Source: a virus. From it: a DNA stretch of 21,378 nt. Positions 1-21,378 of this stretch are shown in pieces. Position 1 is the first letter of the stretch; every line of letters begins with the position of its first letter. The position numbers and the translations under genes are program-made. The stretch lies in the IMG/VR virus record IMGVR_UViG_3300031963_010962, positions 1 through 21,378 of that record. The stretch is one strand, 5' to 3'. A model generated the notes under the pieces. The model was not told the DNA's origin. It searched no databases and worked only from the letters and a program-made list of their open reading frames with translations.

Positions 1-415
1 GATAGATGGTCTTTGCAGCAAGACCAGAAAGCTCTTGAGATCTATTTTCTACATCAAGTAATTTTTTCTCGCAAGCAAATTCATACAGCTCATAAGAAAA
101 ATCTAGCAATTCCTTAACCAGCTTTACGGAAGATTCGTGGCCGCCATACTTTGGTACAGGTATACGAATTAAAGAACCAAGTCTTTTCCCATCCATATAA
201 CCCATCATCTTTTCTGGGATATCGTCAGAAAAGTCCTCAAGGCCCTCATACAACTTACCTAAAGCGTCGTGTTCCCATCCGCCTTTAGTTTGCTGATGAA
301 ATTCGTGTGCAGCATCGTGAAAGTAAAATAACCTGTCACGGATTTCTTCTGGTGTGAGGGAAGTCTTGGTCTTCACCTCTTCCCCAGACATTCTGATTTT
401 AGCTGTAATTGCCAT
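1..415 (-). CDS. Ferritin/Dps-like helical phage protein (DUF5856-like), partial at C-terminus
   Basis: The frame is open from an ATG at 415 down to the window edge, so about 138 residues are visible and the C-terminus is missing. The middle contains a helical pattern with spaced His and acidic residues (HDAAHEFHQQT, then WEHDALGKLYEGLEDFSDDIPEK). This resembles the ferritin/Dps-like DUF5856 family found in Bacteroidota phages, and the family assignment is from memory. The role is unknown; Dps-like proteins usually bind metal or DNA. It starts inside the stop codon of the upstream 51-residue gene (TAATG), so translation is probably coupled. Two copies of the CTTCCC motif lie inside it (358, 379). 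Confidence 0.6.
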   Translation of the reverse strand, partial: MAITAKIRMSGEEVKTKTSLTPEEIRDRLFYFHDAAHEFHQQTKGGWEHDALGKLYEGLEDFSDDIPEKMMGYMDGKRLGSLIRIPVPKYGGHESSVKLVKELLDFSYELYEFACEKKLLDVENRSQELSGLAAKTIY

Positions 416-570
416 TATGATTTCTTTTTCTTGGTTTTTAACTTAATCTTCTTCTCCTGCTTGAGCATTTCTTTTGTTGGCGCTTTACCGCTCCCCTTAT
501 TGGCGCGGATATTATCCCAAAGACCTCTTGGGGAATAACTACCATCTGCTCTTTTAATCATTTCTTTCAT
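415..570 (-). CDS. Small basic phage protein, 51 aa
   Basis: This short frame begins MKEMIKRADGSYSPRG and ends in a run of lysines (KKIKLKTKKKKS). I do not recognise a named family, but the segment DNIRANKGSGKAPTKEMLKQ is of a kind common as tiny proteins in Bacteroidota phages. Its ATG overlaps the upstream stop (ATGA) and its stop overlaps the next ATG (TAATG), which strongly supports that it is translated as part of the left-arm operon. The strongly positive tail could bind nucleic acid or package with DNA; that is inference. Confidence 0.75.
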   Translation of the reverse strand: MKEMIKRADGSYSPRGLWDNIRANKGSGKAPTKEMLKQEKKIKLKTKKKKS

Positions 571-800
571 TTCTTATAAGGATTTTCTTTGTGCCATTTT
601 TTTGTAGCCCGAACACCTTCTTTTACAGTCTTTGCTCCGGCTTTTTCAGTAAGATCTATTGTGTCCCATTTACCCTTATCAGCGGTAGGATGATTAACCA
701 TAATATGGCCTTTTACACCTTTACCTTGTCCAGTAGGACTTGTTTTTTTGTAAACAACGTGATTTTCACCACCACTTCTAAATCTTACCTTTACCTTCAT
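567..800 (-). CDS. Hypothetical small phage protein, 77 aa
   Basis: I chose the ATG at 800-798 because it overlaps the stop of the upstream gene (TAATG); an upstream TTG codon is also in frame but less likely. The protein starts MKVKVRFRSGGENHVVYKK and is basic throughout (VRATKKWHKENPYKK at the end). No domain is recognised. It lies in a run of small genes downstream of the portal gene, in the interval where tailed phages often carry capsid accessory genes, but nothing in the sequence shows a virion role. Confidence 0.7.
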   Translation of the reverse strand: MKVKVRFRSGGENHVVYKKTSPTGQGKGVKGHIMVNHPTADKGKWDTIDLTEKAGAKTVKEGVRATKKWHKENPYKK

Positions 801-1153
801 TAACAAATCTTGTAAAGTCTTACTAATACCTTAGTAGCAGTAACTGAAGTTCCGGAAAGTTGCAGGAAGCGACCAGTATATCCAAAACGAACAAGTCCTG
901 ATGCTGCGAGGGAAGTCACGGCAGTACCCGCCGCTAAGTTTGTTCCTTGCACAGCAACAAAGTTTGTCGCCGACACGGCTGATCCATCGGATACACCTTC
1001 AATAGCACCAGAATCGTTGGTATGCAAGAAGTTTACCGTACCGCTTGGGCTTACCAATTGGACGATTGCGTAATCAAACCCACCTGTGTCAAGTTTTACG
1101 TCTGAGTCTGCGTTAAAGTCGTCTGTTACATCTAATACAATTTGAACTGACAT
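800..1153 (-). CDS. Hypothetical beta-rich protein, possible virion component, 117 aa
   Basis: The protein is rich in Ser, Thr, Gly, Val and Ala in alternating patterns (for example ATNFVAVQGTNLAAGTAVTS) and looks like an all-beta structural protein. No family is recognised. It sits two genes downstream of the portal gene and is translated from an A-rich leader (ATTTTATTTTTT as read on the plus strand), typical of strongly expressed Bacteroidota genes. A role as a head decoration, cement or fibre-like protein is plausible from position and composition only. Confidence 0.7.
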   Translation of the reverse strand: MSVQIVLDVTDDFNADSDVKLDTGGFDYAIVQLVSPSGTVNFLHTNDSGAIEGVSDGSAVSATNFVAVQGTNLAAGTAVTSLAASGLVRFGYTGRFLQLSGTSVTATKVLVRLYKIC

Positions 1154-1163
1154 ATTTTATTTT

Positions 1164-1439
1164 TTAAACATTAAAGACAATTGTTGCGTTTCCGTAAAGA
1201 TATCCGGGGTTGTTAGGAGAAGCAAAGCTCAAGTTCGGTTGTAAAGGAGATACCTCAAGACTTGTGCCATAAGTATCTACGCGGGCTACACTTCCGTAAA
1301 CAGAAGTACCGCTTATATACGCTTCTGTACCTACTGGGATATTTGCAAGATTTGACAAGTCACCAGAGGCAAGAGTTACCACAACGTCTTCCCCTCTAAG
1401 GGCTTGAGATGCTTTTTGATTTACTAATGAGATTGACAT
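1164..1439 (-). CDS. Hypothetical small beta-rich protein, possible virion component, 91 aa
   Basis: It begins MSISLVNQKASQALRGEDVV and ends GNATIVFNV, with short hydrophobic strands separated by Gly, Asn and Pro turns. Composition resembles a compact beta domain. It is separated from the portal stop by 15 bases that form an A-rich leader on the coding strand. I do not recognise a family. Being directly downstream of the portal suggests a head or head-tail joining accessory role, which is inference. Confidence 0.7.
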   Translation of the reverse strand: MSISLVNQKASQALRGEDVVVTLASGDLSNLANIPVGTEAYISGTSVYGSVARVDTYGTSLEVSPLQPNLSFASPNNPGYLYGNATIVFNV

Positions 1440-1454
1440 TTTTATATTTTATTT

Positions 1455-3881
1455 TTATTGTTCGGGAAGTGGTGGTTGTTCCTCTGCGGGCATTTCTTCG
1501 GGAGCCACTTGTTCCCCCGCACCCTGCTGCATTTGTTGTTGAGCTGCGGCTTGGGCTGCCTGCATTTGAGCTGCGATTAATTGTTTTTGCTCGTCTGTTG
1601 ATACTACGGCTGCAAGACCTACATTTTCCATAACAGCATCAATAAGTGGTTTGATTTCTGCGGGAATAGGAAGTCCTGTTTCCATAGATTTTAAATAAGC
1701 GGCAGTGGCCATCTGTAGTACGGCGGTTCTATTCTGGGCCTCGGCGGTCATTTGAGCGCGCTTGATGTCCATCATGCCTTCTTGTTCCTTTGTTGCGCGC
1801 TTTTCTTGTTCGGCTACTTGGGCTGCTTGTATTTGCCCTTGAATCGTCATCTCTTGATTCTGTGCCGCTGTTGTTTGATTGTATATAATCATTTTCTTTT
1901 GCGCCCTTCTAAATAATGCTTCCGCTAGCTTCACATCTTCTTTAGCTACACGCATTAATTGGAAAGGATCTACAAATAGTACAAGGTCGGGGGAAGATGC
2001 GAGAGCCTGTTGGAGCATAGCGTCAAATCTCGAAAGCTCGTATTGGTCAGGAAGCATCTGTATTCTTGAATTGAATATTCTTCCAGCCACATCATCCGCC
2101 TTTACAATATCTCTATATACGCTTGAACCGTACTGAACTGAAGTCTTTAAAAGGGAAGCCACCTTTTTGGCGGTATCAGCCATACAATTAGTATATGCCC
2201 AATAAAAATAATCGGTAGCGTTCTGGGCAACTTGCTCTGCTGTATTGATATTAGATACCGCAACACGGGGCTGAAGAGCGCTTGAAATCAAGTTCGGATC
2301 TTCCCCTAACTCATCTTTTAATATCTGATAGTGCTTATCGTAAAGAAGTATTAAGCCCTGAAGCTGGGACAAAAAGCCAGAATTTGCAAGTTCTGTAATC
2401 GGTACAGGTACATTATTCCCTTCGGCGTCACGTCCACGATAATAAATGTCTCCCGTTTGATCGTAGAGTTTTTTAACGTCAATTGCTTTGTTTCCATCTC
2501 CGAGACCATAGTCTATGTTTTGAAGAGCGTCCCAATTTACGGCAGCTCCCGTTGGGCGCATCTTGGCAACAAGTTGTTGCATCTTTAGACGCGCAATAAT
2601 CATTTGGTCTACGGGTTCCTGTATTTTTTCTGGTATGGCGAGGGAAGTCATGTCGTAGTTCTGCACCATATAGAATGTGTACGAGAACTCAGCATTACCA
2701 ATTTCTTTTGGATCTTGAGGGCGAATCATATTCCTTTTAATGCCCCACTCAAGCATTGTATTTGTAGGGCGACAGAATACGCCGCGGTATATATTCCATT
2801 TAGTGTCAGCAATAACTTTTTCGTTTTCTGACGGCTTTTCTGGGCGACCTTTCTTTACAATAGTTGATTTGTTCTTTTTTGTTGTAACAACTGTGTAGTC
2901 GTCACTATCAACCGTTTTAAGCTCAAACTCAATTACGTCAATATTCCATTCGTCATAAGGACGAAGGAAGGTTACATTCCATTCGGTAAGCCAAGTAATA
3001 TTATCGTAAAGTTGAAACTCCTTTGAAAACTGAGCCATCTTCCAAATTTCCTCTTCGCTTATCTTTCCCCCAAACTCAGTTCCATATTTTCTGCGAAGTT
3101 CACTTATCTTATAAGTACGAATTACTCCACGCCAAGTTGTGTCGCGGAAGTCGGGATAGCTTGAATAAGAGTAAAAACAGTTTTCAGGCTTTAGCCAATC
3201 AACGTGAATTACACCTTGATCATCCATCCAAGTATAAGTTCCAACAAAGCCACACTCGGCGCTGTCGTGAAGCATTTTTTCTTTTAACGTATCAAACCAG
3301 CCATTAGAAGCAAGCACATCGTTGCAACCAAGTTCATACTGAATCTCTTCGGGCAGTCTTTGAAATTGAGATTGCCAAAGTTTTAACTCTTCTTTATCTT
3401 CTGGTATTTGTTCTGCTTCTGGCAAAATTTGCACACCAGACTCTTGTTGTAATCTCTCAAGTAGCTTTCTATTTTCAATAATAAACTCAAGATTTTCGTA
3501 CTCTTCCTTCTTTTGTTTAGTTGAAATAGAATCAATTGCTGTTACCTTAATCTTTTCGCTTCTAGACATCCATCTTCCTACAAGACCAGATATAACGCGA
3601 TTAACAATGTTGATTGATTGCCAATTGATATTAAGATAATTAACTTTTCCATTGAACTCAAGCAAGTCTTGGAATTTACTCATTGGTACGCGACCATTTG
3701 CATAACCGCGATTTGTTCTCCAACGAGCATTTCTAACCCAAAAATAACTTGATATACCACCACGAATAGTGGAGTCAATATATTGTGCTAATCGTTTACC
3801 GTAGTTCCAATCGGACTTTTCCTTGATAGTTAATTTATCAAGCTGAAAAGTTTTAAGGGGTTGCGCGGAATAATCCTGCAT
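1455..3881 (-). CDS. Portal protein, 808 aa
   Basis: This is a large protein of the size of P22-type or crAss-like portals (about 700-850 aa). The portal forms the dodecameric ring at the capsid vertex through which DNA is packaged. The N-terminal third (around residues 35-110, with VRNARWRTNRGYANG) and the central region rich in aromatic and charged residues are typical. The C-terminus (about 660-808) is long, helical and rich in Gln and Ala, with AAQAAAQQQMQQ, followed by an acidic Pro-rich tail (EEMPAEEQPPLPEQ). Long helical C-terminal barrels occur in P22-like portals. It lies directly downstream of the large terminase, the classic packaging order. The assignment rests on size, composition and synteny. 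Confidence 0.85.
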   Translation of the reverse strand: MQDYSAQPLKTFQLDKLTIKEKSDWNYGKRLAQYIDSTIRGGISSYFWVRNARWRTNRGYANGRVPMSKFQDLLEFNGKVNYLNINWQSINIVNRVISGLVGRWMSRSEKIKVTAIDSISTKQKKEEYENLEFIIENRKLLERLQQESGVQILPEAEQIPEDKEELKLWQSQFQRLPEEIQYELGCNDVLASNGWFDTLKEKMLHDSAECGFVGTYTWMDDQGVIHVDWLKPENCFYSYSSYPDFRDTTWRGVIRTYKISELRRKYGTEFGGKISEEEIWKMAQFSKEFQLYDNITWLTEWNVTFLRPYDEWNIDVIEFELKTVDSDDYTVVTTKKNKSTIVKKGRPEKPSENEKVIADTKWNIYRGVFCRPTNTMLEWGIKRNMIRPQDPKEIGNAEFSYTFYMVQNYDMTSLAIPEKIQEPVDQMIIARLKMQQLVAKMRPTGAAVNWDALQNIDYGLGDGNKAIDVKKLYDQTGDIYYRGRDAEGNNVPVPITELANSGFLSQLQGLILLYDKHYQILKDELGEDPNLISSALQPRVAVSNINTAEQVAQNATDYFYWAYTNCMADTAKKVASLLKTSVQYGSSVYRDIVKADDVAGRIFNSRIQMLPDQYELSRFDAMLQQALASSPDLVLFVDPFQLMRVAKEDVKLAEALFRRAQKKMIIYNQTTAAQNQEMTIQGQIQAAQVAEQEKRATKEQEGMMDIKRAQMTAEAQNRTAVLQMATAAYLKSMETGLPIPAEIKPLIDAVMENVGLAAVVSTDEQKQLIAAQMQAAQAAAQQQMQQGAGEQVAPEEMPAEEQPPLPEQ

Positions 3882-3903
3882 TACTTCGCATATTTATTCC
3901 ATA

Positions 3904-3911
3904 CAAATATA
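3904..3911 (-). promoter_or_regulatory. Possible Bacteroidota -7 element upstream of the portal gene
   Basis: On the minus strand this reads TATATTTG, an exact match to the TAnnTTTG element. It lies 22 bases before the portal ATG, in the 56-base gap after the terminase. No TTG is found at the right upstream distance, so this may be weak or chance. It would let the portal and downstream genes be transcribed separately. Confidence 0.35.
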
Positions 3912-3937
3912 ATTCTTTTTTACGAAAAAATTTTTTA

Positions 3938-6010
3938 TTATATCGCCGCCCCGTTAGGGTATATTTTTACTAGGGGTGTTTGGGGAAGTGGCGGCTTGTA
4001 AATTGGCTCCAGCCCCGCAACAAGGGCAATCATTGCGCTTACCGTTCTGTCGCTTGGGGTACGCTTGGATGGCTCAAAGTTCTTAAGATCTTCCAAAAGC
4101 TCCAACCAATATATCTTTTCGCAATAGTGTTCAACGTAACTAATCATTGAATCGTTTTGCTTGGTCATAGCAAAATCTGTTACAGGAAATCCGTAATGCC
4201 TTTCTACATTATCCTTCTTCCTCTTGCTTGGATCTATTGCGTTTAAAGGGAACTTAGCAAGATAACCCAGCTTGCCCCTATTCTTAAAGTAGGTGTAATA
4301 GTCGTCTGCAACAAATTCGTAATAAACTTGATATCCGAGATACTCGGCAGCAAGTATGATTTGATTATGAAGCTCTTCCTTTTCGTTTGGTCGCCCGTAA
4401 AGGTGGCCAGTAAACAGTCCCGTATTCAGGGGATCTCTTAAATCGTATTTAGAATAAACCCAAGCAGAAGCTTTAGATCCGTATCTTTTACCGCCTTGCG
4501 AGTTTGAGTATCCATCCACCCCAATAACGCCGATATCTATTCTTCCCGGTCTCTTTGTGCCATTATCGTAATAGTGCTTATTTACCTCACCCTTTAGGTT
4601 TAGGTCGCTAACAAACTCCCAAGCAAAGGTCTCCGTGTCCCTCGCATCCCTCCATCTTATTGATTGATTAATCTCATCTCTGTAAAATATAATCTTTCTT
4701 TTGGGTACTGGACTCTCTTTTAGTCTTTCTATCTGCTCGTTTAGTTTAACTACATTAAATATACAGTCAGCATTTGCCGACATAAAAGCCTCAACCTCGT
4801 TGCAGGGATTCATACGAATCTCTTCCTCAAGGTCGTCCCCGGTTCTTCCTTCGCGTCTCTTTAATATATAAGCCTTTGCCCCTAACTCTATATCCTCTTC
4901 ACTAATCTCACTTATTGTAACCCCGTTTTCGTCTGTTACAACCCATTTGTCAACTAGGTATTTCTTTTGTTCTGGTGTCGGGGAATTGATGACAGAGAAT
5001 CCGTATTGATCTATAAAACCCTCGTATCCGTCAAAGGATGGACTAAAATACCTTACAAGTCTGTTAATTGTGGGGGTTCTTTTGTCTACGTCAGCATTTT
5101 CCCAAAGCAACTTGAACTCAGAACCCCCTTTAGACATTTTATTAACCGTAGAAGGCATTTCAACAAAACCGACTCTTTTAACACCCTTTACAAGCGTCTT
5201 TGAGATAATCGCAAAAAGCTGTGAAGCTTGAATCTCTTTTTCTAGTTTACCAAACTCATCCAAGAGTAGTCGGCTCATACGACCACGGTCATAAGCGTTT
5301 AGTACAGGCGCGCGGTAGTTAATCTTAGACCTATTACCCTCGTCTTCTTTTTGGGCATCAGCAAATCCTTCTTTTACATTTGAAGCCTTCTGAGCAAACA
5401 CAAGCTCTGTAACGCTATCCTCCCTGTTTATCTGCTTGGGCTTTAGAAAGGCGGGTAATTGCCTATACCCATAGGCAACCATCTCCGTAAAGGTTGCGCG
5501 CCCATCCTCGTTAGACTTAGATACAAGACCGCAGTTAGAGTTCTTGTAAAATATTGCCTCGTAGACAAGATTTGATGTTGCTTGGGAAGACGCACCCTCG
5601 CGGCGCTTTTTGGAACGGATAACCCCTAAAGCCCACGGCACATTTTCCCAATGCTCCAAAAATGTAAAATAACGCCTATCGCAATCTCTGTATTCCGGCC
5701 TTGAGCCATCCTCTAGCGTCCACCATTGAAGATAGAAATAGTATTTTTTGGGTATGTAAAAAGAGCTTCCATTTATGTAAGCCCAAATACCCTTCTTGCA
5801 TTTTTCAAGTTCTGTTATTGCGTAATCCTCTTGTTCTTCTGTAAGTATTAGGTCACCAGACTTCGTGTATTCAACCTTTTCAAAAAATGAGGGCAGTTCT
5901 TCCCTAGCCCACATCTGCTCATCCTTTGGTTTATCCCAATTAAGGATTTTTTCGTGCGGGGGAACATCTGGTAGCTTACATTTTGTCCCGTATATTAATT
6001 CAAAGTTCAT
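3938..6010 (-). CDS. terL: Terminase large subunit, 690 aa
   Basis: This is the packaging motor ATPase and nuclease that pumps DNA into the prohead and cuts it. A degenerate Walker A-like segment, SKKRREGASS, lies at about residues 133-142. The Walker B segment MSRLLLDE ends in D251 and E252. The C-terminal RNase H-like nuclease domain probably starts near IDIGVIGVDGY (491-501, candidate metal-binding D499), with an acidic cluster EFVADDYY at about 565-572 as the second site. Length fits large terminases of Bacteroidota phages. The start codon overlaps the stop of the upstream 43-residue gene (TAATG), and the portal follows. The Walker A lacks a standard GKS/T, which is common in phage terminases. 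Confidence 0.9.
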   Translation of the reverse strand: MNFELIYGTKCKLPDVPPHEKILNWDKPKDEQMWAREELPSFFEKVEYTKSGDLILTEEQEDYAITELEKCKKGIWAYINGSSFYIPKKYYFYLQWWTLEDGSRPEYRDCDRRYFTFLEHWENVPWALGVIRSKKRREGASSQATSNLVYEAIFYKNSNCGLVSKSNEDGRATFTEMVAYGYRQLPAFLKPKQINREDSVTELVFAQKASNVKEGFADAQKEDEGNRSKINYRAPVLNAYDRGRMSRLLLDEFGKLEKEIQASQLFAIISKTLVKGVKRVGFVEMPSTVNKMSKGGSEFKLLWENADVDKRTPTINRLVRYFSPSFDGYEGFIDQYGFSVINSPTPEQKKYLVDKWVVTDENGVTISEISEEDIELGAKAYILKRREGRTGDDLEEEIRMNPCNEVEAFMSANADCIFNVVKLNEQIERLKESPVPKRKIIFYRDEINQSIRWRDARDTETFAWEFVSDLNLKGEVNKHYYDNGTKRPGRIDIGVIGVDGYSNSQGGKRYGSKASAWVYSKYDLRDPLNTGLFTGHLYGRPNEKEELHNQIILAAEYLGYQVYYEFVADDYYTYFKNRGKLGYLAKFPLNAIDPSKRKKDNVERHYGFPVTDFAMTKQNDSMISYVEHYCEKIYWLELLEDLKNFEPSKRTPSDRTVSAMIALVAGLEPIYKPPLPQTPLVKIYPNGAAI

Positions 6011-6141
6011 TAAACTCTGCCTTGGCCTCTGTATACCCTTGACTTTCTATCGTGTTTGTTTCTTGACTTTTTAGCCTTTCCGCCTTTTGTCTTAAAAAAG
6101 ACTACTTTTCTTGAGTCGCTTGATGATTTTGACTTTGCCAT
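6010..6141 (-). CDS. Small basic protein, 43 aa
   Basis: The reading frame begins MAKSKSSSDSRKVVFF and continues with a dense Lys/Arg segment (KKSRNKHDRKSR), ending YRGQGRV. It has an ATG start and its stop overlaps the terminase ATG (TAATG), supporting coupled translation. No family is recognised, but similar tiny Lys/Arg-rich proteins recur beside terminase genes in Bacteroidota phages as far as I recall. Nucleic acid binding is likely from charge; any link to packaging is inference from position. Confidence 0.8.
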   Translation of the reverse strand: MAKSKSSSDSRKVVFFKTKGGKAKKSRNKHDRKSRVYRGQGRV

Positions 6142-6144
6142 AAA

Positions 6145-6471
6145 TTAACTTCTTACGTCTGCAATTCTTTCTAAAAATGGTTTTTTTTGCTCTTCTTTCT
6201 TAAACCCTATACTTTCTCTTAGAGATCGTATTGATTCGCTTACCGCGCTACTCTTTTCAAGTATCTTAAATATCCTCTCAAAACTCTTATCCTTGGCGTC
6301 ATCAATATTTACATTCTTAAGATTGACGCTATTTAATAGGTCAGCCATTTCATTTGCCTTTCTTTGCAAACTGTAAAACAGCTTTTCAACGCCATTATTT
6401 TTATAGCCCTCAAGCTCTTTTTCAAGCTCGGCTATTCTGTCTTCAAGAATTTTTTTTCCAGCGTCAGTCAT
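6145..6471 (-). CDS. Coiled-coil protein, candidate small terminase, 108 aa
   Basis: The N-terminal half is a clear coiled coil (KILEDRIAELEKELEGYKNN, residues about 7-26) and the rest is mostly helical, ending FLERIADVRS. Small terminase subunits are short helical proteins that bind the packaging site and are usually encoded just before the large subunit, which matches the position here: one tiny gene separates it from the terminase. No HTH motif is obvious, so the assignment is tentative and it could equally be a scaffold or regulatory protein. Its start overlaps the upstream stop (ATGA). Confidence 0.55.
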   Translation of the reverse strand: MTDAGKKILEDRIAELEKELEGYKNNGVEKLFYSLQRKANEMADLLNSVNLKNVNIDDAKDKSFERIFKILEKSSAVSESIRSLRESIGFKKEEQKKPFLERIADVRS

Positions 6472-7124
6472 ACAATAGTTTTTGCAGAAATGGGTGTTAA
6501 GCCAACAAGAAGTTTTCCTTTATTTAAAAGCTCTGTCAAGTCTTCCCGAACAGCAATAACCTCTTCTCTTTCGTGGTCTTCGCCGGGGAAGTGACGGAAT
6601 CTAATTATACTTTCTTCTCTACCTTGTCTACCTTGAAATATTATCTCGTAGTCGCAGGATTTTAAAGTATGAACAATCTTGCCTTTAAATTCTCCTGTTG
6701 TGGCATACAAAATATCTGGCATTACTTTTGGCTCAATACCATCCAAGAGTCCATCGTATGGCCTAAAAACCCTTAACGCAAAATCAAAGCCCTTTAGCGG
6801 CTTCCATTCTTCATCAAACCAAGCATAACATTGCTCCACAGGAACGGAATAGTATTTAATATCGCTTCCCTCTATTTCTCCAGAAAGACTTGCGTAGTTG
6901 TTTATCTTGTAAGAGTCGTGAGTCATATTCGGGTGTATTAGAATTTCACTACCCTCCTTTAACCCATCTCCATCAATTACAATAGCATTAACTGGATGCG
7001 TCTCTCTTTTGTTGAGATTATTCCAGTTTCTTTCTAGTCTTATTTTTAGCCCACCTTCAAATGTGTAGCTATTCTTGCTTTCGTGATCTACGCTAATAAT
7101 TACTTTGCCCTCTACGGCCTTCAT
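6468..7124 (-). CDS. Beta-rich phage protein, possibly GroES-like, 218 aa
   Basis: The N-terminal half (MKAVEGKVIISVDHESKNSY, then LKEGSEILIHPNMTH at about 55-70) resembles the GroES-like beta-barrel pattern, with a Gly-Ser-Glu-Ile turn and a flexible segment before it. The C-terminal half has conserved-looking stretches such as VFRPYDGLLDGIEPK and ILYATTGEFKGKIVHTLKS, then LNKGKLLVGLTPISAK. I recall proteins of this type in Bacteroidota phages showing remote similarity to co-chaperonins, but I cannot verify this. If correct, it would help the host chaperonin fold capsid proteins. It sits upstream of packaging genes. Confidence 0.5.
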   Translation of the reverse strand: MKAVEGKVIISVDHESKNSYTFEGGLKIRLERNWNNLNKRETHPVNAIVIDGDGLKEGSEILIHPNMTHDSYKINNYASLSGEIEGSDIKYYSVPVEQCYAWFDEEWKPLKGFDFALRVFRPYDGLLDGIEPKVMPDILYATTGEFKGKIVHTLKSCDYEIIFQGRQGREESIIRFRHFPGEDHEREEVIAVREDLTELLNKGKLLVGLTPISAKTIV

Positions 7125-7157
7125 AAAGTTGTTTGTGTGTCAGTAAATATACGAGAA

Positions 7158-7469
7158 TTATTTCTTGTATCTCATAATTGGCGATTTTTTAAATCGCTCA
7201 ATAGCTTCTTTTGTTTTCATTTCAAAAATAGCTTCTTTAGCCATTTTATTTACTTTTTCTTGCTTTTTCTTGTCGCCATAAAAATCCTCTTTCTCAAGCT
7301 CCTTCATCATCCCAGCCTCTCTTTCTTTTACACTAAGGGGTTTTTCAACTTTGACAACTTTAATACTTGCCTTTATAGCAGGCTTTTTTTTCTTGCCATA
7401 GAAGTCTTCTTTTTCAAGCTCCTTTATCATTCCTGCTTCTCTTTGCTTCGCGGTTAACTGAGGTTTCAT
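7158..7469 (-). CDS. Basic helical protein with an internal tandem repeat, 103 aa
   Basis: Residues 5-29 and 45-69 are near-identical 25-residue units (LTAKQREAGMIKELEKEDFY and LSVKEREAGMMKELEKEDFY, each followed by G and lysines). The 40-residue period includes a linker with Val, Lys and Pro. The DNA of the two units has drifted at third positions while the protein has not, so both units appear to be selected. The rest is Lys-rich and helical. No family is recognised; two copies of a helical, charged unit suggest binding of a symmetric or repeated partner. The ATG overlaps the upstream stop (TAATG). Confidence 0.75.
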   Translation of the reverse strand: MKPQLTAKQREAGMIKELEKEDFYGKKKKPAIKASIKVVKVEKPLSVKEREAGMMKELEKEDFYGDKKKQEKVNKMAKEAIFEMKTKEAIERFKKSPIMRYKK

Positions 7470-7783
7470 TATTTTTTATTTTTATTACGTTCTGAAATGT
7501 TTTTAGCTTTTGCTTTGGCGTCTGCCTTTGAAGAGGCGCCCCAAGCCCTTAAAGATAAAAGCAAGCGAGTTGGTTTTCCATCTTTATATTCCGGCCCCGG
7601 CATACCACCCATACGAGCAAGAAAGCTTGCTCTGCGAGGATTATCGCCCGACTTTACAGGAGCCTTTAGGGTTCCTCCTGTTTGTGCTTTATATGAAGCT
7701 CGGCCCTTTTCATTCAAACCTCCCTTTGGGTTCTTACCTTCAGAACGAGACCAAGCGGCGCTTTTAAATCTAATTTTTGGCAT
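7469..7783 (-). CDS. DUF6321 domain protein, 104 aa
   Basis: I chose the ATG at 7783 because the recognisable family sequence starts there (MPKIRFKSAAWSRSEGKNP); the frame stays open further upstream but overlaps the methyltransferase gene. The protein contains KNPKGGLNEKGRASYKAQTG, the segment GDNPRRASFLARMGGMPG and the segment LLLSLRAWGASSKADAKAKA. These match the DUF6321 family common in phages, to my memory. Function is unknown. The high content of Arg, Lys and Gly suggests nucleic acid or capsid association. Its stop overlaps the start of the downstream repeat protein. Confidence 0.8.
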   Translation of the reverse strand: MPKIRFKSAAWSRSEGKNPKGGLNEKGRASYKAQTGGTLKAPVKSGDNPRRASFLARMGGMPGPEYKDGKPTRLLLSLRAWGASSKADAKAKAKNISERNKNKK

Positions 7784-7802
7784 AAAATACCTTTTACCAA
7801 AG

Positions 7803-8324
7803 TTAACATTTTTTTGCCACCAAATAAAAAGAGTACCTATCCTCCCCCACATCAAGACCGTCCTCAATAATTTCAAAATAAGGCAGAAAATAGGGGTGTC
7901 CTGTAAAGTTTAGGGCTTCCCCACAAAAGGTGCGGCGAAACCAAAACATAAAGTCCGCGTGCTTAGTGTCGTGGAAATGCTCCCTGTTTTCATAGTTGTT
8001 GTAATAGTTGCCATCTGGAAGATACAGAATAAAATAGCCTCCAGACTTTAAAAGCTTTGACCATTCTAATATTGCCCTAAAAGAATCGGGTAGATGCTCT
8101 AATACGTGGGAGCTAAAACAACAATCAAACTTTTCTACTAATTCTGGGAATTGGGTATCAAGGCCATACAAACTACTTGTTAATTTTTGGACGTGGGGGA
8201 ACTGACGGCCATCAATCCCGACCGCTTGCGGGCAAACAAGATCATCCCCGCAACCAATATCCACAACCTCCCCAACCAAATACTTTTCAATTTTGTGCTT
8301 AATTTTTGAAGCTTCTGAAGGCAT
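7803..8324 (-). CDS. SAM-dependent methyltransferase (class I), 173 aa
   Basis: Motif I is VVDIGCGDD (residues 20-28), which binds S-adenosylmethionine. SSHVLEHLPD (71-80) and the strand LLKSGGYFILYLPD (91-104) are typical of the Methyltransf_11 type, often used on small molecules, sugars or proteins. There is no DPPY-type DNA methylase motif. The gene sits one base after the DUF5672-GT9 glycosyltransferase and in the same operon, so a sugar or glycan is the likeliest substrate. Length is short for the family but all core motifs are present. Confidence 0.85.
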   Translation of the reverse strand: MPSEASKIKHKIEKYLVGEVVDIGCGDDLVCPQAVGIDGRQFPHVQKLTSSLYGLDTQFPELVEKFDCCFSSHVLEHLPDSFRAILEWSKLLKSGGYFILYLPDGNYYNNYENREHFHDTKHADFMFWFRRTFCGEALNFTGHPYFLPYFEIIEDGLDVGEDRYSFYLVAKKC

Positions 8325-8325
8325 A

Positions 8326-9771
8326 TTATTTTATTAATTTTTGTACCGAATCTATGGCTTCCAAAACTTTAGCTGTAGAGTATACAGCGCAAGGAGGCAT
8401 TGTTTCGTTGATATAACAAGGCTCACTTTCAACACCTATTTGTTCATGCCAGCAATAGGGTTTGTTACATATTGGGCTACTACTAACGTGATTCGTTAGT
8501 ACCACCTTATTAGATAGCTCTGCGTGTACTATTTCTGGATTGGTATTGCCGAAAAAAAGAATAGACGGAACATTAAATGCTGACGCTACGTGGCTTACTC
8601 CACTATCTATTCCAATAAAGAAGTCAGCACTTCCCACCGCCCAGCACAAAAAGTTCTCGTTCATTGTGTTTAGGTAAATAGCATTTTTAATTAACGGCAC
8701 ATTTCTTTTTCCAACTTGGAATACCGTATATCCTCTTGCTTGAATATTAGCCACAACGCTTTCCCAGTCAACTCCAAATATATTTCTTCCTGATTGTTTT
8801 ATCCCCTCAAGGTGTATTACGCAATATTTTGGAGATAACTTGGTTGCTTCATTTATTTCAAATCCTACGTGCAATTTGGGGTTTCTCATCTCCCCGTCTT
8901 TAATCCCGCAGTATTGATAATAAGTAAGTAATCTATTTTGTTTTGGGAAAGACTCATAGGCCATATCTAAATTATAAAACTCGGCTGTGGCTAAAAGGCT
9001 TTTATTTATTGTTTTGGGATGCTGTACGGGGAAGTAATGGTTTACAAACAGCATATAGAATTGCTCAAGCGTATCAAGCACTACTCGGTATCCCTTTTTA
9101 TAAAAATAATGCAAGATGGGTTCAACAAGTATTACATCACCCATTGATGCTTGTCTTTTTATCACTACCGTTTTTTGATACGGCTTATGGAATCTGCCGT
9201 GAAAACCGAAGGTGTCGTAAATTGGCGGACGAAGCTCATAGGCAAACTTATCGGCGGTTTCTTCATCAGCAAACTTGAAACCGTATCCATTTTCTAAATA
9301 GTATCGGTATAATCTAGCAATAATTTCATCTTCGGGAGATGTTATTTCTATATTCTTATCTGTCGCAATAATGGTTTGTAGCCTAAACGATCTTAAGGAA
9401 AACCCTCCGTTCCCTACATTACGGCCATCTGTATAAAGCCAAGGCGCGCCAATGTAATCGTAATTATAAAAATCATCACTCCACGAATTACCGTTTAGAA
9501 CATAGCCGTCGTGCTGAATTACAAGACAAAACTCCGTATTTATATATTTATAAAGCTCCTTTACAACAAAACGAGAGTATTCTTCTTTGGATTTTATAGG
9601 TAATATTTTTATTACCTGTATTTTATACCCCAAGTCCATATCCCGGTCTGTCAAAAACTTAACAGAAGCAAAGTCGCATTGCTCCATACTTTTTTGTATA
9701 GCAACAAGCGCTTCGCCGTGACGAGAGCAATCAATACAAATTAATGTTACTCTACTTAGCTTTGTTCGCAC
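8326..9771 (-). CDS. Two-domain glycosyltransferase: DUF5672 fused to GT9 (heptosyltransferase-like), 481 aa
   Basis: Residues 6-195 match a DUF5672-type domain: QHDGY (86-90), DYIGAPW (105-111), VGNGGFSLRS (119-128) and FGFHG (188-192). Residues 200-481 match glycosyltransferase family 9 (ADP-heptose:LPS heptosyltransferase type), with RQASMGDVILVEPIL (206-220) and the donor-binding pattern IDSGVSHVASAFNVPSILFFG (388-408). The start is GTG at 9771, overlapping the upstream small gene by 20 bases; internal Met codons lie inside the first domain. Two transferase domains in one chain suggest two successive sugar additions. The heptose genes on the right arm could supply the donor. Confidence 0.85.
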   Translation of the reverse strand: MRTKLSRVTLICIDCSRHGEALVAIQKSMEQCDFASVKFLTDRDMDLGYKIQVIKILPIKSKEEYSRFVVKELYKYINTEFCLVIQHDGYVLNGNSWSDDFYNYDYIGAPWLYTDGRNVGNGGFSLRSFRLQTIIATDKNIEITSPEDEIIARLYRYYLENGYGFKFADEETADKFAYELRPPIYDTFGFHGRFHKPYQKTVVIKRQASMGDVILVEPILHYFYKKGYRVVLDTLEQFYMLFVNHYFPVQHPKTINKSLLATAEFYNLDMAYESFPKQNRLLTYYQYCGIKDGEMRNPKLHVGFEINEATKLSPKYCVIHLEGIKQSGRNIFGVDWESVVANIQARGYTVFQVGKRNVPLIKNAIYLNTMNENFLCWAVGSADFFIGIDSGVSHVASAFNVPSILFFGNTNPEIVHAELSNKVVLTNHVSSSPICNKPYCWHEQIGVESEPCYINETMPPCAVYSTAKVLEAIDSVQKLIK

Positions 9772-9877
9772 TCCAAGTTTTTTTAAGTCTGCGATAAACT
9801 TTTTTCATTAAGTCGGGGGAAGATGTGGTAATAATTTCCGCTAACTTCCTAAGTTTTTTAGCTCTTACTTTTCTCAT
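9752..9877 (-). CDS. Small basic protein, 41 aa
   Basis: The frame starts MRKVRAKKLRKLAEIITTSS and ends KKTWSANKAK. It starts inside the upstream stop (ATGA at 9877-9874) and its 3' end overlaps the GTG start of the two-domain glycosyltransferase by 20 bases. The overlaps suggest a real, coupled gene. It is highly basic and helical. Similar tiny proteins beginning MRKVRAKKLRK are familiar from Bacteroidota phages, but have no known function. One CTTCCC motif lies within it (9817). Confidence 0.65.
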   Translation of the reverse strand: MRKVRAKKLRKLAEIITTSSPDLMKKVYRRLKKTWSANKAK

Positions 9878-10095
9878 TGTTTCCAGTTTATTGGTATTTC
9901 AATATCAAATCCACTTCCGTACATTGGGTTGCCGTACACCCGAATATCTTCAGATAGGTAGTGCAATACTACTCCACCCTTAAGCCTAACAAGCCAAACT
10001 GTATTAACGTCAATTCCGTAGTCTATAAGCAAAAGGGCGTCACCTTCTCCGTGAGGCGTGTGTACGGGAATTGGTGTTTTAAATTCGTGTATCAT
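9874..10095 (-). CDS. Hypothetical small beta-rich protein, 73 aa
   Basis: It begins MIHEFKTPIPVHTPHGEGDA and contains VWLVRLKGGVVLHYLSEDIR. The pattern of short strands (IPVHTPHGEGDALLLIDY) resembles an SH3-like or small beta barrel of the kind seen in phage accessory proteins. No family is recognised. It overlaps both neighbours by four bases (ATGA), consistent with tight operon translation between the two glycosyltransferase genes, and may be an accessory factor to them. Confidence 0.7.
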   Translation of the reverse strand: MIHEFKTPIPVHTPHGEGDALLLIDYGIDVNTVWLVRLKGGVVLHYLSEDIRVYGNPMYGSGFDIEIPINWKQ

Positions 10096-10883
10096 TTTGC
10101 CAACTTATTAAAATAATAATCAAGACTTCCTTGATGATAAAAATCATAACCACCATTACCTATCGGTATTACATTTGGCATCATTGGGAACAGCTCTAAG
10201 ATACGATTAACTTTCATCGCCTCTGCAAGCTGAAAGCAAAAGCTTTGGTTGCCCAAAAAGAATTTACAACCCTTAATCCAAGCCGCTAGCTGGTAAAAAT
10301 CATCAACCTCAAGCCTTGGGATGTCTAAGTCCCAAGTTCTGCAAAAAAGATCCCTTTCGTTTTCAAGCCCAGCAAACACAATCCTGTCTTGGTGTTCCTT
10401 TAAAAAAAAGTAGTTAATAAGATGATTTCTGTAGCGCTGGGTAAAGTTTATAATAATCTTGTCATTCTTCTTTGCCTTGACATTTAAATAAGGTTGGGAA
10501 AGGTCAGAGGCCATCTGGGGAAAAACATAATTAAACCATCTGTTAAGACTTCCTCTTGGTTGATTCGTGTATCTTTCTTGCCTAATTAAATCAAAGTCAA
10601 TATCCACGACTTCCCCCGCGTACTTACAAAAATCTTCTATGTATGGCTGGGAAGTTATGAGTCTTTTTAAATTATCAAACATATAGTCCGACATACATAT
10701 CGGCTCATCAAATTCATTTTTAAACGGGTGTATACTCCCATCGTATCCAGCCCCCGGCATACCTATTCTTTGGTACACTATCGTTTTCCTGCCCGTATCT
10801 TCCCACATCTTCTTAAGTCCTGCCATAAAACTAATCAGGTCTCCAGAAGGCGAAGATGTTTTACACTTTAAAGGATTTTGCAT
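10092..10883 (-). CDS. Putative GT-B glycosyltransferase, 263 aa
   Basis: The N-terminal segment SPSGDLISFMAGLKKMW (11-27) resembles the GDxI-type loop of GT-B enzymes. The middle strand KIIINFTQRYRN (142-153) and the C-terminal FFLGNQSFCFQLAEAMK (208-224) match the sugar-nucleotide-binding half of heptosyltransferase-like enzymes. It lacks the full GT9 signature and is shorter than usual (300-350 aa). It is the first gene of the leftward operon. Together with the fusion glycosyltransferase and methyltransferase it suggests decoration of a glycan or virion surface. Confidence 0.7.
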   Translation of the reverse strand: MQNPLKCKTSSPSGDLISFMAGLKKMWEDTGRKTIVYQRIGMPGAGYDGSIHPFKNEFDEPICMSDYMFDNLKRLITSQPYIEDFCKYAGEVVDIDFDLIRQERYTNQPRGSLNRWFNYVFPQMASDLSQPYLNVKAKKNDKIIINFTQRYRNHLINYFFLKEHQDRIVFAGLENERDLFCRTWDLDIPRLEVDDFYQLAAWIKGCKFFLGNQSFCFQLAEAMKVNRILELFPMMPNVIPIGNGGYDFYHQGSLDYYFNKLAK

Positions 10884-10917
10884 AATTTTGTTATGATATT
10901 TCGCAAGCGTTTGCGAA
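10883..10917 (+). promoter_or_regulatory. Possible promoter and 5' stem-loop of the 86-residue gene
   Basis: TAATTTTG at 10883-10890 matches the Bacteroidota -7 element, though no good TTG lies upstream at the expected distance. Transcription would start near 10896. A perfect inverted repeat follows at once: TTCGCAA (10900-10906), loop GCGT, TTGCGAA (10911-10917). The repeat could be a 5' mRNA stabilising hairpin or an operator shared with the divergent glycosyltransferase operon. The element overlaps the start codon of the minus-strand gene. Confidence 0.45.
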
Positions 10918-10947
10918 GAGTTTTCTTCACGGCTTAAATTGTAAACA

Positions 10948-11208
10948 ATGCCAACTAATCTTTTCTTGGTGCAAGTCTATGGTATAGACGCACCCGGTGG
11001 AGCGACTGAAATTGCTGCGGCTGGTGGACAAGCTAACTTGTTCGGCAACCAAGGTATTCACGTTTATCCAACAACTCAGACAAGAGGTGTAGCTCAAGTA
11101 CAATGTAACGCTGTTGTTGAAGTTTTTCCACAGGGATTGAATCAAATCTCTACGAAGTACTTTACCGACAGAACTGTTGCTCAAGTACAGTCTTTGGCTA
11201 ACGCCTAA
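10948..11208 (+). CDS. Hypothetical protein in a single-gene transcription unit, 86 aa
   Basis: The protein begins MPTNLFLVQVYGIDAPGG and contains the Ala/Gly-rich stretch ATEIAAAGGQANLFGNQG. It is predicted mostly beta with a helical end (TVAQVQSLANA). No family is recognised. It is isolated from neighbours, with its own upstream hairpin and a downstream intrinsic terminator. It uses codons such as GCT, GGT, GTT, ACT and TTC more than nearby genes, as in highly expressed genes. It could be an abundant virion protein such as a decoration protein, but that is inference. Confidence 0.75.
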   Translation: MPTNLFLVQVYGIDAPGGATEIAAAGGQANLFGNQGIHVYPTTQTRGVAQVQCNAVVEVFPQGLNQISTKYFTDRTVAQVQSLANA

Positions 11209-11231
11209 TAGGTTTACCCTATTTATAAAAG

Positions 11232-11257
11232 TCCGGCCCATTATGGTCGGATTTTTT
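11232..11257. terminator. Intrinsic terminator after the 86-residue gene, possibly bidirectional
   Basis: TCCGGCC (11232-11238) pairs with GGTCGGA (11245-11251), including one G-T wobble, across a six-base loop, followed by six T. On the other strand the stem is followed by CTTTTATAAA, so it may also stop the convergent regulator operon that ends at 11259. Confidence 0.85.
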
Positions 11258-11258
11258 A

Positions 11259-11414
11259 TTATAGGGATTGATTAAGCGCTGCAAGCTCTTCTTGCTTTGC
11301 CTGTAACTTTTGCGCAACCTGTTCTTTTAGAAACTTTAAAACCGCAACCTGTTCGGCAACGTCTCCTTTATTAAGCTCTTTTACAAGCTTATCTACGTTA
11401 ATTTTCTCTTTCAT
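11259..11414 (-). CDS. Small helical protein cotranscribed with the LuxR-like regulator, 51 aa
   Basis: I chose the ATG at 11414 because it overlaps the stop of the upstream regulator (TAATG); the frame is open further upstream but there overlaps the regulator. The protein is almost entirely helical and coiled-coil-like (MKEKINVDKLVKELNKGDVA, then FLKEQVAQKLQAKQEELAAL). No family is recognised. Its coupling to a DNA-binding protein suggests a partner or antagonist of it. Confidence 0.65.
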   Translation of the reverse strand: MKEKINVDKLVKELNKGDVAEQVAVLKFLKEQVAQKLQAKQEELAALNQSL

Positions 11415-11635
11415 TAGTCTATGTATTTGTTTGTGATAAAATAAGATACGAGCTGCGTGGTGTTCTTGCAATTAAACTTTGCCCTAAGTAACTGTAGCTT
11501 GTAGGCGAATGTGTTTTTGTTAAGTCCTAGTTTTTCGGCCACACCCTTGGCTTTTTCGCCCGTTGCAAGAAGTCTAACCCATTTTACTTCCTCTTCGCTT
11601 GGCGAAGGGGGAGTGTATGTTTCTGCGTTTTCCAT
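11414..11635 (-). CDS. LuxR/GerE-type helix-turn-helix regulator, 73 aa
   Basis: The start at 11635 (MENAETYTPPSPSEEEVKW) is preferred over an upstream Met because the promoter -7 element lies between them. The HTH is seen in SEEEVKWVRLLATGEKAKGV followed by AEKLGLNKNTFAYKLQLLRA, then KFNCKNTTQLVSYFI, the classic four-helix LuxR C-terminal pattern with Lys/Asn/Thr in the recognition helix. No receiver or sensor domain is present, so it is a stand-alone DNA-binding domain, probably controlling the divergent promoters next to it. Its mRNA may be leaderless. Confidence 0.8.
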   Translation of the reverse strand: MENAETYTPPSPSEEEVKWVRLLATGEKAKGVAEKLGLNKNTFAYKLQLLRAKFNCKNTTQLVSYFITNKYID

Positions 11636-11639
11636 ACTG

Positions 11640-11669
11640 CAAAAATAAGCATTAAAAAGAATTTTACAA
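11640..11669 (-). promoter_or_regulatory. Promoter of the LuxR-like regulator (TTG-N19-TATTTTTG)
   Basis: On the minus strand TTG (11669-11667) is followed by 19 bases and TATTTTTG (11647-11640), the Bacteroidota -33/-7 consensus. Only four bases separate the -7 element from the ATG at 11635, so transcription should start at or next to the start codon. Confidence 0.75.
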
Positions 11670-11686
11670 AAAATTTTACAATTTAT

Positions 11687-11698
11687 TTGGTTAACCAA
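11687..11698. promoter_or_regulatory. 12-bp perfect palindrome TTGGTTAACCAA, candidate operator
   Basis: The palindrome lies between the two divergent promoters and includes the TTG (-33) of the rightward promoter. A dimeric repressor bound here would block the rightward promoter. The adjacent LuxR-like regulator or a host factor is the likely ligand; this is inference. Confidence 0.6.
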
Positions 11699-11716
11699 TT
11701 TTTTTATATATTTTTG
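11687..11716 (+). promoter_or_regulatory. Rightward promoter (TTG-N19-TATTTTTG)
   Basis: TTG at 11687-11689, 19 bases, and TATTTTTG at 11709-11716 match the Bacteroidota consensus exactly and mirror the leftward promoter. Transcription should begin near 11721, leaving a leader of about 40 bases before the HNH-like gene. It probably drives the sugar cassette and perhaps the replication genes. Confidence 0.8.
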
Positions 11717-11763
11717 TTTAGATTTTGATTAAATAAGATAGTTTATTATATTAGTAGCCGATT

Positions 11764-12234
11764 ATGGGCATAGAACAGATAAGAGAATTAAAAAGGCAGG
11801 CAGGAGTTCCCAAGACGCCTAAAAAATATTCTATTCCCAAAAAATCAAAAAAGAAATTACAAGAAGAAAAAGAAGACCGCAAGCAAAGAGCGGGAGACGA
11901 TACCGAACTTGTTAAATGGTATAAAGAACGTCAAAAAGAAATGGGTGGTAATTGCGCAGAGTGTGGAAAGCCGACCACGACAAAGATCTATGAGTTGGCC
12001 ATTCATTCTATTTGCCACCTACTTGCAAAAAGAAAAACAGTAGCACCAAGCGTAGCTACACATTCTAACAATTGGATTGAGCTTTGTCCAGATTGCCACT
12101 ATAAGTTTGATAATAGTGCGTGGGAAGATATAGCGAAGTGGGGGTGTTGGCCAGAAATTAAAGAAAGATTACAAATACTTTACGGAGATTTGGCGGATGA
12201 TGAGCGCCGTCACTTCCCAGACATAGCGCTATGA
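11764..12234 (+). CDS. HNH-like zinc-binding protein, 156 aa
   Basis: The N-terminal 60 residues are a Lys-rich helical tail (KKSKKKLQEEKEDRKQRA). The core has CAEC (C64, C67), then IHSICHLLAKRKTVAPSVATH (around 80-100, H85 and H100) and CPDCHYKFDN (C108, C111, H112). This is a treble-clef HNH-endonuclease arrangement. The usual His-Asn-His catalytic set is only partly visible, so nuclease activity is likely but not certain. It is the first gene of the rightward operon. Phage HNH proteins may act in packaging, homing or host DNA cutting. Confidence 0.75.
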   Translation: MGIEQIRELKRQAGVPKTPKKYSIPKKSKKKLQEEKEDRKQRAGDDTELVKWYKERQKEMGGNCAECGKPTTTKIYELAIHSICHLLAKRKTVAPSVATHSNNWIELCPDCHYKFDNSAWEDIAKWGCWPEIKERLQILYGDLADDERRHFPDIAL

Positions 12235-12314
12235 AAACTTATATAATCGTATGTTCAGTTATTTGTTGTATTGTAATATACAAAGCATTTAAACACACAT
12301 TTTTTGATAAATAA
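12231..12314 (+). CDS. Tiny single-pass membrane protein, 27 aa
   Basis: The frame starts in the stop of the HNH-like gene (ATGA) and reads MKTYIIVCSVICCIVIYKAF and a short charged tail. Residues 3-17 form a hydrophobic transmembrane segment with three Cys. The overlap start supports translation, but 27 residues could be chance. Phage membrane micro-proteins often act in lysis control or superinfection exclusion; no evidence separates these here. Confidence 0.5.
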   Translation: MKTYIIVCSVICCIVIYKAFKHTFFDK

Positions 12315-12321
12315 TAAAATT

Positions 12322-12501
12322 ATGGAAACGAAAAAAAAGGGACGTAAGCCATTAAAGGAAGGAGATAAAGTAACGCTTGTGTCTGTTTATTTAAAAAAAG
12401 AAGATAAAGAAGCTGTTGTTGCTAAGTACGGATCTGTAACCAATGCAATAAAAGAAGAAGTCTTGCCAAGACTTGATCTCCCTAAAAACGCAAATATATG
12501 A
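12322..12501 (+). CDS. Ribbon-helix-helix-like small protein, 59 aa
   Basis: The ATG at 12322 is chosen over an upstream in-frame start because the family-like sequence begins METKKKGRKPLKEGDKVTLV. A strand (VTLVSVYLKK) followed by two helices (EDKEAVVAKYG, then VTNAIKEEVLPRL) fits the ribbon-helix-helix fold of Arc/CopG-type DNA-binding proteins. It may autoregulate the operon. Its stop overlaps the start of the nucleotidyltransferase gene (ATGA). Confidence 0.65.
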   Translation: METKKKGRKPLKEGDKVTLVSVYLKKEDKEAVVAKYGSVTNAIKEEVLPRLDLPKNANI

Positions 12502-12899
12502 TACGCAAAAAAACGGTTTGGGTTAATGGATGCTTTGATATACTGCATCCGGGACACTTTGAACTTCTTCGTTATGCAGCAACCCTTGGTAACTTGCACG
12601 TAGGCATAGATTCTGACGAAAGAGTAAGAAAAGCAAAAGGCCCCGGCAGACCAATACACGATGAAGGGTTTAGGGCTGATATGCTTTCCGCTTTTTCTTT
12701 TATTAAAAAGGTTTACATCTTTGAAACCGACTGGGATTTACGATCAATTACAAAAAAATTAAAACCCGACTTTTTGGTTATTGGTGATGAGTATAAAGAC
12801 AGAACCATAATTGGAGCAGAAAACGCAAAGAGAATTGTGTTTTTCCCAAAATCATTACACTCTACTACAGAAGTAATAAACAAAATTAAATATGGATAA
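12498..12899 (+). CDS. Heptose-1-phosphate nucleotidyltransferase-like (HldE C-domain/HldC type), 133 aa
   Basis: The HxGH motif is HPGH (17-20) inside GCFDILHPGHFELL. The region VGIDSDERVRKAKGPGRPI (35-53) and STTEVI (122-127) match the cytidylyltransferase superfamily, especially the adenylyltransferase half of bacterial HldE (RfaE domain II). It would join ATP (or CTP) to a sugar phosphate to form a nucleotide sugar. Glycerol-3-phosphate cytidylyltransferase is a close alternative. The neighbouring RfaE-type kinase makes heptose the preferred substrate. Confidence 0.8.
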   Translation: MIRKKTVWVNGCFDILHPGHFELLRYAATLGNLHVGIDSDERVRKAKGPGRPIHDEGFRADMLSAFSFIKKVYIFETDWDLRSITKKLKPDFLVIGDEYKDRTIIGAENAKRIVFFPKSLHSTTEVINKIKYG

Positions 12900-13257
12900 A
12901 AAGCCGATTTGTACCGATTGTTGCCAAGTCCCTAAGGGTTGGGGTGGCGAGATTGTTATAGTAAACAATGATCTTTATTGCGGCAAGATTCTTGTCTTTA
13001 ATAGCGGTTGCCAGTTTAGTATGCACTACCACTTAATTAAGCAAGAAACTTGGTATGTAGTTAAGGGGGAGTTTTTATTTTCTTGGATTGATACAGAAAC
13101 GGGTGACAAGCACATACAAACCTTGTACGAACAAGACGTTGTTACAATTCCTATTGGTATGCCTCATCAACTAAAGGCGCTTCGTGACGGAGAAATATTT
13201 GAGATATCTACACAACATTTTGATTCCGATAGTTACAGAGTATGGAAAGGAGATTAA
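12892..13257 (+). CDS. Cupin-fold protein, 121 aa
   Basis: The first cupin motif is MHYHLIKQETWYVVKG (44-59), with H45, H47 and E52 as metal ligands, and the second is IPIGMPHQL (87-94) with H92. This complete set suggests a metal-binding single-domain cupin like those at the end of mannose-6-phosphate isomerases or in nucleotide-sugar clusters. Context between a nucleotidyltransferase and a sugar kinase suggests a role in sugar isomerisation or epimerisation, not shown by sequence. It overlaps its neighbours. Confidence 0.8.
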   Translation: MDKKPICTDCCQVPKGWGGEIVIVNNDLYCGKILVFNSGCQFSMHYHLIKQETWYVVKGEFLFSWIDTETGDKHIQTLYEQDVVTIPIGMPHQLKALRDGEIFEISTQHFDSDSYRVWKGD

Positions 13258-13445
13258 AATTAAAAGCTAAAGACCTTAGTGTTAGAGACCATATAGCTAT
13301 ACAGGTCTTACCAATTCTTTTAGCAACAGCGACAGATCAAGATTCTCCTGATGAGGTTTGTGATGAAGCTATAAGGATTGCTGACATACTTGAAAAAAAG
13401 TTAAATAGTGAATATATACGTAGACATAGACGGAACGATTTGTGA
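13242..13445 (+). CDS. Hypothetical small protein, 67 aa
   Basis: It starts 16 bases before the end of the cupin gene. The sequence LKLKAKDLSVRDHIAIQVLP, then PDEVCDEAIRIADILEKKL, is helical. Short proteins of this pattern occur widely in Bacteroidota phages as far as I recall, without known function. The 3' end overlaps the start of the HAD gene by 38 bases, an unusually long overlap that supports a compact operon but also lowers confidence in its exact end use. Confidence 0.65.
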   Translation: MERRLKLKAKDLSVRDHIAIQVLPILLATATDQDSPDEVCDEAIRIADILEKKLNSEYIRRHRRNDL

Positions 13446-13698
13446 TAGTGTTGGGGGAAGATATGATGAAGCGTCGCCAATCCCCCAGCACATAGACAAA
13501 ATAAACGCTCTTTATGAAGAGGGAAATAGAATTACTTATTATACGGCAAGAGGACAGAACTCTGGAAAAGATTATTCTGATTTAACATATAACCAACTTA
13601 TAGGATGGGGTTGTAAATTTCACGACTTAATAATGAACCATAAACCAGCATACGACCTAATGATATGCGATAAAACCAAGAGGATTGAAGAGTTATGA
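13408..13698 (+). CDS. Short HAD-superfamily phosphatase, 96 aa
   Basis: The start is GTG at 13408; no ATG is suitable since the catalytic motif DIDGTIC (residues 6-12, nucleophile D6, second Asp D8) comes immediately. Motif II is YYTARG (Thr46 region). The C-terminus has DLMICDKTK. It lacks a cap domain and is much shorter than GmhB (about 190 aa). In the heptose pathway a HAD phosphatase (GmhB) removes the 7-phosphate from heptose-1,7-bisphosphate. Its position between kinase and nucleotidyltransferase makes it a candidate for that step, though short phage HADs can have other substrates. Confidence 0.75.
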   Translation: MNIYVDIDGTICDSVGGRYDEASPIPQHIDKINALYEEGNRITYYTARGQNSGKDYSDLTYNQLIGWGCKFHDLIMNHKPAYDLMICDKTKRIEEL

Positions 13699-14444
13699 AC
13701 TTTTTAGTTATAGGGGAAAAATGTAGAGATGTTTTTGTGTATGGGGAAGTCACAAGGCTTAGCCCAGAAGCACCCGTTCCTATATTTAAACCAAACCGAA
13801 TTACAGAAAATGGCGGTATGGCGCAAAATGTTTACAATAATCTTTTTTCATTAATAGAAAAAAAGTCAAGCATCATAGGTCATTTTTGCCACGAAGAAAT
13901 AAGGAAGACAAGATATGTTGATGATAAATCAAATCATTATTTCATACGAATTGACGAAAACGATACATCACGACCAATAGAGTTTACTTCTCATTTTAAA
14001 AAAATTATATACGGCGCCGATTGTATTATAATTTCAGATTATGATAAAGGTTATTTATCGCTAAACGATATTTATCAAATTTGCCAAGAAAAAAGAGATG
14101 GCGCTATTGTTTTTTTAGATACTAAGAAAAAGCTTACCCCTGTAATATTTGATCAGATTGATTTTGTTAAATTCAATGAGTCGGAGTACGAAAAAAATAA
14201 AATGTTCGCAGAAGGGTATCTTGATAAAATTATTATTACAAAGGGTGGTAATGGAGCTACTCACAACAACCAAGACTTCCCCAGCACAAAAAAAGTAACC
14301 ATAGATGTAAGTGGTGCAGGAGATACATTCTTAGCCGTATTAGCCTATTATTATATGCAAAGAAGGTCAATAAACTTTGCTATAGAAAAAGCTAATGAAG
14401 CGGCCTCAAAAGTGGTGTCAGAAAGAGGGGTTTCTGTTATCTAA
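13695..14444 (+). CDS. PfkB-family kinase like HldA/RfaE domain I (heptose-7-phosphate kinase), 249 aa
   Basis: RLSPEAPVPIF (21-31) is the signature of RfaE-type D-glycero-beta-D-manno-heptose-7-phosphate kinases. GGMAQNVYNNL (40-50) corresponds to the usual GGAANVAxNL and DVSGAGDTF (204-212) is the PfkB active-site motif with the catalytic Asp. ITKGGNGA (181-188) fits the nucleotide-binding region. Bacterial HldA domains are about 310-330 aa; about 30 residues after NNL are missing here, so the enzyme is compact. It would make heptose-1,7-bisphosphate from heptose-7-phosphate. Its start overlaps the HAD stop (ATGA). Confidence 0.85.
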   Translation: MNFLVIGEKCRDVFVYGEVTRLSPEAPVPIFKPNRITENGGMAQNVYNNLFSLIEKKSSIIGHFCHEEIRKTRYVDDKSNHYFIRIDENDTSRPIEFTSHFKKIIYGADCIIISDYDKGYLSLNDIYQICQEKRDGAIVFLDTKKKLTPVIFDQIDFVKFNESEYEKNKMFAEGYLDKIIITKGGNGATHNNQDFPSTKKVTIDVSGAGDTFLAVLAYYYMQRRSINFAIEKANEAASKVVSERGVSVI

Positions 14445-14454
14445 AAATTTTTTT

Positions 14455-14486
14455 TTGGAAGTTTGGGAAGTTGTGGTGTATATTCG
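14455..14486 (+). promoter_or_regulatory. Possible promoter TTG-N21-TATATTCG upstream of the replication genes
   Basis: TTG at 14455-14457, 21 bases, then TATATTCG (14479-14486), one base from TAnnTTTG. A start 5 bases downstream would be at 14491, the first base of the RNA helix described next. A copy of the CTTCCC motif (reverse orientation, 14465-14470) lies between the two elements and might bind a regulator. Confidence 0.45.
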
Positions 14487-14490
14487 TTTC

Positions 14491-14604
14491 GCTAAACTAG
14501 GTTTCGATGTTATTAACTCAATTAACATATTTCAAAATACTGGCTTGTCCCGTAACGTACCTTCTCTTCATCGAGCTTGGTTTAGCAGCGTTATGGGCAA
14601 GCCA
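14491..14604 (+). ncRNA. Structured leader RNA with two interleaved long helices (candidate pseudoknot)
   Basis: Helix A pairs 14491-14509 (GCTAAACTAGGTTTCGATG) with 14569-14586: 18 pairs including three wobbles and one bulged T. Helix B pairs 14541-14557 (TGGCTTGTCCCGTAACG) with 14589-14604: 16 pairs, one wobble and one bulged T. The order A5', B5', A3', B3' means the helices cross, giving an H-type pseudoknot with loops of 31, 11 and 2 bases. No credible protein is coded here. It ends 22 bases before the initiator ATG, so it is probably a regulatory leader. I do not recognise it as a known riboswitch. Confidence 0.55.
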
Positions 14605-14626
14605 ACCTTATTAAATTCTAAATAAA

Positions 14627-15208
14627 ATGGCTAAAGATCCAGCATTTTTATTCTATCCCGGCGACTGGCTTGGAGGCACAATTGGGATGACTTTTGAGGA
14701 AAAAGGGGCTTATATGGACGTACTAATTCTTCAATTTAATAGAGGTCATATGACCGAAGATATGATTGCCCATATGTTAGGTCAATCGTTTGGTCGGATT
14801 TGGGTTAAAATTAAGGATAAATTTCAGGTTGATGAAAATGGAATGTACTTTAATGCCAGACTTAACGAGGAAAAAGAGAAGCGTAAGTCGTTCATACAGA
14901 GTCGCGTAAACAATAAAACAGGCAAAAATCAATACTCAAAAAAAGAAGCTCATATGAGAGGTCACTTGACCTCACATATGGAAAATGAAAATGAAAATGA
15001 AAATATAAATGGAATTAGAAATTCTTTGAAAAGGGGGTATGGGGGAAAAACTTTGAAAAAAGGTGCAAACTTTTGCGATTTGGATTTAGGTCGGGCATAC
15101 TTCACCGAAGACGGCACGGTTTGGCAGGAATTGGGTGAAGAGCAGAAAAAACTTTTAGCCGAAAGAAAAATTAATTACTACGAAATTTATCAAGGGGAAA
15201 TTTTTTAA
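14627..15208 (+). CDS. DUF1376 replication-initiator-like protein, 193 aa
   Basis: The N-terminal 90 residues match the DUF1376 family: AFLFYPGDWLGGTIGMTFEE (6-25), KGAYMDVLILQFNRG and VDENGMYFNARLNEEKEKR. Such proteins in phages are winged-helix replication initiators like lambda O or DnaD-like proteins. The middle contains a palindrome-encoded segment (HMRGHLTSHM) and an ENENENEN repeat, an unusual linker whose DNA looks like a replication origin. The C-terminal part is mostly helical (WQELGEEQKKLLAERK). It directly precedes the primase-helicase, supporting a role in loading it on DNA. Confidence 0.8.
   Translation: MAKDPAFLFYPGDWLGGTIGMTFEEKGAYMDVLILQFNRGHMTEDMIAHMLGQSFGRIWVKIKDKFQVDENGMYFNARLNEEKEKRKSFIQSRVNNKTGKNQYSKKEAHMRGHLTSHMENENENENINGIRNSLKRGYGGKTLKKGANFCDLDLGRAYFTEDGTVWQELGEEQKKLLAERKINYYEIYQGEIF
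14741..15010. other. Candidate replication origin inside the initiator gene (iterons, palindrome, AT-rich repeat)
   Basis: The unit CATATGNNAGGTCA occurs at 14771-14784 (plus), 14951-14964 (plus) and 14967-14980 (minus). The last two form a 30-bp palindrome whose 14-base arms match at 13 positions around a CT centre. A 12-bp perfect palindrome GGTCATATGACC lies at 14744-14755. Immediately after the 30-bp palindrome come four exact GAAAAT repeats (14981-15004) and AT-rich DNA. The layout copies lambda ori, where iterons and an AT-rich unwinding region lie within gene O. Confidence 0.55.
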
Positions 15209-15217
15209 AAAACAAAA

Positions 15218-17125
15218 ATGTACTACGACCAGCTTACTAAACTCGGAATCAGGCTTCGCAAGAGAAGCGGCCAAGAAAAAACAACCTGCCCACAATGCTC
15301 AGAGGGCAGAAGAAAAAAAACAGATCCCTGTCTTTCGGTTAGTATTTCTCAGGGCGACTACAACTGTCACAACTGCGGATGGAAGGGGAATGTTAGGGCT
15401 TTTGTGGTTAAGGAAAGTTTGAAAAAATTTGAAAAACCAAGTCAGGATATGCTCAAAAATATTGAGCTAAATGACAGAGTAAAAAAGTATTTTGAAGGTC
15501 GGGGAATAAGTGAGGCTACATTGAAAAAATTCTTTATTCACGGCAAAGAAGAGTGGATGCCGCAAACCCAGAAAAAAGAGCGCTGTATCGTGTTCCCCTA
15601 CATTCGTAATAGCGAAATCGTAAATGCAAAATATCGCGATGGGAAAAAGAATTTTCGCTTGGTAAAAGATGCTGAATTGATTTTTTTCGGGATGCAAACT
15701 TTAGAAGGAAGACGTTGCGCAATTATCGTGGAAGGTGAGATTGATGCTCTTTCCGCATACGAAGCTGGTTTTGGGAAAAACTACGAGCCTGCTTGCAATG
15801 CGGATGGTGAGGTGGTGGAACACGAACTTGGAAGATTTGCTGTTATTTCGGTTCCAAATGGGGCAAGCGCAGGAAGCCAGCGATTGGAGTATCTGGACAA
15901 CAGCGCAGAGTATTTAAGCACTATTGAAGAATTCGTGATAGCGACCGATAACGACGCCCCCGGTCAGGCACTTCGGGACGAGCTGATTCGCCGACTTGGG
16001 GTTGAAAAATGCCGAACGGTGAGGTGGGAAATCTTAAAATCGCACCAGACGCACGGAAACGGCCCAAATTTCGCGCCAAAAGATTTTAATGAGGTGTTAG
16101 TCCATTTTGGAAAGGAGGCCTTAAAATCGCTCGTATTGAGTTCTCAAGAAATTCCGGTTGAAGGCATTTTTTATGTTGAGGATATTTTTTCTTCAATGTT
16201 GGACAATTTTAAACGAGGTGTTCAAGTTGCCCCGCCGACTAATTTTGGAGAAATGGATGAGTATTTTAGATGGAAAAAAGGTGATATAAATCTATGTACT
16301 GGATATGCTAACGCGGGTAAGTCAACCTTTATGCTTCAACTAATGCTTACTAAAAGCATTTGGGATGGTTGGAAGTGGGCAATATTTAGTCCAGAGAATT
16401 ATCCCGCAAATGATTTTTATGATGACTTAGTTGAAATGTATTTAGGTAAGTGGACTTCAAATATGACAGAAGAAGAATATACGGAGGCTTGTAAATTTAT
16501 AGGAGAGCATATATTTTTTGTCTATCCAGAAAACGAACACGATATTGAATCGGTGCACGAAAAGTTTAGATACTTAATTTTAAAAAAAGGATTAGACGGT
16601 GTAATGATTGATCCATTCAATCAACTTGATTCGATGCAAAGGTCTTATCAAAGAGAAGACCAATACTTATCAAGTGTATTAAAGGATATAAAAAGATTTG
16701 CGCTACTTAATGGAATTTGTTATAATATAATTGCTCATCCTAAAAGCCCAACCTATAGAGAAGACAAGTCGCTGCCTATTGCCGATATGTATGATCTTGC
16801 TGGTGGCGCTATGTGGGGTAATAAGGTTGATCAAATTATATCATACTATAGACCAAGGTTTCACGAAGATAAAAACAGTAAAGAGGTTGAGGTGTATATT
16901 CAAAAGGTTAAAAGAAAAAGAACGGGAGGACAGCTAGGGCACTTTGGGATTTATTTAGATTGGAGAACAAAAAGATATTGTCATCCCGTTAGTGGTCAGT
17001 TTTATTGTGATATGAAAATTGCTCGCAAGGCCACGTCTTCCCACAACCCAGAAAACATAACACAAGGAGAAATATCAAAGCAATGGCTACCATACAAGGA
17101 TGGAGATACTGAAGCGCCTTTTTAA
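15218..17125 (+). CDS. Bifunctional DNA primase-helicase, 635 aa
   Basis: The N-terminal zinc-binding domain has C24, C27, C50 and C53 (CPQC and CHNCGW). The TOPRIM primase core has VEGEIDALSAYEAG (171-184, catalytic Glu) and TDNDAPG (243-249, DxD). The C-terminal RecA-like helicase has Walker A GYANAGKST (362-370) and Walker B GVMIDPFNQL (461-470), followed by NIIAHPKSP. This domain order is that of phage T7 gp4 and mitochondrial Twinkle: one protein unwinds DNA and makes RNA primers. The primase half appears richer in G and C than the helicase half. It follows the initiator gene by nine bases. Confidence 0.92.
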   Translation: MYYDQLTKLGIRLRKRSGQEKTTCPQCSEGRRKKTDPCLSVSISQGDYNCHNCGWKGNVRAFVVKESLKKFEKPSQDMLKNIELNDRVKKYFEGRGISEATLKKFFIHGKEEWMPQTQKKERCIVFPYIRNSEIVNAKYRDGKKNFRLVKDAELIFFGMQTLEGRRCAIIVEGEIDALSAYEAGFGKNYEPACNADGEVVEHELGRFAVISVPNGASAGSQRLEYLDNSAEYLSTIEEFVIATDNDAPGQALRDELIRRLGVEKCRTVRWEILKSHQTHGNGPNFAPKDFNEVLVHFGKEALKSLVLSSQEIPVEGIFYVEDIFSSMLDNFKRGVQVAPPTNFGEMDEYFRWKKGDINLCTGYANAGKSTFMLQLMLTKSIWDGWKWAIFSPENYPANDFYDDLVEMYLGKWTSNMTEEEYTEACKFIGEHIFFVYPENEHDIESVHEKFRYLILKKGLDGVMIDPFNQLDSMQRSYQREDQYLSSVLKDIKRFALLNGICYNIIAHPKSPTYREDKSLPIADMYDLAGGAMWGNKVDQIISYYRPRFHEDKNSKEVEVYIQKVKRKRTGGQLGHFGIYLDWRTKRYCHPVSGQFYCDMKIARKATSSHNPENITQGEISKQWLPYKDGDTEAPF

Positions 17126-17136
17126 TCTAACCCAAA

Positions 17137-17601
17137 ATGAAAATACAAAAAGACACTCACGCCCCATTTAGATTTCCTCTTTTACTAATTAAACCAAAGT
17201 TATTAGTATACAGAGTTGCTTTTACGGAATCTTGTAGATATGATATTGGCAACGATCAGGGGGATATTAATAAACTATTTGGTATAGGATATTTTCCTCA
17301 TCATCACGATAGTTCTGTGAGAATAGGATGGAATTATGATTTAGTGTCGGGGAAGATACAGTTATGGGCTTATTGGTATGCTGATGGTGTTAGGCAATAC
17401 TCATACTTAAGAAGCGTTGATATTGGTATGCTGTATTATTTTAAAATATATATTGAGGACGGGGAACACACAATTGACGCGGCGGGTAGAATGTTTTCTG
17501 TTTATTTAAAGCCAAAAAGTATTGGCTATCTTCTTCGCCCTTATTTTGGAGGGAACAGAAAAGCCCCCCATACTATAGTAATAGATTTAAAATCTGTTTA
17601 A
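17137..17601 (+). CDS. Hypothetical beta-rich protein, 154 aa
   Basis: It contains FGIGYFPHHHDSSVRIGWNY (around 49-68), KIQLWAYWYADGVRQYSYLR and ends LLRPYFGGNRKAPHTIVIDL. Proteins of this pattern are common in phages and mobile elements of Bacteroidota, to my memory, and could have a jelly-roll or lectin-like fold, but I recognise no function. The three His and many aromatic residues might bind a carbohydrate or metal. Its stop overlaps the next start (TAATG). Confidence 0.7.
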   Translation: MKIQKDTHAPFRFPLLLIKPKLLVYRVAFTESCRYDIGNDQGDINKLFGIGYFPHHHDSSVRIGWNYDLVSGKIQLWAYWYADGVRQYSYLRSVDIGMLYYFKIYIEDGEHTIDAAGRMFSVYLKPKSIGYLLRPYFGGNRKAPHTIVIDLKSV

Positions 17602-17828
17602 TGGCAATAGTTAGAAACATACAAAACAATAATCTGTATAGATATCTTGGGGGTAATACATACCGAAATATTATGACTGGCGTAGAAGGAGAAATAGACG
17701 AAGCGGTAGCAAGTCGGATATTTAAGATAAACTTGGAGTTAACGGATCTGTGTGAGAACTTCCCCAACATAGAGATTATGATTAACAAGTTAAAACTTAA
17801 ATCAGATAAAAATGGAACCGACAATTAA
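17601..17828 (+). CDS. Hypothetical small phage protein, 75 aa
   Basis: It begins MAIVRNIQNNNLYRYLGGNT and contains GVEGEIDEAVASRIFKINLE and a short helical tail. It is a familiar type of small early protein in Bacteroidota phages with no known role, as far as I recall. Translational coupling to both neighbours (TAATG at the start, overlap of 17 bases at the end) supports it as a real gene. Confidence 0.7.
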   Translation: MAIVRNIQNNNLYRYLGGNTYRNIMTGVEGEIDEAVASRIFKINLELTDLCENFPNIEIMINKLKLKSDKNGTDN

Positions 17829-18036
17829 AAGGTTTGCTAAATGGGTTATTGAAAAATATCAAATTAATATACCCGAAAAGGTATTAGAAGAAATGTATAA
17901 CGATTCTCGTAAAGAAGTAGTAAATGCGTGGGAAGACGGCGCACTTGCTGGAGAGTCGTATATGTTCTGGATAAACGGAAGTGAATATTATGATAAAACT
18001 TACTCAAACGATTTAAACGATACCGGCTCTCGTTAA
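17812..18036 (+). CDS. Hypothetical acidic protein, 74 aa
   Basis: The sequence MEPTIKRFAKWVIEKYQINI, then VVNAWEDGALAGESYMFWIN, is helical with aromatic residues and ends in a Ser/Asp/Asn-rich tail. No family is recognised. It overlaps the upstream gene by 17 bases. Its stop codon lies in the loop of a small hairpin that precedes the SSB gene. Confidence 0.65.
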   Translation: MEPTIKRFAKWVIEKYQINIPEKVLEEMYNDSRKEVVNAWEDGALAGESYMFWINGSEYYDKTYSNDLNDTGSR

Positions 18037-18044
18037 CCGGTTTT
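18022..18044 (+). terminator. Weak hairpin and T-run before the SSB gene
   Basis: ACCGG (18022-18026) can pair with CCGGT (18037-18041) across a 10-base loop, followed by TTTT. Five pairs is weak for termination, and the SSB start is only a few bases on, so it may tune rather than stop transcription. Confidence 0.35.
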
Positions 18045-18047
18045 ATT

Positions 18048-18605
18048 ATGTCTGGTCTTATTAAAAAAACAGAAGGGGTTACTTACTTAAACATCAAAGA
18101 AGGGAAATTGGTGTCAAAGAAAAATGGTGTCCTCGAAACCTTTGACGGCGTTAAGGGTACAATTTCAAAGATTGAGTTTATCAAGGACGAGTACGAGGGT
18201 AAGCCTTACGAAAAGGCCGCTATCCACATTAGTTACGTTGATGAAAACTTTATCTTACAGATGCACGTTGATAGCGGGTATTTTAGAAACTTTTGTAATG
18301 CGTTAAAAAACGGCAATCCAAAAGAAGAGGTTTATATCCAGCCATCATTTAAAAAAGATGAAAGAGGTAAAAGTATGGCAGGTTGCTTTGTTTCTCAAAA
18401 TGGAAAATTCTTAAAGCACGCACACACTAAAGATGCTCCGGGAGATCTTCCCCAACTTGAAACAGTAACCTTCAAAGGAGAAACGCGCTATGATAACTCA
18501 AAACAAATTGAATACTGGAAAAATTGGATATCTAAAACTTTTGCTGGAGAGGCTACACAAACACAAGAACAAGTAGAAGATGATGCTACGGATTTACCCT
18601 TTTAA
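18048..18605 (+). CDS. Single-stranded DNA-binding protein (SSB-like), 185 aa
   Basis: The acidic tail ends DDATDLPF, closely resembling the DDDIPF tip by which SSB proteins recruit replication enzymes. The N-terminal two thirds is beta-rich with KISKIEF-like strands (GTISKIEFIKDEYEGKPYEK) and aromatic residues suited to an OB fold. It would coat unwound DNA made by the primase-helicase. It lies in the replication cluster and overlaps the next gene by one base (TAATG). Confidence 0.75.
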   Translation: MSGLIKKTEGVTYLNIKEGKLVSKKNGVLETFDGVKGTISKIEFIKDEYEGKPYEKAAIHISYVDENFILQMHVDSGYFRNFCNALKNGNPKEEVYIQPSFKKDERGKSMAGCFVSQNGKFLKHAHTKDAPGDLPQLETVTFKGETRYDNSKQIEYWKNWISKTFAGEATQTQEQVEDDATDLPF

Positions 18606-18790
18606 TGGAGGGAACAATAACGCTGTACGACTACAATAATGATTTTATCACCTCTTCAAGGTATAAGGGCCTATCAAACAGAAAAAGCATCATTCTGGGC
18701 TGGCGCAATAAATATGGCAAGAGGATGGATAGAATGTATTTACAAGTAGCACCTAATTACTTTTCATCACAAAAGAAGCCGAGGAAATAA
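18605..18790 (+). CDS. Hypothetical small basic protein, 61 aa
   Basis: It begins MEGTITLYDYNNDFITSSRY and ends with a basic tail, SSQKKPRK. No family is recognised. Its TAA stop is the last three bases of the loop of the downstream terminator, so the 3' end of the coding sequence forms half of that hairpin. It starts within the SSB stop codon (TAATG), so is likely coupled to SSB. Confidence 0.65.
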   Translation: MEGTITLYDYNNDFITSSRYKGLSNRKSIILGWRNKYGKRMDRMYLQVAPNYFSSQKKPRK

Positions 18791-18807
18791 CCTCGGCTTT
18801 CTTCTTT
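18776..18807. terminator. Strong bidirectional intrinsic terminator
   Basis: AAGCCGAGG (18776-18784) and CCTCGGCTT (18791-18799) form a perfect 9-bp stem with loop AAATAA, followed by T-rich sequence (TTTCTTCTTT). On the minus strand the stem is followed by CTTTTGT. It separates the rightward replication operon from the convergent HTH-lipoprotein cassette. Confidence 0.9.
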
Positions 18808-18853
18808 ACCGCCGAAACCCGACCAAGAGTCCCGTTATTAAATGGTGCGGTAA

Positions 18854-19003
18854 TTAGTTTCCTTTACGGAACTCAATTCCTATAAAGACCTTTGTGGAAT
18901 CACGAAGAACTTTACCGTCTACATATTGCTTTTGGATAGTTACGCAAGATGTCAGGGAAGTCGCGATACAGGTAAGTACGGCGATTGATAAAATCTTTTT
19001 CAT
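18854..19003 (-). CDS. Small lipoprotein, 49 aa
   Basis: The frame MKKILSIAVLTCIATSLTSC begins with a positively charged n-region, a hydrophobic stretch and the lipobox LTSC, with the lipidated Cys at position 20. The mature part is only 29 residues (VTIQKQYVDGKVLRDST and on). Signal peptidase II would anchor it in the cell envelope. Phage-encoded small lipoproteins (for example Llp of phage T5) block infection by related phages, so superinfection exclusion is a reasonable guess. It is second in a minus-strand unit with an HTH gene, unlike neighbours on the plus strand. Confidence 0.7.
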   Translation of the reverse strand: MKKILSIAVLTCIATSLTSCVTIQKQYVDGKVLRDSTKVFIGIEFRKGN

Positions 19004-19013
19004 AGATGCAAAG

Positions 19014-19172
19014 TTATTCTAAAACAAGGATAAAGTGGGACGTCTTTCCGCTTCCAGACTTGTAATAAGCCTTAACTCCGGGTAATGGGTTATTCATCTT
19101 TATTCTTTTTACAATTGCCTGCCTCGTAAGACCAAGCGATTTAGCGTACTTGGTTATAGAAATAATCTTCAT
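19014..19172 (-). CDS. Small helix-turn-helix DNA-binding protein, 52 aa
   Basis: MKIISITKYAKSLGLTRQAI followed by VKRIKMNNPLPGVKAY forms a compact HTH of a kind common in phage regulators. The second helix (LTRQAIVKRIK) would be the recognition helix. It is first in the two-gene unit and is preceded by a good promoter just four bases before the ATG, suggesting a leaderless mRNA. It may repress its own promoter through the repeat AATTGACAAC next to it. Confidence 0.7.
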   Translation of the reverse strand: MKIISITKYAKSLGLTRQAIVKRIKMNNPLPGVKAYYKSGSGKTSHFILVLE

Positions 19173-19176
19173 AAAG

Positions 19177-19207
19177 CAAAGATAAAAAACGGGTTGCTAA
19201 TTGACAA
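19177..19207 (-). promoter_or_regulatory. Promoter of the HTH-lipoprotein unit (TTG-N20-TATCTTTG) with direct repeats
   Basis: On the minus strand TTG (19207-19205), 20 bases, TATCTTTG (19184-19177), then four bases to the ATG. The 10-mer AATTGACAAC occurs at 19199-19208, overlapping the -33 element, and again 30 bp away at 19229-19238. An inverted repeat AAGTA-TTTG-TACTT lies between the repeats. These are plausible operators. Confidence 0.7.
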
Positions 19208-19375
19208 CAAGTATTTGTACTTATTTACAATTGACAACCTCAGGGTATCCCCCTATCGGTGCCGTATCTTCCCCCACAACACAAGAAACAAAAGAAAGAG
19301 AAGAAGAAGAGAGAGGAACAATACACACAAGGGGGGAACACCACCCCCGCCCCCATACATCTACTGAGTGGCACG

Positions 19376-19473
19376 ACTTCCCGCAACACAACGGACACAA
19401 TAGAAGCAAGGGAACAAGGCAAGGACAAGACCAACCCCACCCCCCGCAACTATCGGCATAACTTCCCGCAACA
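19376..19473. repeat. Direct repeat ACTTCCCGCAACA, two copies
   Basis: The 13-mer is exact at 19376-19388 and 19461-19473, 85 bp apart. A related copy, TCTTCCCCCACAACA, starts at 19267. These are extended versions of the genome-wide CTTCCC motif and the closest matches to each other. Confidence 0.8.
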
Positions 19474-19534
19474 TTCAGCAAAGGCAAAAAAAACACCCCA
19501 CCCCGTAAGGCAAAACCGAAGCCCCAAAAAACCC

Positions 19535-19557
19535 ACACCCGCGCGGCGCGCGGGTGT
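19535..19557 (-). terminator. GC-rich perfect hairpin, possible minus-strand terminator
   Basis: ACACCCGCGC and GCGCGGGTGT form a 10-bp perfect stem with loop GGC. On the minus strand it is followed by GGGTTTTTTGG, which would allow intrinsic termination. Its GC content is far above its surroundings. No minus-strand gene immediately upstream was found. Confidence 0.5.
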
Positions 19558-19586
19558 CCCCTCTAAGAGTATGCCCGCAGCAAAAA

Positions 19587-19608
19587 CCCCTCTTAAGAAT
19601 AAGAGGGG
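19587..19608 (-). terminator. Hairpin CCCCTCTTA / TAAGAGGGG, possible minus-strand terminator
   Basis: A 9-bp perfect stem with loop AGAA. On the minus strand it is followed by TTTTTG, fitting a terminator. A second copy of CCCCTCT at 19557-19564 could compete for the same AGAGGGG arm on a plus-strand RNA. Confidence 0.5.
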
Positions 19609-19747
19609 CTACACAAACAATAACAAGAAAAACGCTGCTTACAAAGTTACGATTCCGATGTGTAAAAGTTCCCCAAACTTTTTCCAAAAAAAATTTGGAA
19701 TTAAATTTAACCCGTATTACCTTCGTGTCTGATCATAGGTTTTTTCA

Positions 19748-19755
19748 TAGGTTTG
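19748..19755 (+). promoter_or_regulatory. Possible -7 element (TAGGTTTG) before an attenuator-like hairpin
   Basis: TAGGTTTG fits TAnnTTTG, but no TTG is present at the right upstream distance. If active, it would start RNA at about 19760, just before the terminator at 19775-19806, so the annealing protein would be controlled by attenuation. Confidence 0.35.
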
Positions 19756-19774
19756 GTTAATGGATTTAGGAAAC

Positions 19775-19806
19775 CCGCCTGTATTTCTATACGGGCGGCT
19801 TTTTTT
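19775..19806 (+). terminator. Strong intrinsic terminator ahead of the annealing protein gene
   Basis: CCGCCTGTAT and ATACGGGCGG form a 10-bp stem (one wobble) with loop TTCT, followed by C and seven T. It ends a plus-strand transcript from upstream or acts as an attenuator for the recombination genes, whose ATG is 22 bases later. Confidence 0.9.
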
Positions 19807-19827
19807 AGTAAACAACAATAACAAGAT

Positions 19828-20508
19828 ATGACACAAACAACCCTGCACCTGCTTGCAGATGGCGAAGGTATCTTTAACCGTATCGCCGAATTTGCCGAAG
19901 GTCAAGACTCTCTTTCTGACGTGCTTGAAATGATAGACCGCTACGAGCCGCCAGCGTCTTGGATACTAGAACTTCCCTCACAATTAAAGGAAGGCACTTA
20001 CAAAACCCTTCCCCTTGAGCTAATGGAGGCTACTGCAAAGCGTATATTTGGCCAAGGAAGCGCTATCGGTAGCATATCTAACCCAATTATCATTCAGGAT
20101 AAACTGGGCAAATTTAGCGTCTCCGTGACCGTAGAATACGTCCTTTGTGGCAACTACGGCTACCATCACGTAACAGGTATCGCCTCTGTGACTTCCCCCA
20201 ACCTACAAGGACTAGAGCTTGCTACTCCAAAGGCCTCATCAATGGCAGCAAAAAATGCCCTCAAGCAACTAGGAGGACTTTTCGGAAAGTACTTAAATAA
20301 AGTAGAGGATCAGGAAATCTCCGAGGCACCAAAAGAAAACTTGGAAGAGAGACTAGAATCACTTCCGGAAACATTAAAATCAGTAAAAAATCTTGAAGAA
20401 CTCAAAACTTTCAGAAAATTAGTGTATTCAAAAAGTGTTTCACACGAAATTCAGGCGATTTACGAAGAAAAGTTTAGGGAATTAAAGTCAATTGACCAAA
20501 AAAAATAA
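19828..20508 (+). CDS. Rad52/Erf-like single-strand DNA annealing protein, 226 aa
   Basis: The core segment has KLGKFSVSVTVEYVLCGNYG (around 91-110) and the helix ATPKASSMAAKNALKQLGGL followed by FGKYLN (131-156), the pattern of Rad52-type annealing proteins (strand pair, then a KAxxxAxKxAlkxlG-FGxxL helix). The C-terminal third is helical and acidic, like tails that bind SSB. It would anneal single strands made by the following exonuclease, in phage recombination or concatemer formation. Alternatives are Erf or Sak-type families. The next gene starts 22 bases on. Confidence 0.7.
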   Translation: MTQTTLHLLADGEGIFNRIAEFAEGQDSLSDVLEMIDRYEPPASWILELPSQLKEGTYKTLPLELMEATAKRIFGQGSAIGSISNPIIIQDKLGKFSVSVTVEYVLCGNYGYHHVTGIASVTSPNLQGLELATPKASSMAAKNALKQLGGLFGKYLNKVEDQEISEAPKENLEERLESLPETLKSVKNLEELKTFRKLVYSKSVSHEIQAIYEEKFRELKSIDQKK

Positions 20509-20530
20509 CCGAAATTTTAAAAAAAACAAT

Positions 20531-21376
20531 ATGAATTGGGATAATTTACTTGTAAGATGCTCTTGTATTGGCAAAGTTATGACACCCGGAAAGGGTACGG
20601 TACTTACCGAAAAACAGGCTGAAGAACTTGACCGCCTATCAGGACTTCCCCAGCGCACAGAAAAACAAGAACTCACCTACCAGACACTACTGGCTAAGAA
20701 AAACGCCCCTCCCGAACTATCAGACACCGCAAAGAGCTACCTAAAGGAACTTTATGTCTTTCATAAGTACGGAAAAGAGACAGTTGGCGGATCTGAGAGG
20801 TCAAAATACACTATGAAAGGCGTTTCGGTAGAGGACAATAGTATAAAACTACTAAATAGGCTTGATGGAGCGCTTTATTCCAAGAATGAAAGCTACTTTA
20901 AAAACGAATTTATCTGCGGAACCCCCGATATTATAGCCACAACTTCCCCCGACACCAAGAAAATCATAGACATAAAGTCCTCTTGGGATGGAGCAAGCCT
21001 ACTCTCTAAGATAGGAAACCCACTAGACTCGAATTACTACTACCAAGTCCAAGGTTATATGGCACTTACTGGAGCTACGGAAGCAGAAATCGCCTACTGT
21101 TTAGTGTCAATGCCCGATGAAATCATAAATTCCGAGAAAAAACGCATCTTCTACTTACTTAATCCGGCAACAGAACAGAACCCGGAGTACCTCGAAGCCA
21201 TAGAAAAGCTGGAAAACAATATGATCTTTGATGAAATCCCTGAAGAAGAGCGGGTTGTGCGCTTTAAGGTAGAAAGAGACGACTCAGTAATAGAAAAAAT
21301 CTACGAAAGAGTCCGCATTTGCCGCCTCTGGCTTGCTGACTTTGAGAAACTACATACTGGACTTAATAGGAAATGA
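20531..21376 (+). CDS. YqaJ/lambda exonuclease-like recombinase nuclease, 281 aa
   Basis: I chose the ATG at 20531 (MNWDNLLVRCSCIGKVMT); an upstream TTG overlaps the previous gene. PD-(D/E)xK motifs are visible: E101 in GVSVEDNS, GTPD ending at D133, DIK with D147 and K149, and the Gln-containing helix YYYQVQGYMAL (169-179). This is the YqaJ or lambda exo fold that digests one strand of double-stranded DNA to give single strands for the annealing protein. The pair forms a Red-type recombination system. The stop overlaps a following ATG. Confidence 0.85.
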   Translation: MNWDNLLVRCSCIGKVMTPGKGTVLTEKQAEELDRLSGLPQRTEKQELTYQTLLAKKNAPPELSDTAKSYLKELYVFHKYGKETVGGSERSKYTMKGVSVEDNSIKLLNRLDGALYSKNESYFKNEFICGTPDIIATTSPDTKKIIDIKSSWDGASLLSKIGNPLDSNYYYQVQGYMALTGATEAEIAYCLVSMPDEIINSEKKRIFYLLNPATEQNPEYLEAIEKLENNMIFDEIPEEERVVRFKVERDDSVIEKIYERVRICRLWLADFEKLHTGLNRK

Positions 21377-21378
21377 AT
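21373..21378 (+). CDS. Start of a following gene, cut by the window
   Basis: An ATG overlaps the exonuclease stop (ATGA), the same coupling seen throughout the window, and probably begins the next gene of the recombination operon. Only two codons are visible. Confidence 0.4.

Follow-up and report, generated by a model that had tools for sequence, protein, structure and literature searches.

In ADP-heptose chemistry, HldA acts as the kinase, GmhB as the phosphatase, and HldC carries out nucleotide transfer. The step order of the bacterial pathway, as reviewed in PMC5387315, is matched by a gene cassette in the viral record described here. Sullivan and colleagues found the cyanophage clusters T4-GCs 304, 305, 307, and 308 together in P-SSM2, S-SM2, and S-SSM7; their account labels them "LPS genes," with a role not known there, and raises the possibility that cyanophage LPS clusters are "stuffer DNA" (PMC3037559). 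Iyer and colleagues named PfkB kinases, HIGH-type nucleotidyltransferases, and cupin "sugar isomerases" in such clusters (PMC7824862), and the idea of a surface change against infection by other phages has also been cited (PMC2984593). Cassettes of this kind are already known from cyanophages; the one described here belongs to a phage with another group of hosts.

The DNA analyzed (the window) is the entire 21,378-base record IMGVR_UViG_3300031963_010962, which could be a genome fragment. Late genes occupy the minus strand, with the portal and large terminase followed by a methyltransferase and a protein with DUF5672 and GT9 matches; early genes, including a primase-helicase and an exonuclease, occupy the plus strand, and the cassette operon is located between these two blocks. 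The features discussed below are as follows:

1455..3881, minus strand: portal
3938..6010, minus strand: large terminase
7803..8324, minus strand: methyltransferase adjoining the GT9 gene (PF08241, 2.2e-8)
8326..9771, minus strand: DUF5672 + GT9 protein (PF18922, 2.4e-20; PF01075, 3.1e-8)
12322..12501, plus strand: 59-aa ORF directly upstream of the nucleotidyltransferase, with a 4-base overlap with its start
12498..12899, plus strand: HldC/RfaE-domain-II-type nucleotidyltransferase (NT), 133 aa (TIGR02199, phrog_7878)
12892..13257, plus strand: cupin, 121 aa (phrog_7851)
13242..13445, plus strand: 67-aa ORF between cupin and HAD, present in close relatives
13408..13698, plus strand: short HAD phosphatase, 96 aa, GTG start (phrog_1238; EcbF/BcbF type via its relatives)
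13695..14444, plus strand: shortened HldA-type PfkB kinase, 249 aa (rfaE_dom_I match, phrog_8133, RLSPEAPVPIF)

Adjacent genes of the operon (59-aa ORF, NT, cupin, 67-aa ORF, HAD, and kinase, in that order) overlap by 4 to 38 bases each. The four genes recognized in the first-pass annotation (an HldA-type kinase with RLSPEAPVPIF, a HAD, an HldC-type NT, and a cupin) all lie where it had placed them, on the plus strand. The block from NT through cupin, ORF, and HAD to kinase is conserved in the window and in all six close relatives, and cassette pairs with unsaturated dS have dN/dS values of 0.01-0.18, reflecting purifying selection. The cassette is real, conserved, and under selection in viruses; chance adjacency of its genes is ruled out by the kept order, their co-occurrence, and the low dN/dS. 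The 59-aa ORF has no Pfam or PHROG match, and the protein at 10092-10883 has no Pfam, PHROG, or clear PDB match. No RNA families were found in the window, and scans of it for promoters and terminators gave signals near background. A role of the methyltransferase in sugar decoration is predicted as a possibility. Among 50,697 phage records, the nearest terminases (86 of 88 records, at <60% identity) are mostly those of Flavobacterium, Cellulophaga, Tenacibaculum, and Maribacter phages; the host is therefore likely to belong to the Bacteroidota.

Relatives of the kinase were identified in 34 records of the same 50,697-record phage collection (27 have cyanophage names), and relatives of the NT in 37. 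A kinase profile search of IMG/VR indicated that at least 582 of 600 candidate stretches, with lengths partly checked, encode a kinase relative. The earlier view of such clusters as rare in phages is not borne out: cassettes are common in viruses, and cyanophage examples had already been described. Many relatives also carry zinc alcohol dehydrogenase and transketolase/E1-like genes adjoining the kinase (some cyanophages, Patescibacteria-type genomes), which may supply a ketose phosphate or may indicate a different sugar.

By profile, the kinase and NT are closest to HldA and HldC, respectively, and the kinase is so by predicted fold as well. The profile searches proposed in the first-pass annotation returned the HldA and HldC models as best matches, under the curated cut-offs. 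The kinase matches rfaE_dom_I (TIGR02198) at E 1.5e-35 and 122.8 bits, missing the curated cut-off of 345 yet with this still its best family, against 41.4 bits for the ribokinase model. The NT matches rfaE_dom_II (TIGR02199) at E 1.2e-27 and 96.5 bits, below the curated cut-off of 181.5, against 41.9 bits for the glycerol-3-phosphate cytidylyltransferase model; its match to phrog_7878 has an E-value of 2.8e-30. All 13 aligned kinases match the HldA model, and all 20 aligned NT members match TIGR02199, at E<=0.001, in each case with the best E-values.

The structural model of the kinase (pLDDT 95.4) finds its best fold match in HldA of B. cenocepacia (Z 25.5, rmsd 2.3, 240 residues, 26% identity), with ribokinase below it at Z 23.7. 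In an alignment with E. coli HldE and RbsK, the kinase retains RxSPEAPVP, K-x-R..R-x-D, SDYxKG, and DVxGAGDT, of which RxSPEAPVP and SDYxKG are not in ribokinase; the RxSPEAPVP, SDYxKG, and GAGD motifs are near or fully invariant among relatives. Missing from it are ~26 residues that would follow the first long helix, as well as a second short stretch. All 75 short kinases fall on one branch (94/96), separate from the long HldA sequences, in a tree whose root is not resolved. Recent capture of a host hldA by the phage is unsupported, because the window's kinase lineage (100/100) sits within a virus-only clade of 19 sequences and Bacteroidota HldA sequences branch elsewhere.

The short HAD belongs to a different family from that first supposed. 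Neither the window HAD nor its 20 aligned members match the GmhB model; instead, 19 of these 20 members match the EcbF/BcbF model TIGR01689 at E<=0.01, and the family matches the EcbF/BcbF structure PDB 9iqw at E 2.4e-22 via relatives. The window HAD, at E 0.04, is outside the set that matches TIGR01689 at this threshold. The profile evidence thus rules out the initial GmhB-type reading of this gene. The alignment retains the motifs DIDGT and TARG, along with K79 and D88. Fusions of NT and HAD occur in phages (L166, L237), paralleled by an archaeal fusion of NT and GmhB. In one locus (L004), the HAD gene is frameshifted. The first-pass interpretation, that kinase, phosphatase, and NT cover the three steps from heptose-7-phosphate to nucleotide-heptose, is accordingly retained in part: HldA and HldC are the closest families to the kinase and NT, and kinase, phosphatase, and NT follow the correct order of the chemistry, but the HAD family is not GmhB.

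The cupin contains five residues (H45, H47, E52, H92, and E104) that are invariant across 42 viral and genome cupins; the first four are putative metal ligands. Its structural model (pLDDT 94.9) has a cupin fold, with a best match to CapF (Z 16.1), the cupin domain of which epimerizes a UDP-sugar. Phosphomannose isomerase (15.1), Pac13 (15.1), and D-lyxose isomerase (15.0, 26% identity) follow ~1 under CapF. By sequence profile, it scores best against the cupins 2vqa and 3d82 and next against the D-lyxose isomerases 2y0o and 7nzo (E 1.6e-4 and 2.6e-4), with L-ribose isomerase lower. YC-x-K, H-x-H, K-x-ET, and E-x-S are among the alignment columns that the cupin has in common with the lyxose isomerases, several of them invariant among the 42 cupins; the aligned region spans metal-ligand positions. 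Sequence and predicted fold are compatible with a ketol-isomerase, falling short of proof.

The distribution of the cupin relative to GmhA was surveyed in loci with a kinase and an NT within 6 kb. Among 68 such loci with short kinases, a cupin is present in 57 and GmhA in 9, with both in 5; among 49 with long kinases, drawn from the best 80 of 499 hits in the same scan and rich in Mucilaginibacter and Pedobacter, the cupin is present in 3 and GmhA in 27. After thinning, the corresponding counts are 54/65 and 9/65 for short kinases and 2/42 and 22/42 for long kinases. Of the short-kinase loci, 21 come from "genomes," and five of these (L028, L031, L033, L035, and L036) resemble phage contigs that ended up in bacterial or archaeal bins; with these five removed and after thinning, short-kinase loci contain a cupin in 49/60 cases and GmhA in 8/60. 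Where a sampled viral locus has the NT no more than 6 kb from the kinase, a cupin is present in 50/55 cases, a HAD in 45/55, both in 42/55, and GmhA in 4/55. NT and cupin tend to be present or absent together: of 60 viral loci sampled with >=8 kb of flanking sequence, 33 have both, 4 NT only, 2 cupin only, and 21 neither (Fisher 3.3e-10, a statistic that ignores relatedness). In a cupin-anchored viral sample GmhA is found in 0/80 loci; the cupin evidently has other settings too, since a kinase is nearby in only 33/80 (22/39 with >=9 kb of flank). Where cupin and GmhA co-occur, one double locus with its families tested (L141) also encodes an extra HddA-like kinase, so its GmhA may serve that other kinase.

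At the level of whole records, 50 viruses with the cassette were compared; GmhA-type SIS_2 occurs in 3 of these records, and the 8 full-length cyanophage records in the set all lack it. SDR epimerases (PF01370) occur in 41 of the 50, yet in 0/6 of the window's close relatives, which are fragments. The window itself has no PF01370 match for an HldD-type epimerase and no GmhA match among its scanned proteins, and its six relatives, as possible fragments, have no SIS_2. These results bear out the initial observation that GmhA- and HldD-type genes are not seen here. They do not favor the conclusion drawn from it, that an isomerase is missing and host precursors or genes outside would be needed: the isomerase may not be missing, because the cupin takes GmhA's place beside kinase and NT.

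Archaeal genomes provide a parallel case. In a Woesearchaeota locus, one of the three long-kinase loci with a cupin, a single ORF joins a full-length HldA-type kinase (329 bits, cut-off 345) to the same cupin, and the next ORF joins an HldC-type NT (164.9, cut-off 181.5) to GmhB (169.8, cut-off 178); SIS_2 has no match in that genome. A search with the fusion protein of 279 genomes in this phylum, for which completeness is uncertain, gave a match at E<=1e-20 in 70. In a table of 66 of these, which leaves out G178 and G255 (cupin match only) and G211 and G315 (partial kinase), GmhA is found in 2/19 genomes with the cupin versus 35/47 without it (Fisher 3.1e-6), and 12/66 have neither isomerase. 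All 70 genomes give 2/21 versus 35/49 (p 2.9e-6); a looser GmhA rule, which admits long SIS frames that are possibly GlmS-like, gives 6/19 versus 35/47 (p 0.0019). In the same phylum, six genomes carry a kinase-cupin fusion (truncated by the end of the contig in one of them) and four carry a kinase-GmhA fusion; the kinase of the G369 cupin fusion and that of the G159 GmhA fusion are tree neighbors (SH-aLRT 89). A relatedness-aware test on supported branches yielded 7 pairs, with means of 0 in the same direction, 4.3 opposite, and 2.7 showing no difference (median p 0.125). The mutual exclusion of cupin and GmhA is therefore consistent in direction after allowing for relatedness, while its significance is lost.

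A candidate user of the product lies in the late block. The match of the DUF5672 protein to GT9 (PF01075), which we take to be a heptosyltransferase family, scores 33.7 bits against a gathering cut-off of 22 and covers a C-terminal stretch only. E. coli WaaC matches this same C-terminal part among the window's ORFs (E 1.3e-5), and comparison with a heptosyltransferase PDB entry gives E 0.018. The gene is kept in 6/6 close relatives. Its profile weakly matches ORFs near hldA in 18/59 long-kinase loci, all from Pedobacter or Mucilaginibacter. Retention of the gene, these hldA-adjacent matches in Bacteroidota, and the WaaC match make heptosyl transfer plausible in the window's lineage. A general link between the kinase and GT9 was dropped: the lineage model had no match in 80 virus and 9 cyanophage-group loci, confining the link, among viruses, to the lineage of the window.

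We propose that this viral operon makes a nucleotide sugar by a pathway related to that for ADP-heptose in bacteria, organized as a cupin-first, four-step route, a reading that we hold with about equal belief and doubt and for which we infer the reactions, sugar, nucleotide, and acceptor. The cupin would act on sedoheptulose-7-phosphate from the host, or on a comparable ketose phosphate, and isomerize it to an aldose phosphate; the short HldA-type kinase would phosphorylate C1 of this product; the short EcbF/BcbF-type HAD would take off the other phosphate; and the HldC-type NT would attach a nucleotide, yielding an NDP-heptose. GmhA and HldD would be dispensable in such a route, and, as it has no epimerase, the sugar would remain in the D,D configuration. 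A phage glycosyltransferase, perhaps the GT9/DUF5672 protein, could then move the sugar to a virion or cell-surface acceptor. These data suggest that the cupin performs GmhA's job, a proposal new here; a literature search, with most subscription journals outside its scope, found no earlier account linking the cupin to GmhA, heptose, or sedoheptulose isomerization. That the cupin represents a novel type of sedoheptulose-7-phosphate isomerase, non-homologous to GmhA and replacing it in viruses and some archaea, completing a four-enzyme route with no need of host heptose genes, is a tentative claim toward which we remain slightly more skeptical than convinced.

The same enzyme logic might instead act on another sugar (a pentose, hexose, octose, or branched sugar) made from precursors such as those that the transketolase-like and zinc alcohol dehydrogenase genes would provide. 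The genes beside the kinase in some cyanophages and Patescibacteria-type genomes fit this reading, as do kinase and NT scores under the heptose cut-offs and a HAD that is not GmhB; however, HldA and HldC are still the nearest characterized families, and the archaeal kinase-cupin fusion adjoins an NT-GmhB fusion, leaving a different sugar doubtful though deserving of some weight. We consider it unlikely that host GmhA feeds a heptose-1-phosphate branch, with kinase, HAD, and NT making the nucleotide-heptose and the cupin serving later as an epimerase or tailoring enzyme on the nucleotide sugar. CapF as the top fold match, the 17 of 39 well-flanked cupin loci without a kinase nearby, and the five loci with both cupin and GmhA would all fit a tailoring cupin, but the cupin is fused to the kinase, which acts before nucleotide transfer, and cupin and GmhA swap in fusions and genomes; among the double loci, the extra HddA-like kinase of L141 may offer its GmhA another partner. 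Finally, the genes could be non-functional passengers or packaging filler, as in the "stuffer DNA" suggestion for cyanophage LPS clusters (PMC3037559) and as the frameshifted HAD of L004 might indicate. Such a role is highly improbable given the low dN/dS, invariant catalytic-type residues, and conserved gene order.

If the cupin does GmhA's job, the cassette would no longer be partial but would cover the entire route, and an apparently broken pathway would become whole. The cupin-first route, if correct, would also provide functions for the viral cupin family phrog_7851, currently named "cysteine dioxygenase," and for the misnamed HAD family phrog_1238, currently "phosphoheptose isomerase." Even where the host lacks the classical pathway, many viruses could then produce a heptose-like sugar in activated form.

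Among described systems, that of cyanophages is of the same kind. The T4-GC 304, 305, 306, 307, and 308 cassette of P-SSM2, S-SM2, S-SSM7, S-CAM1, and others brings together NT, short-kinase, short-HAD, and cupin genes of the families seen here, under the names of the window's PHROGs, and the P-SSM2-type arrangement of these four families is found in the window as well. Cyanophages additionally have a short SDR epimerase, carbamoyltransferases, or transketolase-like genes, whereas the window's lineage has no SDR match, an extra 67-aa ORF, the GT9/DUF5672 gene, and a different host group. With the D-lyxose/D-mannose cupin isomerases (2y0o, 7nzo), the phage cupin shares its fold and motif positions, but at only 23-26% identity, and other cupins match equally or better. 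The short HAD is of the same sequence family as the EcbF/BcbF capsule biosynthesis phosphatases (PDB 9iqw) through its relatives, though the window HAD has just 96 aa and its own TIGR01689 score is only E 0.04. With the bacterial ADP-heptose pathway (GmhA, HldE/HldA, GmhB, HldC, and HldD), the cassette has in common HldA- and HldC-type enzymes and a phosphatase step; it differs in a kinase ~60 residues shorter than HldA, a cupin for GmhA, an EcbF/BcbF HAD for GmhB, and the lack of HldD.

The cassette of HldC-type nucleotidyltransferase, cupin, HAD and kinase genes is adjoined in some of the compared loci by a second sugar gene set, the families of which were checked in L141 alone. Because this set adjoins the cassette, two nucleotide-sugar routes may lie side by side in these loci. 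This arrangement is listed here together with joined domains in viral open reading frames and in the window.

Second set beside the cassette in L141, L144, L148, L171 and L036: HddA-like GHMP kinase, GmhA-like SIS protein, HAD-nucleotidyltransferase fusion and SDR
Viral locus L166, ORF 10687-11457: fusion of HldC-type nucleotidyltransferase and short HAD
Viral locus L237, ORF 1273-2040: fusion of HldC-type nucleotidyltransferase and short HAD
Window, 8326-9771: single protein joining DUF5672 and GT9 domains, adjoining a methyltransferase and late genes

In L004, a close relative of the window, the HAD gene (7714-8001) is frameshifted, which reflects either the genome itself or its assembly.

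Several contigs filed as archaea or bacteria (L028, L031, L033, L035 and L036) show cyanophage-like gene orders or clustering with virus kinases, and are probably mis-binned phage DNA. In the ten-locus set of Patescibacteria-type genomes (L016, L018-L022, L027, L029, L030 and L032), the short kinase is grouped with zinc alcohol dehydrogenase and transketolase/E1-like genes; in most of them neither the cupin nor the short HAD lies nearby.

Two public names carried by the cyanophage records L008-L015 are misleading: the 'phosphoheptose isomerase' (phrog_1238/T4-GC 306) carries a DxDGT motif and belongs to the HAD phosphatases; the 'cysteine dioxygenase' (phrog_7851/T4-GC 307) is the cupin of the cassette.

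Follow-up and report, generated by a model that had tools for sequence, protein, structure and literature searches.

Interleaved RNA helices as a candidate regulatory leader of replication operons in Bacteroidota phages

The window analyzed here, the whole 21,378-nucleotide stretch of the IMG/VR virus record IMGVR_UViG_3300031963_010962, contains a gap at 14445-14626 between the stop codon of a PfkB-type kinase gene and the start of the first gene of a replication operon (Table 1). The product of this gene, a presumed replication initiator or replisome organizer, scores 27.1 bits against Pfam DUF1376, just below the cut-off of 30.1 bits, and a primase-helicase gene follows; this position supports the original prediction that the RNA encoded in the gap is the leader of the replication initiator. 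A 76-amino-acid ORF at 14395-14625 has no Pfam match, and a coding origin of the repeat arms described below was ruled out, as indels of 1-3 nt occur inside this ORF among relatives. A 19-base identity, TAAATAAAATGGCTAAAGA, links positions 14619-14637 (+), spanning the DUF1376 start codon, with 7234-7252 (-), inside a minus-strand gene. Farther upstream, positions 12498-14444 and 8326-9771 encode three consecutive proteins, a cytidylyltransferase-like protein (VWVNGCFDILHPGHFELL), a cupin, and the PfkB-type kinase, together with a glycosyltransferase that resembles a heptosyltransferase in its C-terminal half. By eye, the whole set resembles a split HldE-like sugar activation pathway, the Pfam check having covered the kinase alone, and its gene order is shared with the related phages L171 and L180.

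Table 1. Features of the leader and the first replication genes in the window
Feature	Position	Strand	Basis and remarks
Promoter, Bacteroidota-type -7 element TATATTCG	14479..14486	+	One mismatch to TAnnTTTG
Helix A, 5' arm (A5')	14491..14509	+	Helix finder; bulged U at 14504; 14491 is the predicted +1
Loop 1, AU-rich	14510..14540	+	Sequence, MFE fold; possible small hairpin ATGTTA/TAACAT; A-rich end before B5'
Helix B, 5' arm (B5')	14541..14558	+	Helix finder; bulged U at 14548
Loop 2	14559..14568	+	Helix finder
Helix A, 3' arm (A3')	14569..14586	+	Helix finder; inside the loop of hairpin B
Helix B, 3' arm (B3')	14588..14604	+	Helix finder; followed by weak U-tract ACCTTATT
AU-rich linker, RNA element to start codon	14605..14626	+	Without a second promoter
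First replication-operon gene: DUF1376 protein, presumed replication initiator/replisome organizer	14627..15208	+	Pfam
Primase-helicase (Toprim + DnaB_C)	15218..17125	+	Pfam

The flavobacterial sigma-A box TAnnTTTG sits at -12 to -5 (PMC9723704), and the spacing of the corresponding element in the window therefore places the predicted transcription start at the first base of helix A, in keeping with the original prediction of a promoter-like element with this start. Two inverted repeats follow in the order A5'-B5'-A3'-B3', with a single base (14587) separating A3' from B3', so that the arms are interleaved. Helix A consists of 18 pairs, including three G-U pairs, and helix B of 17 pairs, including a closing U-G, each interrupted by one bulged U. 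Our helix finder permitted two interruptions and took its score from the weaker of the two interleaved helices, and this score was 36.3 in the window compared to 18.0 +/- 1.8, with a maximum of 27.8, in 1000 dinucleotide shuffles. Hairpin B alone, which is GC-rich and ends 22 nt 5' of the start codon, has an MFE of -33.9 kcal/mol (z -4.4). The helix finder and the shuffles thus bear out the description of two alternating repeats, each with a single bulge and wobble pairs, that can form together only as a pseudoknot; of the lengths originally given, the 18 bp of helix A stands, while the 16 bp of helix B becomes 17 pairs when the closing G-U is counted. In most relatives, an equivalent promoter element lies 3-10 nt 5' of the first helix. 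Pairing from the first transcribed base, as predicted for the window family, would suit a 5' stabilizer or insulator that shields the operon mRNA from 5'-end-dependent decay while helix B stops upstream read-in. We consider such a role improbable, as simple hairpins would be sufficient for it, the placement of a 3' arm inside the loop of B would be left unexplained, and the first helix begins 5-13 nt inside the transcript in several members.

Close relatives of the window provide a direct view of how the arms evolve. L001 and L190 encode relatives of the window proteins (71% identical for DUF1376 and 89% for the primase-helicase), while L171 and L180 keep the gene order of the window 5' of the element and have the B arm in common with it. 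A pattern search with the B arm returned 19 matches, four of them real (L168, L170, L171, and L180) and the others due to chance. In five sequences, the window and four close relatives, 92 of 92 cells of helix A are paired, and 12 of the 19 positions have changed on both sides, always with pairing retained, as can be seen from GCTAAACTAGGTTTCGATG/CATCGAGCTTGGTTTAGC in the window and GCTTAATTCAGATTTAATG/CATTGAGTCTGGATTAAGC in L001; these counts, and those for helix B, come from arms aligned by hand according to structure, because MAFFT places gaps wrongly in the 3' arm of helix A, and the alignment is accordingly biased towards pairing. For helix B, where L193-L195 and L201 bring the set to nine sequences, 138 of 142 cells are paired with 6 positions changed on both sides, and the bulged U of B5' is present in all nine. 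The retention of pairing in helix A through changes on both sides argues that the RNA is under selection, and judged from these comparisons, the element in the window is an RNA pseudoknot selected for pairing. It was originally suggested that the arms are selected for RNA pairing, and arms that change without compensation were named as the refuting case; the relatives show the opposite outcome, with compensated changes in the window family, in the kissing type described below, and in the lillamy9-1 group. The existence of two inverted repeats could also reflect an operator or recombination site that acts at the DNA level with no RNA function. This explanation is largely refuted and retains hardly any probability, as the G-U pairs, the interleaved order, the compensatory changes, and the start exactly at the predicted +1 all indicate RNA.

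Beyond these close relatives, unrelated sequences with one common architecture are found 5' of replication operons in many Bacteroidota phages. This architecture comprises a TAnnTTTG promoter, an A5' arm within ~40 nt, a GC-rich hairpin with A3' in its loop, usually a U-tract, and then the start codon. Cultured members include JQ, lillamy9-1, 11b, phi19:1, FCL-2, P2559S, P12002S, and Nekkels_1. In many members, a small 5' hairpin carries A5' in its loop, so that two hairpins kiss (JQ, 11b, lillamy9-1, phi19:1, FCL-2, P2559S, the L046 group, L105, L148, L020, L009, L006, and L034), and the window family has the long helix A in place of this 5' stem. Among 22 related phages of the kissing type (20 distinct), 99.6% of cells are paired, compared to 30-43% in shifted-register controls, and the 7-bp loop-loop helix is paired throughout (100%), with two exchanges on both sides (C-G to G-C and G-C to A-U). 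The loop pairs of lillamy9-1, mumin9-1, morran9-1, and snusmum9-1 are GTGAGACG/CGTCTCAC, GTGGAACG/CGTTCCAC, and GTGAGAAG/CTTCTCAC, and all 24 pairs of the structure are kept in this group (100%) through 5 both-sides changes, 3 of them in the loop-loop helix. The view of the element as a single oddity is, on this comparative evidence, too narrow, and the element of the window is one version of a shared architecture. Whole-genome scans of phi12:1 and the Bacteroides phage B124-14 found no element, and in Firmicutes phages with related initiators there is no space for one. Two of the cultured members have peculiarities of their own. Nekkels_1 (L292) has, at 2470-2620, perhaps two pairings into the terminator loop (ATTGGAA/TTCCAAT and, by eye, GTCTAAC/GTTAGAC). 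In P2559S (L286), the annotated start of gp48 at 33955 lies inside the RNA element, and from the sequence an ATG ~45 nt downstream, past the U-tract, is the likelier start.

The association of this architecture with replication loci was evaluated in several ways. A pseudoknot score without constraints over-extended the helices and recovered few members, and promoter-anchored and kissing descriptors took its place. In the anchored test, which covered 57 replication loci with three controls (control strands and regions), an architecture score of at least 46 was reached by 18 of the 195 promoter-like sites that lie upstream and on the coding strand, compared to 7 of 536 controls (Fisher p 2e-6, an indicative value only, as the descriptors were designed after several members had been seen); at a score of at least 50, there were 12 upstream coding-strand sites and 2 in the controls. 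Whole-genome scans covered a small set of 10 genomes, including B124-14. For the window and eight cultured phages, the kissing descriptor gave 8 sites with a score of at least 46, where a shuffled set gave 0.4; with a single exception, these 8 sites fall at replication leaders, JQ being counted twice. By the kissing descriptor, the leader ranks first in its genome in JQ, lillamy9-1, 11b, phi19:1, FCL-2, and P2559S, and by the general descriptor it does so in the window and P12002S, so that the replication leader is the top or second site genome-wide in most cultured flavobacterial phages; P12002S, 11b, FCL-2, and P2559S had not been seen before the genome scan. Across 25 leaders, the pairing energy between 5' and 3' regions is -21.2 kcal/mol for native combinations, compared to -12.6 kcal/mol when swapped, while P12002S, L148, and a few other short leaders are individually no better than their swaps.

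The genes behind the element change, while the RNA stays. The replication protein encoded behind it belongs to DUF1376 in the window, Lin1244_N in L171, DUF6291 in lillamy9-1 and 11b, HTH_36 in P2559S and P12002S, and Phg_2220_C in FCL-2, and in mumin9-1, a helicase and a primase replace the initiator, although the RNA is ~91% identical. The same element again precedes initiators of the L171 kind in L193, L194, L195, L201, and L204, and in L079, L109, and L050, it lies 5' of a small gene that precedes DUF1376. As these initiator families are unrelated, the element is linked to the replication operon and not to one protein. This constant association with replication modules, whichever initiator they encode, would also be expected of a replication-origin part, in which the transcript would serve to prime or open the origin, its fold shaping the RNA-DNA hybrid. 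This seems highly improbable, given that the GC skew of the window turns near 11 kb, where gene orientation switches, compared to 14.5 kb for the element, and that no iterons were found in the gap. The initiators of L171 (4612-5199) and the window (14627-15208) differ by a swap of the N-terminal domain, Lin1244_N for DUF1376, in these syntenic phages, and the L171 protein keeps the C-terminal tail F.DL.LGRAYFT.DGTV.QELG.EQKKLLAE of the window.

For the function of the element, the region between helix B and the start codon is informative. In about two thirds of 30 leaders, 7-9 of the 10 nt that follow B3' are T, and this U-tract is present also in JQ, lillamy9-1, L003, and L017, where the ATG is 27-50 nt away, implying that the U-tract belongs to the hairpin and not to the start codon. 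The distance from element to start codon is mostly 8-50 nt among the 30 leaders, and 28 of them have no second promoter before the gene. The exceptions are L171 and L180, in which a promoter-like TAAATTTG lies past B3' and ahead of the ATG, so that RNA and gene are separated; this sequence would permit a leaderless mRNA. The position of a terminator-like hairpin, past the only visible promoter and ahead of the gene, points to read-through that is partial and regulated, and we tentatively favor, at somewhat less than even confidence, a cis-acting leader in which a pseudoknotted or kissing intrinsic terminator would attenuate transcription from this promoter into the replication operon.

Under this attenuator model, transcription would start at 14491, as promoter geometry suggests, and the 5' end of the RNA, A5', pairs with A3' in the loop of hairpin B, a pairing that the compensatory changes support. 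As the polymerase reaches A3' earlier than B3', the A5'-A3' pairing would come first, with the later closing of B producing the pseudoknot, and this prior pairing may alter whether or how fast the terminator closes. The state of closure would in turn set the read-through of RNA polymerase into the replication genes. The clasp might block or delay termination, as helices of 17-18 bp would need threading with the polymerase still holding the 3' end, or it might instead aid closure by bringing together the arms of the 30-nt loop. Helices A and B share no bases, and the element is therefore not a classical, mutually exclusive attenuator. Against the attenuator model, the window and its closest relatives have a weak U-tract with 4 T in 10, a scan for short-loop terminators found none, and L109 and L050 are without a U-tract. 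The weak U-tract and the lack of a short-loop terminator make a translational or mRNA-protective role possible in the window subfamily. The leaders contain no conserved ligand-like core that could point to the switching signal.

Two further explanations bear on the same region. A translational operator like that of T4 gene 32, in which the pseudoknot nucleates the initiator or a single-strand binding protein that covers the AU-rich start and represses translation, matches the anatomy of the T4/RB69 operator, with a pseudoknot 5' of an unstructured AU-rich start (PMC535899), and the AU-rich linker and weak U-tract of the window would fit it as well. It is nonetheless quite unlikely, as the architecture is constant while the downstream protein family changes, U-tracts track the hairpin even with a distant start codon, and there is no conserved sequence for a specific protein. 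Alternatively, the element may be a stand-alone small RNA of ~115 nt, with its 5' end in helix A and its 3' end in terminator B, that is stable and acts in trans on the phage or the host. The promoter, the compact fold, and the terminator-like 3' end of most members are consistent with this, as are the ~91% identity of the mumin9-1 RNA despite its replaced genes and the retention of the RNA in L171 and L180 despite the replaced initiator domain. We regard a small RNA as fairly unlikely, since sequence drift is free in all parts of the element, with no conserved unpaired stretch, and a free RNA would need neither a location nearly always 8-50 nt 5' of a start codon nor the lack of a second promoter.

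Returning to the attenuator model, the original proposal that gene copy number or replication timing may be controlled by the RNA is plausible, and the element probably sets the amount of replication-operon transcription. A bolder and rather doubtful generalization is that flavobacterial phages share, almost universally, a hitherto undescribed RNA switch of the 'clasped terminator' kind. In it, the loop of an intrinsic terminator would be paired to the 5' end of the nascent RNA, and topology, not competing pairs, would gate the replication operon, with free drift in sequence and any initiator behind it. If this mechanism were true, the RNA would gate transcription by loop pairing and topology and not by mutually exclusive stems. 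To our knowledge, next to nothing is known about the control of replication-gene expression in Bacteroidota phages. Since the element marks where the replication operon begins in phages with unrelated initiators, it provides a handle on the switch from early functions to replication, and it is testable in the cultured phages FCL-2, lillamy9-1, 11b, phi19:1, and JQ.

According to the original prediction, moreover, no RNA of this form is known to have been described, and our searches agree with it. With Rfam 15 at the gathering threshold, there was no match in the window, 14 relatives, or five of six cultured phage genomes, and the Rfam family LOOT scored weakly (15.4 of 46.4 bits). A nucleotide search with the window leader found no match among named phages, and none of the papers searched describes the element or reports RNA-seq of a cultured phage. 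Lack of sequence conservation is the reason why family searches missed the element. The sole Rfam match, DUF805b (52 bits), lies outside the element, in the gap before a ParB-like gene of lillamy9-1 (L282, 12781-12815).

Several known systems nevertheless resemble the element in part. The processive antitermination RNAs HK022 put and Bacillus EAR are cis-acting RNAs early in a phage genome or long operon that alter RNA polymerase, and their sequences are conserved, unlike the phage leaders, in which structure alone is kept. The pseudoknot of IncI-alpha plasmids is a short loop pairing. As cited in PMC10724649, a leader pseudoknot controls initiator synthesis for repZ/repA of the IncI-alpha and IncL/M plasmids (ColIb-P9). 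The phage element likewise has a pseudoknot upstream of the initiator start, but the IncI-alpha switch is a translational plasmid system whose pseudoknot is under the control of leader-peptide translation and an antisense RNA, whereas the element belongs to phages, its helices reach 17-18 bp, and it has a terminator-like hairpin. The gene 32 operator of T4 and RB69 is closer in context, as it serves a phage replication gene and places a 5' pseudoknot before an unstructured AU-rich start region (PMC535899). That pseudoknot, of ~28 nt, is recognized by gp32, while the element is much larger and unconserved in sequence, mostly has a terminator-like hairpin, and precedes changing proteins, DUF1376 or another initiator type and not a single-strand binding protein. 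In the repC leader of the S. aureus plasmid pT181, an intrinsic terminator lies between the promoter and the initiator gene, and a 5' hairpin influences this terminator (PMC4878617). Most members of our class have the same succession of promoter, leader with intrinsic terminator, and initiator gene, with the reservation that the U-tract of the window is weak. However, pT181 switches via an antisense RNA and antiterminator pairing with the 5' half of the terminator stem, whereas A5' pairs with the loop of B and not its stem, and the two helices share no base. Among 25 leaders searched for promoters of the TAnnTTTG type, none is conserved on the opposite strand. As a defining feature is missing for pT181 and gene 32, the element is filed under none of these three systems, pT181, IncI-alpha, and gene 32, and shares some features of each.
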